A model generated the notes under the pieces. That model did not search any database. It saw only the letters and a program-made list of their open reading frames with translations, and was not told the DNA's origin. DNA of 64,000 nt from Candidatus Rokuibacteriota bacterium (GTDB lineage: Bacteria; Methylomirabilota; Methylomirabilia; Rokubacteriales; CSP1-6). The translations under genes and the position numbers were made by a program. Shown here one piece after another: positions 1 through 64,000 of the stretch. Every line of letters starts with the position of its first letter. Positions within the stretch are counted from its first letter, which is position 1. The stretch is from assembly GCA_003220225.1 (NCBI GenBank), contig QHRU01000033.1:62001-126000 (forward strand). Direction: 5' to 3'.

Positions 1-123
1 GTGTCGTTGCTCGGCAAGGCGGTCAGTGACACGCCGGCCGCGTCGCCGAAGGCGAGGGGCGACGACACGGCTTCGATGATGTTGCGGCTGCGGCGGCTCG
101 TCTCGGCGCTCTTCCGCCGCTGA
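1..123 (+). CDS. possible C-terminal fragment of an unidentified protein (runs off the left edge)
   Basis: The frame is open from base 1 to a TGA at 121-123 and would encode about 40 residues ending in a basic LRLRRLVSALFRR tail. I do not recognise it. It could be the end of a gene starting outside the window or chance open frame in GC-rich DNA; nothing in the fragment distinguishes these. Confidence 0.25.
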   Translation: MSLLGKAVSDTPAASPKARGDDTASMMLRLRRLVSALFRR

Positions 124-155
124 CCGTATCCGCGCACCACACACCGTTCGGACAG

Positions 156-689
156 CTATTTCTGGTCCAAGAACGCTTCCATCTCCGCGAGAAACCGCTC
201 GTCCGAGTAGAGACCGCCGTTCTTGGTGAGGACGCGCTCGAGCACCTCGGGCGCCGTCGCGCGCTTGACCGCACGTCCGTTCGCGAAGAGCACGAAAACG
301 ACGTCGTCCTTGACGTCGTAGGCGCGTGCCACGTGCGGGTGCGCGGCGATATCGACGCGGAAGACGGTGAGGATCCCTTTCCTCCGCGCACTGAGGCTCG
401 TGAAGACGCCATCGGCGCCGTCGCAGCCGTTGGCCGCGTCGAAGTACACGAGCGCCGGCAGCGTGCCCTTCAGCACGCGGCGATCGAAATCCTGTTCGCC
501 AACCGTCTGCCACCTGCCGTTGCCGGCCGGCGGGTCATAGCCCAAGAGCTGCCACACGTAGTCGAGGCCCCAGCCCTGGCCATGGACATCCTGAACCGAA
601 GCGGACAGGAGCACGGCCACGGCGATCGCGCAGCTGAGGATCCGACGCAGGAGGAACGCGGGCGCTCGGGCGACGGGCATCTTCCACAT
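156..689 (-). CDS. exported thioredoxin-fold-like protein, 177 aa
   Basis: The N-terminus has a signal peptide (basic MWKMPVARAP start, hydrophobic stretch about residues 11-30, then a VHGQG cleavage region), so the product is probably exported. The remainder resembles a thioredoxin fold: a LPALVYFDAANGCDGADG segment where the active site would lie, then a strand FRVDIAAHPHVARAYDV and FVLFANGRAV. The usual CxxC is missing; only one Cys is present (near residue 89), so classical disulfide exchange is unlikely. An AGGAGG Shine-Dalgarno lies 7 nt before the ATG, supporting this start. The specific function is unknown. It stands alone, with a divergent or unrelated neighbour on each side. Confidence 0.6.
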   Translation of the reverse strand: MWKMPVARAPAFLLRRILSCAIAVAVLLSASVQDVHGQGWGLDYVWQLLGYDPPAGNGRWQTVGEQDFDRRVLKGTLPALVYFDAANGCDGADGVFTSLSARRKGILTVFRVDIAAHPHVARAYDVKDDVVFVLFANGRAVKRATAPEVLERVLTKNGGLYSDERFLAEMEAFLDQK

Positions 690-836
690 CGATGCACCTC
701 CTGGTTCCCGTCCTTCATTATATGAAAAGGCGGCCGGATTACGAAAAAGTGGCCGGCGGCGAGCGGCACTACCCGATCACGTGATCCGCTCGCAGCAGGA
801 GCGCCGGGGGATCGTGAGAGGCCGGTGGTACTGGCG

Positions 837-1313
837 CTACGCTCCCCGGGCTGGCGCTGGCGGGCTGGAGACAGGATGCATGAGGGCGCCGATCGTCGCG
901 CAGAGATCATCGAGGTCCAACGGCTTCTGAAAGTACGCGGCGAAGCCGCCGAGCCTCACCCCGGCAAGCTGGTCGGCGGAGCTCGTGATGGCGATCACGG
1001 CGACGCCGCCACCCTTGTCGTGCGGTTGCTGACGCAGCCAGGCGACGAACGCTGCGCCCGACTCCCCGACAAGCGCGGCGTCGGTGACGACCAGATCGAT
1101 CTTGACCGTCCCCACATACGCACGCGCGTCGAGAGTGTCGCCGGCCATCAGCACGCGGGCGCCGCACATCGTCAGCACGTCGGCAAGCGCCTGGAGGCTG
1201 TCGGCTTGGTCCTCGATGACGAGGATGATGGAGCCAAGGCCCCGCGCCCTCGCAAGAAATTTGTTCGCTTGCGCTCGGCGTGCCCGGGTCCAACGTTCGC
1301 GGCGTGCCCCCAC
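837..1313 (-). CDS. single-domain response regulator (receiver domain), 158 aa
   Basis: A CheY-like receiver domain spans about residues 28-146. The acidic pair is E34-D35 (VIED), the phosphoacceptor is D78 (LVVTDAAL), the conserved Ser/Thr is T110 (IAITSS) and the Lys is K130 (YFQKP). There is no output domain, so it should act by protein-protein contact or as a phosphate relay. No sensor kinase is adjacent. The start is uncertain: the first 25 or so residues are basic and low in complexity, and no start codon lies closer to the domain. The 147 bp between this gene's stop and the thioredoxin-like gene at 689 hold nothing I recognise. Confidence 0.75.
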   Translation of the reverse strand: MGARRERWTRARRAQANKFLARARGLGSIILVIEDQADSLQALADVLTMCGARVLMAGDTLDARAYVGTVKIDLVVTDAALVGESGAAFVAWLRQQPHDKGGGVAVIAITSSADQLAGVRLGGFAAYFQKPLDLDDLCATIGALMHPVSSPPAPARGA

Positions 1314-1363
1314 CGTAGACGGCGGCGGCTATACTGCCGGCGACGGGAAGAGGAGGCGGCGCG

Positions 1364-1831
1364 ATGCTCAAGGACTTCCGGGCGTTCCTGATGCGAGGCA
1401 ACGTGGTCGATCTCGCGGTCGCCGTCGTGATCGGCGCCGCCTTCGGCGCCATCGTGACGTCGTTCGTGAAGGACATCCTGATGCCGCCGATCGGGCTGGT
1501 GCTCGGCCGCGTCAACTTCGACGACCTGTTCGTGACGTTATCGGGCGCCTCGTATCCGTCGCTGGCGGCCGCCAAGGCGGCCGGCGCGCCGACGCTGAAC
1601 TACGGCGCCTTCATCAACACGATCACCAACTTCGTGATCGTCGGCTCCGCCGTGTTTCTGCTGGTGCGCGTGATCGACCGGCTGCACGCGCGCCCGCTGC
1701 CGCCGTCGCCGTCCACGAAGGAATGCCCACAGTGCGCGATGGTGATCCCGGTGCGCGCGGTGCGCTGCCCGCACTGCACTAGTAACGTGGGGGGCCCCGA
1801 GATGGCCCTCCACACCCCCCAACGCTCGTAG
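1364..1831 (+). CDS. mscL: large-conductance mechanosensitive channel MscL
   Basis: MscL forms a pentameric inner-membrane pore that opens under membrane tension during hypo-osmotic shock. The N-terminal MLKDFRAFLMRGNVVDLAVA amphipathic helix and TM1 (AVAVVIGAAFGAIVTSFV) are textbook, and TM2 is INTITNFVIVGSAVFLLVRVID. After TM2 comes a C4 zinc-ribbon-like tail (CPQC...CPHC, about residues 120-138), seen in some MscL but absent from E. coli. The last 15 or so codons lie inside a dispersed intergenic repeat and look like read-through into it. A GAGGAGG ribosome site precedes the ATG, and a TATACT -10-like box is at 1330-1335. At 155 aa it is longer than the usual 130-150. Confidence 0.93.
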   Translation: MLKDFRAFLMRGNVVDLAVAVVIGAAFGAIVTSFVKDILMPPIGLVLGRVNFDDLFVTLSGASYPSLAAAKAAGAPTLNYGAFINTITNFVIVGSAVFLLVRVIDRLHARPLPPSPSTKECPQCAMVIPVRAVRCPHCTSNVGGPEMALHTPQRS

Positions 1832-1868
1832 CGTCCCGGCGAAGCCGTGACGCTCCTCGATTTCGCTA
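1787..1868. repeat. dispersed intergenic repeat, copy 1 (family B)
   Basis: This segment begins with a GGGGGCCCCGAGATGGCCC hairpin-like block and ends with GCTCCTCGATTTCGCTA. A second copy with the same two ends but a longer middle occupies 5007-5133. The left end supplies the last codons of mscL, and the right end supplies the TAG stop of the minus-strand HNH gene. Confidence 0.5.
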
Positions 1869-2171
1869 CTCCGGCGCGTCCGCGGCCAGGCGGTCGAGGT
1901 ACGCCTGCCACTCGACGGGCAGGAGCGACTTCTTGCGCGAGTTGCAGTCCTTGCACGCGGCCACGACGTTGCCCCGCGCCGAGGTGCCGCCGCGGCCGAG
2001 CGGCACCAGGTGATCCATCGTGAGCGCCTTCGGACCCACGCGTCGGCGGCAGTAATAGCAGACGCCGTCGGATCGGCGGCGCTTCCACCACTGGCTGGCG
2101 CGCAGCTCGCGCGCCTTCGCGCGCTGCCGCCGCAGCTCCCCCGGATCGACAGGCGCGTAGAAGTCAGTCAT
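1866..2171 (-). CDS. HNH endonuclease family protein, 101 aa
   Basis: This is a small HNH nuclease domain. It shows the first zinc pair CYYC, the catalytic core DHLVPLGRGGTSARGNVV, and the second zinc pair CKDCN followed by SRKK. This is the McrA/HNH_5-type ββα-metal fold that cuts or nicks DNA. No targeting domain, methyltransferase or phage gene is nearby, so the biological target is unknown; such stand-alone HNH proteins occur widely in soil bacteria. Its start overlaps the 3' end of the upstream ABC-F gene by 8 nt, so the two are probably co-transcribed. Confidence 0.85.
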   Translation of the reverse strand: MTDFYAPVDPGELRRQRAKARELRASQWWKRRRSDGVCYYCRRRVGPKALTMDHLVPLGRGGTSARGNVVAACKDCNSRKKSLLPVEWQAYLDRLAADAPE

Positions 2172-4077
2172 GGCCCGCCAGCGCCGTGGAGAGCTCCTCC
2201 CACTCGCGCATGAGCCACGCCATCTGCTCCTCGGCGCTCTTGCGCTCGCCGGCCACCGCCCGCGCGCGCTCGCCGTCGACGTAGAGGGCAGGGTCGGCCA
2301 GGGCCGCGCCGATCTGCTCCAGCCGCGCCTCGAGGGCGTGGATGCGCGCCTCCACCTCCTCCACGCGGCGGCGCAGGTCGCGCACCTCGGCGCTCACGCG
2401 CTTCCGGCGAGACGGTGGGGTCGGCGTGCGCTGATCCGCGGCGGGCACGGGCGGAGCGGGCGGGCGCGCCACCGTCGGGGCCGGCGCGGGGGCCGTCGTG
2501 GCCGCGAGGTAGTCGTCGTAGCCGCCGAGGTAGCGCGTCAGCCGGCCGTGGTCGACGTGGGTGACCTCGGTGCCGATGCGATTGATGAAGTAGCGGTCGT
2601 GCGAGATGAACACGATGGTGCCCGGGAAGCCGGCGAGCGCCGCCTCGAGCACCTCGCGCGAGGCAAGGTCGAGATGGTTCGTGGGCTCGTCGAGACACAG
2701 GAGCGCGCCCGGCCGCACCAGCATCTTGGCCAGCGCCAGGCGCGCCTTCTCGCCGCCCGAGAGCACCGACACCTTCTTGTCCACGGCGTCGCCGGAGAAG
2801 AGGAAGGCGCCGAGGATGGCGCGCAGCCGCGTGTGCGGCAGCCCCGGAGCCGCGGCGACGATCTCCTCCAGCACGGTGTTCGACGACGTCAGCGCGTCGA
2901 GCTGGTGCTGCGCGTAGTAGTGAACGGCGACGTGGGCGCCGAGCGTGCGCTCGCCGCGCTCGAAGGGCAGCACGCCGGCCAGGATCTTCAGGAGCGTGGA
3001 CTTGCCGGCGCCGTTCTCGCCGACGAGGGCCACGCGCTCGCCACGCTCGACCGCGAAGTCCACCCCCGCGTAGACCACGTTGTCGCCGTAGGCCTTGTGC
3101 ACGCCGGTCAGCGTCGCCACGCGCCGGCCCGTGCGCGGCGGCTCGGGGAACTTGAAGTGGATCCGCCGCGCGGCGCCGGGCAGCTCGATGCGCTCGACCT
3201 TGGCGAGCATCTTCACGCGGCTCTGCACCTGACGCGCCTTGGTCGCCTGGTAGCGGAAGCGCTCGATGAACCGCTCGATCTCCTCGATGCGCTTGGCCTG
3301 GTTGCGCGCCTGCGCTTCCAGCAGCGCGTGGCGGGCCTCGCGCTCGACGAGGTAGTCGTCGTAGTCGCCCGGGTAGACGGTGAGACCCGCCGTCGACAGC
3401 TCGGCGATCGAGGTCACCATGCGGTTGAGGAAGTAGCGGTCGTGGGCGACGACGACCACCGTGCCGGCGTAGCCCGCGAGAAAATCCTCGAGCCACGCGA
3501 GCGACTCGAGGTCCAGGTGGTTCGTCGGCTCGTCGAGCAGCAGCAGCGAGGGCGCCAGCAGCAGCAGGCGGGCCAGCGCCGCGCGCATCCGCCAGCCGCC
3601 CGAGAACTCGGCGACCGGCCGCGCCAGCTCGTCGGGACGGAAGCCGAGCCCGCTCAGGATCGCCTTGGCCTGACTCTCGAGCCGGTAGCCACCGAGCGCC
3701 TCGAAGCGGTGCTGGAGGTCGCCGTAGCGCGCGGTGAGGGCGTCGGTCGGCGCCGTGGCCAGCACCGCCGCGACCTCCTCCATGTCGCGCTCCAGCGCCC
3801 AGACGTCGGCGAAGCCGGCGAGCGCCTCCGCCAGCACGGAGCCCTCGCCGCTCGCGGCGGCCTCCTGGGCGAGGTAGCCGACGGTGGTGGCGCGCGGGCG
3901 GCTCACGCGCCCCGCGTCGGGCTCGTCGAGGCCGGCCAGGATGCGACAGAGCGTCGTCTTGCCGGCGCCGTTCGGGCCGACGAGCCCGATCCTCTCCCGG
4001 TCCGCGATGCGCCACGAGAGGTCGCGGAAGAGGACCTGCCCGCCAAACGACTTGGCGATCGACTCGACGGCGATCAC
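2164..4077 (-). CDS. ABC-F family ATPase (Uup/EttA-like), 637 aa
   Basis: This protein has two ABC nucleotide-binding domains and no membrane segments, the hallmark of ABC-F proteins that act on the ribosome. NBD1 has Walker A GPNGAGKTT (residue 35 on), signature FSGGWRMR and Walker B LLLDEPTNHLDLESL. NBD2 has GENGAGKST, LSGGEKARLALAK and LCLDEPTNHLDLAS. Between them is the arginine- and glutamate-rich P-site tRNA-interaction linker (RNQAKRIEEIERFIERFRYQ). The C-terminus is a proline-rich hinge and a coiled coil (about residues 560-630), as in Uup. The start is GTG at 4077, with only weak Shine-Dalgarno. The leader consists of dispersed repeats (4081-4251), so expression may depend on repeat-derived structure. 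Which ABC-F subgroup it belongs to cannot be settled here. Confidence 0.9.
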   Translation of the reverse strand: MIAVESIAKSFGGQVLFRDLSWRIADRERIGLVGPNGAGKTTLCRILAGLDEPDAGRVSRPRATTVGYLAQEAAASGEGSVLAEALAGFADVWALERDMEEVAAVLATAPTDALTARYGDLQHRFEALGGYRLESQAKAILSGLGFRPDELARPVAEFSGGWRMRAALARLLLLAPSLLLLDEPTNHLDLESLAWLEDFLAGYAGTVVVVAHDRYFLNRMVTSIAELSTAGLTVYPGDYDDYLVEREARHALLEAQARNQAKRIEEIERFIERFRYQATKARQVQSRVKMLAKVERIELPGAARRIHFKFPEPPRTGRRVATLTGVHKAYGDNVVYAGVDFAVERGERVALVGENGAGKSTLLKILAGVLPFERGERTLGAHVAVHYYAQHQLDALTSSNTVLEEIVAAAPGLPHTRLRAILGAFLFSGDAVDKKVSVLSGGEKARLALAKMLVRPGALLCLDEPTNHLDLASREVLEAALAGFPGTIVFISHDRYFINRIGTEVTHVDHGRLTRYLGGYDDYLAATTAPAPAPTVARPPAPPVPAADQRTPTPPSRRKRVSAEVRDLRRRVEEVEARIHALEARLEQIGAALADPALYVDGERARAVAGERKSAEEQMAWLMREWEELSTALAGHD

Positions 4078-4080
4078 GCG

Positions 4081-4251
4081 CGCTTGATCATAGGCTCGCC
4101 TCGGACGGCGGGGATTCGGTCACAGGCTCGCCTCGCCTCTCGGCTACGGCTCGCACTGCGGCCCCGCGACGTCCTACGGCTCGCACGCTTGATCATAGGC
4201 TCGCCTCGGACGGCGGGGCCCCAGCCCCGCGACGTCCTACGGCTCGCACTA
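4081..4251 (-). repeat. cluster of dispersed repeats (family A) between PPOX and ABC-F genes
   Basis: A 33-bp sequence (4081-4113) is repeated exactly at 4186-4218, and a 26-bp sequence at 4161-4186 is repeated at 4224-4249. Read on the minus strand, each unit starts with GTGCGAGCCGTAG and later contains GAGGCGAGCCTATGATCAAG. The TAG stop codon of the PPOX gene (4249-4251) sits at the edge of the first unit. The same GTGCGAGCCG core recurs after ispE (29928 on) and, with one extra A, near 5045-5093. Confidence 0.75.
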
Positions 4252-4650
4252 CCCCATGCCCTGGACGGACTCTGGCGTGATCTTGGCGATCACGCGCACT
4301 TCCCCGGGCCGGCGGTTCGGATACTTGTCCTTGCCCATGTACTTCTTGGCCAGGGCATCGATGTGCGCGTCGGCGCCCTGTTCCGTCATCTCGGCGACGC
4401 GCCCGCGCACCTGCACGTAGCGGTACGGGTTGTCCGGGTCCTGCACCGACAGCGCGACGACCGGGTTCGCCTTGAGATTCCTGTCCTTCACCCGGCCGCG
4501 CGCCGTGTTGATGCGGACGTAGGTCCCGTCGAAGTCGCACCACACCGGAGTGATTTGCGGTCGGCCGTCGCGGCCGACGGTGGCGAGGTGGCAGAACGCC
4601 TTCTTGTCGAAGATGTCGCGGTACTTGTCGAGACTCGAGGCCATGGTCAT
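4249..4650 (-). CDS. PPOX-class flavin/F420-type oxidoreductase, 133 aa
   Basis: This is a small split-barrel protein of the pyridoxamine 5'-phosphate oxidase superfamily. Typical features are AFCHLATVGRDGRPQITPVWCDFDG near the N-terminus, then INTARGRVKDRNLKANPVVALSV and YVQVRGRVAEMTE. Its length and motifs resemble the PPOX-class F420-dependent group, though FMN or haem use cannot be excluded. Its ATG overlaps the TGA of the upstream selenoprotein gene (ATGA), so it is translationally coupled to it. A joint redox role is plausible but inferred. Confidence 0.85.
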   Translation of the reverse strand: MTMASSLDKYRDIFDKKAFCHLATVGRDGRPQITPVWCDFDGTYVRINTARGRVKDRNLKANPVVALSVQDPDNPYRYVQVRGRVAEMTEQGADAHIDALAKKYMGKDKYPNRRPGEVRVIAKITPESVQGMG

Positions 4651-4991
4651 TTCCTCCCTGCTCTGAACTGTTCCAGCACCGAGAACGCGTGGCGGATCGA
4701 CTTGACGGCCAGGGTGCCGCCCATGAGCACCCCGATATCCAGCGTCTCGGCGATCTCGGCGTCCGTCGCGCCCTGGTCGAGGACCTCCTCGACGCGATGG
4801 TCGATTCAGTCGAAGCAGTTCTGCGAGACGGCCACCGCGAGCGCAGTCAGCTCCTTGTGCTTCTTGGAGAGCGCGCCGTCGGCGAACACCTCCTTGCCGA
4901 TCTCGCCGAACGCGCGATAGACCTTCATCGGCGACTTCAGCATCAGGCCGTTGAGCCGCTTCTTCTCCGTGTTGCGCTCGTGGATGTGCAT
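4647..4991 (-). CDS. AhpD-like carboxymuconolactone-decarboxylase-family selenoprotein (CxxU), 114 aa with Sec62
   Basis: Reading from ATG 4991 (AGGAGG seven bases upstream), the frame meets TGA at 4806-4808 (codon 62) and stays open to TGA 4647-4649. The residues before the UGA (KHKELTALAVAVSQNCFD) and after it (IDHRVEEVLDQGATDAEI, then a LMGGTLAVKSIRHAF helix) together form a complete AhpD/CMD-like domain. The UGA replaces the second Cys of the family's redox CxxC (C59-F-D-U62), and E47 lies 12 residues before C59 as in AhpD. The usual His four residues after the second Cys is R66 here, with H65 beside it. A SECIS-type hairpin follows the UGA. A conventional gene finder would stop at residue 61. 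The product is probably a selenium-dependent thiol peroxidase or reductase; selABCD and tRNA-Sec lie outside the window. Confidence 0.85.
4776..4793 (-). promoter_or_regulatory. bacterial SECIS hairpin for Sec insertion
   Basis: In the mRNA the UGA (4808-4806) is followed by 12 nt and then a perfect 7-bp stem GUCGAGG / CCUCGAC closed by the loop AGGU. The loop begins 19 nt after the UGA. Bacterial SECIS elements need a stem-loop in the coding region with G residues in a small apical loop about 16-37 nt after the UGA. The E. coli fdhF element has a very similar AGGUCU loop at about 17 nt. Confidence 0.8.
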
Positions 4992-5006
4992 AGAGAGCCC
5001 TCCTGG

Positions 5007-5133
5007 CTGGGGGCCCCGATATGGCCCCCAGACCCCCAACGAGCCATCGCAGGCTCGCCTCGGCCGTCGAACGGCCTGCGGCTTCGCACTCCCACGCGCC
5101 CCGGGAAACCCGCGGCGCTCCTCGATATTGCTA
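5007..5133. repeat. dispersed intergenic repeat, copy 2 (family B with an embedded family A segment)
   Basis: The left end is a perfect 9-bp hairpin CTGGGGGCC (5007-5015) / GGCCCCCAG (5023-5031), matching copy 1 at 1787. The right end is GCTCCTCGATATTGCTA, which supplies the TAG stop of the 166-aa gene (5131-5133). The middle (about 5045-5093) holds a family A-like segment with GGCTCGCCTCGG and CTTCGCACT. The hairpin lies only 2 nt upstream of the Shine-Dalgarno (4999-5004) of the selenoprotein gene in the direction of transcription, so it could attenuate or expose that ribosome site. Confidence 0.5.
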
Positions 5134-5631
5134 TGCCTTCGTCAGCTCGTCCCCGCGCGCGTCGGCCATCGCCCGCAGCGCGAAGAGCAGCCGCACGACG
5201 CACTGCTGGACGAGCAGCGCATCCTGCGTGAACGGGTCCGCCAGCCACTCGCGCGCCCACTCGTGGTTCTCGGCCGCGAAGCCAAGGGTGGGGGAGAGCT
5301 TCTGCAGCCGGATCAGCAGGTCGTCCTGCGGTAGCCCGGCCGCGCGCAGCCGGTCCACGACCGCGGCCCGCACGGCGGCGTTCCAGATGCCCGTCAGCCC
5401 CTCGAGCAGCGCCGCGTAGCAGGTCAGCCCTTCCTTCTGCGCCAGCGCCTGCAACACCGCGGGCACCAGCGGGTTGACGACGGTGTCCCCCTCGTCGTCG
5501 GTGCCGAAGAGCGGCCCGATGACGGGATCGGCGTTCGGCTCGTCCAGGCGCTCGACGAGCGAGGCCGCCGCGGCCGCAGGCACCGGCGTCAGCTGGGCGA
5601 GGCGATCGAGTAACGGGACGTCGCCTGGCAT
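5131..5631 (-). CDS. conserved-looking hypothetical soluble protein, 166 aa
   Basis: I do not recognise the family. The sequence is mostly helical and has no signal peptide or membrane span. Notable segments are PVIGPLFGTDDEGDTVVNPLVPAVL and a run of alternating hydrophobic helices ending in VVRLLFALRAMAD. It starts 9 nt after the stop of the efflux transporter gene and is probably part of the alkA-like/DUF971/MFS transcript. Its TAG stop is contributed by a dispersed repeat. Confidence 0.6.
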   Translation of the reverse strand: MPGDVPLLDRLAQLTPVPAAAAASLVERLDEPNADPVIGPLFGTDDEGDTVVNPLVPAVLQALAQKEGLTCYAALLEGLTGIWNAAVRAAVVDRLRAAGLPQDDLLIRLQKLSPTLGFAAENHEWAREWLADPFTQDALLVQQCVVRLLFALRAMADARGDELTKA

Positions 5632-5640
5632 GCCGCCCTC

Positions 5641-7065
5641 CTATCCGCCGGCCCGCGTCGGCTCCTCGCGCATGTCCGGGCGCGCCAGCTCCTGGGCACG
5701 TCCCGCCGGCACGAGGAACGCGGAGGCGAGCGCGAGCACGCTGACGCCGAAGCCCACCACGAACACACCGTGCAGGGCCTCGGCCATCGGCAACCCGCTC
5801 GCGAGCCGGCGCACCATCACCGCCCCCATCACCGAGAGTCCCACGGCGCCGCCGATCGTGCGCAAAAACTGCGTCAGCGACGTCGCGGCGCCGAGGTCGG
5901 CCCGCGCCACCGCGCTCTGCACCGACAGGAGCATGGGGACGAACGTCAGCCCCATGCCGATGCCGCCGAGCAGCGCGTCCCGCATCGCCACCGTCTGGGT
6001 GAGACCGGGCGCCCAGCGCGTCAGCAGCAGGAAGGCCACGGCCAGGCACGTCATGCCGGCGACGGCCAGCGCGCGGTAGCCGACGCGGAGCACGAGACGC
6101 GCGCTCACGATCGACATGGCCACCCAGCCCAGCACGAACGGCATGAGCACGACGCCGGCCGCCGTTGCCGACATCCCGCTGACGTGCTGCAAGAACAGCG
6201 GCACGAACGAGATCGCGCCGAACATCGCCATGCCCGAGAGGAACCCATTGACGCCGGCGGCGAGCACCATGCGGTGGCGGAACAGCCGGAAGGGCACGAT
6301 CGGCTCGCCCGCGCGCCGCTCCACCGGCACGAACGCGGCGAGGGCGACGGCGGCGAGGGCGAGCGGCACGAGCACGTCCGCGCCCGTCCAGACGCCGATG
6401 CGGCCGGCCTCGAGGATGCCGACGAGCAGCGCCGAGATCCCGGACGTGAAGAGCGCGACGCCGGTCCAGTCGAAGGCGTGAGGCCGCCGCACGGTCGCGT
6501 CGGGGAGCGCGCCGGCGAGCAGCGCGATGGCGACGGCGCCGAACGGCAGGTTGACGTAGAAGACCCAGCGCCACGAGCCGAGATCGGTCAGCAAGCCCCC
6601 GAGCAGCGGCCCCAGCAGCGAGGCCACCCCCCACATGCCCGACACGTAGCCCTGCATGCGCGCGCGCTGCTCGAGCCCGAACAGCTCCCCGATCATCGTC
6701 ATGCCGAGCGTCATGAGCGAGCCCGCGCCGAGGCCCTGCAGCATCCGGAAGCCGATCAGCTGGACCATGTCCTGCGAGGCGCCCGACAGCGCGGAGCCGA
6801 GCAGGAAGATGCCGAGCCCGCCGAGGTAGACGGGGCGGCGGCCAAAGAGATCGGAGACGCGCCCCCAGAGCGGCATCGTGACCGTCGAGGTGAGCAAGAA
6901 CCCCGAAAAGACCCAGGAGTAGATGTGGACGCCGCCCAGGCTCGCCACGACCGTCGGCATCGCGGTGGCGACCACGGTAGATTCCATGGCCGCCAGGAAC
7001 ACCGAGAGCATGACGCCGTAGAGCGCCCGGCGCTTGCGCGCGTCGCCGGTGACGGCCACCGCCAT
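5641..7065 (-). CDS. MFS drug:H+ antiporter, DHA2 (14-TM, EmrB/QacA-like), 474 aa
   Basis: This inner-membrane efflux pump of the major facilitator superfamily has about 14 predicted hydrophobic segments, as in the DHA2 subgroup. Early in the sequence is MESTVVATAMPTVVASLGG, the DHA2 counterpart of the LDxTIVNVALP motif. Motif A follows as GRVSDLFGRRPVYLGG, and motif C-like glycine/proline-rich TM5 is GVASLLGPLLGGLLTD. Substrates cannot be predicted. It follows the DUF971 gene without a gap (7063-7065 then 7066), so it belongs to one operon with the AlkA-like gene upstream. Confidence 0.9.
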   Translation of the reverse strand: MAVAVTGDARKRRALYGVMLSVFLAAMESTVVATAMPTVVASLGGVHIYSWVFSGFLLTSTVTMPLWGRVSDLFGRRPVYLGGLGIFLLGSALSGASQDMVQLIGFRMLQGLGAGSLMTLGMTMIGELFGLEQRARMQGYVSGMWGVASLLGPLLGGLLTDLGSWRWVFYVNLPFGAVAIALLAGALPDATVRRPHAFDWTGVALFTSGISALLVGILEAGRIGVWTGADVLVPLALAAVALAAFVPVERRAGEPIVPFRLFRHRMVLAAGVNGFLSGMAMFGAISFVPLFLQHVSGMSATAAGVVLMPFVLGWVAMSIVSARLVLRVGYRALAVAGMTCLAVAFLLLTRWAPGLTQTVAMRDALLGGIGMGLTFVPMLLSVQSAVARADLGAATSLTQFLRTIGGAVGLSVMGAVMVRRLASGLPMAEALHGVFVVGFGVSVLALASAFLVPAGRAQELARPDMREEPTRAGG

Positions 7066-7386
7066 CTAGTGGCCGCCGGTGCAGGCGGCGCAGCGGCAGA
7101 GCGCGCGCAGGTCCGCGTACGGATAGACGCTCGCGTGCGCGTCAGACCACGTCACGGCGAGGCCCGCGTCCGTGCGGCGGATGTCCTGCGGCCACGCCTT
7201 CGCCCCCGCCACGACCTCGAGCGTCGCGCAGGCGCCGCAGCCGCAGGCGCGGCGAAGGGGCTCGAACGGATAGATCGACCCGTGGTCGTCGGCCCACGTG
7301 ACGCCGAGCGCGTAGCGGCCAACCAGGTGGACGTCGCGCGGGACGTCCGGGTTGGGCTGACCGAGGATCGGCAGGCGGCCCTTCAC
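7066..7386 (-). CDS. DUF971 (gamma-butyrobetaine-hydroxylase-like N-terminal) domain protein, 106 aa
   Basis: This stand-alone DUF971 protein shows two matching halves. The first has YALGVTWADDHGSIYPFEPLRRACGCGAC. The second has LAVTWSDAHASVYPYADLRALCRCAAC and ends CTGGH. The Cys pairs (CGCGAC, CRCAAC) are typical of the zinc-binding family linked to Fe-S and Mrp-type proteins in some genomes, though the molecular role is not established. It starts with GTG at 7386; the TGA of the AlkA-like gene overlaps it (GTGA), which fixes the start and implies coupling. Confidence 0.8.
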   Translation of the reverse strand: MKGRLPILGQPNPDVPRDVHLVGRYALGVTWADDHGSIYPFEPLRRACGCGACATLEVVAGAKAWPQDIRRTDAGLAVTWSDAHASVYPYADLRALCRCAACTGGH

Positions 7387-8306
7387 GCCTCGCCTCCGCG
7401 CGCGGCGGCATGCAGGCGCATGCCGGCCAGCAAGTAATGGATGGCGAGGTTCTGGTGCTCGCCCCACACGCGCGAGCGCCGCCGGATCGCCTCCTCGCTC
7501 AGGGTCCGCCCGCGCCGCGCGTAGTGGTGCTCGAAGGCCTTGCGCACGGCGAGGTCGCCGGCGGGACAGACGTCCCCCCGCCCGCAGCAGCGCGCGAGGA
7601 ACCAGTCCGCCGTCCAGCGCCCGAGGCCGCGCAGCGCCGTCAGCGTCGCGATGACGTCCGCGCTCGGCGCCGTGGTCAGCGCGTCGAGGTCGAGCGTGCC
7701 GCGCACCACGCCGCGCGCGAGGTCGCGAATGTACTCGCCCTTGCGCGTCGAAAACTTCAGCGCGCGATACTCGCGCAGCCGAGCGGCGGCGAGCAGGGGC
7801 GGCGTCGGGAACGCGTAGACGTCCCCACCGGGCGTCGCCACCGGCGTGCCCCAGCGTCGCACGAGGCGGGCGCGGCAGGCGAAGGCGAAGGAGAGATTCA
7901 CCTGCTGCGCCGAGATCGAGCCGATCAGCATCTCGAGCGGCGTGGGCGCCAGGGTCGGGCGCATCCCGTAGAGCGGCTCCACGAGCGGGGCGAGCGCGGG
8001 ATCCCCCTTCGCCATGCGGTAGAAGCCGGGCAGGTCGAAGTCGAGGCCGCACAGCCGGCGGACCTCCGTCGTCACCGCCCGCTCGACGTCCGCGCCGCCG
8101 CCGCCGGGGATGGTGACGGTCAGCCGCGCGTCGGTGACCGTCCCCGACGTGCGGACCTCGTACGGCAGCAGACGCTCGCCGACGCGAAGCACGCGGCGGA
8201 GCACGTCGCCGTCGAGGCGGGTGGCCGGATCCTCTCCCCAGCGATGGTAGCGCGCGAGCGTGGCCGCGGCGTCGAACGGGCCGTCGACGGCGAGGGTGAG
8301 CTCCAT
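7383..8306 (-). CDS. DNA-3-methyladenine glycosylase II-like (AlkA/HhH-GPD), 307 aa
   Basis: This is a base-excision repair glycosylase of the HhH-GPD superfamily, expected to remove alkylated purines. The N-terminal half has the AlkA-type β-domain. The HhH-GPD core includes PLEMLIGSISAQQVNLSFAF, the helix-hairpin-helix LTALRGLGRWTADWFLARC, and the catalytic Asp in CPAGDLAVRKAF. This order (LxGxGxWTA then D about 20 residues on) matches AlkA. ATG 8306 is chosen because it begins the conserved β-domain (MELTLAVDGPF). The gene heads an operon with DUF971, MFS and the 166-aa gene. Confidence 0.88.
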   Translation of the reverse strand: MELTLAVDGPFDAAATLARYHRWGEDPATRLDGDVLRRVLRVGERLLPYEVRTSGTVTDARLTVTIPGGGGADVERAVTTEVRRLCGLDFDLPGFYRMAKGDPALAPLVEPLYGMRPTLAPTPLEMLIGSISAQQVNLSFAFACRARLVRRWGTPVATPGGDVYAFPTPPLLAAARLREYRALKFSTRKGEYIRDLARGVVRGTLDLDALTTAPSADVIATLTALRGLGRWTADWFLARCCGRGDVCPAGDLAVRKAFEHHYARRGRTLSEEAIRRRSRVWGEHQNLAIHYLLAGMRLHAAARGGEA

Positions 8307-8344
8307 CGGCCTAATCACGCGGTCGTTGAGTGTACCAGAATCGC

Positions 8345-10165
8345 TCAGTGGCGCAGGTGGTAGGGCACGTCGGTGACGATGACGTTCTTGCGGAACAGGA
8401 ACGTGCCCTTGATCAGGAGCGCCGTCTGGTTGTGGAGGATCTGCTGCCACCAGCGGGCGGGAATGAACTCCGGCAGCACGATCGTCACCACGTGGTTGTC
8501 GCCGTGGCGCTGGAGCTGGTCGATGTACTCCAGCAGCGGGCCGAGGAGCGAGCGGTACGGTGACGTCAGCACGATGAGCGGCAGCCCCTGCCCCCACTTG
8601 CCCCAGCGCTCCTCCAGCCGCCGCGTGCGCTCGGGATCCGTTTCCACGTAGAGGGCCTTGGCCGACGGCGAGAGCGTCTGCGCGTACTGCAGCGCGTGGA
8701 CGACGCCGCGGTGCAGGTCGCCCACGAGGACGAGGACCGTGTTCGTCATGGGCGGCGGTGGCGAGTAGTCGTCGAGCGAGAGCTGCCGCGAGACCTCGCC
8801 GTAGTGGCGATGCACGACGACGAAGATGGCCACGAGGGTGGGGATGAGCAGCACCACGATCCAGGCGCCATGCGAGAACTTCGTCACCGCGATCGTCACC
8901 ATGACCACGCCGGTGACGAGCGCGCCCACGCCGTTGAGGGCCAGGCGCCACCACCAGCCGGGGCCGCGCACGCGCATCCAGCGGCGCACCATGCTCCCCT
9001 GCGAGAGCGTGAACGACACGAACACGCCGACGGCGTAGAGCGGGATGAGCGCGTGGGTGTCACCCTTGAAGATGAGCAGCAGGACGACGGCCAGGCCGCC
9101 TAGGATCACGATGCCGTTGGAGAAGACGAGCCGGTCGCCCTGCGTGGAGAACTGGCGCGGGATGAACCGGTCACGGGCGAGGAAGAAGGCCAGCCGCGGG
9201 AAGTCGGCGAACGACGTGTTGGCCGCCAGCAGCAAGATCAGCATCGTCACGAACTGGATCTCGTAGTAGAGGAAGCCGCCGCCGAAGACGTGGCGCGCCA
9301 GCTGCGAGACCACCGTCTCGTGCTCCTTGGGGACGATGCCGAAGTCGTACGCGAGATAGGTGATGCCGAGGAAGAGCGTGATGAGAATCGCGCCGAGCCA
9401 GGCCAGCACGACGCGCGCGTTGTGGGCCTCCGGCGGCTTGAAGGCGGGCACGCCGTCCGAGACCGCCTCGACACCGGTCAGCGCGGCGCACCCCGAGGCG
9501 AAGGCCCGCAGCAGCAGGAACAGCCCGATGCCCTCGAGGCCCGGCGGGTGCGCCTGGTACGGCGCCTCGCCGAGGAAGTCGAAGATGGCGCCCACGCTGC
9601 CGTACGCGATGAGGCCGAACAGGCTCACGACGAAGAGGTAGGTCGGAGCCGCAAACAGCTTGCCCGACTCGCGAATGCCGCGGAGGTTCGCGATGGCGAC
9701 GACCGCCACCGCCGCCACGCAGAGCACCACGCGGTATCGGAACAGCCACGGCACCGCCGAGGTCACGGCGGCGATGCCGGCCGCCACGCTCACCGCTACG
9801 GTCAGCACGTAGTCGATCAGGAGCGCGGCGCCGGCGACGAGCGCGGGGTACGTGCCGAGGTTGTCCTTGGAGACGATGTAGGCGCCGCCGCCTTGAGGGT
9901 AGGCCAGGATCGTCTGCCGGTAGGAGGACACCACGATCGCGATGAGGGCGGCGATGGCGACCCCGATGGGCAGCGAGTAGGACAGCGCCGCGGTGCCCGC
10001 CAGGATCAGCACGAGCAGGATTTCCTCGGTCGCGTACGCGGTCGACGACAGCGCGTCGGAGGCAAAGACGGCGAGCGCGGTCGGCTTGGAGAGCCGTTCG
10101 TGCCGGGACTGCGCCGTCGGCAGCGGCGTCCCGACGAACAGGCGCTTCAGCTGGTGCAGACGCAC
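8345..10165 (-). CDS. KimA/YdaO-type high-affinity K+:H+ symporter (APC superfamily), 606 aa
   Basis: The length (606) and motifs match KimA of Bacillus subtilis. Features are an N-terminal ALAVFASDALSSTAYATEEI, then SYRQTILAYPQGGGAYIVSK in TM2-3, and about 12 membrane segments. A soluble C-terminal domain (about residues 455-606: NTVLVLVGDLHRGVVHALQYA and VTIVLPEFIPARWWQQILHNQ) is the cyclic-nucleotide-related USP-like region. KimA imports potassium at low external K+ and is inhibited by c-di-AMP in Firmicutes. In many of those genomes a ydaO riboswitch precedes the gene; here only about 75 bp separate it from dnaB and I see no such riboswitch. A general amino-acid permease is the alternative call. 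Confidence 0.82.
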   Translation of the reverse strand: MRLHQLKRLFVGTPLPTAQSRHERLSKPTALAVFASDALSSTAYATEEILLVLILAGTAALSYSLPIGVAIAALIAIVVSSYRQTILAYPQGGGAYIVSKDNLGTYPALVAGAALLIDYVLTVAVSVAAGIAAVTSAVPWLFRYRVVLCVAAVAVVAIANLRGIRESGKLFAAPTYLFVVSLFGLIAYGSVGAIFDFLGEAPYQAHPPGLEGIGLFLLLRAFASGCAALTGVEAVSDGVPAFKPPEAHNARVVLAWLGAILITLFLGITYLAYDFGIVPKEHETVVSQLARHVFGGGFLYYEIQFVTMLILLLAANTSFADFPRLAFFLARDRFIPRQFSTQGDRLVFSNGIVILGGLAVVLLLIFKGDTHALIPLYAVGVFVSFTLSQGSMVRRWMRVRGPGWWWRLALNGVGALVTGVVMVTIAVTKFSHGAWIVVLLIPTLVAIFVVVHRHYGEVSRQLSLDDYSPPPPMTNTVLVLVGDLHRGVVHALQYAQTLSPSAKALYVETDPERTRRLEERWGKWGQGLPLIVLTSPYRSLLGPLLEYIDQLQRHGDNHVVTIVLPEFIPARWWQQILHNQTALLIKGTFLFRKNVIVTDVPYHLRH

Positions 10166-10240
10166 CGGGCCATGATACGCCCGTAGCCCCCGGCAACCGT
10201 CAGTGTTCGACGGGGCTTACGGCGCGCCGACGGGTCGGCG

Positions 10241-13009
10241 CTAGAACGGCGAGGGCTGGCGATGCAGGTCGGCGGCGTTCTCGAACCGGGCGTACTGCGG
10301 CAGGAAGACCACCTTCACGGTGCCGGTGGGGCCGTTGCGCTGTTTGCCGATGATGATCTCGGCGACGTTCTGCTCGTCGGGCGGAATTTCGTCGCCTTTG
10401 TAGACGAACGGCCGGTAGATGAAGAGGATGACGTCGGAATCTTGCTCCAGGGCGCCGGAGTTGTGACTGACGATGCCGTCCGCCAGCCACGATTCCGGGC
10501 CCGGTACCGTGAGGTCGAAGACGTCCTCGTGGCCGGCGGGCCGAACATCGACGATGCGGTCCCAATCGATGTCGACCACGTTCATGTCGCCGTTTCTGTC
10601 GTCGACCGCATCGGCGTAGTCACGGACGGCCTCGGGAATATGGTTCGCGACGGCCAGCATATCGCGGGTCGTCAACTCGCTCACCCTGACCCAACCACGC
10701 TGCGAGAACAGGCGATGCTCCTGGGTCGCTCGAATCGAGCGACCGCGCGAGAGGCGGAGCGTCAGGAGACGCCGCCGCCCCACGCGCCAGACTCGTTCAC
10801 TCTTCGCAGTCACGATCCTGCCCTGCGGCGACATCGAGAGCACTTCGGGCGCTGAGTCGACGAGATCCTGGATGGCCACGCGGCGGCCATCCGCCAGCAG
10901 CACGAGCGTATCTCCTGTCACGCATTCTCTCAGGTCGGAGAGCTGCGGCCGGAAGTCGCGCTGTGCGCGCGCCTCCACCGCGCGCGAGAGCTGAGAGAGC
11001 GCGACCACCGGCACGTTGAGCTCCTTCGCGAGCGCCTTGAGCGAGCGTGAGATCTCCGAGATCTCCTGTTGCCGGTTGTCGAGCGCGGCGCGCCCGCGCA
11101 TCAGCTGCAGGTAGTCGATCACCAACAGATCCAGGCCGTGCTCGGCCTTCATCCGGCGCGCCTTCGCGCGCGCCTCCAGCACCGTGAGGCCGGGACTGTC
11201 GTCGATGAAGATCTTGGCCTCCGAGAGCCGGCCAGCGGCGGCGGTGAGCCGATGCCAGTCGGACGACGACAGGAAGCCGGTGCGCACCGCCTGCGAGTCC
11301 ACCTTGGCCTCGGAGCACAGCATGCGCTGCACCAGCTGCTGAGCGGACATCTCGAGGCTCAGCACCAGCGCGGTGCCGCGCAGGGTGACGCCGAGGTGCT
11401 GGACGATGTTCAGCGCGAAGGCGGTGTTGTGGGTGACGACGTGGTCGTCCGTGACGTAGAGCCGGGACGGGTGGGTCACGGCGATGCAGCGCGTCTCGGT
11501 CACGCGCGTCGGCTCGATGGAGACGAACATCGGCCGGCGCGGCCGGCGCGGGGCCAGGGTGCGGATCAGCTTCGACGAGAGGGTCACGAGCTCCTTCGGT
11601 TCGGCGTAGTCGATGGTGCACACATACGGGGCGCGCGGCGAGCTCCGTCGCACCGAGCACCAGCCGCCCAGCGAGCGGACGAGTGCGGCCACGCCGCGCG
11701 CGAGCCGCCCGCTGCTGGCGGACACGCGCAGGGTGCCCCGCGCCTCCACCACGCCGGCCGCGTCGAGAAGGCCACGCAGCAGATCCACCCGCGCCCCGCG
11801 GCGCGCGCCCATGTAGATGTCGGGGACGAACCGCTGCGCGCTCTCGATGTCCCACAGCCGGAGCCGGCGCATCGCGTCGATGACCGTGCTCGCCGCCTGG
11901 CCGTCGGCGCGCTCGGCGACCCGGGCGACGATCTCCGGGTCGGACGTCCAGAAGCGCAACGCGCGGCCCGAAAGCTCACCGGCACCGAGCAGAGCGCCGA
12001 GCAGCCATGGATCGACCGGCAGCGGGTCGGAGTGCCCGTCGTCCCCGGACGGCGTGTCGACCCAGAGGCCGTGTCGGTAGTGCTTCCGCGCCAGCAGCAG
12101 CGTGACCTGCTCCGTGGTCAGCACCCGCGGCTCGAGCCACGCCCGATGATGGACGCGCCAGAGATGCTCGGCGCAGCATTCCGTCGAGCGCCCGTCCGAG
12201 AACGTGACGCGGTACACCTGGCGCGCGCCCTGCGGGAAGACGCCACGGACGAACGACGCTCGGCCGTCGACCGAGGCCAACGCGTCGCCCGGCCTCAGCT
12301 CGCCCATCGCCTTCCATCCGGTCGCCGTCTTGACCAGCGCGTCGAGCGGCTGCGCCTTCCCCATGCTCGGACGTCCGGCGATGATGATGAAGTCGGAGGG
12401 CTGCAAGCCCGACGTCTCGAGGTCGAGCTTCTCGAAACCCGTGGCGACGCCGGTGACGTGCTCCTTCCGCTCGTAGAGGCGCTCGATGTACTCGAACGTG
12501 TTCTTGAGGATCTTGCCGACGGGCAGCGCGCTGCCTTCCAGCCGCCGCTCGGCGAGGCTGAAGATGCGCTTCTCGGCGTCGTCCACGAGCGTCTGCACGT
12601 CCTCCTTGGCGTCGAAGGCCTGCCCGATGATGTGCGTCGAGGTCTGGATCAGCTCGCGCAGCACCGCCATGTCGCGCACGATCGCCGTGTAGGAGCCGAG
12701 GTGGGCGGCGATCGACGCCTCTTCCATGAGCAGGGCGATGGCGGCGGGGCCGCCGACGAACTGGAGCTGGTCGGTGCGGCGCAGCTCCTCGTTGAGCGTC
12801 AGCGAGTCGACCGGCGCGCCGCGGTCGAAGAGGGTGAGCATCGCCTGGTAGATCGCGCGGTGGGCCTCCGTGTAGAAGTCCGAGGGCCGCAGGACTTCCA
12901 CCACGCGCGGCAAGGCCTCGCGGCCCTCCAGGAGCACGGCGCCGAGCACGGCGCGCTCGGCGTCGAGATTGTGCGGCGGGATGCGCGAAGGAACTTCGAG
13001 CGGGCTCAT
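10241..13009 (-). CDS. dnaB: replicative DNA helicase DnaB containing two inteins, 922-aa precursor
   Basis: DnaB is the hexameric replication-fork helicase. The N-terminal domain (residues 1-110) has PPHNLDAERAVLGAVLLEG. The RecA-like C-domain has Walker A GRPSMGK at 212-218, interrupted by intein 1 (219-528) before TAFALNI. Walker B is LLVIDYLQLM near 629-637. Motif H4 SDLRE is interrupted after residue 695 by intein 2 (696-850), followed by SGALEQDSDVILFIYR. Removing both inteins leaves a 457-residue helicase, a normal length. Without splicing the ATPase site cannot form, so helicase activity depends on two protein-splicing events. The gene follows rplI in the same direction with its own 224-bp upstream region. 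Confidence 0.97.
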   Translation of the reverse strand: MSPLEVPSRIPPHNLDAERAVLGAVLLEGREALPRVVEVLRPSDFYTEAHRAIYQAMLTLFDRGAPVDSLTLNEELRRTDQLQFVGGPAAIALLMEEASIAAHLGSYTAIVRDMAVLRELIQTSTHIIGQAFDAKEDVQTLVDDAEKRIFSLAERRLEGSALPVGKILKNTFEYIERLYERKEHVTGVATGFEKLDLETSGLQPSDFIIIAGRPSMGKAQPLDALVKTATGWKAMGELRPGDALASVDGRASFVRGVFPQGARQVYRVTFSDGRSTECCAEHLWRVHHRAWLEPRVLTTEQVTLLLARKHYRHGLWVDTPSGDDGHSDPLPVDPWLLGALLGAGELSGRALRFWTSDPEIVARVAERADGQAASTVIDAMRRLRLWDIESAQRFVPDIYMGARRGARVDLLRGLLDAAGVVEARGTLRVSASSGRLARGVAALVRSLGGWCSVRRSSPRAPYVCTIDYAEPKELVTLSSKLIRTLAPRRPRRPMFVSIEPTRVTETRCIAVTHPSRLYVTDDHVVTHNTAFALNIVQHLGVTLRGTALVLSLEMSAQQLVQRMLCSEAKVDSQAVRTGFLSSSDWHRLTAAAGRLSEAKIFIDDSPGLTVLEARAKARRMKAEHGLDLLVIDYLQLMRGRAALDNRQQEISEISRSLKALAKELNVPVVALSQLSRAVEARAQRDFRPQLSDLRECVTGDTLVLLADGRRVAIQDLVDSAPEVLSMSPQGRIVTAKSERVWRVGRRRLLTLRLSRGRSIRATQEHRLFSQRGWVRVSELTTRDMLAVANHIPEAVRDYADAVDDRNGDMNVVDIDWDRIVDVRPAGHEDVFDLTVPGPESWLADGIVSHNSGALEQDSDVILFIYRPFVYKGDEIPPDEQNVAEIIIGKQRNGPTGTVKVVFLPQYARFENAADLHRQPSPF
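10460..10924 (-). mobile_element. mini-intein in the DnaB H4 region (155 aa, no endonuclease)
   Basis: The intein spans residues 696-850. Block A is CVTGDTLVLLADG, block B is IRATQEHRLF, blocks F and G are VFDLTVPGPESWLADG and VSHN, and the +1 extein residue is Ser. It is close in length and sequence style to the well-known Synechocystis DnaB mini-intein region (CISGD...VFDLTVPG...HN). It lacks an endonuclease domain. It sits between SDLRE and SGALEQDSD, apparently two residues before the Synechocystis site (SDLRESG/S). Confidence 0.92.
11426..12355 (-). mobile_element. class 3 intein in the DnaB Walker A motif (310 aa) with decayed LAGLIDADG endonuclease
   Basis: The intein spans residues 219-528, inserted between K218 and T529 of GRPSMGK/T. 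It begins with Ala (AQPLDALVKTATGWKAMGEL) rather than Cys or Ser, like mycobacterial and mycobacteriophage DnaB inteins. The class 3 WCT triplet is present: W284 two residues after block B H282, C508 in block F (TRCIAVTHPSRLYV), and T526 before the terminal H527-N528. The two LAGLIDADG motifs are recognisable at 336-344 (LLGALLGAG) and 411-419 (LRGLLDAAG), but both catalytic Asp positions are Ala (343 and 418), so the homing endonuclease is probably dead while splicing residues are kept. Confidence 0.92.
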
Positions 13010-13040
13010 CGGCGCGTCTCACCACGAATCATGCGCGACG

Positions 13041-13070
13041 ATCCTTGATCCCACGGCGGGAATTCGTCAA
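13041..13070 (-). promoter_or_regulatory. possible sigma-70 promoter for dnaB
   Basis: On the minus strand a TTGACG -35 (13065-13070) is followed by 18 bp and a weak -10 AAGGAT (13041-13046), about 30 bp before the dnaB ATG. The -10 is poor, so this is tentative. Confidence 0.3.
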
Positions 13071-13084
13071 GAAATTTGTGCGGC

Positions 13085-13159
13085 GGTGGATGACTTCGTG
13101 GACAGCCGGTTGATAGGTGACGACAACCGGTGCGTGAACGGTGGACAGCGGGTGGATAA
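13085..13159 (-). promoter_or_regulatory. cluster of DnaA-box-like 9-mers around a perfect dyad, upstream of dnaB
   Basis: Four same-orientation 9-mers resembling TTATCCACA lie on the minus strand: TTATCCACC (13151-13159), CTGTCCACC (13140-13148), CTGTCCACG (13097-13105) and TCATCCACC (13085-13093). Between the inner pair is a perfect inverted repeat CCGGTTG (13106-13112) / CAACCGG (13124-13130). The first 9-mer is 8/9 to the DnaA-box consensus. This could be a DnaA- or other regulator-binding site controlling dnaB. Confidence 0.45.
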
Positions 13160-13165
13160 GACGAC

Positions 13166-13199
13166 GCGACCCCGAGACCCATCTGGCTCCCGGGGTCGC
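13166..13199 (-). terminator. hairpin downstream of rplI
   Basis: A 9-bp perfect stem GCGACCCCG (13166-13174) / CGGGGTCGC (13191-13199) with a 16-nt loop lies 34 nt past the rplI stop. There is no clear U-tract, so it may be a weak or Rho-assisted terminator separating the ribosomal operon from dnaB. Confidence 0.5.
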
Positions 13200-13233
13200 G
13201 GATCACACGCGGCGCGAACGCGCGCCGCGTCGG

Positions 13234-13677
13234 CTACTCGCGGACGACGCTGACTTTCAGCTGGGCGATGACGTCGGTGTGCAAGCGGATCGGGACGGCG
13301 GTCTCGCCGAGTGCCTTGATGGGCTCATCGAGCTGGACGCGCTTGCGCTCGACCTTCACGCCGTTCTTCTCGAGGAAGTCGACGAGGTCCTGCGAGGTGA
13401 CCGAGCCGAAGAGCTTGCCTTCCTCCGAGGCCTGGCGCCGCTCCTCGTACATGAGCGCCTCGATCCGGTCGCGTACGGCCTCGGCGTCGCCCTTGATGCG
13501 GTCGGCCTTGGCGTGCGCCTGCTTCTTGATGTGATCGAGGTTCTTGAGGTTGCCCGCGGTGGCGCTCAGCGCGAGCTTTTTCGGGATGAGGAAGTTGCGG
13601 GCGTAGCCGTCGGAGACGTCGCGGACCTCGCCGCGGCGGCCGAGCTTCTGCACGTCGTCGAGCAGGATGACTTTCAT
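13234..13677 (-). CDS. rplI: 50S ribosomal protein L9
   Basis: The 147-residue protein has the standard L9 layout. The N-terminal rRNA-binding domain starts MKVILLDDVQKLGRRGEV and contains DVSDGYARNFLIPKKLA. A long connecting helix (about residues 40-75) follows, then the C-terminal domain with GKLFGSVTSQDLVDFL and ends VSVVRE. The ATG at 13677 is chosen over an in-frame upstream start because it begins the conserved N-terminus and has AGGA six bases upstream. It is the last gene of rpsF-ssb-rpsR-rplI. Confidence 0.97.
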   Translation of the reverse strand: MKVILLDDVQKLGRRGEVRDVSDGYARNFLIPKKLALSATAGNLKNLDHIKKQAHAKADRIKGDAEAVRDRIEALMYEERRQASEEGKLFGSVTSQDLVDFLEKNGVKVERKRVQLDEPIKALGETAVPIRLHTDVIAQLKVSVVRE

Positions 13678-13727
13678 GGCCCGTCCTATTTGGGGAGGGG
13701 AGCCCTCGCAGGGTTCCCCCACCCCTC

Positions 13728-13976
13728 CTAATCGGTCGAGACGTACGGCAGCAGGGCCACCGTGCGCGCGCGCTTGATGGCATGGGTGAGCTGGCGCTGG
13801 TGCCGCGCGCAGCTGCCGGAGATGCGGCGCGGGATGATCTTGCCGCGCTCGGTCACGAAGCTGCGCAGACGTCGGACGTCCTTGTAGTCGACGAGGTCGA
13901 CCTTGTCCGCGCAGAACTTGCAGATCTTCCGCCGGCCGAACCGGCGGCGCTTAACGGGCTTCGCTGCGGGCGGAAT
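13728..13976 (-). CDS. rpsR: 30S ribosomal protein S18, AUU start codon, 82 aa
   Basis: The frame from 13976 encodes a clear S18: [20 protein letters not shown] then [33 protein letters not shown] and [13 protein letters not shown]. It has the C+ zinc-type CKFC pair and a third Cys. The only usable start is ATT at 13974-13976: an in-frame TAA lies five codons upstream (13989-13991) and the next ATG/GTG/TTG codon is well inside the conserved domain. A strong AAAGGAGG ribosome site ends 6 nt before the ATT. ORF finders limited to ATG/GTG/TTG miss this gene. It lies between ssb and rplI, the universal S18 position. Confidence 0.95.
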
Positions 13977-14011
13977 GGCGCTCCTCCTTTAGACGTTAAG
14001 CCGACTGCACG

Positions 14012-14440
14012 TTAGAACGGGACGTCGTCGTCGCCGCCGCCGCCCGCGTTCGCCGTCTCTTCGGCGAAGGCCGGCGCCGTGGCGGGGGCGCCCCCCGCGG
14101 CCGCGCCCTTGGTGCGGCTCATGAATTGCACGCGCTCGGCGACGACTTCGGTGGCCGTGCGCTTCTGGCCGTCCTTGCCCTCCCAGTCGCGCGTCTGGAG
14201 CCGCCCCTCGACGAAGACCTGGCTGCCCTTGTCGAGGTACTCGCCGCACGACTCGGCCTGCTTGCCCCAGACGACGACGGTGAGGAAGCACGCTTCCTCC
14301 CGCTTCTCGCCGGACTGGGTCGTGTAGTTGCGGTTGACCGCCATCCTGAGATCCGCGACGGCGGTGCCGCTGGGCGTGTAGCGCAGCTCCGGGGGGCGGG
14401 TCAGGTTGCCGATGAGCAGTACCTTGTTGAGGCTCGCCAT
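14012..14440 (-). CDS. ssb: single-stranded DNA-binding protein SSB, 142 aa
   Basis: SSB coats single-stranded DNA at the replication fork and recruits repair and replication proteins through its C-terminal tip. The OB fold starts MASLNKVLLIGNLTRPPELRYT and includes FLTVVVWGKQAESCGEYLDKG and VFVEGRLQTRDWEGKDGQKR. A Gly/Ala-rich linker leads to the acidic tip DDDVPF, matching the DDDIPF partner-binding motif. Its ATG overlaps the rpsF stop (TGATG), as expected in the rpsF-ssb-rpsR operon. Confidence 0.97.
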   Translation of the reverse strand: MASLNKVLLIGNLTRPPELRYTPSGTAVADLRMAVNRNYTTQSGEKREEACFLTVVVWGKQAESCGEYLDKGSQVFVEGRLQTRDWEGKDGQKRTATEVVAERVQFMSRTKGAAAGGAPATAPAFAEETANAGGGGDDDVPF

Positions 14441-14811
14441 CAGACGACCTCCTCGAGGACCTTGGTGTCCCCGTCGGGGGGTTCCGGCGCCTTCCTCGAG
14501 CGAGCCTTCTTGCTGCGTGTCGGCACCCGCGTCGACAGGAAGCGCAGGACGTTTTCGTTCAGCCGGAGCTGCCGCTCGAGCTCCTTCACCATGGACGGCT
14601 CGGCCTTTGCCTCGAACACCGCGTACGTGCCTTCCCGCTGCTTGCGGATGTCGTACGCGAGCCGGCGCTTTCCCCAGTTGTCGACCTTGTCGACCTCGAT
14701 GCCGAGCGACTTGGCTTGCTCGCCCAGCTGCGTGAGCAGGGCGGCGACTTCTTCGTCGGTCGGCTTCGGGTCGACGATCACGAGTATCTCGTAGGGCCGC
14801 AGTGCACTCAC
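14440..14811 (-). CDS. rpsF: 30S ribosomal protein S6, 123 aa
   Basis: S6 binds S18 and 16S rRNA in the platform. The sequence begins MSALRPYEILVIVDPKPTDE, has the DNWGKRRLAYDIRKQREGTYAVFEAKA core, and LNENVLRFLSTRV near the end, followed by a basic/acidic tail. It is the first gene of the rpsF-ssb-rpsR-rplI cluster, which precedes dnaB here as in many bacteria. Confidence 0.97.
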   Translation of the reverse strand: MSALRPYEILVIVDPKPTDEEVAALLTQLGEQAKSLGIEVDKVDNWGKRRLAYDIRKQREGTYAVFEAKAEPSMVKELERQLRLNENVLRFLSTRVPTRSKKARSRKAPEPPDGDTKVLEEVV

Positions 14812-14892
14812 CTCCCGGAAAAACTACGGTTCGAAGCGCCTAACGATAACAAACATCATCGGGGCTCACAAGGTCAATGCCGAGAAATAGAT

Positions 14893-14924
14893 ACGGCCCG
14901 GGCCGATGTCCCGACCCGGGCCGT
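14893..14924 (-). terminator. Rho-independent terminator after groEL
   Basis: A 10-bp perfect stem ACGGCCCGGG (14893-14902) / CCCGGGCCGT (14915-14924) with a 12-nt loop is followed on the minus strand by AUCUAUUUCUC, a U-rich run. It probably ends the groES-groEL transcript before rpsF. Confidence 0.7.
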
Positions 14925-15011
14925 AGCCGCCCGCGCATCGCGCGGACTCAAACCGATTCACCTCCACGTGGTTCGAGGGCCGGCTTCAACCGTCTGAATG
15001 CTACGGGGAGT

Positions 15012-15038
15012 TTGAGGGGGGCGTCTCGCCCCCCTCAA
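15012..15038 (-). terminator. strong hairpin just after groEL
   Basis: A 12-bp perfect stem TTGAGGGGGGCG (15012-15023) / CGCCCCCCTCAA (15027-15038) has a 3-nt loop and lies about 50 nt past the groEL stop. It lacks a U-tract; with the terminator at 14893 it could protect the groEL mRNA 3' end or act as a first terminator. Confidence 0.55.
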
Positions 15039-15089
15039 CCCAATAGGCGTTGTCAGACAGGACTCGCCTGCCCGACACTCACCTCACCC

Positions 15090-16754
<1,665 letters not shown>

Positions 16755-17042
16755 TTACTCGAGGATGGCGAGGACGTCCTCCTCGCGGAGGATGAGGTAG
16801 TCGTCGCCGTCGATCTTGACCTCGTTGCCGGAGTACTTCCCGAACAGGATGCGGTCGCCGCTCTTGACGTCGAGGGGCACCCGCTTGCCCTCCTCGGTGA
16901 CCTTGCCGTTGCCCACGGCCACGACCTTCCCGCGCTGCGGCTTTTCCTTCGCGGTGTCGGGGATGATGATGCCGCCGATCTTCTCTTCCGATTCGTCCTC
17001 GCGCTTGACGAGGAGCCGATCATGCAGCGGACGTACTTTCAT
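16755..17042 (-). CDS. groES: co-chaperonin GroES, 95 aa
   Basis: GroES caps the GroEL ring. The start [20 protein letters not shown] is chosen at 17042 because it gives the usual 95 residues and has AAGGAGG about 10 nt upstream; an in-frame ATG 51 bp earlier would add a low-complexity tail. The mobile loop is [18 protein letters not shown] and the roof region is [20 protein letters not shown]. It heads the heat-shock operon. Confidence 0.98.
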
Positions 17043-17117
17043 AGACCCCTTGCCTCCTTGGGTTGCGGTTGACGCTGTGCTGGCTTTCGCCATGGCGACC
17101 GACCTCACTTGTAGGTA

Positions 17118-17144
17118 TTAGCACTCGTCCGGACCGAGTGCTAA
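17118..17144 (-). promoter_or_regulatory. CIRCE operator (HrcA binding site)
   Basis: A perfect CIRCE inverted repeat TTAGCACTC-N9-GAGTGCTAA spans 17118-17144, about 76 nt before groES and overlapping the promoter -10 region. HrcA binding here represses groESL until heat stress. hrcA itself is not in the window. Confidence 0.97.
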
Positions 17145-17171
17145 TATTACCGCGCCCCGGAGCCGAGTCAA
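17144..17171 (-). promoter_or_regulatory. sigma-70-type promoter of groESL
   Basis: On the minus strand TTGACT (17166-17171), 16 bp and TAATAT (17144-17149) form a good vegetative promoter whose -10 abuts the CIRCE element, so HrcA would block polymerase. Confidence 0.8.
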
Positions 17172-17194
17172 GCGGAAGAATCGGAGGCCGTCGG

Positions 17195-18154
17195 ATGCCA
17201 AAAAGTATTTTAATTTCAAACGTTTTGCCCGATCAAGCGCGGGCGATGATCCCCAAGGATTACGGGGTTGACTACAACGACACAGACAGCCCCCTGCCCA
17301 AGGCTGAGCTGATCCGACGGCTCCGCGGCAAGCAGGCGCTCATCTGCCACATCATCAGCACCATCGACGAGGAGGTGCTGGCGGGCGCGCCGGATCTCAA
17401 GGCCGTGTGCAACGTCGCCGTCGGCTTCAACAACATCGACGTCGCGGCCTGTCGCAAGCGCGGCGTGGTGGTCACCAACACCCCCGACGTCCTCACGGAG
17501 ACGACGGCCGATTTCGCCTGGGCGCTCCTCATGGCGGCCGCCCGGCGCGTGGTGGAGGCGGACCGCTTCGCGCGCTCGGGCCAGTGGTCGCGCTGGCAGT
17601 GGGACCTGCTCTGGGGCTACGACGTCTACGGCAAAACGCTCGGCGTGGTCGGCTTCGGCCGCATCGGCCGCGCGCTGGCCCGGCGGGCGCTCGGGTTCAG
17701 CATGCGCGTGCTCTACCACGACACCGTGCGCGCCGACGCCGCGGCCGAGCGCGAGCTGAAGGCGACCTACATGGAGCGGGACGCGCTCCTGCGCGAGTCG
17801 GACTTCGTCAGCCTGCACACGCTGCTGATCCCGGAGACGCGGCACCTCATCGACGAGCGCACCCTGCGCCTCATGAAGAAGACGGCCATCCTCGTCAACG
17901 CGGCGCGCGGCCCGATCGTCGACGAGGCGGCGCTGGTCCGCGCGCTGAAGGAGGGATGGATCGCGGGGGCGGGGCTCGACGTGTTCGAGGAGGAGCCGAA
18001 GATCCATCCGGGGCTGCTCTCGCTCACCAACGTCACCCTGGCGCCCCACATCGCCAGCGCCTCGCTGGACACGCGGCTGGCCATGGCGACGCTGGCGGTG
18101 CGCAATTGCCTGGCGGTGCTGGAGGGGAAGCCGCCGATCACGCCGGTCGGCTAA
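17195..18154 (+). CDS. D-isomer-specific 2-hydroxyacid dehydrogenase (glyoxylate/hydroxypyruvate reductase-like), 319 aa
   Basis: This cytosolic NAD(P)-dependent enzyme reduces a 2-keto acid. The Rossmann motif is GVVGFGRIGRALARRAL. The catalytic triad is Arg in LVNAARGPIVDEAALV, Glu in GLDVFEEEPKIHPG and His in LAPHIASAS. The substrate-loop region VAVGFNNIDVAACRKRGVVVTNTP is typical of the GhrB/GyaR branch. ATG 17195 has GGAGG eight bases upstream. It is divergent from groESL. The last 4 bases overlap the convergent gene's stop codon. The exact substrate is inferred only from the family. Confidence 0.88.
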   Translation: MPKSILISNVLPDQARAMIPKDYGVDYNDTDSPLPKAELIRRLRGKQALICHIISTIDEEVLAGAPDLKAVCNVAVGFNNIDVAACRKRGVVVTNTPDVLTETTADFAWALLMAAARRVVEADRFARSGQWSRWQWDLLWGYDVYGKTLGVVGFGRIGRALARRALGFSMRVLYHDTVRADAAAERELKATYMERDALLRESDFVSLHTLLIPETRHLIDERTLRLMKKTAILVNAARGPIVDEAALVRALKEGWIAGAGLDVFEEEPKIHPGLLSLTNVTLAPHIASASLDTRLAMATLAVRNCLAVLEGKPPITPVG

Positions 18155-18591
18155 CGAGCCTTCGCCCACTCCTCCCACTGGCTCCGGCGCGGAAAGTAGA
18201 TGGCGTGGGCCGCGATCGAAACCACGAACAGCGGGTAGGCGGCCTCCCGCAGGCCCGTCAGCAGGAACGCGACGACACCGAGGATGGCGGGAACCTCGGC
18301 CAGCGCGAAGGTCACGACGCTCGCGACCTGGATACGCGCGCCCGGATCGCCCGGGCCGCCGGCGAGCATCGAGCGTCGGACGATCGAGGCCGCGTACGCG
18401 ACGATCACGCCGAGGGCAAGCGCCACGTAGCCAATACGCACCTCACCCGGAAACGCATGCTGGACGGTGCCGAGTCTCGCGAGGATCTCGACCAGGATCC
18501 AGTAGACCGCGACGGACACGAGCATGGCCGCGGCCACGATGGTCATCATCCGGTGGCGTGTGCGGAGATCCGGCGTCGAGCCGACGCTCAC
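18151..18591 (-). CDS. small integral membrane protein of unknown function, 146 aa
   Basis: Four hydrophobic segments are visible: MTIVAAAMLVSVAVYWILVEIL, YVALALGVIVAYAASIV, SVVTFALAEVPAILGVVAFLL and YPLFVVSIAAHAIYF. The N-terminus is short and basic and the C-terminus is charged (SQWEEWAKAR). I do not recognise a family. GTG 18591 overlaps the TGA of the mrfB-like gene (GTGA), so it is the third gene of that operon and may be membrane-associated with the same process, though nothing proves a link. Confidence 0.65.
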   Translation of the reverse strand: MSVGSTPDLRTRHRMMTIVAAAMLVSVAVYWILVEILARLGTVQHAFPGEVRIGYVALALGVIVAYAASIVRRSMLAGGPGDPGARIQVASVVTFALAEVPAILGVVAFLLTGLREAAYPLFVVSIAAHAIYFPRRSQWEEWAKAR

Positions 18592-19799
18592 GATGCGCCA
18601 GCCGGGTCGTGCAGGCCCAGACGCCGCTCGATGCGCCCGAGCCGATGGCCGAAGGCCGCCAGCACCCCGTCGGCGGCGCCGGCGGCGCGCGCCAGGTCCA
18701 ACGCGTCGGTGACGACGACGCGGGCGGCGGCGAAGTCTCGCGCGCGGTGCTCCTGGAACTTCGCGAGCTCCTCCCACGGCCGCGGATCGAAGAGCTCGCG
18801 CTGGCGGGCGACGTCCCACAGCGCGCACGCCGTCTCCCAGCGCGCCGCGCGCTTCTCCCACCACGCCAGGCGCAGCCGCACCCAGTGCGCCGGCTCGCCG
18901 GCCAGTCCCGCCTCGAGCGCCGAGCGATAGCAGCCGAGCCCGCGCTCGAGGTCCACCGGCTCCCAGAGGCGGCCGAGCCCCGCCCATTCCTCGGCGCGCA
19001 GCGCGGGCGCCGCGCCGAGGGCCGCGCCGAACCAGCCGACGAGCGCGGCCAGCGACAGCACGTCGTCCCGGTTGTGGGCGAAGACGCGGGCGAGCGGCGC
19101 CGCGCGCCGGCGCCGGAGCCAGTCGAAGTAGAGCGACGGGATCAGCGCGCCGGGCACGTCCTCCTCGCGGGCGAGGCCGAGCACATCGCGCTCCAGCGTG
19201 CCGAGCCGGCAGTCATCGAAGCAGCCGGTCCACACGCGCCGCGAGGGACGCAGCAGGTCGAGGTGCGGCAGCGTGGCCGGCCAGCGCCGGCGCGCCAGCA
19301 CGAAGCGCGTCTCGAGCAGCGGCAGATCGAAGCCGGCGCCGTTGAACGTCACCACGCCGCCGGCCCGCTCGAGCAGCGGCGCCAGCGCCGCGAGCAGCGC
19401 GGGCTCCTCGTCGAGGTCGCGCATGAAGTGCTGGGCGACGACGAACACGTCGCCCTCGATCCAGCCGGCCCCGACGAGAAACGCGTAGGTTCCCGTGCCC
19501 CCGGCGAGTCCGGTGGTCTCGGTGTCCAGGAAGAGCAGCCGCTCGGCCGCCAGCGCCTCGGACTCCACGCGGGCGACGCGCGCGAGGACGTCGAGGGGCG
19601 CGCGCCGTACGCCGTCGAGGGGCACCCGGCCGTGCCGGTGCTCCAGCGGGTACTCGCGGCGCACGACGAGGAGCGATCCCGCGCCGGTCTCGACGAGCTC
19701 GCCGCCGACGACGCGCTCGAGTGGCTCGGCGGCGGCGCGCGGCGGCCGGCGCGTCTCGATGCGCCGGATGATCCGCCGGAGATCGTCGAGGCTCTGCAT
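18588..19799 (-). CDS. MrfB/YprB-like exonuclease (RNase H-like fold), 403 aa
   Basis: The protein has a DEDD/RNase_H_2-type exonuclease domain: LFLDTETTGLAGGTGTYAFL (D92, E94), then VVTFNGAGFDLPLLETRF with further acidic metal ligands, and HNRDDVLSLAALVGWFG. The C-terminal third is helical, TPR-like. Length and partner match MrfB of B. subtilis (YprB), which acts with helicase MrfA in a UvrA-independent repair pathway for mitomycin C damage. Only 6 bp separate it from the MrfA-like gene upstream. Confidence 0.82.
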   Translation of the reverse strand: MQSLDDLRRIIRRIETRRPPRAAAEPLERVVGGELVETGAGSLLVVRREYPLEHRHGRVPLDGVRRAPLDVLARVARVESEALAAERLLFLDTETTGLAGGTGTYAFLVGAGWIEGDVFVVAQHFMRDLDEEPALLAALAPLLERAGGVVTFNGAGFDLPLLETRFVLARRRWPATLPHLDLLRPSRRVWTGCFDDCRLGTLERDVLGLAREEDVPGALIPSLYFDWLRRRRAAPLARVFAHNRDDVLSLAALVGWFGAALGAAPALRAEEWAGLGRLWEPVDLERGLGCYRSALEAGLAGEPAHWVRLRLAWWEKRAARWETACALWDVARQRELFDPRPWEELAKFQEHRARDFAAARVVVTDALDLARAAGAADGVLAAFGHRLGRIERRLGLHDPAGAS

Positions 19800-19805
19800 C
19801 CGCGG

Positions 19806-22154
19806 TCAGGCGGTGAGCTCGCGCAGCAGCTTCGCGGCGGTGGCCTTGGCGCGGCGGCCGACCTCGTTCACGGGGCCGACGCACGAGGGACAGCCGAACG
19901 CGCAGGGGCAGGCGGCGAGCGTCTCCAGGCCGCGGCGCAGGAGGTCCGGGAGGATCTCGAACACGCGCTCGGCGAGACCGATGCCCCCCGCGTGCGAGTC
20001 GTACAGATAGATGGTGGGGTTGAACTCCGCGGCGTTCATGAGTCGCGCTTTCGTCGACTCGCGCGTGGCGACGGCGCCCGTCTCGGCCGGCGTCGTGTCG
20101 CCCAGCCACGAGCCGAGGTCGCGGACGTCGCAGAGCAGGAAGATCGGCGCCAGGTGGTGCAGCAGGTAGGTCACCGCGCGCAGGCCGTCGATCAGCTCCT
20201 CGCGCGAGCGGCTCACGCGCGCGAGCGTGGCCGGCGCCACCGTCAGCCACGCGCTCGTCGTCTGCATCTCCTGCTGCGGCAGGTCGACGTTGCCGGAGCC
20301 GACGTTCTCCATCGTCCCCAGCTTGATCTTCTTGAAGCCGACGACCTTCTCGGCCACCAGCACTTCGCCCTGCTCGGCCACGTACCCGGGCTGCTCGCGC
20401 CCCTCGAAGCGCTGTAGGATCCAGACGCCCTTGGCGCTGACCGCGTCGGTGAAGTAGTCGACGTTCACACGCTTGACGTAGGCGACCTTCTCCTCGTCCT
20501 CCCGGAAGCGCAGCTCCTGCACCTCGTACGGCACGCTCTCGACGAGGTAGATCGCCTTCGGGTAGATCGTCGCGAAGGCGCTGCCCCAGTCGACCTCGGC
20601 GATGATGTTGCGCTTCTTCGTCTGCTGCGCGTCGCGGTGGGTCGTGTCGATGACGACGAAGTTGTCGGTGGTGACCGTGCGGAGGGAGATGTGGTCGGCG
20701 GGATAGGTTTCCGACGCCCAGTGGTAGCGCTCCCCCGCGCGGTGCAGGAGCCCCTCGTCCTCGAGCGCGGCCGCGAGCTTGCGCACGTCGGTCCGGCCGA
20801 ACGGCTCGTCGGCGACGAGGGGCAGCTCGAAGGCAGCGCACTTCAGATGGTTGGCCAGGATGAACGGGTTGTCGGGATTGACGCGCGCGTGCTCGGGCGG
20901 CGTGCCGAAGAGGTAGTCCGGGTGCGTGACCATGAACTGATCGAGCGGCGCGCTGGTGGCGACGAGGATGGCCGCCGACGGCCCCGAGCGGCGGCCCGCG
21001 CGGCCCGCCTGCTGCCAGAGCGAGGCGATCGTGCCCGGGTAGCCGGCCAGCACGGCGACGTCCAGATGACCGATGTCCACGCCGAGCTCGAGGGCGTTCG
21101 TCGAGACCACGCCGAGGACGTCGCCGGCCCGCAGCGACTGCTCGACCTCGCGGCGCCGGTTGGGCAGGTAGCCGCCGCGGTAACCGCGCACGAGGCCGGA
21201 GTCGCCGGTGGCGCGGTCGGCCACGCCGCTCTTGATGGCGGTGAGCAGCACCTCCGTCGACAGCCGGCTCTGGGCGAAGACGATGGTGGCGATCTGCTCG
21301 CGCAACAGGCGGATGGCGAGCTTCGCCGTCTCGCCGAGGTACGGCGCCCGGATGCCGAGCTCCGGATTCACGACGGGCGGGTTGTAGCAGAGGAACGTCT
21401 TGTCGCCGCTCGGCGCGCCGCTCTCCGCCAGCTCGTCGACGTCCTCGCCCGTCAGGCGCGCGGCGAGCTCGCCCGGATTGGCGATGGTGGCCGAGGCCAT
21501 GATGAACTGCGGCGTCGAGCCGTAGTGGGCGCAGATGCGATGCAGGCGGCGCAGCACGTTGCTCAGGTGCGAGCCGAAGACGCCCCGGTACGCGTGCAGC
21601 TCGTCGATCACGACGTACTTGAGGTTCTGGAAGAGCACCGCCCATTTCGTGTGGTGCGGCAGGATGCCGGAGTGCAGCATGTCGGGATTCGTCAGCACGA
21701 GATTGGCGCGCCCCCGCACGGCGCGCCGCGCGTCCTGCGGCGTGTCGCCGTCGTAGGTGAACATCCGCATCTCGGGCAGCTGCTTCGCGAGCTGCTCGAG
21801 CTCGGCCAGCTGATCCTGGGCGAGCGCCTTTGTCGGGAACACGTAGAGGGCGCGGGCGTCGGGCTGGTGCACGAGCGCCTGGAGCACGGGCAGGTTGTAG
21901 CAGAGCGTCTTGCCGGAGGCCGTCGGCGTGACCACCACGACGTGGCGGCCCGACTGCACGAGATCCCACGCGCGCGCCTGGTGGCTGTAGAGCTGCTCGA
22001 TGCCGCGCGCGCGCAGCGCCTCTACGATGCGCGGATCCATCGTCGCCGGGAACGGCGCGTACACGGGCGGCCGCGCGGGGAAGTGTCGGGAGGCGGTGAT
22101 GCAGGGGCCCGTCGAGGCGGAGATCAACAGATCGTCCAAGATCTCGCCGAGCAT
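19806..22154 (-). CDS. MrfA/YprA-like DEAD/DEAH helicase with DUF1998, 782 aa
   Basis: This superfamily 2 helicase shows the Q-like region LYSHQARAWDLVQSG, Walker A VVVTPTASGKTLCYNLPVL, DELH box VVIDELHAYRG, SAT motif IMASATIANPGEL and motif VI LWQQAGRAGRR. The C-terminal domain is DUF1998, ending with a four-cysteine zinc site (CPCAFGCPSC). This architecture is that of MrfA (YprA), an Fe2+/Zn-containing 3'-5' helicase repairing mitomycin C-type lesions. It lies directly upstream of the mrfB-like gene. The start at 22154 is not certain; MDPRIVEALRARG further in is an alternative. Confidence 0.88.
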   Translation of the reverse strand: MLGEILDDLLISASTGPCITASRHFPARPPVYAPFPATMDPRIVEALRARGIEQLYSHQARAWDLVQSGRHVVVVTPTASGKTLCYNLPVLQALVHQPDARALYVFPTKALAQDQLAELEQLAKQLPEMRMFTYDGDTPQDARRAVRGRANLVLTNPDMLHSGILPHHTKWAVLFQNLKYVVIDELHAYRGVFGSHLSNVLRRLHRICAHYGSTPQFIMASATIANPGELAARLTGEDVDELAESGAPSGDKTFLCYNPPVVNPELGIRAPYLGETAKLAIRLLREQIATIVFAQSRLSTEVLLTAIKSGVADRATGDSGLVRGYRGGYLPNRRREVEQSLRAGDVLGVVSTNALELGVDIGHLDVAVLAGYPGTIASLWQQAGRAGRRSGPSAAILVATSAPLDQFMVTHPDYLFGTPPEHARVNPDNPFILANHLKCAAFELPLVADEPFGRTDVRKLAAALEDEGLLHRAGERYHWASETYPADHISLRTVTTDNFVVIDTTHRDAQQTKKRNIIAEVDWGSAFATIYPKAIYLVESVPYEVQELRFREDEEKVAYVKRVNVDYFTDAVSAKGVWILQRFEGREQPGYVAEQGEVLVAEKVVGFKKIKLGTMENVGSGNVDLPQQEMQTTSAWLTVAPATLARVSRSREELIDGLRAVTYLLHHLAPIFLLCDVRDLGSWLGDTTPAETGAVATRESTKARLMNAAEFNPTIYLYDSHAGGIGLAERVFEILPDLLRRGLETLAACPCAFGCPSCVGPVNEVGRRAKATAAKLLRELTA

Positions 22155-22177
22155 CGGGGCGACTGTATCATAGCGAC

Positions 22178-22792
22178 GTGAAGCGGCTCGCCTTTTGGCT
22201 GCCCCCGCTCGTCTGGATGGCGATGATCATGTGGTTCTCCACCAGCGACTTCAGCGCGGAGAACACCGGCAGCGTGCTCAAGCCCCTGCTCCGGTGGCTC
22301 CTGCCGGGCCTCACGGCGCCCCAGCTCGACGCCGTCCATGCGGTCGTCCGCAAATCTGCGCACGTCACCGAGTACGCGGTGCTGGCCGCCCTCTGGTTCG
22401 TGGCGCTCACGCGGGAGCGCGGGCTCGCCCCGCGACGCGCGGCCTGGCTCGCCTTCCTCGTCGCCGTCGGCTGGGCGTTCCTCGACGAGCTGCACCAGGC
22501 CACGGAGCCGAGCCGGACCGCGAGCGCGATGGACGTCGCCATCGACGCGATGGGAGCGCTGGCGGCGTCGACGATCGGCCGTCACGGCTGGGGCCGCGCG
22601 CTCGACGTCGCGTCCGCCGGCTTCCTGTGGGTCGCGGCGGCGGGCGGCGCCGTCGTGATGGCGCTCGATCTCGCCAGCGGCGTCGCCCCCGGCGTACTGT
22701 GGCTGACGGTGCCCGCCGCGATGGTCGCGCTCGTGCTCCGCCGGCGCGCGGGCGCGCGCGCGCGTCGGGGAGCTGTGACCCCTACACCTTGA
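22178..22792 (+). CDS. VanZ-like family membrane protein, 204 aa
   Basis: A VanZ-like domain occupies the first 130 residues. It has MIMWFSTSDFS at the end of TM1, KSAHVTEYAVLAALWF with the conserved H-x-x-E-Y, and WAFLDELHQATEPSRTASAMDVAIDAMGA with the DELHQ motif. Two further hydrophobic helices follow (VAAAGGAVVMALDLA and PAAMVALVLRR). Despite the name, most such proteins are not linked to teicoplanin resistance; the role is unknown. It is divergent from the mrfA-like gene, with a TATCAT -10-like box between them. Its 3' end overlaps the permease gene by 11 nt on the opposite strand. Confidence 0.85.
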   Translation: MKRLAFWLPPLVWMAMIMWFSTSDFSAENTGSVLKPLLRWLLPGLTAPQLDAVHAVVRKSAHVTEYAVLAALWFVALTRERGLAPRRAAWLAFLVAVGWAFLDELHQATEPSRTASAMDVAIDAMGALAASTIGRHGWGRALDVASAGFLWVAAAGGAVVMALDLASGVAPGVLWLTVPAAMVALVLRRRAGARARRGAVTPTP

Positions 22793-23690
22793 GGCGGGGA
22801 TCCAGCGTGTCGCGGAGGCCGTCGCCGAAGAGGTTGATGCCGAGCACGGTGACGAGGATGGCGAGTCCCGGGAAGGTCGCCAGCCACCACGCCGTGGAGA
22901 TGTAGACGCGCCCGTCGGCGAGCATCCCGCCCCACGTCGGCGTCGGCGGCTGCACGCCGAGGCCGAGGAACGACAGCGCGGACTCGATCACGATCACGCG
23001 CGCCATGTCGAGCGTGGCCACCACGAGCCACGGCGTGAAGACGTTCGGCAGCACGTGGCGCAGCAGGATGCGGCCGTCGCGGCTGCCCAGCGCCTGCGCC
23101 GCCTGCACGAACTCGCGCTCGCGCAGCGAGAGCGCGGCGCCGCGCACGATGCGCGCATACACGACCCAGCTCGAGACGCCGATCACGCAGATGATCGTGG
23201 TCAGGCTCGGCCCCAGCACGCCGATGACCGCGATGGCGAGCAGGATGAACGGAAACGCGAGCTGGATGTCGGCCAGCCGCATCAGCACGTCGTCGATACG
23301 GCCGCCGAAGTAGCCGGCGACGAGCCCGGCCGCCATGCCGAGCACGCCGGAGATGGCGACGGCGGCGAAGCCGACCAGCAGCGCCGGCCGCGCGCCGAAC
23401 ACGATGCGCGCGAGGATGTCGCGGCCGAGGTGGTCGGTGCCGAGCGGATGCACGTGCCCCGTCGCGTCGCGTGAGCCCGGCGGCTTGAGACGATCGCCGA
23501 TGTCCTGCTCGACGGGGTCGAACGGCGTGACCCAGGTCGCGCCCAGCGCGGTCACCACGACCACGGCCACCACCACGAGGCCGAAGAGCGACGTGCGCCG
23601 TCGCGCGAGCCGCCGCAGGAAGACCCACCACTCGCCGCGCACGGGGCGGAACTCCTCGGGCAGCGGCAGCGCGGTGGCGCGCGTGCTCAC
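22782..23690 (-). CDS. ABC transporter permease, DppC/OppC type, 302 aa
   Basis: This is one of two inner-membrane subunits of a peptide/nickel-type importer. It has the N-terminal OppC segment (VRGEWWVFLRRLARRRTSLF) and GTDHLGRDILARIVFGARPA. The EAA loop is YARIVRGAALSLREREFV followed by AQALGSRDGRILLRHVLPN. GTG 23690 overlaps the TGA of the DppB-type gene. No substrate-binding protein or ATPase gene is adjacent. Confidence 0.92.
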   Translation of the reverse strand: MSTRATALPLPEEFRPVRGEWWVFLRRLARRRTSLFGLVVVAVVVVTALGATWVTPFDPVEQDIGDRLKPPGSRDATGHVHPLGTDHLGRDILARIVFGARPALLVGFAAVAISGVLGMAAGLVAGYFGGRIDDVLMRLADIQLAFPFILLAIAVIGVLGPSLTTIICVIGVSSWVVYARIVRGAALSLREREFVQAAQALGSRDGRILLRHVLPNVFTPWLVVATLDMARVIVIESALSFLGLGVQPPTPTWGGMLADGRVYISTAWWLATFPGLAILVTVLGINLFGDGLRDTLDPRLKV

Positions 23691-24604
23691 GAGAGTCGGA
23701 TTCTCGGGTCCAGGTACGTGTAGAGCACGTCGACGACGAGGTTGACGAGCACGAAGGTCGAGGCGAGCAGGAAGACCGCCGCCTGCACCACCGGATAGTC
23801 GCGGTTGTAGATCGCCTGCACCGAGAGCCGGCCCACGCCCGGCCACGCGAAGATCGTCTCCGTGATCACGGAGCCGCCGAGCAGCGTGCCGAGCTCGATG
23901 CCCACGATGGTGACGATCGGGATCGCGGCGTTCTTCAGCGCGTGCTTCCAGACGACGGGCGGGTCGCTCACGCCCTTGGCGCGCGCGGTGCGGATGTAGT
24001 CCTGGCTCAGCACCTCCAGCATCCCCGAGCGCGTGAGCCGCGTGATGCGCGCGGTCGTGAAGAGGCCCAGCGTGACCGCGGGCAGCACGAGGTGCCGCCA
24101 CTCGCCGCGCCCCGACGACGGCAGCAGGTTCAGCTGCACGGAGAAGAGGAGGATGAGCATGATGCCCAGCCAGAAGGTCGGCATCGACTGGCCGAGCAGC
24201 GCCACCACCGTGGAGACGTAGTCGATGAGCGTGTTGCGGCGCACGGCGGACACGATGCCGGCCGGGATGGCCAGGCAGAGCGCGAGCAGCAGCGCCGCGC
24301 CCGCCAGCTGGAACGTCGCCGGCATGCGCTCGACCACGAGGCCGAACGCCGGCTCGCCGTGACGGATCGAGTCGCCGAAATTCCCCTGCAGCGCGCCGCG
24401 CAGGAAGCGCGCGTACTGCACGTAGAACGGGTCGTTGAAGCCCATCCGCTCGCGGAACTCGCGGATGTCCTGCGCCGTCGCCTCCGGCGGCAGCAGCACC
24501 GACGCCGGATCGCCGGTGAGGTGGAGGATGAAGAAGACGACGAACGAGATGCCGAGCAGCACGACCAGCGACTGGAGCAGTCGCCGGGTGAGGAACGTCC
24601 TCAT
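23687..24604 (-). CDS. ABC transporter permease, DppB/OppB type, 305 aa
   Basis: The N-terminus MRTFLTRRLLQSLVVLLGIS and FFILHLTGDPASVLLPPEAT are typical of DppB. The EAA-loop region is TRSGMLEVLSQDYIRTARAK and GVSDPPVVWKHALKNA, and ETIFAWPGVGRLSVQAI is the usual late motif. Six membrane segments are visible. Its ATG overlaps the rlmD TGA (ATGA), placing the permease pair in the rlmD transcript, an odd combination. Substrate unknown. Confidence 0.92.
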   Translation of the reverse strand: MRTFLTRRLLQSLVVLLGISFVVFFILHLTGDPASVLLPPEATAQDIREFRERMGFNDPFYVQYARFLRGALQGNFGDSIRHGEPAFGLVVERMPATFQLAGAALLLALCLAIPAGIVSAVRRNTLIDYVSTVVALLGQSMPTFWLGIMLILLFSVQLNLLPSSGRGEWRHLVLPAVTLGLFTTARITRLTRSGMLEVLSQDYIRTARAKGVSDPPVVWKHALKNAAIPIVTIVGIELGTLLGGSVITETIFAWPGVGRLSVQAIYNRDYPVVQAAVFLLASTFVLVNLVVDVLYTYLDPRIRLS

Positions 24605-25962
24605 GCCTGCCGGCGCAGGCGGGCGACGGCCTCGATGTGCGGCGTCTGGGGGAACATGTCCACCGGCTGCACCCACTCGAGCCGGTAGCCGTGACGCGCG
24701 AGGTCGCCCACGTCGCGCGCGAGCGTGGACGGGTTGCACGAGACGTAGACGACGCGCGCGGGCGCCATCGCCGCCAGCGCGGCCAGCGCCTTGGGATGAA
24801 AGCCCGCGCGCGGCGGGTCGGCCACCACGATCGACGCCCTCACGCCCTGGCGCACGAGGTCGGGCAGGACGTGGCGCACCTCGCCCGCGAGGAAGGTGCA
24901 GTTGTCGATGCCGTTGGCGCGCGCGTTGCGGATCGCGTCGGCCACGGCCGCCGCCGCCACCTCGATGCCGTAGACGGCGCGCACGCGCCGCGCGAGGAGC
25001 AGGCTGATGGCGCCGGTGCCGGAATAGAGGTCGAGCAGCGTCTCGGACCCCTCGAGCTCGCAGGCGTCCTCGACCAGCGCGAACAACCGCTCGGCCTGCG
25101 CCGTGTTCGTCTGGAAGAAGGAGTTGGCGGAGATCTGGAAGGTCACCGGCCCCAGCGCCTCCCGGATGTGGTCGCGCCCGAGCAGCAGGTGCTCCTCCGA
25201 CCCCACGGCCACGCTCGCCTTCTTGGCGTTGACGTTGAGGACGACGCTGGCCGTGGCAGGCACGCGCGCGCGCAGCGCGTCGGCCACCGGCGCGACCCGC
25301 TCGACGTCGGGGGCGGCGCCGACGATGTTGACCATGGCCTCGCCCGTGTGCCGTCCCTCGCGCATCATCACGAAGCGCAGCAGCCCGCGCTCGGTCACCG
25401 GGTCGTAGACCGCCAGCGCGCGCTCGCGGACCTGCCGCCGGAACTCGTCGAGCAGCGCGTTCATCGGCTCGGACTGCAGCAGGCAGCGCTCGATGTCGAG
25501 CACGACGTCGTAGCGCTCGGCGGCGTGCAAACCGATCGAGGGCGGCTCGTTGGCGATCGTGAATTCCATCTTGTTGCGGTAGCCGTAGGGCTCCGGGGCG
25601 GGCAGGATGGGCCTCAGCTCGAAGGATCCCAGGCCGCCGAGCCGCTCCAGGCAGTCGCGCACCTGCTTTTCCTTGAACGCGAGCTGCGCGGAATAGGCGA
25701 GGTGCTGGAGCCGGCAGCCGCCGCACCGTCCGAAGTACGGGCACGGCGGGTCCACACGGTCCGGCGAGGCCACGAGCACCTCGTCGATCACCGCGCGCCC
25801 GAAGCGACCGCGCGCTTCGACCACACGCACCCGGAGGCGATCGCCCGGCAGGCCCCCGCGCACGAAGACGACATAGCCATCGGCCCGTCCGACGCCCTCG
25901 CCGCCGAACGCCAGGTCCTCGATCGCGAGCTCGAGCGTGTCGCCGCGACGCGGTTTTGCCAT
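24601..25962 (-). CDS. rlmD: 23S rRNA (uracil-5-)-methyltransferase RlmD-like, 453 aa
   Basis: This SAM-dependent enzyme makes m5U in rRNA (position 1939 in E. coli). The N-terminal TRAM domain is GDTLELAIEDLAFGGEGVGR. The 4Fe-4S cluster site CPYFGRCGGCRLQHLAY follows, and a fourth Cys is likely in the region before it or in CLERLGG. The SAM site is ETLLDLYSGTGAISLLLA, and the motif DPPRAGFHPKALAAL plus nucleophile Cys in VYVSCNPSTLARDV close the domain. The start MAKPRRGDT (25962) is chosen as the beginning of the TRAM domain. RlmC or TrmA activity is the alternative. Confidence 0.87.
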   Translation of the reverse strand: MAKPRRGDTLELAIEDLAFGGEGVGRADGYVVFVRGGLPGDRLRVRVVEARGRFGRAVIDEVLVASPDRVDPPCPYFGRCGGCRLQHLAYSAQLAFKEKQVRDCLERLGGLGSFELRPILPAPEPYGYRNKMEFTIANEPPSIGLHAAERYDVVLDIERCLLQSEPMNALLDEFRRQVRERALAVYDPVTERGLLRFVMMREGRHTGEAMVNIVGAAPDVERVAPVADALRARVPATASVVLNVNAKKASVAVGSEEHLLLGRDHIREALGPVTFQISANSFFQTNTAQAERLFALVEDACELEGSETLLDLYSGTGAISLLLARRVRAVYGIEVAAAAVADAIRNARANGIDNCTFLAGEVRHVLPDLVRQGVRASIVVADPPRAGFHPKALAALAAMAPARVVYVSCNPSTLARDVGDLARHGYRLEWVQPVDMFPQTPHIEAVARLRRQA

Positions 25963-26039
25963 GGACAGCGCCACTATAAGCGGCGGCCAGAAACGAGTCA
26001 ATTTGGCAGGGGACTTCGCGGTGTATCATACCGAACGTA

Positions 26040-26510
26040 ATGAGGAGAGGAACGCCGCGGAACATCGCCGACGTCCTGGCCAGCGCCGTCCCTCAGATCG
26101 CCGACCGGCTCCCCGAATATCGGATCCGCAAGGCGTGGAGCGTGTTCGTCGGTCCGGACGTCGCGCGCCGCACGCGTCCGCAGTCGCTCGCGAACGGCTG
26201 CCTGCACGTCGTCGTCGACAACTCGCCGTGGCTGCACGAGCTGACGCTGCGCGCGGCCGAGCTGACCGCGCGGCTGCACGCGCGGGTCGACGCCGTCCGC
26301 TCGCTCCGCTTCACCCTGGGCACGCTCGAGGCCGAGCCTTCGCCGCCGGCCGAGCGTCGCGAGCGTCGCACGAAGGCGCTCGACGACGACGACCGCCGCG
26401 ACATCGAGGCGGCCGCTTCGGCGATCTCCGATCCCGCGCTGGCCGACGCCGCGCGCCGCCTCCTGACGAAGGCGCGTCGCTCGGATCACGCTCGAGAGGC
26501 ATCACGATGA
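26040..26510 (+). CDS. DUF721/DciA-family protein, 156 aa
   Basis: The first 90 residues match DUF721: RIRKAWSVFVGPDVARRTRP, then LANGCLHVVVDNSPWLHELT. In many bacteria DciA is the ancestral loader of the replicative helicase DnaB; its presence fits a genome whose DnaB must be loaded without E. coli DnaC. The C-terminal half is basic and low in complexity. It starts 78 nt from divergent rlmD, behind a weak TTGGCA...TATCAT promoter-like pair, and its stop overlaps the next gene's ATG (ATGA). Confidence 0.78.
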   Translation: MRRGTPRNIADVLASAVPQIADRLPEYRIRKAWSVFVGPDVARRTRPQSLANGCLHVVVDNSPWLHELTLRAAELTARLHARVDAVRSLRFTLGTLEAEPSPPAERRERRTKALDDDDRRDIEAAASAISDPALADAARRLLTKARRSDHAREASR

Positions 26511-28261
26511 CCGGGTCCCGCGTCGCCGCTCTCCTCCTCTTGCCGCTCGCCCTCTCCGGCTGCGCGGCGCTGTCGCGCAACGCCGGGAGCGAGGACGGCG
26601 ATACGCCCCGCGCGCGCGCGGCGCTCTCGCGGGATCCGCGGGCCGAGGCGTACTACGACTACGCGGCCGCGCAACTCCTCGTGCAGGCCGGGCGCGTCAA
26701 GGACGCCATCCCGCTGCTGCAGGAGGCGATCAAGCGCGATCCGAGCTCGGCCTTCCTGTGGACGCAGCTCGCCCAGTGGCTGATCCGCGCGGATCAGTCG
26801 GCAGAGGCGCTCACGGCCGCGCAGCGCGCCGTGCAGCTGGCGCCCGAGGACGTCGGCCCGCACCTGACGCTGGCCGAGCTCCTGCGCGCGCAAAAGAACT
26901 TCCGCGAGGCGGAGGCGGAGCTCGAGAAGGTGATCGAGCTGAGCCCGGCGAACGAGGACGCGTACCTCACGCTCGCGCGCTACCAGGTCGAGCAGAAGGC
27001 CTACGATCGCGCGCGCGCCGTCCTCCTGCGGCTCGCCGAGCGGCAGCCGCGGCTGGCGCAGGCGCAGTTCCTCCTCGGCCGGCTCGCCATCGAGACCGAG
27101 AGCTGGGACGAGGCGATCGGGCGGCTCACCAAGGCCGTGGAGCTCGATCCCGACCACGACGGCGCGTGGACGGCGCTCGGCTACGTGTACGAGACGCGCC
27201 ACCGCACCGAGGAGGCCGTCACGACCTACCGCAAGGCGGTGAAGGCGAACCCCGACAATCCCGCGTTCGTGGAACGCCTGGGTGACCTGCTGATCCGGCT
27301 CGGCCGCTACAAGGAGGCCCAGACGGAGATCGAGCAGCTCGCCGAGATCGCCCCGCGCGACGCGCGCGTCTGGATGAAGCTCGGCGCCGTCTTCTACGAG
27401 CAGAAGATGTACGACCGCGCCAGCGACGCCTTCCGCCGGGTGGTGATGCTCGAGCCCACCAACCTCCGCGCGCGCTACTTCCTGGCCACGACCTACATGG
27501 ACGCCGGCAAGGACACCGAGGCCCGCGCCGAGCTCGAGCGCATCCTGCGCGCCGACCCGCGCTCGATCGACGCCCGCGTGCAGCTCGGGTTCCTCTACGG
27601 CCGCGCCAAGCGCTTCGACGAGTCGATCGCCGTGCTGCGCGAGGCGGTGAACCTCGAGCCACGGCGGCCGGAGCTGTTCCTGTACCTCGGCACCGCGTAC
27701 TTCCGCGCCAAGGAGTACGACCGCGCGCTGGAGACGCTGCGCGAGGGCCTGTTGCTCGACGACAAGCACCGCGACCTGCACTTCCAGGTCGGGGTGGTCC
27801 TCGAGAAGCAGGCCAAGTTCGACGACGCGGTGGGCGCCTTCCGGCGCGTCATCGCGATCGATCCCAAGCACGCCGAGGCCTACAACTACGTCGGCTACAT
27901 GTACGCCGAGCGCGGGCAGAACCTCGACGAGGCCATCTCGCTCATCGGCCAGGCCCTCTCGCTCGAGCCCGACAACGGCTACTTCATCGACAGCCTCGGC
28001 TGGGCCTACTACCAGCAGGGCAAGTATCCCGACGCGCTGCGGGAGCTGAAGCGGGCCGTCGAGAAGGCCAAGGAAGACCCCGTCATCTTCGACCACCTCG
28101 GCGACGCGTACGCCAAGAACGGCTACGAGGAAGACGCGCTCGCCGCGTGGGAGAAGTCGCTGTCGCTCGATCCGAACGCCGACGGCGTCAAGCAGAAGGT
28201 CCAGGACGCGAAGTCGCGGCTCCGCCGTGCGCAGGGCGAGCGCTCCAAAGCCGCTCAGTAG
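26507..28261 (+). CDS. TPR-repeat lipoprotein, 584 aa
   Basis: The signal MTGSRVAALLLLPLALSGC has a lipobox (LSGC), so the protein is probably lipid-anchored after cleavage at Cys19. The rest is more than ten tetratricopeptide repeats, e.g. AEAYYDYAAAQLLVQAGRVK, AWTALGYVYETRHRTEEAV, AEAYNYVGYMYAERGQNLDE and ADGVKQKVQ at the end. TPR arrays act as protein-binding scaffolds; a role in envelope assembly or secretion is plausible given the LolB-like lipoprotein gene that overlaps its end by 35 nt, but this is inference. Confidence 0.9.
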   Translation: MTGSRVAALLLLPLALSGCAALSRNAGSEDGDTPRARAALSRDPRAEAYYDYAAAQLLVQAGRVKDAIPLLQEAIKRDPSSAFLWTQLAQWLIRADQSAEALTAAQRAVQLAPEDVGPHLTLAELLRAQKNFREAEAELEKVIELSPANEDAYLTLARYQVEQKAYDRARAVLLRLAERQPRLAQAQFLLGRLAIETESWDEAIGRLTKAVELDPDHDGAWTALGYVYETRHRTEEAVTTYRKAVKANPDNPAFVERLGDLLIRLGRYKEAQTEIEQLAEIAPRDARVWMKLGAVFYEQKMYDRASDAFRRVVMLEPTNLRARYFLATTYMDAGKDTEARAELERILRADPRSIDARVQLGFLYGRAKRFDESIAVLREAVNLEPRRPELFLYLGTAYFRAKEYDRALETLREGLLLDDKHRDLHFQVGVVLEKQAKFDDAVGAFRRVIAIDPKHAEAYNYVGYMYAERGQNLDEAISLIGQALSLEPDNGYFIDSLGWAYYQQGKYPDALRELKRAVEKAKEDPVIFDHLGDAYAKNGYEEDALAAWEKSLSLDPNADGVKQKVQDAKSRLRRAQGERSKAAQ

Positions 28262-29000
28262 CGCCCTCGTCCTCCTCCTCCTCGCCGGTTGCGCGATCGC
28301 GCCCCCGACGCCGCGCGCGCCCATCGACGCGGAGGCCCGGCGCGTGGTCGACCGGCTCACGGTGGGCTGGCAGGAGTTCCACGATCTGCGCGCCCTCGCC
28401 GACGTCAGCCTCAAGCGCGGCAGCGAGCGTCAGCGGCTGAGCGGCGTCCTCCTCGCCCGCGCGCCCGCCTCGGTCCGGTTCGAGGCATTGTCACCGTTCG
28501 GCCAGCCGTTCCTGCTCGTCACCATCCACGACGGTCGGATCACCGCGTACAACGCGGCGACGAACGAGGCGAGGGTGGGCGCGGCGACCGTGGAGACGGC
28601 CGCCGAGCTGCTGAGCCTGCCCGTCGAGCCCGAGGACCTCGTCGCTCTCCTCTCGGGCCGCGCCGCCCCGCCCAAAGACCTGAGAGTGGCGGAGATCCTC
28701 GCGCCCGACGAGCTGGGCCCGTCGATCAACCTCGTCGGCCGCTACAACCGTCAGCGCGTCTGGCTGGACTTCGAGACCGGCGTCGTCCGCCAGGTCACGA
28801 TCACCGGCGGCCGCACGGAGGCCACGGTGACCTTCCAGCGCGGCGGTGACGGCGCGCTCACCGGCTTCGACCTCACGGCCGGCAACGGCTACGCGACCGG
28901 CGCCGTGCGCTACCGGTCCCTCTCGCTCAACGCCGGCGTCGACGCGGAGCGCTTCGCGCTGACGCTGCCCAAGGACGCGAAAATAAACAGCATCCGTTGA
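28227..29000 (+). CDS. LolB/DUF4292-like outer-membrane lipoprotein, 257 aa
   Basis: A lipoprotein signal (SSALVLLLLAGCA, lipobox LAGC) is followed by an all-β half-barrel-like sequence: LADVSLKRGSERQRLSGVLL, RFEALSPFGQPFLLVTIHDG and LLSLPVEPEDLVALLSG. These resemble the LolB/MucB-like lipoprotein-binding fold. LolB receives lipoproteins at the outer membrane, so a LolB-like role is a reasonable guess in a Gram-negative cell, but the similarity is only at fold-pattern level. It starts with GTG inside the TPR gene's 3' end and is followed by ispE, an arrangement recalling lolB-ispE-prs in proteobacteria. Confidence 0.7.
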   Translation: MRRASAPKPLSSALVLLLLAGCAIAPPTPRAPIDAEARRVVDRLTVGWQEFHDLRALADVSLKRGSERQRLSGVLLARAPASVRFEALSPFGQPFLLVTIHDGRITAYNAATNEARVGAATVETAAELLSLPVEPEDLVALLSGRAAPPKDLRVAEILAPDELGPSINLVGRYNRQRVWLDFETGVVRQVTITGGRTEATVTFQRGGDGALTGFDLTAGNGYATGAVRYRSLSLNAGVDAERFALTLPKDAKINSIR

Positions 29001-29016
29001 CCGGCCGCTCGTTCGC

Positions 29017-29928
29017 GTGATAGCCTTTCGTGCTTTGTCGAAGGGGATCGGGCGCGCCCGTCGCCTCGTGCTGAATGCCGCGGCCAAGGTGAACCTGGTT
29101 CTGGAAGTCCTGGGCAAGCGAGGCGACGGCTATCACGAGCTCGTCACGGTCATGCAGGCCGTGGACCTCTCCGACCGGGTCACGCTCGAAGACGCCGACG
29201 TCCTGGAGCTCACCAGCAGCCCCGGAGTGCCCGCGGACGGCAGCAACCTGGCCCTGCGAGCGGCGACGGCGCTGCGCGAGGCGGCCGGCGTCACGCGCGG
29301 CGCACGGATCACGCTCGACAAGCGGATCCCGGTCGCGGCCGGGCTCGGCGGCGGCTCGACCGACGCGGCGGCCGTGCTGCTCGGACTGAACCGGTTGTGG
29401 CGGCTGCGCTGGCCCGTCGCGCGGTTGGACGAGGTGGCGACAGGGCTCGGGATGGACGTGCCGTTCTTCCTGCGTGGCGGGACGGCGCTGGCGACGGGAC
29501 GCGGCGAGCGGGTCGAGCGGCTGCGCGGCCGGTCGCTGGGGCTGGTGCTGGTGAATCCGCGCTTCGCGGTGAGCACCGCGGAGATGTACGCGCGCGTCAC
29601 GCCCGCGATGTACACGGACGGCCGTCACGCGAAGACGCTCTGCGGCGGCCTCGGCGGACGAAGCGCAGCCCGCGTGGCCGCGAGCCTCTACAATGGGCTG
29701 CAGGAGGCGGCGGTGGCCGCGCACCCGCCGATCGGGCGGATGCGGGCGGCGCTGCTGGCGGCGGGCGCGCTCGGCGCGCTGATGTCGGGCAGCGGGCCAA
29801 CGGTGTTCGGCGTCGCGCGCTCGTTCGAGCACGCGCGGCAGATCCGCCGGCGGCTGACCCGCGGCTCCTGGGACTGCTGGGCCGTCCGGACTCTGACCGG
29901 ACCGGCGATTCGAGTGGTGGCTGGGTAG
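29017..29928 (+). CDS. ispE: 4-diphosphocytidyl-2-C-methyl-D-erythritol kinase IspE, 303 aa
   Basis: IspE phosphorylates CDP-ME in the MEP pathway of isoprenoid synthesis. The GHMP-kinase elements are NAAAKVNLVLEVLGKRGDGYHEL (substrate-binding N-terminus), PVAAGLGGGSTDAAAVLLGL (ATP loop), LGMDVPFFLRGG and LMSGSGPTVFGV. GTG 29017 is used; a GTG at 29068 just before LNAAAKVNL is an alternative start. Gene order lolB-like, ispE, tRNA-Gln, prs, rplY, pth is a classical bacterial cluster. The TAG stop is immediately followed by the 53-bp tandem repeats. Confidence 0.93.
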   Translation: MIAFRALSKGIGRARRLVLNAAAKVNLVLEVLGKRGDGYHELVTVMQAVDLSDRVTLEDADVLELTSSPGVPADGSNLALRAATALREAAGVTRGARITLDKRIPVAAGLGGGSTDAAAVLLGLNRLWRLRWPVARLDEVATGLGMDVPFFLRGGTALATGRGERVERLRGRSLGLVLVNPRFAVSTAEMYARVTPAMYTDGRHAKTLCGGLGGRSAARVAASLYNGLQEAAVAAHPPIGRMRAALLAAGALGALMSGSGPTVFGVARSFEHARQIRRRLTRGSWDCWAVRTLTGPAIRVVAG

Positions 29929-30135
29929 TGCGAGCCGAGCCGGTGCCTCCGGCGAGGCGAGCGGTGAAATGGCTTTGGGCGTGCGAGCCGAGCCGGTGCC
30001 TCCGGCGAGGCGAGCGGTGAAATGGCTTTGGGCGTGCGAGCCGAGCCGGTGCCTCCGGCGAGGCGAGCGGTGAAATGGCTTTGGGCGTGCGAGCCGAGCC
30101 GGTGCCTCCGGCGAGGCGAGCGGTGAAAACGTTTT
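29928..30135 (+). repeat. 53-bp tandem repeat, three full copies plus a partial fourth
   Basis: Units start GTGCGAGCCGAGCCGGTGCC at 29928, 29981, 30034 and 30087 (period exactly 53 bp). Each contains CTCCGGCGAGGCGAGC and ends GGTGAAATGGCTTTGGGC; the fourth diverges after GGTGAAA. The array fills the whole gap between the ispE stop codon and tRNA-Gln. It shares the GTGCGAGCCG and GAGGCGAGC cores with the repeats near 4.1-4.25 kb. The repeat is not a multiple of 3, and the long minus-strand ORF through it is not credible as a gene. Confidence 0.95.
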
Positions 30136-30210
30136 TGGGGCGTGGCCAAGTGGCAAGGCGCGGGACTTTGGATCCCGTATTCGGAGGTTCGAATCCTCCC
30201 GCCCCAACCA
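30136..30210 (+). tRNA. tRNA-Gln (anticodon TTG)
   Basis: A 75-nt cloverleaf: acceptor TGGGGCG pairs with CGCCCCA, anticodon stem CGGGA/TCCCG encloses loop CTTTGGA (anticodon TTG), and the T arm is GGAGG-TTCGAAT-CCTCC. The 3' CCA is encoded (30208-30210). Confidence 0.96.
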
Positions 30211-30229
30211 CCCTGAGGGCGAGGCGTCG

Positions 30230-31174
30230 ATGTCCTACGACTTGAAGCTGTTCACCGGCAACGCAAACCGCCCGCTGGCGGAGGAGATCGCGCAATATCT
30301 TCGCGTGCCGGTCGCGGACGCGGAGGTCGCCCGCTTCTCCGACGGCGAGGTCTACGTGCAGGTCAACGAGAACGTCCGCGGCGCGGATGTCTTCGTCATC
30401 CAACCCACCTGCCCGCCCGTGAACGACACGCTGATGGAGCTGCTGATCATGATCGACGCGCTCAAGCGCGCGTCGGCCCATCGCATCACGGCCGTGCTGC
30501 CCTACTACGGCTACGCGCGCCAGGACCGCAAGGTGCAGCCGCGCGTGCCGATCTCGGCCAAGCTCGTCGCCGACCTGCTCGAGGCGGCCGGGGTGGATCG
30601 CGTGCTCGCGCTGGACCTGCACGCGGGCCAGATCCAGGGCTTCTTCAACATCCCGGTCGACCACCTGTTCGCGGGCCCGGTCGTGATGATCGACTATCTG
30701 AAGAAGAAGGACCTCCGCGACCCCGTCCTCGTCTCGCCCGACGCCGGCGGCGTGGAGCGTGCGCGCGCGATCGCCAAGCGGCTCAACGCGAGCCTGGCCA
30801 TCATCGACAAGCGGCGCGACAAGCCGGGGGCGGCCGTGGCCATGAACCTCATCGGCGACGTCGACGGCCGCGACGCGGTGGTGATCGACGACATGATCGA
30901 CACCGCCGGCACGCTGGTGCAGGCGGTCACCGCCATCCAGCGGGAGGGCGCGCGGCGCATCCTGGCGTGCGGCATCCACGCCGTGCTGTCGGGCCCGGCC
31001 ATCGACCGCATCAAGGCCTCTCCCATCGAGGAGGTCGTCGTCACCAACTCGATCGCGCTCTCGGCCGAGAAGCGCGCGTCCGGTCGGGTGACCGTGCTGA
31101 CGGTGGCGCCGCTGCTCGGCGAGGCCATTCGGCGGATCCACGACGAGGAATCCGTCTCGACCCTGTTCGTGTAG
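30230..31174 (+). CDS. prs: ribose-phosphate pyrophosphokinase (PRPP synthetase), 314 aa
   Basis: Prs converts ribose 5-phosphate and ATP to PRPP for nucleotide, His and Trp synthesis. Seen are FSDGEVYVQVNENVRGADVF, the flexible loop YYGYARQDRKVQPRVPISAK, the PP-binding LDLHAGQIQGFFNIPVDHL, and the PRPP loop VVIDDMIDTAGTLV. Length 314 is typical of class I enzymes. ATG 30230 lies 19 nt after tRNA-Gln, so the tRNA and prs are probably co-transcribed. Confidence 0.98.
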   Translation: MSYDLKLFTGNANRPLAEEIAQYLRVPVADAEVARFSDGEVYVQVNENVRGADVFVIQPTCPPVNDTLMELLIMIDALKRASAHRITAVLPYYGYARQDRKVQPRVPISAKLVADLLEAAGVDRVLALDLHAGQIQGFFNIPVDHLFAGPVVMIDYLKKKDLRDPVLVSPDAGGVERARAIAKRLNASLAIIDKRRDKPGAAVAMNLIGDVDGRDAVVIDDMIDTAGTLVQAVTAIQREGARRILACGIHAVLSGPAIDRIKASPIEEVVVTNSIALSAEKRASGRVTVLTVAPLLGEAIRRIHDEESVSTLFV

Positions 31175-31199
31175 ACACGAGCACCAAGGAGCCTGAGCG

Positions 31200-31940
31200 A
31201 TGAACACCCCCGAAATCACCGTCAAGCGCCGTGAGGGCACGGGCAAGGGCGTCGCCCGCCGCCTGCGCCGCGCGGGCGCCGTGCCCGCCATCCTGTATGG
31301 CGGCGCCACGCCGCAGACCATCACCGTCAACCCGCGCGATGTGCTGCGCATCATCCACGGCCACGAGGGCACCACGCAGCTGCTCTCGCTGAAGGTCGAG
31401 GGCGATGGCGGCGCGCGGATGGCCATCATCCGCGACATGCAGTTCGATCCCGTGACCGAAAAGCTCGTGCACGTGGACATCCAGGAGGTCCGCGCCGACC
31501 GCGCCATCACCGTGCGGGTGGCCGTGCATCCCGTGGGCGAGGCCGTCGGCGTGCGGGACACGAAGGGCATCCTCAACCTCGTCATGCACGAGGTCGAGGT
31601 CTCCACGCTGCCGACCAACATCCCGGAGCGCATCGACGCCGACGTCTCGAACCTCGCCATCGGCGACGTCCTCACGGTGCGCGACCTGCGCCCGCCCGAG
31701 GGCGTGCGGATCGTCAACGACCCGGGCCAGGCGGTCGCGACCGTGTCGCCGCCGATGGCCGAGGAAGTCGCGCCCACGCCGGAGGTTGCCGCGGCCGTCA
31801 CGCCGGCGGAGCCGGAGGTCCTCACCGAGCGCAAGCCCAAGGAAGAGGGCGCGCCGGCCGAGGCCGAAGGCAAGAAGGCCCCCGTGGCCGCCGCCGCGAA
31901 GAAGCCCGAGGCCCCGAAGAAGGCCGAGAAGGAAAAGTAA
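31200..31940 (+). CDS. rplY: 50S ribosomal protein L25 (CTC/TL5 form), 246 aa
   Basis: The protein binds 5S rRNA. The N-terminal L25 domain has VKRREGTGKGVARRLRRAGA and PAILYGG; the C-terminal TL5/CTC domain includes HVDIQEVRADRAITVRVAVH and LNLVMHEVEVSTLPTNIPER. The final 60 residues are an Ala/Pro/Lys/Glu-rich tail ending KKAEKEK, longer than in E. coli L25. An AGGAG ribosome site precedes the ATG. Confidence 0.95.
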   Translation: MNTPEITVKRREGTGKGVARRLRRAGAVPAILYGGATPQTITVNPRDVLRIIHGHEGTTQLLSLKVEGDGGARMAIIRDMQFDPVTEKLVHVDIQEVRADRAITVRVAVHPVGEAVGVRDTKGILNLVMHEVEVSTLPTNIPERIDADVSNLAIGDVLTVRDLRPPEGVRIVNDPGQAVATVSPPMAEEVAPTPEVAAAVTPAEPEVLTERKPKEEGAPAEAEGKKAPVAAAAKKPEAPKKAEKEK

Positions 31941-31955
31941 GCCGGAGGCGACGCG

Positions 31956-32480
31956 TTGGCCCATGTGGTGGTGGGGCTCGGGAACCCGGGACCGGAGTAC
32001 CGGGACACCCGCCACAACATCGGCCAGCGCGTCGTCGAGCATCTCGCGCGGCAGCTCAAGAAGGCCTGGCATCCCGACGGCCGCGCGCTGGTGGCGCGCG
32101 GCTCGTGGCGTGGCGACACCCTCTACCTCGTCAAGCCCCAGTCGTTCATGAACGTGAGCGGACCGAGCGTGCGGCACGTGCTGCACGCGCTCGGGGCGGG
32201 CCCCGAGGACCTGGTGCTCGTCTACGACGACATCGACATGGCGCTCGGCAAGGTCCGCACGCGCCTGCGGGGCAGCGCGGGCGGCCACAACGGCGTGCAG
32301 TCGGTGATCGACGCGCTCGGCACCGAGGCGATCCGCCGCGTGAAGATCGGCATCGGCCGGCCGCCGCAGAAGTCGCAGGTGCCGGACCACGTGCTCACGA
32401 CCTTCGAGCCGGAGGAGGACGCGACCGTCGCCACCGCGGTGGCGACCGCCGCCGAGCGCGTGCTCGGCCTCCTGCGTTAG
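31956..32480 (+). CDS. pth: peptidyl-tRNA hydrolase, 174 aa
   Basis: Pth recycles tRNAs from stalled peptidyl-tRNA. The catalytic His and Asn are in VVVGLGNPGPEYRDTRHNIG, with FMNVSGPSV, the catalytic Asp in LVLVYDDIDMALGKVR, and GSAGGHNGVQSVIDALGT. Start is TTG at 31956 with GGAGG upstream. At 174 aa it is slightly shorter than E. coli Pth at the C-terminus. It follows rplY by 15 nt, as in many genomes. Confidence 0.96.
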   Translation: MAHVVVGLGNPGPEYRDTRHNIGQRVVEHLARQLKKAWHPDGRALVARGSWRGDTLYLVKPQSFMNVSGPSVRHVLHALGAGPEDLVLVYDDIDMALGKVRTRLRGSAGGHNGVQSVIDALGTEAIRRVKIGIGRPPQKSQVPDHVLTTFEPEEDATVATAVATAAERVLGLLR

Positions 32481-32567
32481 AGCGTCGTCGCGAACGCGAT
32501 GTGGCGCTGCGCCCGGCGCGTGCGGGCCACGGGAGCGCCGTATAGCAGCGAGCCTCGCGCTGTTCGA

Positions 32568-32636
32568 GCGCCGGCTTCGCCGGCGCAATCCGATCCTGGG
32601 GAGAGGCATCGGAGGGGGCCGTCCAGGCCCCCTCCG
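32568..32636. terminator. two strong hairpins between convergent pth and hydrolase genes
   Basis: The first stem is GCGCCGGC (32568-32575) / GCCGGCGC (32579-32586). The second is an 11-bp stem CGGAGGGGGCC (32610-32620) / GGCCCCCTCCG (32626-32636) with a 5-nt loop. Their position between convergent genes suits a bidirectional terminator. The rest of the 160-bp gap (32481-32642) shows no gene. Confidence 0.7.
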
Positions 32637-32642
32637 AGATCA

Positions 32643-33185
32643 TTAGAGCAGCTCCTCCAGCAGCCGCCGCCCCTCGTCCCACGCGCCGAAGCCGGAGTCC
32701 GTGTTGATGTGTCCGGCGCCCTTCAAGGCGACCAGGCGGCTCCCCCAGGCGCGCGCGAAGGCCTCGGCGCGCGCCGGCGTCACGTACGGATCGTCGGTGC
32801 TCGCCACCACGACGCTCGGAAACGGCAGCCGGACGAGCGGCACCGGCGTGAAGCTCTGGACTGCGTCCAGCACGCTCGCGATCATCTCGACGTCGGCGGG
32901 CGCCACGAGCAGCGCGGCCCTGATCCCGCCGCCGCCGGCGGCGGCCACGCGGTGCGCGACCAGCGCGCAGCCCAGGCTGTGGGCGACGAGCACCGGCGGC
33001 GCCGCGCACGCGGCGATCTCGCGCTCCAGCGTCGCGAGCCACTCCGCGCGCTCGGGCAACAGCCAGTCACGCTGCAGCACGCGACGAAAGCGTCCGTCCT
33101 CCGCCTCCCACAGGCTCTGCCAGTGCCCGGGACCGGAGTCCCCGTAGCCGGGCAGCACGAGCACGGGGGGCCCCGAGGCGCTCAT
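32643..33185 (-). CDS. RBBP9/YdeN-family serine hydrolase (alpha/beta fold), 180 aa
   Basis: The small α/β-hydrolase has the typical start PPVLVLPGYGDSGPGHWQSLWE. The nucleophile Ser is in VLVAHSLGCALVAH, the Asp in VVASTDDPYVTPARAEAFA and the His in LKGAGHINTDSGFGAW, which is the YdeN/RBBP9 signature. Substrate unknown. Its ATG overlaps the stop of the upstream membrane-protein gene (ATGA). Confidence 0.88.
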   Translation of the reverse strand: MSASGPPVLVLPGYGDSGPGHWQSLWEAEDGRFRRVLQRDWLLPERAEWLATLEREIAACAAPPVLVAHSLGCALVAHRVAAAGGGGIRAALLVAPADVEMIASVLDAVQSFTPVPLVRLPFPSVVVASTDDPYVTPARAEAFARAWGSRLVALKGAGHINTDSGFGAWDEGRRLLEELL

Positions 33186-33640
33186 GCGGCCGACGTCGAC
33201 GCTGCACGCCGCCGCGCCCAGAGGACGACGACGGGTCCCCAGATCGGCAGGAGGATGAAGAACTGTGCCATCAGGCCGCCGTTAGCGACGCCGGTGGCGC
33301 CTGCCACGCTCGCGCTGATGGCAGTCACGCGCCAGAGCGCGCCGACGACGAAGAAGTAGAGGAGCTCGAAGATCCAGACGCCGACGAGAAGCCCGGCCGC
33401 CCAGGGCCGGCGCCGCACGAGCTGCACGCCGCCGACGAGGAGCGCGAGGTAGCAGGCGATGCAAACGGCCGACATCGTGTAGAACGCGACATAGAAGTGT
33501 CGCATCTCGTGGTCGCGGACGATCTCCGCGAATCCGCCTCCGAGGCCGACGGCGAGACTCTGCGCGTTGTAGAGCAGTCCGAGCACGGCGCACAGGATGG
33601 TGACGGTGGCCGTCGCGAGGAGGGCCGTCCGCGCGCTCAT
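33182..33640 (-). CDS. four-helix membrane protein of unknown function, 152 aa
   Basis: Four hydrophobic helices are visible: LLATATVTILCAVLGLLYNA, YTMSAVCIACYLALLVGGV, AAGLLVGVWIFELLYFFVVG and GGLMAQFFILLPIWGPVVVLW. A short soluble stretch (EIVRDHEMRHFYVAF) lies between TM1 and TM2. I do not recognise the family. It is coupled by ATGA overlaps to the antiporter upstream and the hydrolase downstream. Confidence 0.7.
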   Translation of the reverse strand: MSARTALLATATVTILCAVLGLLYNAQSLAVGLGGGFAEIVRDHEMRHFYVAFYTMSAVCIACYLALLVGGVQLVRRRPWAAGLLVGVWIFELLYFFVVGALWRVTAISASVAGATGVANGGLMAQFFILLPIWGPVVVLWARRRAASTSAA

Positions 33641-34881
33641 CGGAAGAAGAGCAGCGTCACGATCACGAACAACGGAACCAGGATCGCGCCGCTGTAGAGC
33701 ATGTAGCCGAAGAACGACGGCATCGCCACCTTCGCCTCCTCGGCGATCGACTTCACCATGAAATTGGGCGCGTTGCCGATGTAGGAGTTCGCGCCCATCG
33801 CGACGGAGCCGACGCTGATGGCCGCCAGCACGGCGTGCGTGACGCCGGCCACCTCGTCCGTCAGGTGCAGCCCCTGCGCGAGGGCGAGGAACGTCAGGTA
33901 GGTCGGCGCGTTGTCGAGGAACGAGGACAGCGTCCCCGCCGCCCAGAAGAACTGCCACGGCTCGCGCACGCCGAGCTCGCCGCCGCGCACGCGTAGCAGC
34001 TCGAGCGCCGGGATCATCGTGAGAAAGATGCCGAAGAAGAGCACGGCGACCTCCGTCATGGGATACGCGGTGACGCCGTTGGCCCGACGGACCGAGGCCG
34101 GCGTCCGCCAGAGCGATACCCCCGCCACGGCCACGATCGCGATCTCCCGCCACGGCGCGTGCAGGAACGCCACCGCCAGCACGACCAGCGCCAGCCCGAG
34201 CGCGTTGAGCCCGCCGCGCACGCGCAGCGGCTCGATCTCGGCACGGTCGCGCCGCAGCGCGGCCAGCGGCTCGTGGACGTACCGGCGCGTGTCCCAGAGG
34301 AAGTAGAGGAGGAGCAGGACGGCCACCATGAACAGCCACTGCGGCCAGAGCCGAAACGTCCACGCGAACGGCACGCCCGACAGGTAGCCGAGGAAGAGCG
34401 GCGGATCGCCGAGCGGCGTCAGCATGCCGCCCACGTTGCTGACCAGGAAGATGAAGAAGATCACGGTGTGCTTGACGTGGCGGCGCTCGCGGTTGGTCTG
34501 GAGCAGCGGCCGGATCAGGAGCATCGAGGCGCCCGTGGTGCCGATGAACGACGCGAGCAGGGTCCCGACGGCGAGGAACACGGAGTTGGTGAGGGGGGTC
34601 GCCTCGAGGTCGCCCGTGAGGCGGATGCCGCCCGACATCACGTAGAGGCCCGCCAACAAGACCATGAACGAGACGTAGTCCTCGGCCATCCCGAGGAGGG
34701 CGGCCGGGCGGCGGGCCAGATAGAGGGCGAGCACGGGCAGCCCGAGCGCCGCGGCCACGGCGAGCTTGTTGCGGTTCGATTCCCACCAGTGCGGGACCCA
34801 GAGCGGGCACAGGGCGATGGCCAGTAGCATCAAGACGAACGGGCCGACCGTGTAGACTGGGGGTGCGAGGCTCGCCGTCAC
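33637..34881 (-). CDS. sodium:proton antiporter / CitMHS-like ion transporter, 414 aa
   Basis: This 11-12 TM protein belongs to the ion-transporter superfamily. Key motifs are the paired reentrant regions: SFIGTTGASMLLIRPLL with SNVGGMLTPLGDPPLFLGYL, and LSSFLDNAPTYLTFLALAQ with VGSVAMGANSYIGNAPNFMV. These match the putative Na+/H+ antiporter (UIT/NhaD-like, CitMHS_2) group; a citrate or other organic-anion transporter is the alternative. It heads a three-gene operon. Confidence 0.82.
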   Translation of the reverse strand: MTASLAPPVYTVGPFVLMLLAIALCPLWVPHWWESNRNKLAVAAALGLPVLALYLARRPAALLGMAEDYVSFMVLLAGLYVMSGGIRLTGDLEATPLTNSVFLAVGTLLASFIGTTGASMLLIRPLLQTNRERRHVKHTVIFFIFLVSNVGGMLTPLGDPPLFLGYLSGVPFAWTFRLWPQWLFMVAVLLLLYFLWDTRRYVHEPLAALRRDRAEIEPLRVRGGLNALGLALVVLAVAFLHAPWREIAIVAVAGVSLWRTPASVRRANGVTAYPMTEVAVLFFGIFLTMIPALELLRVRGGELGVREPWQFFWAAGTLSSFLDNAPTYLTFLALAQGLHLTDEVAGVTHAVLAAISVGSVAMGANSYIGNAPNFMVKSIAEEAKVAMPSFFGYMLYSGAILVPLFVIVTLLFFR

Positions 34882-34901
34882 GGTGTAACCCTAACCTCCG
34901 A

Positions 34902-34930
34902 TTGCTGGGGGTAGGGCCACATGGTATATA
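34902..34930 (+). promoter_or_regulatory. promoter of rpsU-mutS2-dnaG-rpoD
   Basis: TTGCTG (34902-34907), 17 bp, TATATA (34925-34930) make a plausible sigma-70 promoter, about 50 bp before the rpsU GTG. The region is notably AT-rich for this genome. Confidence 0.55.
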
Positions 34931-34938
34931 GTTAACAT

Positions 34939-34947
34939 TTATCCACC
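34939..34947 (+). promoter_or_regulatory. DnaA-box-like TTATCCACC in the rpsU leader
   Basis: The 9-mer TTATCCACC, 8/9 to the DnaA consensus, lies just past the promoter near the expected transcription start. The identical 9-mer occurs upstream of dnaB (minus strand, 13151-13159). Confidence 0.4.
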
Positions 34948-34978
34948 ACACCTCTGACTCCGCGGAGGGGGGAGCCGA

Positions 34979-35173
34979 GTGACCAAGGTCATCGTCGAGC
35001 CCGATGAGTCCTTCGAAAGCGCGCTGAAGCGCTTCAAGAAACAGTGCGAGAAGGCCGGGCTCCTGTCGGAGTTCAAGAAGCGCCAACATTACGAGAAGCC
35101 CAGCGTTCGGCGCAAGCGGAAGGCTCTCGCCGCGCGCAAGAAGGCGAAGCGGCGGGAGCGGATGGCCGATTAG
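34979..35173 (+). CDS. rpsU: 30S ribosomal protein S21, 64 aa
   Basis: The sequence [20 protein letters not shown] and the basic C-terminus ([19 protein letters not shown]) are typical of S21, including [14 protein letters not shown] is the start, with GGAGGGGGGAG just upstream. It leads the conserved rpsU-(mutS2)-dnaG-rpoD operon. Confidence 0.95.
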
Positions 35174-35208
35174 CAGCGGACGCACTCCGGACGGTACCGC
35201 CAACACTT

Positions 35209-35225
35209 CCGTCCAGCCCGGACGG
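35209..35225 (+). terminator. possible attenuator hairpin between rpsU and mutS2
   Basis: A 6-bp stem CCGTCC / GGACGG with a 5-nt loop sits just before the mutS2 start. E. coli has a partial terminator between rpsU and dnaG, so a similar attenuation step is possible. There is no U-run. Confidence 0.3.
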
Positions 35226-35231
35226 GAGCGA

Positions 35232-37616
35232 GTGAGGCGAAGGGTGGAGGCAGGCCGACTCTGGGGGCGCGGGATCGAATGGGACGCCGTTCGCGCCCTG
35301 GTCGCCTCCGACGCGCACACCGCGATGGGTCGTGAGCGCGCGCTGACGGCGGAGCCCCTCACCGACCCCATCGACGTCGAATCCGCGCTCGACAGCACGG
35401 CCGAGGCGCGTCGCGCGCTGGCCGAGGAGGGCCCTCCCCCGCTCGACGGCGTGCCCGACCCCCGCCCGATCCTCGACCGCGCCCGCGCCGACGGCAGCGT
35501 GCTCGACGGGCCCGAGCTGGTGGCGCTGCTCCCGCTGCTCGATGCGGCGCCTCGCCTGGCGGCCTACGCGCGCGCGATCCGCCCCGTGGCGCCCACCCTG
35601 GCTGCCACCGCCGAGAGCCTGCCGCGCCTCGCCGACCTCCGCGACCTCCTGCGCCGTGCCCTCGACGACGACGGCGCCTTGACCGACCGCGCGAGCGCCC
35701 GGCTGGGTCACGTGCGCCGCGAGCTCCGCGAGCGACGCCGGCGCCTCGTCGCAGACCTCGAGCGGCTGCTGCAGGCCGAGGGCGAGCGCGTCTTCGCCGA
35801 GCGCTTCGTCACCGTGCGCCACGGCCGCTACGTGTTGCCGCTGCGCGCGGAGTCCCGCGGCCGGCTGCGCGGTATCGTGCACGACCGCTCGCAGAGCGGT
35901 CAGACCCTCTTCGTCGAGCCCGAGGCCATGGTCGAGGCGAACAACGACCTGGTCGCCCTCGAGCGCGACGAGCAACAGGAGACGACGCGCATCCTCGCCG
36001 AGCTGACCGACGCCGTGCGCGCCCGCCGCGACGAGCTGGCGGCGCTCGTGGAGACGCTCGGCGCGCTGGACTGGGTCTTCGCGCGCGCCCACGTCGCCGA
36101 GCGTATGGAGGCGACGCGCCCGGTCATCGACGGCGACGGCCGCGTGGCTCTCAAGGCCGCGCGCCATCCCCTGCTGCTCGCGCAGCGCTGGCGCGATCCC
36201 GCGCGCGAGGTCGTGCCGGTGGACCTCGAGCTCTCCCCCGGCCGCCCGCTGCTGCTGATCACGGGACCCAACGCGGGTGGCAAGACGATCGCGCTCAAGA
36301 CCCTCGCGCTGCTCTCGCTGATGACCCAGGCGGGCTGCCACGTCCCCGCCGCCGAAGGCTCGCGCGTGCCGGTCTTCGAGCGGATCTTCGCCGTGATCGG
36401 CGACGATCAGTCGGTCGCCGAGAACCTGTCCACCTTCTCGGCCTTCATCAAGCAGATCCGCGAGGTGCTCGCGGAGGCCGACGGCCGCTCGCTGGTGCTG
36501 CTCGACGAGCTGGGCGCGGGGACCGATCCCGACGAGGGCGCGGCACTGGCGCGCGCGATCCTCGAGTCGCTCGCCGAGCGCGGCGCCCTCGTGGTCGCCA
36601 CGACGCACCTCGAGCCGCTCCGCGCGTTCGCCGCCGCCGAGCCGCGCGCGCGCAACGCCTCGGTGGAGTTCGACGCCGCGACGCTCGCGCCGACCTTCCG
36701 TCTCGTCTACGACCGCCCCGGCCAGTCGTGGGCGCTCGCGATCGCCGCCCGGCTCGGGCTATCGCCGGAGCTGATCCTGAGCGCCGAGGGCCACCGCACC
36801 GCGGACGCGCGCCGGCTCGGCGAGCTGCTCGCCCAGCTCGACGCGCGCAACCGCTCGGAGGCCGAGCGCGCGCGCGAGCTGGAGCGCCGCGAGACCGAGA
36901 CGGCGACGCGGCTGGCCGCCGCGCGCGACGCCGAACGCCGCGCGGGCGAGCAAGCGCGAGCGGTGCTCGAGCGCGCCAGGACCGAGGCGGCCGCGCTCCT
37001 GACCGACATCCGGCGCGCCGTCTCCGCGGAATGGGAACGGCTCAAGCGCGCCGAGCGTGGCAGGCCGGCGCTGCAGGAGAGCCGCCGCCGCCTGCAGGAC
37101 GCCGCCGCGCGCGTTGTCCCCGCCGTCCCCGACCCCGCTCCGAGTGAAGGCCCGGTGGTCCCCGGCGCCGCCGTGGTCGCCGCCCATCTGGGCCTGAAGG
37201 GCGAGCTGCTGGAGATCCAGGGTGAGACGGCGACCGTGCGCGCGGGATCGGTCACCGTCCGCGTGCCGGTCACCGCGCTGAGGCGGAGCGAGGCCCCGGT
37301 CGCCAAGGTCACCGCCGCGCCGGTGCGGGTGTCGCGGGCGAGCGACGGCGGGGCGGGCGGCCGCGGCATCGGGCCCGAGCTGATGCTCCTTGGCAAGACC
37401 ACCGACGAGGCGCGCGACCTCGTCGAGCAATATCTCGACGACGCGTTCATGGCCGGTCTGCCTCACGTGCGCCTGGTCCACGGCAAAGGCACGGGCGCGC
37501 TCCGCAAGGCGGTGCGCACGCTGCTCTCGAGCCATCCGCTCGTCGACTCGTTCCGGGACGGCGAGCCGTCCGAGGGTGGCGCGGGCGCGACCGTCGCCGC
37601 GCTGAAGGTCAGCTGA
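35232..37616 (+). CDS. mutS2: endonuclease MutS2, 794 aa
   Basis: MutS2 suppresses recombination and, in some species, rescues collided ribosomes. The core has VLPLRAESRGRLRGIVHDRSQS, Walker A ITGPNAGGKTIALKTLAL, LSTFSAFIKQIREVL, Walker B LVLLDELGAGTDPDEGAALA and TTHLEPLRAFA. A long coiled coil (about residues 515-620) follows. The C-terminal Smr nuclease domain has RDLVEQYLDDAFMAGLPHVR and LVHGKGTGALRKAVRTLLSS. Start is GTG. It lies 58 nt after rpsU and 2 nt before dnaG. Confidence 0.97.
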   Translation: MRRRVEAGRLWGRGIEWDAVRALVASDAHTAMGRERALTAEPLTDPIDVESALDSTAEARRALAEEGPPPLDGVPDPRPILDRARADGSVLDGPELVALLPLLDAAPRLAAYARAIRPVAPTLAATAESLPRLADLRDLLRRALDDDGALTDRASARLGHVRRELRERRRRLVADLERLLQAEGERVFAERFVTVRHGRYVLPLRAESRGRLRGIVHDRSQSGQTLFVEPEAMVEANNDLVALERDEQQETTRILAELTDAVRARRDELAALVETLGALDWVFARAHVAERMEATRPVIDGDGRVALKAARHPLLLAQRWRDPAREVVPVDLELSPGRPLLLITGPNAGGKTIALKTLALLSLMTQAGCHVPAAEGSRVPVFERIFAVIGDDQSVAENLSTFSAFIKQIREVLAEADGRSLVLLDELGAGTDPDEGAALARAILESLAERGALVVATTHLEPLRAFAAAEPRARNASVEFDAATLAPTFRLVYDRPGQSWALAIAARLGLSPELILSAEGHRTADARRLGELLAQLDARNRSEAERARELERRETETATRLAAARDAERRAGEQARAVLERARTEAAALLTDIRRAVSAEWERLKRAERGRPALQESRRRLQDAAARVVPAVPDPAPSEGPVVPGAAVVAAHLGLKGELLEIQGETATVRAGSVTVRVPVTALRRSEAPVAKVTAAPVRVSRASDGGAGGRGIGPELMLLGKTTDEARDLVEQYLDDAFMAGLPHVRLVHGKGTGALRKAVRTLLSSHPLVDSFRDGEPSEGGAGATVAALKVS

Positions 37617-37618
37617 CG

Positions 37619-39509
37619 ATGGCCACCTACTCGGCGGCCGTCCTCGACGACATCCGGGCGGGTGTGGACATCGTGGACTTCATCGGACGGTTCGTGAACC
37701 TCCGCAAGGCGGGCGCGAACTGGAAGGGCCTCTGCCCGTTCCACGGCGAGAAGACGCCCTCGTTCATGGTCAATCCCACGAAGGGCATCTTCCACTGCTT
37801 CGGCTGCGGCGTGGGCGGCGACGTCTTCGGCTTCTTGATGCGCCAGGACCGGCTGTCGTTCCCCGAGGCCGTGCGGGCGCTCGCCAAGACGACCGGCGTG
37901 TCGCTGCCCGAGGCGCGCGGCGCGCAGGCCGGGGACTCCGGGCGCGAGGAGCTGTTCCGCGCGATGGACCTCGCCGCGCGCTTCTATGCGGAGACGCTCT
38001 GGGGGCCGAGCGGCGAGCGGGCGCGCACATACCTGGCCGAGCGTGGCCTCGATCCCGACGTGGCCAGGCGCTTCGGCCTCGGCTATGCGCCCGAGGGCTG
38101 GGACCGGCTGCTCGACTTCATGAGGAGCGAGAAGATCGGCGAGGAGACGCTGGTGGCGGCGGGGCTCGCCGTGCAGCGCGAGAACCGCAGCGGCTCGTAC
38201 GACCGCTTCCGCAACCGCCTGCTGTTCGCGATCCGCGATCTCCAGTCGCGCGTGGTGGCCTTCGGCGGCCGTGCCTTCGGCGACGACCAGCCGAAGTACC
38301 TGAACTCCCCCGAGACGCCGCTCTACACCAAGGGCAACCTCCTCTACGCGGCCGACGTTGCGCGCGAGCCGATGCGGACGAAGAACCGCGCGCTGCTCGT
38401 CGAGGGCTACGTCGACTGCCTCATGGCGCACCAGCACGGCTTCCCCGAGACGGTGGCCGCGCTCGGCACGGCGTTCACGCCCGCGCAGCTGGCGCTCCTG
38501 CGCCGCTACTGCGACGAGGTCGTGACCTTCTTCGACGCCGACGCCGCCGGTCAGAAGGCGGCCGAGCGCGCGGAGGAGCTGCTCGAGCCGACGTCCGGCG
38601 GCTTCGCGTGGGCGGTCAACCGCTCCGGCGCCTTCGACGGCGGCGCGCTTCGCGTGAAGGTCGCGCTGCTGCCCACCGGTCACGATCCGGACACCTTCCT
38701 GCGCGCCGAGGGCGCCCCCGCCTTCGCCGAGCGCATCGCCGGAGCCCGCAGCCTCCTGTCCTACGCGCTCGAGCGGACGATCCGCGAGTCCGACGGCACC
38801 GGGCCCCGCGCCCGGACCAACGCGTTCGCGCGCGTCGCGCTGATGCTGTCGAAGGTGGGCGACGCCCAGGAGGCCGCCACCCTGTCCCGCGAGGCGGCCA
38901 CGCGCCTGGGCGTCGATGCCACGCAGCTCTGGATCGAGGCGCAGCGGCTGTCCGCCTCGCTGCGCAAGCCGCCCGCGGCCGTCGGCGCGGCCACGAACGC
39001 GGCGGTGGCGGACGACAAGAAGCTCGTCACGAAGCTCGTCACGCTGCTGCTCGTGGATCGCGCGGCGCGCGCAGCCCTCTTGCCGCTGCTCGACGCGGCC
39101 GACGTCTCGCAGCCGCCCCTGCGGGAGATCGTCGACACGCTCAAACGATTCCCGGAGGTCGAGGCCACCGCACTCCTCGCCGAGCTGCCGAGCGAGGCGG
39201 CGCGTCACATGCTCGCCGCGCTCATGGTCGATGACGCGACGATGCCGGACGCGCGCGAGAGCATCGAGCAGTTCCAGCGGCGCCTGCGGTTCCTCGAGCG
39301 ACGACGGCGGGTTCGCGCGCTCAGCCGGTCGATCGCCGAGACCCAGTCGTCGCAAGGCGTGCACGCCTCGCTCGAGGATGACCTGCTCGCCGTGCAGCAG
39401 GACAGCGCCGGCATCTACGAGCATCAGGGGGGCAGCGCGCAGGTCGTCGACCGGGCCGTCGGCCAGTCGCCACAGACGGGACCCCAGGGTCCGCAAGGAG
39501 TTCAAGCGC

Positions 39510-39517
<8 letters not shown>
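37619..39517 (+). CDS. dnaG: DNA primase DnaG, 632 aa
   Basis: DnaG makes RNA primers at the fork. The CHC2 zinc finger is [18 protein letters not shown] followed by [10 protein letters not shown]. The TOPRIM core has [17 protein letters not shown] and [20 protein letters not shown]. The C-terminal third (from about residue 440) is the helicase-binding domain that contacts DnaB, encoded elsewhere in this window. Its stop overlaps the rpoD start by 8 nt. Confidence 0.98.
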
Positions 39518-41363
<1,846 letters not shown>

Positions 41364-41378
41364 CGCCATTCCGCCTCG

Positions 41379-41453
41379 GGGCCCATAGCTCAACGGCAGA
41401 GCACCCGGCTCATAACCGGAACGGTCTTGGTTCGAATCCAGGTGGGCCCACCA
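41379..41453 (+). tRNA. tRNA with CAT anticodon (Met elongator or Ile2)
   Basis: A 75-nt cloverleaf: acceptor GGGCCCA/TGGGCCC, D arm GCTC/GAGC, anticodon loop CTCATAA (CAT), T arm CTTGG-TTCGAAT-CCAGG and encoded CCA. The anticodon stem has a C-A mismatch at its top pair. Whether the C34 is modified to lysidine (Ile) cannot be told from the sequence. Confidence 0.93.
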
Positions 41454-41550
41454 CTGTATCGGCACGCGAGATCGCCGTGAACCGCGGGCGGCCTGCCATA
41501 GAAGGGTGTGGCTCCGCTCCGCAGTCAACCGTACTATGCATGGAGACACT

Positions 41551-42258
41551 GTGGACGCACAGCTTCAGACGCTCATAGAGCTTCAGGGCTTCGATGCCCG
41601 GATCGCCGGTCTCGAGACCGAGGCGGCCCGGCTCCCGCGGCAGATCGAGGCGCTCCAGACGGCGCTGGCCGACGCGAAGAAGACGGTCGAGACGATCAAG
41701 ACCAAGGTCGACGCGACCAAGAAGGACCTCCGGACCAGGGAAAAGGACCTCGAGGTCGCCAACGTCAAGCGCCAGAAGCTCGAGGCCAAGCTCTACGAGG
41801 TCAAGACCAACAAGGAGTACTCTGCCGTCCTGCTCGAGATCGAGGAAGCCAAGCAGGAAAAGGCGAAGACCGAGGAGGACATCCTCGGGCTGATGGAGAT
41901 GCAGGAGCGGCTCGCCGTCGACATCAAGGACGCCGAGCAGCGCTTCAAGACCCGCGAGGAGCAGGCCAGGCAGGACGAGGCCGTCGTGCGCAAGAAGCTG
42001 GCCGCCGTCGAGCAGGAGCTCGAGATCGTGCGCGCCGAGCGCAGGTCGCGGGCGAAAGAGCTGCCGGTCGGCGTGCTCGCGAGCTACGACCGCATCCTCA
42101 AGGCGCGCGGCGGCGTCGCGGTGGCCGCGGTGTCGGCGGCCGCGGTCTGCGGGGGCTGCCGCGTGGGCATCCGCCCGCAAGCGATCCAGGAGCTGCGCGC
42201 GGCGACCGGGCTCATGGTCTGCGAGAGCTGCGGGCGCTACCTCTACTGGCAGGAGTGA
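41551..42258 (+). CDS. C4-type zinc ribbon coiled-coil protein, 235 aa
   Basis: A long coiled coil (about residues 5-165, e.g. AKKTVETIKTKVDATKKDLR) is followed by a compact C-terminal C4 zinc ribbon CGGCRVGIRP...CESCGRYLYW. This is the widely conserved zf-RING_7/DUF164 family, proposed to bind nucleic acid but of unproven function. GTG 41551 has GGAG five bases upstream; ATG 41536 is an alternative without ribosome site. Its stop overlaps rnhA (GTGA), and rnpB follows, a neighbourhood pointing to RNA metabolism. Confidence 0.85.
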   Translation: MDAQLQTLIELQGFDARIAGLETEAARLPRQIEALQTALADAKKTVETIKTKVDATKKDLRTREKDLEVANVKRQKLEAKLYEVKTNKEYSAVLLEIEEAKQEKAKTEEDILGLMEMQERLAVDIKDAEQRFKTREEQARQDEAVVRKKLAAVEQELEIVRAERRSRAKELPVGVLASYDRILKARGGVAVAAVSAAAVCGGCRVGIRPQAIQELRAATGLMVCESCGRYLYWQE

Positions 42259-42698
42259 CCGAGGTCACCCTCTACACGGACGGCGCCTGCTCGGGCAATC
42301 CGGGGCCGGGCGGCTGGGCCGCCCTCCTCGTCGAGGACGGCGCCGAACGGATCGTGAGCGGCGCCGAGCCGCACACCACGAATCAGCGGATGGAGCTGAG
42401 GGCGGCCATCGAAGGCCTCGCCGCCGTCGCGGGCCGCCGCACCGTGCACGTCTTCACCGACTCCTCGTACGTCATGAACTGCTTCCGCGATCGCTGGTGG
42501 ACGCGCTGGGAGGCCAACGGCTGGCTGGGCGCCGGCAAGCAGTCGGTCGCCAACCGTGATCTCTGGGAGCGTCTCCTCGCCGAAACGCGGCGGCACGACG
42601 TCGTCTGGCACAAGGTGAAGGGCCACAGCGGCGACGCGCTCAACGACCGCGTCGATGCGCTGGCGCGCTGCGCGATCGCGACGCTGGTCAGTCGCTGA
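42255..42698 (+). CDS. rnhA: ribonuclease HI, 147 aa
   Basis: RNase HI cleaves RNA in RNA:DNA hybrids. The four acidic residues are in YTDGACSGNPGPGGWAAL, QRMELRAAIEGLAA, VHVFTDSSYVMNCF and GHSGDALNDRVDALA. The basic protrusion ARRWW-like DRWWTRWEANGWL is present. GTG 42255 overlaps the upstream stop. Confidence 0.96.
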   Translation: MTEVTLYTDGACSGNPGPGGWAALLVEDGAERIVSGAEPHTTNQRMELRAAIEGLAAVAGRRTVHVFTDSSYVMNCFRDRWWTRWEANGWLGAGKQSVANRDLWERLLAETRRHDVVWHKVKGHSGDALNDRVDALARCAIATLVSR

Positions 42699-42723
42699 TC
42701 AGCGGACTGACAACGCTGATCAG
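42687..42723 (+). terminator. near-palindrome across the rnhA stop
   Basis: GTCAGTCGCTGA / TCAGCGGACTGAC forms an almost perfect palindrome (42687-42711, one bulged G) over the rnhA stop. The core GCTGATCAG is repeated directly at 42715-42723. It could be a terminator or protein site; no U-run follows. The remaining 42724-42834 shows no gene. Confidence 0.4.
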
Positions 42724-42834
42724 TGCTTTGCCGTTCTGGCTGACCACCCCGACACGCCAGCGGAGTTCGGTCCCGTGATAACAGCCAGTTAGCGGCCGCC
42801 CTGGTCTGGCTCGATCTTTGCCAATTGTTCGGGC

Positions 42835-43350
42835 GTGGCCGAAGACGAAACCCTCGCACCCCCAGCAACGACAACGACGACGCCCTGGTTTGCGGTCGTG
42901 CTGCGCCAGCCGCTCTCGACGGTCCAGACGCTGGTCGGTATTCTCGCCGGCATGCTGACGATCGTCGGCGCCTTCTTCTCGATGGGCAGCCTCACGTCGG
43001 CCGCCATGCCGCCCCATCAGGGCGAGATCGTCGCCGCGGTGCAGGACGCCCGCACGCGCAAGCCGATCGCGGCGACCGTCGAGATCCTCACGCCGGAGGA
43101 CGCGCTGGTGACGACGCTCAACGTGGAGCCCGACGGCAGCCTGACCCGGCGCCTGAAGGAAGGCCGCTACCGGTTGCGCGTCATGCACTCGGCGTTCAGC
43201 ACCGAGGTGCGCCACATCGAGGTGCAAGCGGGCCAGCGCTCGAACGTTCGCATCGCGCTCGGGCCCCGCCCGCGCGTGGTGAAGACCGCCACGGTGAGCG
43301 AGGAGCCCGGTCCCGTCAAAAAGTTCTTCAAGGACCTCTTCGGTCAGTAA
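42835..43350 (+). CDS. membrane-anchored protein with carboxypeptidase-regulatory-like β domain, 171 aa
   Basis: One hydrophobic helix (TLVGILAGMLTIVGAFFSMG, about residues 30-50) anchors the N-terminus. The periplasmic part resembles a carboxypeptidase regulatory (CarboxypepD_reg) β-sandwich: IVAAVQDARTRKPIAATVEI, NVEPDGSLTRRLKEGRYRLR and RSNVRIALGP. The C-terminus is basic (VKKFFKDLFGQ). Start is GTG at 42835. Function unknown. Confidence 0.65.
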   Translation: MAEDETLAPPATTTTTPWFAVVLRQPLSTVQTLVGILAGMLTIVGAFFSMGSLTSAAMPPHQGEIVAAVQDARTRKPIAATVEILTPEDALVTTLNVEPDGSLTRRLKEGRYRLRVMHSAFSTEVRHIEVQAGQRSNVRIALGPRPRVVKTATVSEEPGPVKKFFKDLFGQ

Positions 43351-43397
43351 ACGCCCCTGTCGCCGCCCGCTTCTACTGCCCCTTCCTCGGCCCCGTC

Positions 43398-43619
43398 GTG
43401 CTGCTCGCCGCCACCGCCGTGACGCTGACGGCGCTCGGGCTGCTGTCCGAAGTCCTCGCCCCCGCCGCGCGCGCGCTCAGCTTGCCGCGCTGGACGGCCA
43501 CCGTCTTCGCGGTGTTGGCCCTCGGCGGGTTCGCGTACGCCGAGCGTGGGCTCTGGCTGACGCGCTCGCTGTGGGCGCTCGAGGTCGTCGCCCGCGCCTG
43601 GAGAACGGTCGCCTCGTAG
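43398..43619 (+). CDS. possible small two-helix membrane protein, 73 aa
   Basis: Starting at GTG 43398 the frame encodes two hydrophobic helices (LLAATAVTLTALGLLSEVL and TATVFAVLALGGFAYAERGL) and a short tail. It follows the preceding gene by 47 nt and would be in the same transcript. The start is a guess: the frame is open well upstream into the previous gene. I do not recognise it. Confidence 0.35.
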   Translation: MLLAATAVTLTALGLLSEVLAPAARALSLPRWTATVFAVLALGGFAYAERGLWLTRSLWALEVVARAWRTVAS

Positions 43620-43663
43620 GCGCTGGGACGCCGGGGCCCTCCGTTTGCACCGCGCCGCGGCGC

Positions 43664-43669
43664 TATACT
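43664..43669 (+). promoter_or_regulatory. -10 box of rnpB
   Basis: TATACT lies 7 nt before the first base of the P1 helix, the right distance for initiation at the mature 5' end. A well-placed -35 is not obvious. Confidence 0.5.
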
Positions 43670-43675
43670 GAAGGA

Positions 43676-44049
43676 CGCGCCAGAGAAGATCGGACGGTCG
43701 CCGGCCGTGGCAACACGGCGGGAGGAAAGTCCGGGCTCCGCAGGGCAGGGTGCTGGCTAACGGCCAGGGGGGGCGACCCCACGGAAAGTGCCACAGAAAC
43801 ATACCGCCGCCGCAAGGCGGTAAGGGTGAAACGGTGAGGTAAGAGCTCACCAGCGGCGCGGGTGACCGCACCGGCTAGGCAAACCCCACCCGGAGCAAGG
43901 CCAAATAGGAGAGCGATCGGACGGCCCGTCCGTGGCTCTCGGGTAAGGCCGCTCGAGACGCCGGGCAACCGGCGTCCTAGAGAAATGACCGTCACCCTGG
44001 GTCACACGCTCGGGGGACAGGACCCGGCTTACAGATCTTCTCTGGCGCG
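43676..44049 (+). ncRNA. rnpB: RNase P RNA (bacterial type A)
   Basis: The catalytic RNA of RNase P matures tRNA 5' ends. The conserved CR-I block GAGGAAAGTCCGGGCTCC, the ACAGAAA region, GGTAAGAGCTCACCAG, and the 3' conserved AGAGAAATGACC...GGACCCGGCTTACAGAT are all present in order. P1 is an unusually long helix: CGCGCCAGAGAAGATC (43676-43691) pairs with GATCTTCTCTGGCGCG (44034-44049). The 3' end is directly followed by an integrase-fragment stop codon and matches a short repeat 4.3 kb away. Confidence 0.97.
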
Positions 44050-44059
44050 CTTTATTCAT
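44038..44059 (+). other. att-like direct repeat, rnpB side
   Basis: The 11-bp core TTCTCTGGCGC in the 3' strand of rnpB P1, extended by a similar CTTTATTCAT tail; the partner is at 48347-48367. Confidence 0.45.
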
Positions 44060-44388
44060 TCCGCGTAGTTGCCGCGGCATCGTTCGGGACCCGTGGCGCA
44101 GGCACAGAATCCGGGAACAGAACCTTTTCACCGCTAGGCTTCTTTGAGAGGACGTTCACGGCCGAGCGTAGGCGCTGGGCTGTCACCTGTGTGTAGACCT
44201 CGGTGGTGGCAACGCTCTCGTGGCCGAGAAGGTCCTGCACCTGTCTGAGATCGGCCTTCTCGCCTGCCGCGTTGCCCTCCAGCAGGCGCGTGGCAAAGGT
44301 GTGCCGGAAGCGATGCGGCGTCACCGCCTCCACACGCGACGCGAGCGGAGAGCACAGGAGTGTTGGGTTGACCGAGATTTCTACTTGT
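44052..44388 (-). pseudogene. tyrosine recombinase/integrase, C-terminal fragment
   Basis: About 110 residues of a XerC/D-type integrase catalytic domain remain: [19 protein letters not shown] (HxxR), [21 protein letters not shown] (second His and the nucleophile Tyr) and a short tail. The N-terminal core-binding domain and the first catalytic Arg are missing; upstream the frame runs into the DsbA-like gene on the same strand. The stop TAA (44052-44054) lies 2 nt after the rnpB P1 helix, as expected for an integrase abutting its att site. Confidence 0.85.
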
Positions 44389-45157
44389 CCGCCAAGAGCT
44401 GGTCGATGAGGCGGCGGAAGACCTCCACGGGCTGGGCGCCGCGAATGGGCGTGCCCTCGACACTGTCGCCAGGTTTCGTCCTCGCTATCACGAACCCCGG
44501 CGTGCCCTGGACCCCGGCGGCCAGACCGTCTTCGAGGCCCTTTTGGACTCGCCCGGCGTGCTTGCCCGACGTCAAGCAGGTGTCGAACGCGGCGCCATCG
44601 AGCCCGAGCGTACGTGCGTGCTCGCTGAGCTGCGGAGGGGTAAGGGCCTTCTGGTTCTGGAAGAGTCGGTCGTGCATCTCCCAATACTTGCCCTGGTCGC
44701 CAGCACAGTGGGCGGCCTCGGCGGCCTTGCGCGCTTGCGGATGGATCTGATCGAGCGGGTAGTCCCGAAACACATAGCGCACCTTGCCCGCGTCGATGTA
44801 GTCGCGCTTGAGCGTCGACAGCGTCGCCGAGAAGAACCGCCCGCAGAACGGACATTGATAGTCGGAGAACTCCACGAGCGTCACGGGTGCGTCAGGTCGG
44901 CCGAGTGCTGGCGCGTCCGCCAGGCTCGCACGCGCGGGGCCGGGCAGCGTGGCGGGACCGCCGGGGACGGAGCGCTGCTCCATGAGCCGCAGGATCGGGC
45001 CAAGCAGGCGCTTGAGGTCTGCGAGGTCGGCCTTGACGCGGTCGAGATCCGCCTTGACCGCGTCGAGGTCCCCCGGCGCGCTCGGAGGCGCCTGCGCCCA
45101 GACCGGCGAGACCACCAGCGCGAGCATCGCCACCGCGGCCGGCACGGGCGTCCTCAT
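44381..45157 (-). CDS. DsbA-family thiol:disulfide protein (BdbD-like), exported, 258 aa
   Basis: A signal peptide ([22 protein letters not shown]) is followed by a short coiled coil ([20 protein letters not shown]), then a DsbA-like thioredoxin domain with [20 protein letters not shown] (CPFC active site), [10 protein letters not shown] and [17 protein letters not shown] (cis-Pro). It should form or isomerise disulfides in the periplasm. ATG 45157 begins the signal peptide; an upstream in-frame start at 45214 would add 19 residues. The neighbouring secreted 730-aa protein is rich in Cys, a plausible client. Confidence 0.88.
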
Positions 45158-45210
45158 GCGTACCACCGCCCAGGTGTCCAACAACAGGTCGATGACCCAC
45201 GACGAACGCT

Positions 45211-47403
45211 TCACGGGCAGTGCGCGATCAAGTACTGCGCGTCGGTGATCATAATCGTTGCTGCGGTGGCGTCCACGTGCTTGCCGCTCTGCGCTTGCAG
45301 CTCGTTGATGAACGCCTGATAGATATTGTCAGCGGTTTCGCAGCTGCCTCTTGCCCGCGCAGCGGCGGCGGCGTCCAACTTGGCGAGGAGAGACTTCGCT
45401 ATGCCCCCGTTATCGATCGCGCCGCTCGCGCGGAACTGCCCGACGTCATTCTTGATGCTATCGGGCGTGACGATGATCGTGAAACTGACCGACGCCTTGC
45501 TGGTCCCTCCCACGTTGTCAGCCGCGTCAACCGTGAACGTGTGGTCACCCGGGGCCAATTCCGCCAGCAGGCGTATCGCCTGACCGCTCTGCAGTCCGTG
45601 ACCGTCAAGCATGGTCAACCCGTCCAGACGCGGCGTCACACTGCCGACCCCACAACCCGTGTCGGCCTCACTGTAATTCAGCGTGAGGACATCACTGTGT
45701 AAGTACGTGGTCGCCGCCGGCTGGATGATCGTTATGGCCGGCGGAAACTTCTCCCGGGACCACTCCACCGATGCCGATCCGTAAACGGGGAACGGCTGGC
45801 CGTCGCTGTTGTCCTCTGCGGATATCGGACCCGAGAGCTGATCGATCGGCGTCGCCACGACGACGTTCTGAGAGTCCAGGGGACTCGCGGCCATGAGCGG
45901 CGTGAGGGCGGCGCAATCCGGAAATGTACTGCTGCCGAGAGTGCCGTAGGACGGGTCGTAGCAATCGGTGAGTAGGCCCCGTTCCAGGATGAGAGCGAAG
46001 AGCGGTCCTATCGAGGGATCGATCGGGGCAAGTGCGAGCAGGATATCCCGGATAGTGACGATCGTATCGGCCGTATCAGGCTCTAAGAACCTGATGTCGT
46101 CGATGGACAGACTCATATCGGCCTTTGGTGGCAAAGGCGGCGCCGTGTACTGGCTGTCGTCCATCGTGATGATGACCCGTGCAGCATCACTGGTGAACGG
46201 CTCGATGGACGCAGTGACCCCATGGCGCACCGTGAAGTGAGACGAGACCAACAGCTTGTGTGCCGCACACTGCCTCGGCACCGGTGGTCTCAGGATGTAG
46301 CTCATCGTCTGGAAGCCCTTGAAGGGTTTCGGCAGGAAGCGCTGGTGTGCCTCGAAGCGCGTCGTGCAGGGCACATGAAACCACAACACCGGATCCAGGC
46401 AGAACGTCGGTACACAGACGCCGAAGGCGCAGACATCTACCGTGCATCCCCCAGACTCATCGAGAGCTCCTTCGACAATGTCACCGATGACCGGGCAGTC
46501 TGGTATGGCCATCCCCTTCAGCAGCTCATTGTAGAGGTGGTGCCGCACACCTTTCCCGTCTTCGAAGGTCTGGCTTATGAGATAGGGCCTCGATATCACC
46601 TCTGAGAAGGTGACGGGTTGTCCTGACGATCCGGAGACTTGACGGCCAAAGGCCGTCAACAGGGGTGGATGCATCTCCGAGTGAAAATCCTCGTGGCCAC
46701 AATCCACGATCCAGCGCCCGAACATCGCCACGCGATCGCCCTTGTGCGCCCGGGCGCGGTAGTCTGGAGGAACGAGGCCTTGGTCGGTCTCGAAACCGAG
46801 AACAGCTCGGACTCCCAGGGGGCTTGTCGGCAGCGGCAACTGCTCCCGGTGGGCGCCTTCGACTGCCGCCTTATACTCCATATTTACGTTGCAGTTGCCG
46901 ATGGCCGCTCCGCTGCAGCAACTCTCGGGTGTCCCGGGCCCCGTGCACCCCGCGTTGGCATTATTGTTGTCGGCCACGCTGTTCAGACAAACACCCTCCG
47001 GGGTGAAGCCAGTACATCCATTCGAGGGTGCCAGGAGGGACGCATAACTTTGGTCTGGTGCGACGAAAAACTCCCAGTCGGTGCCGAATGGATGAGTAAA
47101 CGGCAGATCTTTCCCGGAGATTGTAGGTTCCTCGACAATAGTGCCCGCGAACCCGACGAGCCGTTCGTCGACCTCGCTGCTAAATACGGGCGTCCATTCG
47201 AACAGTGGCGTCCGATTTGCCAGGAACCGCCGGCCGCCGCAGACGTCCCTTGCCCACCCTGGACTGAGGGTCTGATCGACCCCGCCGACTACATACGGCG
47301 GATTGCTATAGTCTGTTTCGAGGATTTGCGCTGTGGCTTGTGAAGTCGCGGTGAAGAACGAAAACAGAAGGAGTGCCCCGAGGTACACGTCACGTGGCCG
47401 CAT
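45211..47403 (-). CDS. large secreted protein of unknown function, 730 aa
   Basis: A signal peptide MRPRDVYLGALLLFSFFTAT ending SQATAQ directs export. The first 430 or so residues are Cys-rich (e.g. NGCTGFTPEGVCLNSV, CTGPGTPESCCSG) with no fold I recognise. Near residues 590-665 is an Ig/PKD-like β domain (LRLLAELAPGDHTFTVDAAD-type sequence), and the C-terminal 80 residues (NDVGQFRASGAIDNGGIAKS ... AATIMITDAQYLIAHCP) resemble the FIVAR-like helical module often found at the end of secreted proteins. G+C is lower than neighbours, supporting horizontal transfer. ATG 47403 is chosen to begin at the signal peptide. Confidence 0.75.
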   Translation of the reverse strand: MRPRDVYLGALLLFSFFTATSQATAQILETDYSNPPYVVGGVDQTLSPGWARDVCGGRRFLANRTPLFEWTPVFSSEVDERLVGFAGTIVEEPTISGKDLPFTHPFGTDWEFFVAPDQSYASLLAPSNGCTGFTPEGVCLNSVADNNNANAGCTGPGTPESCCSGAAIGNCNVNMEYKAAVEGAHREQLPLPTSPLGVRAVLGFETDQGLVPPDYRARAHKGDRVAMFGRWIVDCGHEDFHSEMHPPLLTAFGRQVSGSSGQPVTFSEVISRPYLISQTFEDGKGVRHHLYNELLKGMAIPDCPVIGDIVEGALDESGGCTVDVCAFGVCVPTFCLDPVLWFHVPCTTRFEAHQRFLPKPFKGFQTMSYILRPPVPRQCAAHKLLVSSHFTVRHGVTASIEPFTSDAARVIITMDDSQYTAPPLPPKADMSLSIDDIRFLEPDTADTIVTIRDILLALAPIDPSIGPLFALILERGLLTDCYDPSYGTLGSSTFPDCAALTPLMAASPLDSQNVVVATPIDQLSGPISAEDNSDGQPFPVYGSASVEWSREKFPPAITIIQPAATTYLHSDVLTLNYSEADTGCGVGSVTPRLDGLTMLDGHGLQSGQAIRLLAELAPGDHTFTVDAADNVGGTSKASVSFTIIVTPDSIKNDVGQFRASGAIDNGGIAKSLLAKLDAAAAARARGSCETADNIYQAFINELQAQSGKHVDATAATIMITDAQYLIAHCP

Positions 47404-47926
47404 ATGTGGTTTCTCCCCGGATGCTCCACCACCTCGTTCGACCGTTCGCAACACCTCACACGCGCCACTTCTGCAGCGCCCACGCCCCTGACCCAGCCCG
47501 TGCCGAAGGGTCGGGCGATGCTCCAGTTCGTGTGTCAGCCCATGCGCCGTCCTCACGTGGGAGGCCGGTCGAGTCGCGCGACGCGGCCGAGAATCTGCCG
47601 AAAGAGGGTCTTCGTCAAGTGGCTTTCGGCCCGCTGCAGGATGAAGTACCGGGCATGATGAGGCGCCCGCCGGTTCTAAATTTAAACCTGAGGGAATGAA
47701 CTAGGAGAGACGCGACGGTGACGCTCACGATCGCAGAGACAGTCGTGGTGTGAGATCAAGGGCGGCATGCTCACGGGCCTGCTGCGGATGATGCATGAGG
47801 CGAAGACGTCCATCGTTCAGAACCTCAGGGCCTGAAGGATCCGCCGGCGAAAAGCGCCGCGTCGGTCAAGGGTGGCGCGACGGTCAAGAGTGGCTAGAAT
47901 CTCGCAAAAACCCTCGAGGGATGAGG
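47404..47926. other. gene-poor region inside the element
   Basis: No credible coding sequence is visible. An AT-rich TAAATTTAAA block (about 47677-47686) stands out and could be part of a promoter for the secreted-protein gene on the minus strand. Confidence 0.4.
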
Positions 47927-48049
47927 CTAACCTCGACCTCCGCGCTTCTTGGTGATCCACGCACCGATGAGGCCGAGCAGCACGCCAGCGACGACGACGA
48001 CGACTGCGAATCCGACGAGACCGAGCCCTAATCGTTCAAGGTCCGTCAC
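47927..48049 (-). CDS. very small single-helix membrane protein, 40 aa
   Basis: From GTG 48049 the frame encodes TDLERLGLGLVGFAVVVVVA followed by GVLLGLIGAWITKKRGGRG: one strong transmembrane helix and a basic C-terminus. It begins 13 nt after the stop of the 61-aa membrane-protein gene and is probably co-transcribed. Confidence 0.5.
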   Translation of the reverse strand: MTDLERLGLGLVGFAVVVVVAGVLLGLIGAWITKKRGGRG

Positions 48050-48062
48050 GCGTCCGCCCGGA

Positions 48063-48248
48063 TCATCGCTCGTGGCCACGGAAGGTACTGATGATCGCTC
48101 CAGCGACGAACGCTAGGGTGACGAGCACGATACCGCCCGCCCGGACGCCGTGATGCGTCGTCAGGTCGCCCCAGATGAAGACCACGAACCCCAGACTCGC
48201 GAGGAGGACGTCAGCGGCAATGACCCAGGTCCGCACAGCTAGCTCCAC
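48063..48248 (-). CDS. small two-helix membrane protein, 61 aa
   Basis: GTG 48248 starts MELAVRTWVIAADVLLASLG and the second helix is AGGIVLVTLAFVAGAIISTF, ending RGHER. Two clear membrane helices with a short loop containing WGDLTTHHG. No family recognised. It lies downstream of a consensus promoter at 48315-48344. Confidence 0.55.
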   Translation of the reverse strand: MELAVRTWVIAADVLLASLGFVVFIWGDLTTHHGVRAGGIVLVTLAFVAGAIISTFRGHER

Positions 48249-48304
48249 CAGCCGGCGCGGGCGAGGCGCTTGAGGAGTCGAGCCCCCAGATCCCTGTCCG
48301 TCAT
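48239..48304 (-). CDS. possible leader peptide, 21 aa
   Basis: ATG 48304 to TAG 48239-48241 encodes MTDRDLGARLLKRLARAGWW plus Ser, just downstream of a good promoter and overlapping the start of the 61-aa gene by 10 nt. It could be a leader peptide or simply chance. Confidence 0.3.
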   Translation of the reverse strand: MTDRDLGARLLKRLARAGWWS

Positions 48305-48314
48305 CATCGGCAGG

Positions 48315-48344
48315 ACTCTAGGGCGGTGGAGTAGGGTCTGTCAA
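48315..48344 (-). promoter_or_regulatory. consensus-like sigma-70 promoter for the small membrane-protein genes
   Basis: On the minus strand a perfect TTGACA (48339-48344) is followed by 18 bp and TAGAGT (48315-48320). It is immediately inside the att-like repeat at 48347-48367. Confidence 0.65.
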
Positions 48345-48346
48345 AT

Positions 48347-48367
48347 TTCTCTGGCGCCCTTCTTCAT
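48347..48367 (+). other. att-like direct repeat, distal side
   Basis: TTCTCTGGCGC plus CCCTTCTTCAT, matching the rnpB 3' end at 44038-44059 (11 bp exact, then similar). Confidence 0.45.
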
Positions 48368-48393
48368 CCTGTTGCGCCGCGTCGTACTATGAC

Positions 48394-49677
48394 GTGGTGA
48401 CTTCGCTCCCGTCCTCCGCCGGCTCACCGCTGCGCCGGCGCGGCGCGCTGATGGCGACGCTCTTTGCCGCGCAGGTCTGCGGCAGCACCGGGTTCTCGAT
48501 GAGCATGGCCGTCGGCGCGATCATGGCCGCCGCCATCACCGGGACCAATACGTGGTCCGGGCTCCCCGTCGGCGTCGGCTCGCTCGGCACCGCGCTCGCG
48601 AGCTGGCCGCTGTCGCGGCTGATGGCCCGCTTCGGGCGCCGTCCGGGACTGGCCCTCGGTTACTCGCTCGCCGTCGTGGGCGCCGCGCTCGGGATACTCG
48701 GCGTGGGCCAGCAGAGCTTCGCGCTCTTCCTCACGGGCATGGCGCTGTTCGGCACTGCGCAGACGTCGAACCTCCTGGCACGTTACGCGGCGGCCGACAT
48801 CAGTCCCGGCGCGCAGCGCGGCCGCGCGATGGGCCTGATCGTCTGGGGCTCCGCCGTCGGCTCGATCGTCGGCCCGATCCTCATGGCCCCGGCCATTCGC
48901 GTCGGCGCCGTGCTCGGCGTGTCGTCGGTGGCCAGCGCGTTTCTGATCTCCGTCGCCGGGTACGCGCTGGCGGCGATGCTCGTGCAGGCGCTCCTGCGGC
49001 CCGATCCGCTCGCCATCGCGCGACGGCTCGAGCCGCCGCCCGCGACGGCCGGCGCCGCCCGGCGGGGACGCCCGACGGGGACAATTCTGCGCGAGCCGCG
49101 GGTGATCGTGGCCTACGGCACGCTGATGGTCAGCCAGCTCGTGATGATCGGCACCACGTCGACCTCGCCCCTCTACCTGCACGACCAGGGACACGCCGTG
49201 AACACGATCGGGCTCGCCGTGTCGCTGCACCTGGGCGGGATGTACGTCGCGTCGCCCCTCTCGGGCTGGCTGTGCGACCGCTTCGGGCGGCTGCCGATGA
49301 TCGGCGCCGGCGGCGTCGTGCTGCTGCTGGCGCTGGCCCTCGCCGGCCTCGCGCCCGGGCGCGCGAGCGGGCTCGTCATCGCCGGACTCTTCCTGAACGG
49401 CGTCGGCTGGAACCTCGCCTTCGTCTCCGCGAGCGCGCTGCTCACCGACGCGCTCTCGCCGGAAGAGCGGGCGGCGATCCAGGGACTGGCCGACCTCGTC
49501 ATGGGCCTGATGGGCGCCGTCGGCAGCGCGCTCGGCGGCATGGTCCTCGGCGCGTGGGGCTTCGGCATCCTCAATATCCTCGGCGCCGCGATGCTGGTCG
49601 TGCCGCTCGCCGCGAGCTGGCTGCAGCGTGAAGCGCTCGCCGCGCGCGCGGCGGAACCGAATCCCTGGGCGTCCTGA
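48394..49677 (+). CDS. MFS transporter, 427 aa
   Basis: A 12-TM major facilitator. Motif A is GRRPGLALGY after LSRLMARF, and repeated in the second half as LSGWLCDRFGRLPMIGAGG. Others: FGTAQTSNLLARYAAADISP and ALLTDALSPEERAAIQGLAD. No substrate can be assigned. Start GTG 48394. It lies just outside the att-like repeat, so it is probably core chromosome. The next transporter gene starts about 40 nt after its stop. Confidence 0.88.
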   Translation: MVTSLPSSAGSPLRRRGALMATLFAAQVCGSTGFSMSMAVGAIMAAAITGTNTWSGLPVGVGSLGTALASWPLSRLMARFGRRPGLALGYSLAVVGAALGILGVGQQSFALFLTGMALFGTAQTSNLLARYAAADISPGAQRGRAMGLIVWGSAVGSIVGPILMAPAIRVGAVLGVSSVASAFLISVAGYALAAMLVQALLRPDPLAIARRLEPPPATAGAARRGRPTGTILREPRVIVAYGTLMVSQLVMIGTTSTSPLYLHDQGHAVNTIGLAVSLHLGGMYVASPLSGWLCDRFGRLPMIGAGGVVLLLALALAGLAPGRASGLVIAGLFLNGVGWNLAFVSASALLTDALSPEERAAIQGLADLVMGLMGAVGSALGGMVLGAWGFGILNILGAAMLVVPLAASWLQREALAARAAEPNPWAS

Positions 49678-49715
49678 CCCCTCCGACGCCGGCGCCGTCG
49701 CACCGCGCCGGCGCC

Positions 49716-50603
49716 GTGCTGCTCGTCACCGTCGTGTTCGCGTGGGGCCTGACCTGGCCGATCAACAAGGTGATCCTCCAGACCGTCCCGCCGCTGTGGG
49801 CCGTCGCGCTGCGCGCGGCCCTCGGCACGCTTGCGCTCTTCGCGCTGGCCCTCGCGACGCGCCGGCTGGTTCGGCCGCCGCGCGCCGATCTGCCGGTGCT
49901 GCTCAGCATCACGCTGCTGCACATGGTCGGCTTCACGACGTTGTCGACCGCCGGGCTCGCGCTCGTGCCCGCCGGCCGCTCGGCCGTCCTCGCCTACACC
50001 ACGCCGCTCTGGGTCGTCCCGGGCGCGGGTCTGTTTCTGGGCGAGCGGCTCAGCGCCCGGCGGCTCGTCGGCGTGATCGCGGGCCTCACCGGGCTCGTCG
50101 TGCTGTTCAATCCACTGGCCCTCGACTGGACGCGGGGGGCCGTCGTCCTCGGCAACGTCGCCATCCTCGTCGCCGCGCTGCTCTGGGCCGCCAGCATCCT
50201 GCACATCCGTGGGCACCCGTGGCGGTCCACGCCGTTCGATCTGCTGCCGTGGGAGATGCTGTTGGCGACGCTCGTCCTGCTCCCGCTCGCCTGGGTCGTC
50301 TCGGGACCGCCGGTGTTCGAGTGGACACCGCGGCTGACGGCGCTGTTCGTGTACGCGGGTCTGCCGGGGCAGGCGCTGCCGTACTGGGCGATCGCGATGG
50401 CCGGCCGTCGTCTTTCCGCGGTCACGACGTCGCTCGGCCTGCTCGCGACGCCGGTGGTCAGCATCGTGGTCGCCATGCTCTGGCTCGATGAGCGTCCCGG
50501 CCTCGCGCTGCTGGTGGCGGTGGCGCTGATCCTCGGCGGCGTCGCGCTGGGCGCGACCGGCGAGCCCTCCCGCGGGCGTCCCTCAGCCGCGGCCGTGCAG
50601 TAG
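49716..50603 (+). CDS. EamA/DMT-superfamily permease, 295 aa
   Basis: Ten hydrophobic helices in two EamA repeats: LLVTVVFAWGLTWPINKVIL begins the first, VILVAALLWAASILHIRG the second. LVPAGRSAVLAYTTPLWVVP and TTSLGLLATPVVSIVVAML are the typical ends of each repeat. Likely a metabolite exporter; substrate unknown. GTG 49716 is used, though the frame is open a little further upstream. Its 3' end overlaps the convergent hydroxylase gene by 21 nt. Confidence 0.85.
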   Translation: MLLVTVVFAWGLTWPINKVILQTVPPLWAVALRAALGTLALFALALATRRLVRPPRADLPVLLSITLLHMVGFTTLSTAGLALVPAGRSAVLAYTTPLWVVPGAGLFLGERLSARRLVGVIAGLTGLVVLFNPLALDWTRGAVVLGNVAILVAALLWAASILHIRGHPWRSTPFDLLPWEMLLATLVLLPLAWVVSGPPVFEWTPRLTALFVYAGLPGQALPYWAIAMAGRRLSAVTTSLGLLATPVVSIVVAMLWLDERPGLALLVAVALILGGVALGATGEPSRGRPSAAAVQ

Positions 50604-52883
50604 CGCGAAGAGCCGCGCGGGTGTGATCGGCAGCTCGCGCACGACCACGCCGCGGTCGGCGAGCGCGTCCTCCACCGCGTTGGCGACCGCGCTGGCGCCG
50701 GCGATGCAGCCGCTCTCGCCGACGCCCTTGACGCCGAGCGGGTTGACGCTCGACGGGTGCTCGTCGAGGACCACGTCGAGCCACGGCAGGTCGTCCGCCT
50801 TCGGGATCGCGTAATCCATGAGGCTGCCGCTCAGCAGCTGGCCCTGCGCGTCGTAGACGACCGCTTCCATGAGCCCGGCGCCGATCCCCTGCGCGGCGCC
50901 GCCCTGCAGCTGGCCCTCGACGATCGCGGGGTTGATGGCGCGGCCGGGATCGTGCAGCACGACGTGCCGCAGCAGCCGCACGTGGCACGTCTCGACGTCC
51001 ACCTCGACCGCGCACGCCTGGCCGCCGAACGCCCACGTCACGGTGTCGGGATAGAACCACGTGCACGCGTTGAGGCCCGGCTCGCCCGTCGTCGACCCGA
51101 GCGTCTTCGAGCGGACCGCGGCCTGAGCGAGGCGGGCGAGCGGCAGCGTGCGATCGGGCACGCCGGCCACGAAGGCGCGGCTGGCCTCGAAGCGAACGTC
51201 CGCCGGCGCGCACTCGAAGAGCTCGGCGGCGACGACGGCCGCGCGCTCGCGCACCTCGGCGGCCGTGCGCGCGACGGCATTGCCCGCGTTGACCATCACG
51301 CGGCTGCCGCCGGTGCCCATGCCGTAGGGCATCAGGGTCGTGTCGCCGCCGAGCACGATGACGTCGTCGAAGCTCGCGCCCAACTCGCTCGCCGCGATCT
51401 GCGCGAGCGTGGTCGAGTGCGCCTGCCCCTGCGCGGCGACGCCGATCAGCACGTAGACCTTCCCTTGAGGATCGACGCGGACGGTGGCGCCTTCGAAGGG
51501 GCCGAGGCCGGTGCCCTGCGCGTAGCACGCGATGCCGACGCCGATGGGTCGCGCCGAGCCCGCCGTGGCCATCTGCCGCTTGCGCCACTCGTCGTAGCCG
51601 AACGCCCCCAGCAATCGCTCGAAGGCCGCGGGATAATCGCCCGGATCGTAGGTGACGGCGACGCCGTCCTTATAGGTCAGGCCCGGGCGGTACGGCATCT
51701 CCGCGGCCCGGATCAGGTTGCGCCGGCGCAGATCGGCCGGATCCAGCCCGAGCCGGCGCGCGCCGATGTCCATCAGGCGCTCCATGACGAAATTGGCCTC
51801 GGGACGGCCCGCCGCGCGATACGCCGCGTTGAACATCGTGGTGGTGACCACGCTCTCGCCGCGGCCGCGGTAGTGCGGCACGCGGTACGGCCCCGGCAGG
51901 TGGTTCACCGTGTTGGCGGTGAGACCGTTGCCCATCACCGGATAGGCGCCGACGTCAGCGAGGAAGCTGTCCTCGAGGGCGGCGATCGTGCCGTCGAGCG
52001 CGAACGCGATGGTGGCCTCGTGCAATTGCTCGCGGTCGTGGCCCACCGTCGCCAGATGCTCGCGGCGTGCCTCCGCCCATTTCACGGGACGACGAAGCCG
52101 GAACGCCGCCGCCGCCACCAGCACCTCGTCGGCGTAGACCTGTCCCTTCGGGCCGAAGGCGCCGCCGACGTCCGGCACGATCACACGCACGCGCTCGGCG
52201 GGCAGGCCGAGGACCCGCGCGATGACGTCGCGCTGGCTGTAGGGGCTCTGGATCGACGCCCACACGGTCAGCACGCCGGTCTCCGCGTCGTACTGCGCGA
52301 GCGCGCCGCGGCACTCGATCGGCATCGCGGCCAAGCGCTGATGCCGGAACCGCTCGCGCACCACGGTGAGGCCCGGCCGCGTGAGATCGATCTCCCCGAC
52401 GGCCCCGCCCACGGAGAGCGCCACGTTGTCCGGCCAGTCGGCGTGCACGCGCGTCGCCGAACCCCGCGCCGCCGCCGCGCCGACCAGCGGCGGCAGCGGC
52501 GCGTACTCGACGCTGACCGCGTCGCGTGCATCGGCAGCGAGGGCCGCGGTCTCGGCCACGACGACGGCGACGGGCTCGCCGACGTAGCGCGCCCGGTCGC
52601 CGGCGAGCAGCGGCACGACAAACGGCCGCTCCTTGTGCGCGCCGCTGGACGCGGTGGCGAGCGGCTGTGCGAGCTGCGGCAGGTCGGCCGCCGTCCACGC
52701 CGCCAGCACGCCACGGATCGCCCGGGCCGCTGTCGCGTCGACCCTGGTGATTCGGGCATGGGCGTGGGCACTGCGCACGACCCCGAGGTGGACGAGGCCG
52801 GGGCGCGTGAGGTCGTCGACGTACCGGCCGTGGCCGGCCAGGAAGCGATGCGCGTCCTTGCTCCTGGGGGATTGGCCGATCAT
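50583..52883 (-). CDS. xanthine dehydrogenase-family molybdopterin-binding subunit, 766 aa
   Basis: This is the large molybdenum subunit of a hydroxylase/CO-dehydrogenase-like enzyme. The N-terminal a/b hammerhead has DLTRPGLVHLGVVRSAHAHA and RYVGEPVAVVVAET. Moco-binding parts include VIVPDVGGAFGPKGQVYADE, GIACYAQGTGLGPFEGATV and GVKGVGESGCIAGASAVANA with the catalytic Glu. The active-site loop reads AYRAAGR, i.e. form II, not the AYRCSFR of true CO dehydrogenase. Genes for FAD and 2Fe-2S subunits are not adjacent, so partners must be encoded elsewhere. Substrate unknown. Confidence 0.92.
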   Translation of the reverse strand: MIGQSPRSKDAHRFLAGHGRYVDDLTRPGLVHLGVVRSAHAHARITRVDATAARAIRGVLAAWTAADLPQLAQPLATASSGAHKERPFVVPLLAGDRARYVGEPVAVVVAETAALAADARDAVSVEYAPLPPLVGAAAARGSATRVHADWPDNVALSVGGAVGEIDLTRPGLTVVRERFRHQRLAAMPIECRGALAQYDAETGVLTVWASIQSPYSQRDVIARVLGLPAERVRVIVPDVGGAFGPKGQVYADEVLVAAAAFRLRRPVKWAEARREHLATVGHDREQLHEATIAFALDGTIAALEDSFLADVGAYPVMGNGLTANTVNHLPGPYRVPHYRGRGESVVTTTMFNAAYRAAGRPEANFVMERLMDIGARRLGLDPADLRRRNLIRAAEMPYRPGLTYKDGVAVTYDPGDYPAAFERLLGAFGYDEWRKRQMATAGSARPIGVGIACYAQGTGLGPFEGATVRVDPQGKVYVLIGVAAQGQAHSTTLAQIAASELGASFDDVIVLGGDTTLMPYGMGTGGSRVMVNAGNAVARTAAEVRERAAVVAAELFECAPADVRFEASRAFVAGVPDRTLPLARLAQAAVRSKTLGSTTGEPGLNACTWFYPDTVTWAFGGQACAVEVDVETCHVRLLRHVVLHDPGRAINPAIVEGQLQGGAAQGIGAGLMEAVVYDAQGQLLSGSLMDYAIPKADDLPWLDVVLDEHPSSVNPLGVKGVGESGCIAGASAVANAVEDALADRGVVVRELPITPARLFALLHGRG

Positions 52884-52902
52884 GGCAGGCGGCGGGTCGG
52901 CG

Positions 52903-53772
52903 TCAGCCGCGCGTGGCGCGCCGGAACGCGTCCGCGAGCCGCCGCGCGATCGGGCCGGGCTTGCCGTCGCCGACGACCTGGCCGTCGATGCGAACCACCG
53001 GCGTGATCTCGTCGCTCGTCCCCGTGAGGAACGCCTCGTCGGCGCGGGCCAGCTCGGTGTCGAGCACGCCGGTCTCGACGCACGGGATGCCCTCCTGCCG
53101 GCACAGCTCGAGCGCCACCTCCCGGGTGATGCCGCTCAGGATGTAGTTGCTCTCGGGCGGCGTCCGCACCTGGCCGCCGAACACGAAGAACGGGTTGCTC
53201 GCCGTACAGTCGGTGACATGGCCGTCGCGGATGAAGATGGCCTCGGCGGCGCCCGCGCGCAGCGCGCGCCGCTTGGCCAGCACGTTCGGCTGCAGCGCGA
53301 GCGACTTCACGTTGACGTGGCCCCACCGCGAGTCGGTCACCGTGATGGCGGCGATGCCGTCGCGGAGCAGCTCGGGAGCCGGCGTGGTGGCCGGGCGCAC
53401 GTAGATCACGATGGTCGGGCGCATCCCCTCGGGCGGCGCGTGGCTCCGCGAGGCGGCGCCCCGCGTGACGAACATGATGACGGCCGCGTCGGGAAGCGCG
53501 GCGCGCTGGACGAGCTGATCGGACACCTTGCGGATCTCGTCGACGTGCCCGGGGGTGAGCCCGAGCTCGAGGAACCCGGCGCCGCCCGCGAGACGGCGCA
53601 TGTGACTGTCCATCCGGAAGAGCCGGCCGCCGTAGGCGCGGATCACCTCGTAGAGGCCGTCACCAAACTGAAAGCCGCGATCCTCGACGGACACCGCCGC
53701 CTCGGACCGTCCGACGATGCGCCCGTTGACCCAGACCTCTCGTGGCCACTCGGCCGGGTTCACTGCTGTCAC
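52903..53772 (-). CDS. class IV aminotransferase (D-amino-acid transaminase-like), 289 aa
   Basis: This fold-type IV PLP enzyme has VEDRGFQFGDGLYEVIRAYG, the catalytic Lys in WGHVNVKSLALQPNVLAKRR, EAIFIRDGHVTDCTASNPFF and SGITREVALELCRQEGIP. The spacing and NVKSLALQPNVLAK resemble D-alanine transaminase (Dat) more than IlvE. GTG 53772 overlaps the TGA of the DHDPS-family gene (GTGA), so the two are coupled and may act on one pathway, for example keto/amino acid interconversion after an aldolase step; this is inference. Confidence 0.88.
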   Translation of the reverse strand: MTAVNPAEWPREVWVNGRIVGRSEAAVSVEDRGFQFGDGLYEVIRAYGGRLFRMDSHMRRLAGGAGFLELGLTPGHVDEIRKVSDQLVQRAALPDAAVIMFVTRGAASRSHAPPEGMRPTIVIYVRPATTPAPELLRDGIAAITVTDSRWGHVNVKSLALQPNVLAKRRALRAGAAEAIFIRDGHVTDCTASNPFFVFGGQVRTPPESNYILSGITREVALELCRQEGIPCVETGVLDTELARADEAFLTGTSDEITPVVRIDGQVVGDGKPGPIARRLADAFRRATRG

Positions 53773-54707
53773 GCCGCCGCACCTCCACGCATGAGCCCCG
53801 CCGAGGCGAGAACGTCGCGGAGCGCGGCGAGGCTCTTGGGATCCTCGATGGCGAGCAGCGGCGGGCGCGGCCAGCCGCCCGGCTGCCCGAGGACCTGCAT
53901 GCACGCCTTGATCTGCGCCTGCGGCGAGCCATAGACGCCGCTCCAGTCGGGGTTGATGAGTTGGCTCATCAGCGCCACGTACCGGTCGGCAGCCGCGCGC
54001 GCCGCCGCGAAGTCCCCGCGCCAGAACGCCTCGTAGAAGGCCACGGCGAAGGCCGCGCCGAGGCCACCGCCGTCGATGTTGCCGTCGCCGCCGATCCCGC
54101 GTAGCACGGCGAGACCGAGGGGGTTGATGAAGCCGCCGAAGACGCGGACCCTGTCGACGACCCGCTCGAGCGTCGCCAGCGCCTGCACGCGGTTGGCCGT
54201 GCTGTCCTTGATGGCGACGACGTGGTCGATCTTCGTCAGCTCCAGCGCCGTGTCCGCGGTGATCTCCACGACCACGCCGCGCGCCCAGTTGTAGACCATG
54301 AGCGGCAGGTCGACGCGGTCGGAGATGGTCTGGTAGAAGGCGACGATCTCGCGCGCCGTGGGCGCCGCGTAGGGCGGCGGCGTGGACAGGATTCCGTCGG
54401 CGCCGATCTCCTTTGCGTGGCGCCCGAGCTCCGCGCTGTGCGCGGCGGTGTAGGTCGTGCAGCCGATCACGACGGTGGTCTTGCCGGACAGCTCCTCGAC
54501 GGCGATCTCCGCCACCCGCCGGCGCTCGGCGTCCGACTGCGAGAACCACTCCCCGGTCGTCCCGTTGACGAGGAGGCCGTGCACGCCCTGGCCGTGATAG
54601 AGCTGCAGCTCTTCGCGCCAGAGCTTCTCGTCGAGCGTGCCCTCGCGCGTGAACGGCGTGGGAGCGGCGACCCAGTAGCCCCGCCAGTTGACGTCGTCGC
54701 GGTTCAT
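53769..54707 (-). CDS. dihydrodipicolinate synthase/N-acetylneuraminate lyase family protein, 312 aa
   Basis: A (β/α)8 class I lyase: APTPFTREGTLDEKLWREEL, HGLLVNGTTGEWFSQSDAER, the Tyr in LPLMVYNWARGVVVEI and the Schiff-base Lys in VVAIKDSTANRVQALA. True DapA is not implied, since the gene is outside a lysine context and pairs with an aminotransferase. Substrate unknown. Confidence 0.88.
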   Translation of the reverse strand: MNRDDVNWRGYWVAAPTPFTREGTLDEKLWREELQLYHGQGVHGLLVNGTTGEWFSQSDAERRRVAEIAVEELSGKTTVVIGCTTYTAAHSAELGRHAKEIGADGILSTPPPYAAPTAREIVAFYQTISDRVDLPLMVYNWARGVVVEITADTALELTKIDHVVAIKDSTANRVQALATLERVVDRVRVFGGFINPLGLAVLRGIGGDGNIDGGGLGAAFAVAFYEAFWRGDFAAARAAADRYVALMSQLINPDWSGVYGSPQAQIKACMQVLGQPGGWPRPPLLAIEDPKSLAALRDVLASAGLMRGGAAA

Positions 54708-54838
54708 GTCGTGTCTCCTCTCGGTCCGTCAGGCGCGGCCCCGACCGTAACACACGTGCGCCAGCAATTCACCCTCGAGAGTGGGGTATAGTCGCGCGAG
54801 AGAGGCGCCATGGTCAGTCACCACGTGAAGGTCGTCGT

Positions 54839-55609
54839 CTGATCCGCCGCGAGGACGTCGGCGCGGTCGCCGTCCTCACGCTCGACAACCCGCCGCTCAA
54901 CGTCCTCAGCCAGGCGATGTACCAGCGCCTCGAGACGCTCGTCGACGAGCTCTCCGAGTCCGGGACGATCCGCGCCGTCGTGCTGACCGGCGCGGGCGAG
55001 CGGGCGTTCTCCGCGGGCGCCGACGTCAAGGAGTTCCCTGGCGCGTCGGATCCCGAGCGCTGGCGCCGCCAGATCCGCTACATCATCGGCGTGTCCGAGA
55101 AGCTCGCCGCGCTGCCGCAGCCCGTGGTGGCAGCGGTCAACGGCGTGGCGTACGGCGGCGGGCTCGAGCTGACGCTGTTCTGCGATCTGCGTCTGGCCGG
55201 CGCGCGCGCCCGCTTCGCGCTGTCCGAGGTGAAGCTCGGCCTGTTTCCCGGCACGGGCGGCGTGCAGCGCCTGCCCGGACTGATCGGCATCGCGCGCGCC
55301 AAGGAGTTGCTGCTGCGCGGCGAGCCCATCGACGCCGCCGAGGCCGAGCGGATCGGCCTCGTCAATCGCATACTCCCCGCCGACCGGCTGGCCGCGGAGA
55401 GCCTGGCCCTCGCTCAGTCGCTCGCCGAGCGTCCGGCGCGCGCTGTGCGGACCATCAAGCGCCTGGTGGACGGCGCCGCCGGCCTCAGCGCGGCCGAGCA
55501 GCGCGACCGCGAGATCGACGCCAACGTCGAGATCATCCAGACGGCGGACGCGCGCGAGGGCTTCGCCGCGTTCCTCGAGAAGCGTCCTCCCAAGTTCCGC
55601 CACCGCTGA
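54839..55609 (+). CDS. enoyl-CoA hydratase/isomerase (crotonase), 256 aa, probable CTG start
   Basis: The crotonase core is complete: GAVAVLTLDNPPLNVLSQAM, GAGERAFSAGADVKEFPGA (oxyanion), VNGVAYGGGLELTLFCDLRL, FALSEVKLGLFPGTGGVQRL and ERIGLVNRILPADRL. The first ATG in frame (54917) would delete the first β-strands. CTG 54839, with AAGG seven bases upstream, gives 256 residues, the family norm. An out-of-frame ATG at 54810 leads to MVSHHVKVVV and TGA at 54840; a frameshift or assembly error there is the alternative. Confidence 0.9.
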   Translation: MIRREDVGAVAVLTLDNPPLNVLSQAMYQRLETLVDELSESGTIRAVVLTGAGERAFSAGADVKEFPGASDPERWRRQIRYIIGVSEKLAALPQPVVAAVNGVAYGGGLELTLFCDLRLAGARARFALSEVKLGLFPGTGGVQRLPGLIGIARAKELLLRGEPIDAAEAERIGLVNRILPADRLAAESLALAQSLAERPARAVRTIKRLVDGAAGLSAAEQRDREIDANVEIIQTADAREGFAAFLEKRPPKFRHR

Positions 55610-56095
55610 GCGCAACATCGCCTGGGCGTGGCTCGAGACGCTGCCGATCAGGGGGCACCCATGGCTTGCCCCAATTCCCCATCCCGCGGGCGCACTCATC
55701 GCTCCGGGAAACGATCGCCACGGCTTGGTCTCGCACACCGCAGGCTTCTGCTCGGGATGATCACCCGCCCACCCGTAGATGTGACACCATTCGTGATCCA
55801 TCGTGTCCTCGGAGGCTCCCACGCTCGCGATGATCATGCTGTGGAAGCCGGAGCAAGCCCGGATTCCCCCCACACCATATAAACCCGACAGGCTCCGGCA
55901 TACGGTCTCCGTCATACGCGGATCGCGATACCAGGACACGAGGACGGGGCTGGCGTCTGGGCGATGCACCTCCACACCCACGTAGTCCCGACCCTCAAAC
56001 AGCCTCATCGATCGATGGAGCTCCGTCAGTGACAGAGCCTCGGCTGGTGAAAGCCACAGACTCCCGAGCGCCGCTAGAATCCACGGGGTCTTCAT
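55610..56095 (-). CDS. secreted protein with HExxH-like motif, 3' end unresolved
   Basis: A signal peptide (MKTPWILAALGSLWLSPAEA) is followed by about 110 residues with several Cys and the segment TMDHEWCHIYGWAGDH. The HEWCH element has the HExxH pattern of zinc metalloproteases. Its ATG overlaps the stop of the CoA-transferase gene (ATGA). The frame does not stop here: it stays open to 54818, antisense to the whole crotonase gene, which is not credible, so the true end is probably lost or frameshifted near 55.6 kb. Function unknown. Confidence 0.5.
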
Positions 56096-57618
56096 GAGGT
56101 GCCGAGGCCCGGCACCGGCGCGATGCCCATCCTCGCCTCGCGGAAGATGCGCGCGTCCATGGGCTTGGGCGGCGTCGGGATCAGCGGCGCGAAGCCCATG
56201 TGGCCGAGCAGGTCACGCTCGATGTCCACGCCCGGCGCGACCTCGCGCAGCTCGAGCCCCTGCGGCGTCAGCGCGAACACCGCCCGCTCGGTGATGTAGA
56301 GCACGGGCGCGCCACGCGCGGCCGCCGCCGCGCCGTTGAAGCTGATCTGTTCCACGCGCTCGACGAATTTCCGGATCGAGCCGTCCTTGCCGCCCGTGAA
56401 CGTGCCGAGGAAGCAGACGGCCTTGGCGTTCTGCGTGATGTCGATGAACCCGCCCGAGCCCTCGACGCGCCCGGCGAAGCGCGTGACGTTGACGTGGCCG
56501 CGCGCGTCAACCTGGGCGAACGACACGCAGGCCATGTCGAGGCCGCCGCCGTCGTAGAAGTCGAACTGGTAGGGCTGATCGACGATCGCGTCTGGGTTGT
56601 AGGCGGCGCCGAAGTTCAGCTCGGAGGCGGGCACGCCGCCGATGGCCCCGGCCTCGATGGTCAGGGTGAAGGCGTCGCTGATGCCCTCCTCGGCCGCCAC
56701 GCGCGCCACGCCCTCGGCCATGCCCACGCCGAGGTTGATCACCATGCCCGCGCGCAGGGTCATGGCCGCGCGCCGCGCGATGACCTTGCGCTCGCCCATC
56801 GGCAGCGGGGGCACGTCGGCCAGTGGCACCCGGCGCTCGCCGCTGAAGGCGGGCGAGTAGCGCACCATCCACGTCTGCCACGCCTCCGGCTCCACGACGA
56901 CCACATCGACGAGGATGCCCGGCACCTTCACGTGCTGCGCGTGCAGGCGCCCGTGGGCCACCATCCGCTCGACCTGGGCGATCACCAGCCCGCCCGCGTT
57001 GTAGGCGGCCTGCGCGACGGAGAGGTGCTCGAGCAGCGCGCACTCGTGCTCGAGCGTGATGTTGCCGCGCGCGTCGGCCGTCGTGCCGCGCAGCAGGGCG
57101 ACGTCTGGCTTGAACGCCTTGTAGAAGAGCCACTCGCGGCCGGCGAGCTGGACGAGCTCGACGAGCGCCTCCTGCGTCCGGGCGTTCATGCGGCCGCCGT
57201 CCTGCCGCGGGTCCATGTAGGTCTCGAGGCCCACGTGGCTGATGACGCCGGGCTTGCCGGCGGCGATCTCGCGGTAGAGTTGGCAGAGCACGCCCTGGGG
57301 AAAGTTGTACGCCTCCACGCGATCGTCGGCGATGAGCTTGATCAGCGAAGGCATGAGCCCCCAGTTTCCGCCGATCACCCGACGCAGCAGGCCCTCGTGC
57401 GCGAGGTGGTTGATGCCGCGCGCGGCACGGTCACCGACGCCCGTGGTGTGGACGACCGTGAGGTCGCGCGGCTCGCCGCTCGCCTCGAAGCGGCGCTCGA
57501 GCGCGGCGAGGACGGCCTCGGCCACGCCGAAGCCCGAGCTGCCCTCGACGATCACCGTGTGTCCGCTCTGGATCAGCCCCGCCGCCGCATCGGCGTCGAG
57601 GACCCGCGGGGTTCGCAT
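56092..57618 (-). CDS. acyl CoA:acetate/3-ketoacid CoA-transferase (fused alpha-beta), 508 aa
   Basis: A single-chain family I CoA-transferase (YdiF/propionate CoA-transferase type). The α half has VIVEGSSGFGVAEAVLAALE and TTADARGNITLEHECALLEH. The β half has LGVGMAEGVARVAAEEGISD and the catalytic Glu in FTLTIEAGAIGGVPASE. It moves CoA from acyl-CoA to an acid, activating imported carboxylates. It follows the acyl-CoA dehydrogenase gene by 9 nt. Confidence 0.93.
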   Translation of the reverse strand: MRTPRVLDADAAAGLIQSGHTVIVEGSSGFGVAEAVLAALERRFEASGEPRDLTVVHTTGVGDRAARGINHLAHEGLLRRVIGGNWGLMPSLIKLIADDRVEAYNFPQGVLCQLYREIAAGKPGVISHVGLETYMDPRQDGGRMNARTQEALVELVQLAGREWLFYKAFKPDVALLRGTTADARGNITLEHECALLEHLSVAQAAYNAGGLVIAQVERMVAHGRLHAQHVKVPGILVDVVVVEPEAWQTWMVRYSPAFSGERRVPLADVPPLPMGERKVIARRAAMTLRAGMVINLGVGMAEGVARVAAEEGISDAFTLTIEAGAIGGVPASELNFGAAYNPDAIVDQPYQFDFYDGGGLDMACVSFAQVDARGHVNVTRFAGRVEGSGGFIDITQNAKAVCFLGTFTGGKDGSIRKFVERVEQISFNGAAAAARGAPVLYITERAVFALTPQGLELREVAPGVDIERDLLGHMGFAPLIPTPPKPMDARIFREARMGIAPVPGLGTS

Positions 57619-57627
57619 GGCCCCGCG

Positions 57628-58770
57628 CTACCCCGCGCTCGCGATCTGGCGCGCGATGATCAGCCGCTGGATCTGGTTGGTGCCCTCGTAGATCTGCGTG
57701 AGCTTGGCGTCGCGGTACATCCGCTCCACCGGGTAGTCCTTGGTGTAGCCGGCGCCGCCGTGGATCTGCACGGCGTTGCTGATGTTGCGCACGGCCATGT
57801 CGGAGGCGAAGAGCTTGGCGGCGGCGGCCTCGGCCAGGTACGGCCTGCCCGCGTCGCGCAGCTTCGACGCCTGCCAGAGCAGGCCCTGCGCCGCCTGGAT
57901 GTCCACCCACATGTCGGCCAGCATGAACTGGACGGCCTGGAAGTCGTAGATCGCCTGGCCGAAGGCCTTGCGCTGGCGGGCGTAGCGCAGCGCCTCTTCG
58001 TACGCGCCCTGGGTGAGGCCGGTCGCCATCGAGGCCATGCAGATCCGCGCGAAGTTGAAGCCGTTGAGCGCCACGCGCAGTCCCTCACCCTCCGGCCCCA
58101 CGCGGTTGGCGACGGGCACCCGAACGTTTTCGAGAAATACTTCGCCCGTCGCTAATCCCCTGATTCCCATCAACCGCTCCTTGCGGCCGAAGGAAAATCC
58201 CGGCGTGCCGCGCTCGATGATGAAGAGGCTCATGCCCCGCTTGCCCTTCGTGCGGTCGGTGACGGCGAGGATCACGAGCAGGTCGATGACCTTGCCCAGC
58301 GTAACGAACGCCTTGGCGCCGTTGATCACGTAGTGGTCGCCGCCGCGGACCGCCGTCGTGGTGATGGCCGCCACGTCGCTGCCCGTGTGTGACTCGGTGA
58401 CGGCCAGGCAGCTGATCAGCTCGCCGCTGGCAACGCGGCGCGCCAGCGGCCGCTGCGCCTCGTTGCCGAGCGCCCAGAAGAAGTCGGCCTGCTCGATGGC
58501 GACCGCGTACATGTTGGCCAGCGCGGCCGACACGCGGCCCAGTTCCTGGTGGACGAGCGACGCGCTGTACGTGTCGGCGCCGCTGCCGCCGGCCTCGGGG
58601 GGAAGCAGGAGACCGAACCAGCCGAGGTCGGCCATCTTCTGATAGAGATCTCGCGGGAACTCGTCGGTCTCGTCGATCTCGGCCGCGCGCGGGCGCACGT
58701 CCTTCTCGGCGAACTCGCGCACGGCCTGCCGGATCATCCGCTGCTCGTCGGTCAAGAACGAGTCGTGCAT
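57628..58770 (-). CDS. acyl-CoA dehydrogenase, 380 aa
   Basis: An FAD enzyme oxidising acyl-CoA at the α,β position. Seen are MHDSFLTDEQRMIRQAVREF, LAVTESHTGSDVAAITTTAV, VFLENVRVPVANRVGPEGEG and the C-terminal VERMYRDAKLTQIYEGTNQI, where the Glu of YEGTNQ is the catalytic base. Substrate chain length is not predictable. It lies between the TRAP transporter and CoA-transferase genes in one operon. Confidence 0.96.
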   Translation of the reverse strand: MHDSFLTDEQRMIRQAVREFAEKDVRPRAAEIDETDEFPRDLYQKMADLGWFGLLLPPEAGGSGADTYSASLVHQELGRVSAALANMYAVAIEQADFFWALGNEAQRPLARRVASGELISCLAVTESHTGSDVAAITTTAVRGGDHYVINGAKAFVTLGKVIDLLVILAVTDRTKGKRGMSLFIIERGTPGFSFGRKERLMGIRGLATGEVFLENVRVPVANRVGPEGEGLRVALNGFNFARICMASMATGLTQGAYEEALRYARQRKAFGQAIYDFQAVQFMLADMWVDIQAAQGLLWQASKLRDAGRPYLAEAAAAKLFASDMAVRNISNAVQIHGGAGYTKDYPVERMYRDAKLTQIYEGTNQIQRLIIARQIASAG

Positions 58771-58795
58771 CGCATTCCTCCCGAGACGGCGTCCC

Positions 58796-60079
58796 TCACG
58801 GAATGAACAGCCGTGGCAGCCAGGTGGTGAGCGGCGGGATGAAGGTGATCAGGGCCTGCGCGATGATCATGACGAAGATCGAAGGCAGCAGCGCCGGGGT
58901 GACCTCGCGGATCGACATCTTGGCGATGCTGCACGCCACGAACAGGGTCGCCCCGTAGGGCGGCGTCACGAGCCCGATCGACAGGTTGACCGAGACCACC
59001 ACGCCGAAGTGGAGCAGGTCGATCCCGAAGCTCTGGGCGACGGGATACAGGATCGGCATCAGGATGATGATGACCGCGATCGACTCCATGAACATCCCGA
59101 GCAGGAGCAGGAGCGCGTTCACGAGGATCATGAACACGATCCAGTTCGCCGAGTGGTCCTGCAGGAACCGCGCGACGACGGTGGGGATCTGGAGGTTGGC
59201 CACCAGCCAGCCGAACAGCCCAGCCGTGCCGATGATGATCAGGATGATGGCGGAGCGGCACGCCGCCTCCACGAGCATTCGAGGGATCTGGCTCAGCCGC
59301 AGCTCGCGGTACACCCACAGGCCGATCACGAAGCCGTAGACGACGCCCATCACGGCCGACTCGGTGGCCGTGAAGACGCCGGTGAGGATGCCGCCCAGGA
59401 CGAGGATGGCCATGCCGAGGCCGGGGATCGCCTGCCAGAAGGTCGTCCACACCCGGCTCCACGAGAACGTCTCCGTCGCCTCGTAGGCGGCGCCGCCACG
59501 GCGCGCGTGCACGTAGCACACGATCATGAGGAAGCCGCCGATGATGATGCCTGGGATGATGCCGCCGATGAAGAGCTGGCCGATCGAGGTGTTGGTGACA
59601 CTGCCCAGCACGACCATGATGATGCTCGGCGGGATGATGGGCCCGAGCGCGCCAGCCGCGGCCTGGATCGCGGTCACGAAGCGCCGCTCGTAGCCGCGCT
59701 TCATCATGGCCGGGATCATCACCGAGCCCACGGCAGCCGTGTCGGCGGTGCCCGAACCCGACACGCCGGAGATCAGCATGGTCGCACCGACCGCGATCAT
59801 GGCGAGGCTCGCGCGGAACTGGCCGAGCAGCGCTCCGGCGAAGCTGATGATCCGCCGCGCCATGCCGCCCTCGTCCATGATGCTGCCCGCCAGCATGAAG
59901 AGCAGGACGGCCATGATCGGGAACGAGTCGAGCGAGGTGAACACGCGCTGCGGAACCACGATGAGCGGGACGCTGCCGCCGAAGAGCAGCGCGAACGTGG
60001 TCGCGAGCCCCAACCCGAACGCGATCGGCACGCCCAGCGCGAAGAGCACGGGCAGCCCGAACAGGAGGACCGCGGTCAC
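58796..60079 (-). CDS. TRAP transporter large permease (DctM), 427 aa
   Basis: The 12-TM large subunit of a tripartite ATP-independent periplasmic transporter: TSLDSFPIMAVLLFMLAGSI, GSGTADTAAVGSVMIPAMMK, AAGALGPIIPPSIIMVVLGS and LVTPPYGATLFVACSIAKMS. GTG 60079 overlaps the DctQ stop. With DctP and DctQ it imports an organic acid using a Na+ gradient. Confidence 0.96.
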   Translation of the reverse strand: MTAVLLFGLPVLFALGVPIAFGLGLATTFALLFGGSVPLIVVPQRVFTSLDSFPIMAVLLFMLAGSIMDEGGMARRIISFAGALLGQFRASLAMIAVGATMLISGVSGSGTADTAAVGSVMIPAMMKRGYERRFVTAIQAAAGALGPIIPPSIIMVVLGSVTNTSIGQLFIGGIIPGIIIGGFLMIVCYVHARRGGAAYEATETFSWSRVWTTFWQAIPGLGMAILVLGGILTGVFTATESAVMGVVYGFVIGLWVYRELRLSQIPRMLVEAACRSAIILIIIGTAGLFGWLVANLQIPTVVARFLQDHSANWIVFMILVNALLLLLGMFMESIAVIIILMPILYPVAQSFGIDLLHFGVVVSVNLSIGLVTPPYGATLFVACSIAKMSIREVTPALLPSIFVMIIAQALITFIPPLTTWLPRLFIP

Positions 60080-60552
60080 GCCGGGCTCCGCAGCGCGCGC
60101 AGCGACTCGCCGAGCTTCAGCACGCTCTCGAGCAGCATCAGCGCGGCCCCGACGGGCAGGGCCAGGTACGCGTACCACATGTTGATTTCCATGGCCGGCG
60201 AGGTCTGCACGGAGGCCACGTCGAGGATCTTGATGCCCTGCACGAGGAGCAGCAGCAGGAACCCCGAGACCATCAGGTGCACGAGCACCTCGAGGGCGGC
60301 GCGGCCGCGCGGAGGGACGGCGTAGAGCAGGTAATCGACGCCGAGGTGCATGCTCTGCTGGATGCAGAGCGCGGAGGCGAGCAGCGCGATCCACACCTGG
60401 AGGAAGCGCGCCAGCTCCTCGGACCACGACGGCGGCGCATTGAAGAGGTAGCGGCCGATCACCTGATAGAACACGGTCGCGATGAGGACCGCGAACATCG
60501 CGATGATGACGAGCTGGATGGCGCGGCGCAGGAGTCCCAGGGCGTGACTCAT
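60076..60552 (-). CDS. TRAP transporter small permease (DctQ), 158 aa
   Basis: Four TM helices with the DctQ pattern VFYQVIGRYLFNAPPSWSEE and LARFLQVWIALLASAL, and MHLGVDYLLYAVPPRGRAAL. It lies between DctP and DctM genes. Confidence 0.94.
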   Translation of the reverse strand: MSHALGLLRRAIQLVIIAMFAVLIATVFYQVIGRYLFNAPPSWSEELARFLQVWIALLASALCIQQSMHLGVDYLLYAVPPRGRAALEVLVHLMVSGFLLLLLVQGIKILDVASVQTSPAMEINMWYAYLALPVGAALMLLESVLKLGESLRALRSPA

Positions 60553-60564
60553 GCGCCGCTCCGC

Positions 60565-61548
60565 CTACTTGCTGTCGAGGATCTTCTTCAGGCGCGCCTG
60601 GTCCTCGGGGCCACCGAACTTCGCGTACACGCTCTGCGACGCCTTGCGGAACGGCTCCGGGTCAGGCGTCGTGATCTTGACGCCCTTGGCCTTGAGCGTG
60701 GCCAGCGCCACGTCCTCGCTCCTGGCGTAGGCCTCGCGCTCGACCCTGGCCGACTCCTGCGCCGCCTGGACGACGGCCTTCTGCACGTCGGCGGGGAGGC
60801 TCTGGAAGAACTTCTCGCCCATGATCATGTCGGAGACGAGCGTGGTCCACGCGACCATCGCCCAGTTGGGCGCGACCTCGTAGAATTTCTGCGCCTCGTA
60901 GTTCGTGTTGGCGGCCTCGGCGCCGTCGATGACGCCCTGCTGGAGCGCCGTGTACACCTCGCCGTAGGCCATCGGCAGCGGGCTCGCGCCCATCGCGCGG
61001 AAGGCGTCGAGATGGACTGGGTTCTCCATGGTCCGGATCTTGAGGCCCTTGAGGTCGTCGAGCTTGGTGAGCGACTTCTTGTTGGTCATGATGTGGCGGA
61101 TGCCGGCCTCGTAGTACGAGAGCAGGCGGAAGCCCTTGCCCCGCATCTTGTCCCCCAGCTCCGCGCCCACGGGGCCGTCCATGACGCCGTACATGTGCTT
61201 GCGGTCGCGGAACAGGAACGGCAGGTCGAACACCTTCGTCTCGGGCACGAAGCCCGCCATCACCGCGTTGGACGGCACGGTGACGTGGACGGTGCCGAGC
61301 AGCAGCCCCTCGATCATGTCGCGCTCGTTGCCGAGGGTGCGGTTGGGGAAGAGCTGCACCTCGACCTTGCCCCGGGTCAGCTCCTCGACGCGCTTCTTGA
61401 AGTGCTCGAATCCGACCTGGTAGGGCTCGGTGGCGGCCGCCGAGTGGCCCGCTTTGATCACGATGTCGGCGGCGGACGCCGGCGACGCCGTGATCCATCC
61501 GCCCAGCACTCCGAGCAGTGCGCACGCTGTGAGGAGCCGTCGACTCAT
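60565..61548 (-). CDS. TRAP transporter substrate-binding protein (DctP), 327 aa
   Basis: Signal peptide MSRRLLTACALLGVLGGWIT ending SPASAAD; then VIKAGHSAAATEPYQVGFEH, FPNRTLGNERDMIEGLLLGT, LKGLKIRTMENPVHLDAFRA with the conserved Arg for the carboxylate, and AYGEVYTALQQGVIDGAEAA. The ligand should be a carboxylate; the acyl-CoA genes downstream suggest an organic or aromatic acid. Confidence 0.95.
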   Translation of the reverse strand: MSRRLLTACALLGVLGGWITASPASAADIVIKAGHSAAATEPYQVGFEHFKKRVEELTRGKVEVQLFPNRTLGNERDMIEGLLLGTVHVTVPSNAVMAGFVPETKVFDLPFLFRDRKHMYGVMDGPVGAELGDKMRGKGFRLLSYYEAGIRHIMTNKKSLTKLDDLKGLKIRTMENPVHLDAFRAMGASPLPMAYGEVYTALQQGVIDGAEAANTNYEAQKFYEVAPNWAMVAWTTLVSDMIMGEKFFQSLPADVQKAVVQAAQESARVEREAYARSEDVALATLKAKGVKITTPDPEPFRKASQSVYAKFGGPEDQARLKKILDSK

Positions 61549-61588
61549 GACACCCTCCGTGGCGAACGTCCTTCGATCGTGGGCGGCT

Positions 61589-61617
61589 ACCTTATGGCGC
61601 CCGCCTCACCGAGTCAA
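61589..61617 (-). promoter_or_regulatory. sigma-70 promoter of the dctP operon
   Basis: On the minus strand TTGACT (61612-61617), 17 bp, TAAGGT (61589-61594), about 40 bp before the dctP ATG. Good -35 and spacing. Confidence 0.65.
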
Positions 61618-61635
61618 GCGACGGCGCGCCCGGGC

Positions 61636-62553
61636 TCAGGGCTGCAGCGCCACGCGGACCGCCCGCTCGTCGAGCGTGAAGCCCATGCCGACCAGGATGT
61701 CGCGCAGCCGCGCGGCGAGCGCCGGCTTGAGGGCGAGCCGCGGTGGACGCGGATCGCCCATCGGCATGCCGATCATCTTGAACGCCGCCTTCATGCCGTG
61801 CACGTAGAGATGGTCGCCGAGGAAGTCGATCAGCGGGCTCACGTGGTGGAACGCCTTCTGCGCGCCAGGCAGGTCCTGCTTGTCGACGGCGAGGTTGAAC
61901 ACATCGGCCGAGACGCGCGGCGCGATGTTGGCGCAGACGGCCACCCAGCCCTCCGCGCCGACCACGAACGACTCGAAGCCGAGATACCCGCCGAAGACCG
62001 TCATGCGGTCGCCGCAGAGTCGCTGGATCTGTGTCACCCGGCGCACGTCGATCGTCGACTCCTTGATGTAGCGGATCGTGGCGACCTCGCTCAGCCGCTT
62101 GACGACCGGCGGCGTGAGGTCGAAGCCCCCCGACACCGGATGGTTGTAGAGCATCACGGGGATGGAGACGGCCTCGCCGATCCGCGTGAAGTGAGTGACG
62201 ATCTCTTCCTCGTCGAGCGCCGCGTAGTACGGCGTCATGACCATGACGCCGTCGGCGCCCAGGCGCTCGGCCGAGCGCGCGTAGCGGATGGCGTCGTTCG
62301 TGTTCTCGGCCGTGCAGCCGGGGACGACGGGCACACGGCCCGCCGCCTGCCTCACGACGGTCTCGACGACCTCGTCGCGCTCGTCGTCGCTGACTGACAG
62401 CGATTCGCCGGTGCTGCCGAGCGGGATGAGGCCGTGGATTCCCTCGGTGACCTGCAACTCGATCAGGCGGCGGAGCGCGTCAGCGTCGACGCGCCGGCCG
62501 TCGTGGGTGAACGGCGTCACGGTGACGGTGTACGTGCCGCGGAGCTTTCGCAT
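61636..62553 (-). CDS. dihydrodipicolinate synthase-family lyase, 305 aa
   Basis: A second class I lyase: TVTPFTHDGRRVDADALRRL, HGLIPLGSTGESLSVSDDER, Tyr in IPVMLYNHPVSGGFDLTPP and Lys in TIRYIKESTIDVRRVTQIQR. Gly at the start of DALRRLIELQ and the context next to a TRAP transporter recall sugar-acid or hydroxy-acid aldolases. It precedes dctP on the same strand but the transporter has its own promoter between them. Substrate unknown. Confidence 0.9.
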   Translation of the reverse strand: MRKLRGTYTVTVTPFTHDGRRVDADALRRLIELQVTEGIHGLIPLGSTGESLSVSDDERDEVVETVVRQAAGRVPVVPGCTAENTNDAIRYARSAERLGADGVMVMTPYYAALDEEEIVTHFTRIGEAVSIPVMLYNHPVSGGFDLTPPVVKRLSEVATIRYIKESTIDVRRVTQIQRLCGDRMTVFGGYLGFESFVVGAEGWVAVCANIAPRVSADVFNLAVDKQDLPGAQKAFHHVSPLIDFLGDHLYVHGMKAAFKMIGMPMGDPRPPRLALKPALAARLRDILVGMGFTLDERAVRVALQP

Positions 62554-62601
62554 GTCGCCTCCCGGTTGGTGCCCGGCTCGGTGACGCGCATTCTATACCG
62601 C

Positions 62602-63564
62602 ATGAGGATGACGGACACGCGGCGCCTGGGGCGCACGAAGGTCGCGGTGACCGTGCTCGGCTTCGGCGGCTCCCAGGTGGGCAACCTGCATCGCCCGGTT
62701 TCCGACGAGGACGCCGCCCGGGTGGTCGCCGCCGCGTGGGATCTCGGCATCCGCTATTTCGACACGGCACCGCTCTACGACCTGGGCGGCGGCGAGCGGC
62801 GCATGGGCGCGGCGCTGCGAGGTCGTTCGCGCGACGGCTACGTGCTGTCGACCAAGGTCGGCCGGCTGGTCGAAGCGCATGGCATCGCCTATGACTACAG
62901 CCGCGACGGCGTGCGGCGCTCGCTGGAGGCCAGCCTGGAGCGCCTCGGGCTCGAAAGGATCGACGTCGCCTTCATCCACGACATCGATCCGTACAACCAT
63001 GGGGCCGACCAGCCGCGCCGGTTTCGCGAGGCCATCGATGGCGCCTACCCGGCACTGGAGCGTCTGCGCAGGGACGGCGCGCTGGGCGCCATCGGCGTCG
63101 GCGTGAACTCGTGGCGCGTCTGCCGGGACGCCGTCGAGGCCGCCGACTTCGACTGCGTGCTGTTGGCGGGACGCTACACGCTGCTCGAGCAGGAAGCGCT
63201 CGCGTTCCTCTCCCTCTGCGAGCGCCGCGGCGTCGGCGTGATCGTCGGCGCACCGTACAACTCGGGGATCCTCGCGCGCGGCGCGGCGCCGGGCGCCCGA
63301 CACGACTACGCGGCGCCGGCGCCCCAGATCGCGGAGCGCGTGCGGAGGATCGAGGCGGTGTGCGCGCGCCACCGCGCGAGCCTCGGCGCCGCCGCGCTGC
63401 AGCTCCCGCTCGCCCACCCCGCGGTGGCCGCAGTGCTGCCGGGCGCGCGGAGCGCGGCGCACGTCGCGGCGAGCGTGCGCTGGCTCGGCGAGACGATCGC
63501 CGCCGCCTTCTGGCAGGAGCTGAAGCACGAGCGACTGCTCGACGCGAGCGCGCCGACGCCCTGA
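62602..63564 (+). CDS. aldo/keto reductase (D-threo-aldose/L-fucose dehydrogenase-like), 320 aa
   Basis: A TIM-barrel NAD(P)H oxidoreductase. The catalytic tetrad is Asp and Tyr in IRYFDTAPLYDLGGGERRMG, Lys in YVLSTKVGRLV and His in IDVAFIHDIDPYNHG. The sequence style matches the aldose 1-dehydrogenase/pyridoxal dehydrogenase subgroup. ATG 62602 is chosen over a long upstream extension that would overlap the divergent lyase. A TATACC box ends 3 nt before the ATG, so the transcript may be nearly leaderless. Confidence 0.9.
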   Translation: MRMTDTRRLGRTKVAVTVLGFGGSQVGNLHRPVSDEDAARVVAAAWDLGIRYFDTAPLYDLGGGERRMGAALRGRSRDGYVLSTKVGRLVEAHGIAYDYSRDGVRRSLEASLERLGLERIDVAFIHDIDPYNHGADQPRRFREAIDGAYPALERLRRDGALGAIGVGVNSWRVCRDAVEAADFDCVLLAGRYTLLEQEALAFLSLCERRGVGVIVGAPYNSGILARGAAPGARHDYAAPAPQIAERVRRIEAVCARHRASLGAAALQLPLAHPAVAAVLPGARSAAHVAASVRWLGETIAAAFWQELKHERLLDASAPTP

Positions 63565-63735
63565 CGGGCGCCCTCAGCCGCGGACGTCCTTCATCCTTCT
63601 CCCGGCGTACTGGCCGCGCACGCGGATCACGCGGTCGCGGCCCAGCCGCACGCTCGGCCCCACGACGCAAAACCAATTCGTCTGTACGACCGATCCACAC
63701 TCCCTACAAAGATTGTGATCCCCGCTCCTCGGGAA
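63565..63735. other. intergenic stretch with no supported gene
   Basis: Nothing here has a usable start. One minus-strand frame (about 63575-63705) encodes CRECGSVVQTNWFC and a basic tail but has no start codon after the upstream stop. Confidence 0.4.
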
Positions 63736-64000
63736 TCACCGCGCGGGATCGTTCGGCGGCAGCACCTCGCGGAAGACCGGCCGCTGCTTCCACTCCGGGA
63801 TCGGTGGCGTGCATCCCGGGGCCGGCGCGTACGGCGACGCCGACTCGAGGCGCATCGTCGGAATGTAGCGGGGGCAGTTCGGGAAGATCCGCGTCGCGCG
63901 CACGCGGACCACGAGCTGGGCGCCGGCGAACTCGGCGAGCAGCGGGTCCTCCTCGTGCAGCGTGGCCGTGCCGCTCACGCGCACGCGCTTGGGACGCTCG
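63736..64000 (-). CDS. pyridoxamine 5'-phosphate oxidase-family protein, C-terminal part
   Basis: The frame is open to the window edge. It shows RVSGTATLHEEDPLLAEFAG and LVVRVRATRIFPNCPRYIPT, the conserved end of this FMN-binding split-barrel subgroup (FPNCPRYI), then a tail PEWKQRPVFREVLPPNDPAR. The flavin-binding N-terminal half lies outside the window. Specific function unknown. Confidence 0.8.
   Translation of the reverse strand, partial: ERPKRVRVSGTATLHEEDPLLAEFAGAQLVVRVRATRIFPNCPRYIPTMRLESASPYAPAPGCTPPIPEWKQRPVFREVLPPNDPAR

Follow-up and report, generated by a model that had tools for sequence, protein, structure and literature searches.

AhpD-like and CMD selenoproteins with a CxxU motif have been known since 2005 (PMC1088965, PMC2398784); the AhpD-like 2 and CMD-like CxxU proteins come from the Sargasso Sea and GOS sets (PMC1088965, PMC2398784) and are relisted in PMC13188914. 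In the AhpD of M. tuberculosis, Cys130 and Cys133 constitute the reactive pair, and Glu118 and His137 participate in a proton relay (PMC3141380). Both cysteines and the relay histidine (His137 / His55) are reported to be invariant in AhpD-like peroxidases (PMC3141380). The rules given for bacterial SECIS elements place the loop 16–37 nt after the UGA, with a loop of 3–9 nt and a stem of 4–16 bp, and further ask for a G within the first two loop positions and an MFE ≤ −7.5 (PMC13188914).

The gene described here, Sec-CMD, lies in a 64,000-nucleotide stretch of contig QHRU01000033.1 (positions 62,001–126,000, assembly GCA_003220225.1; hereafter the window) from a Candidatus Rokuibacteriota bacterium, and is read from 4991 to 4647 as a frame of 114 codons with a sole internal UGA at codon 62 (4808–4806; Table 1). 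The host genome is a MAG, and the organism is a soil and groundwater bacterium. The active site is Cys59-Phe-Asp-Sec62, in the sequence CFDUIDHR, and on the sequence evidence the gene genuinely encodes a selenoprotein, one of the CxxU type already known among AhpD-like/CMD proteins. The first-pass annotation had proposed an AhpD-like CxxU protein at 4647–4991, and our data bear out UGA62 as the only interruption, the C59-F-D-U62 site, Arg66 and the family assignment, which the PF02627 match supports; the positions were right, and the strand, which had been left unstated, is minus. The plus-strand frame across the same positions does not encode a CMD protein. A crude filter for other UGA-interrupted genes in the window gave 22 candidates, and on reading only Sec-CMD yielded a coherent protein. 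The gene is a clean natural case of a selenoprotein that standard-code annotation would split or truncate.

Table 1 Features of the Sec-CMD locus, in window coordinates
Feature	Positions	Strand	Remarks
AhpD/CMD-like selenoprotein gene (Sec-CMD)	4647..4991	-	114 aa, ATG start, in-frame UGA at codon 62, terminal UGA; PF02627 58.6 bits, orthologues in 45 genomes
Sec codon UGA62, second position of CxxC	4806..4808	-	UGA in 34/34 distinct orthologues, Cys in none
Cys59, first residue of CxxU	4815..4817	-	invariant 34/34
Arg66, at site of AhpD proton-relay His	4794..4796	-	invariant 34/34; His in Cys homologues
Bacterial SECIS hairpin GUCGAGG-AGGU-CCUCGAC	4776..4793	-	fully paired, with compensatory changes and fixed synonymous sites
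PPOX-like (PNPOx_N) gene adjoining Sec-CMD	4249..4650	-	likely start ATG 4644-4642 rather than ATGA overlap
Upstream gene, conserved, without Pfam match	5131..5631	-	neighbourhood comparison
MFS transporter, conserved upstream neighbour	5641..7065	-	neighbourhood comparison
ABC-F type ATPase, conserved downstream neighbour	2164..4077	-	neighbourhood comparison

The PF02627 score compares with a gathering cut-off of 23. In the NCBIfam profile search, the only model above its cut-off is TIGR00778, which describes the general AhpD core domain (29.6 vs 27.8 bits), and no family model is reached at its curated cut-off: TIGR04169 scores 44 vs 120 bits, NF041047 (GSU3128) 32 vs 110 bits and NF041537 37 vs 510 bits, and TIGR00777, the model for AhpD proper, the AhpC adaptor, is not matched. 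The predicted structure comprises six helices (pLDDT 94), and its nearest solved fold is that of Thermotoga TM1620 (PDB 1p8c, 1vke), with a TM score of 0.91 and 29% identity. TM1620 shares the fold over the full length, the CxxC site and a Glu at the relay position, but carries Cys for Sec and His for Arg66 (CDDCIRYH). M. tuberculosis AhpD and PA0269 share the two-helix motif with Glu, Cys and Cys, of which the cysteines form a reactive pair (PMC3141380); they are, however, longer (177 residues and 145–165 residues in the PA0269 chains, respectively, against 114), and the window protein has neither the relay His nor an ahpC neighbour nor the TIGR00777 match. With the Sargasso Sea and GOS CxxU proteins it has in common PF02627, Sec as the second residue of CxxC and a SECIS after the UGA, whereas the group to which it belongs is set apart by CFDU with Arg66, by its occurrence in Rokubacteria, by lacking a named model and by the Cys form not being found in the lineage. 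Sec-CMD is described as a new orthologue group, without a named model, of the known CxxU kind. A literature search, covering part of the literature, found neither a study of rokubacterial selenoproteins nor one of the relay His in Sec-containing AhpD.

When 290 related genomes were searched at the protein level, the Sec-CMD orthologue was identified in 45, including the host's own, at identities of at least 66%; each copy has one TGA, and no Cys form occurs among the 45. The public records that carry the gene are MAGs of Candidatus Rokubacteria / Rokuibacteriota. Among the 34 distinct orthologue sequences, on which all conservation counts are based, codon 62 is always TGA, Gln57, Asn58, Cys59, Phe60, Asp61, His65 and Arg66 are invariant, and the relay Glu47, 12 residues before the first Cys, is kept in 32. 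Remoter members from the same order and class read CFDU, CFEU or CWEU and retain the Arg; in homologues that have Cys instead of Sec, the motif is CPWC, CEGC, CESC or CDDC. The dN/dS ratio is 0.19 downstream of the UGA and 0.22 upstream, so that purifying selection acts beyond the UGA; the view that homologous protein is encoded on both sides of codon 62 is thereby upheld.

The hairpin has a perfect 7-bp stem and an AGGU loop, as had been claimed; the 19 nt given earlier as its distance from the UGA is the distance to the loop, and the stem already begins 12 nt after the UGA. It fits the published rules (7 bp, AGGU, 19 nt, −10.7 kcal/mol; PMC13188914), but in this GC-rich DNA its fold stability is not above that of shuffles (z = −0.03), and a simple bSECIS filter is passed by 17% of random coding codons. 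Stability by itself was rejected as proof, and taken singly the hairpin is weak evidence. Across orthologues it is strong evidence, and we accept the SECIS because the hairpin is conserved in 34 of 34 distinct orthologues, where 238 of 238 cells pair, not because of its fold stability. One stem pair varies (C-G in 29, G-C in 4 and U-A in 1), five sequences being changed on both sides, and the covariation score of the stem was reached by none of 500 shuffles. On the 5′ side of this pair the codons seen all encode Val67 (GTC/GTG/GTT), and on the 3′ side the amino acid itself changes, Asp72 becoming His or Asn. Furthermore, the Val70 GTC and Leu71 CTC codons are fixed in all 34 orthologues, whereas every other Val or Leu position outside the hairpin region varies in codon use. 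The SECIS thus shapes the protein, in that residue 72 (Asp, Asn or His) varies with the base at the third position of codon 67.

The Sec system postulated in the first-pass annotation is present in the genome: a tRNA-Sec with anticodon UCA (69.7 bits vs a gathering score of 47), selB (372 bits) clustered with selA (585 bits) on contig C5, and selD (335 bits) on contig C159. The selD gene has a UGA of its own as well, in a CAGU motif presumed to be the active site. Both selB with tRNA-Sec and conservation downstream of the UGA, the absence of either of which had been set beforehand as grounds for abandoning the claim, were found, and the claim is not refuted. Among the relatives, selB was detected in 69 of 76. 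Neither selB nor tRNA-Sec was matched in five MAGs that carry the UGA gene (G023, G033, G034, G045 and G091); since the sel genes form one cluster of about 5 kb, a missing contig, i.e., an assembly gap, is the likely explanation, although one of the five, G033, is rated 100% complete, which counts against it.

Selenocysteine is not confined to this gene. The host genome contains 19 PF02627 matches, in nine of which a single UGA occupies the redox position, within CxxU in eight and NTHU in one; CxxC is absent from the other ten. Ten of its 19 AhpC-TSA matches (G000, L228–L237) likewise carry one in-frame UGA, each at the active-site Cys position, in motifs such as UPFC, UPYC, UPDC, TPGU and similar; adding SelD brings the total to at least 20 selenoprotein genes in this genome (nine CMD, ten AhpC/Trx-type, SelD). 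The host belongs to the same phylum, Methylomirabilota, as a MAG that is selenoprotein-rich in like manner. For that MAG, 63 predicted selenoprotein genes are given by Deng et al. 2026, as quoted in PMC13188914. The NTHU subgroup (G000 C28:12608–12778; orthologues, e.g., L202, L203 and L207) carries Sec but lacks the partner Cys as well as both relay residues, Glu and His; its SECIS is conserved, and the predicted chemistry must differ from that of CxxU. Pooled over nine genomes, the CMD domains comprise 54 with Sec, 71 with neither Sec nor CxxC, and 12 with CxxC, a count that includes a probably spurious CARC and is best read as 11–12 Cys proteins. A stem of at least 6 bp with a loop 16–22 nt after the codon is found at 51 of the 54 Sec sites, at none of the 12 CxxC sites and at 7.7% of background codons.

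These observations bear on how UGA62 is decoded. Under standard decoding UGA means stop, and Sec-CMD itself ends in a UGA, so codon 62 might be an ordinary stop, or a mutation in a truncated or decaying gene. We give this reading virtually no credence: in all 45 genomes the UGA occupies this codon, with purifying selection downstream, SECIS covariation and an invariant C59-F-D-U62, and the conservation seen in these sequences already refutes it. A frame kept open by an altered code, with UGA62 read as Cys or Trp, would look identical to the one observed. Yet UGA is the terminal stop in 23 of the 34 orthologues (TAG in 7, TAA in 4), the in-frame UGAs fall at the redox Cys positions of CMD, AhpC/Trx and SelD genes, the sel machinery is complete, and SECIS hairpins accompany the UGAs and not the CxxC codons; reassignment of the codon is highly improbable.

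With respect to the residues expected of an AhpD-like peroxidase, the CxxU spacing is invariant, the relay Glu47 is largely kept (32/34) and the relay His is absent, Arg66 taking its place in 34/34. The suggestion that Arg66 marks a subgroup is supported by these counts and by the Cys homologues examined, which have His at this position, the nearest Cys branch being the TM1620-like CDDC/CDEC group; the subgroup, as delimited from sequence, appears to be an unnamed one. Over the pooled CMD domains the His is retained in 18 of 54 Sec proteins (36 are without it) as against 11 of the 12 Cys proteins; on these counts Fisher's test gives p = 0.0003. On the tree, the His was lost about four times, in Sec lineages only; the tree, built on 85 columns and poorly resolved, contains six well-supported independent Sec/Cys pairs, with a median sign-test p of 0.5. 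The link between Sec and loss of the relay His is suggestive and falls short of being established, because the tree offers too few independent cases. A distant genome (G152) encodes a Sec-CMD homologue (L114, GCYGUIEYH) that keeps the relay His, alongside a Cys homologue (L115), so Sec does not force loss of the His.

We hold with considerable confidence that Sec-CMD is an AhpD/CMD-fold selenoprotein with a SECIS-directed Sec62; redox chemistry carried out by Sec62 and Cys59 is, on its own, somewhat favoured. SelB with Sec-tRNA-Sec would bind the hairpin after the UGA and insert selenocysteine at position 62, as we infer because the RNA structure is conserved and the Sec machinery present. The product would be a compact CMD protein built of six helices, resembling Thermotoga TM1620 and probably oligomeric by analogy with its relatives. 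In it, Sec62 occupies the site of the second, catalytic cysteine of AhpD. A hydroperoxide or disulfide would oxidize the Sec62 selenolate, Cys59 would resolve the oxidized Sec62 through an Se–S bond, and a cellular thiol reductant would regenerate the pair. A selenol is already ionized at neutral pH, for which reason the His that activates the Cys in AhpD may be unneeded; Arg66, at the site of the His, may stabilize the selenolate. The function is most plausibly that of a selenol peroxidase or disulfide reductase, and with the relay His absent, peroxidase activity is not assured.

Two other roles for a genuine selenoprotein have to be weighed. In Bmp8, a debrominase with the CMD fold, a His lies at +3 after CxxC, matching the position of His65 (CMYCKSH in the PDB alignment with a sister Sec-CMD; CFDUIDHR in the window protein), and deiodinases are Sec enzymes, which could point to a reductive dehalogenase or deiodinase-like enzyme rather than a peroxidase; the closest sequences and folds are, however, of the TM1620 type with His at +4, and no halogen-metabolism genes were recognised among the neighbours read, so that we consider this role unlikely. 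A place in arsenic or organometal metabolism, like that of the AhpD domains of arsenosugar-associated and ArsM selenoproteins, is suggested by TIGR04169 and NF041537 being the best NCBIfam matches, but is very unlikely given that both score far under their curated cut-offs (44/120 and 37/510 bits) and that no arsenic genes were found among the neighbours read. Redox chemistry at Sec62/Cys59 remains the preferred account.

The gene order in most genomes is MFS transporter, conserved gene, Sec-CMD, PPOX and ABC-F ATPase, and no ahpC was found next to Sec-CMD among the neighbours read. The conserved gene directly upstream in most Rokubacteria read (5131–5631 in the window) encodes a 166-aa protein. 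The PPOX start is usually a few bases from the Sec-CMD stop. The ATGA stop/start overlap reported for this pair does exist in the host genome, but it is not conserved: the ATG is missing there in about half of the orthologues read, an ATG two codons further on is conserved and commoner among them, and in the window this later ATG has the better Shine-Dalgarno spacing (GGAGG, 8 nt). No PPOX match is present at five loci (L049, L057, L059, L069 and L102) where Sec-CMD is still found, and the Sec protein is thus independent of PPOX; the obligatory coupling that the overlap had been taken to imply does not hold, and PPOX as an obligate partner is rejected. Direct repeats of 24–36 nt (ATCATAGGCTCGCCTCGGACGGCG and relatives) in the intergenic stretches 4078–4250 and 5046–5069 flank the PPOX/Sec-CMD pair. 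Elsewhere in the window, a gene at 10241–13009 on the minus strand encodes a replicative helicase DnaB with a match to an intein splicing domain (PF14890, residues 704–850) and, on reading, an apparent second intein further upstream.

A broader proposal, which we advance tentatively and regard as doubtful, is that in Rokubacteria the CMD/AhpD redox branch has been largely converted to selenium, Sec making the Glu/His relay dispensable. If true, nature would itself have set up an experiment on the advantage that selenium gives an enzyme. Within the lineage a single small fold is represented by many Sec/Cys pairs, some retaining the relay His and others lacking it, so that the reasons for which enzymes use selenium become testable among close relatives.
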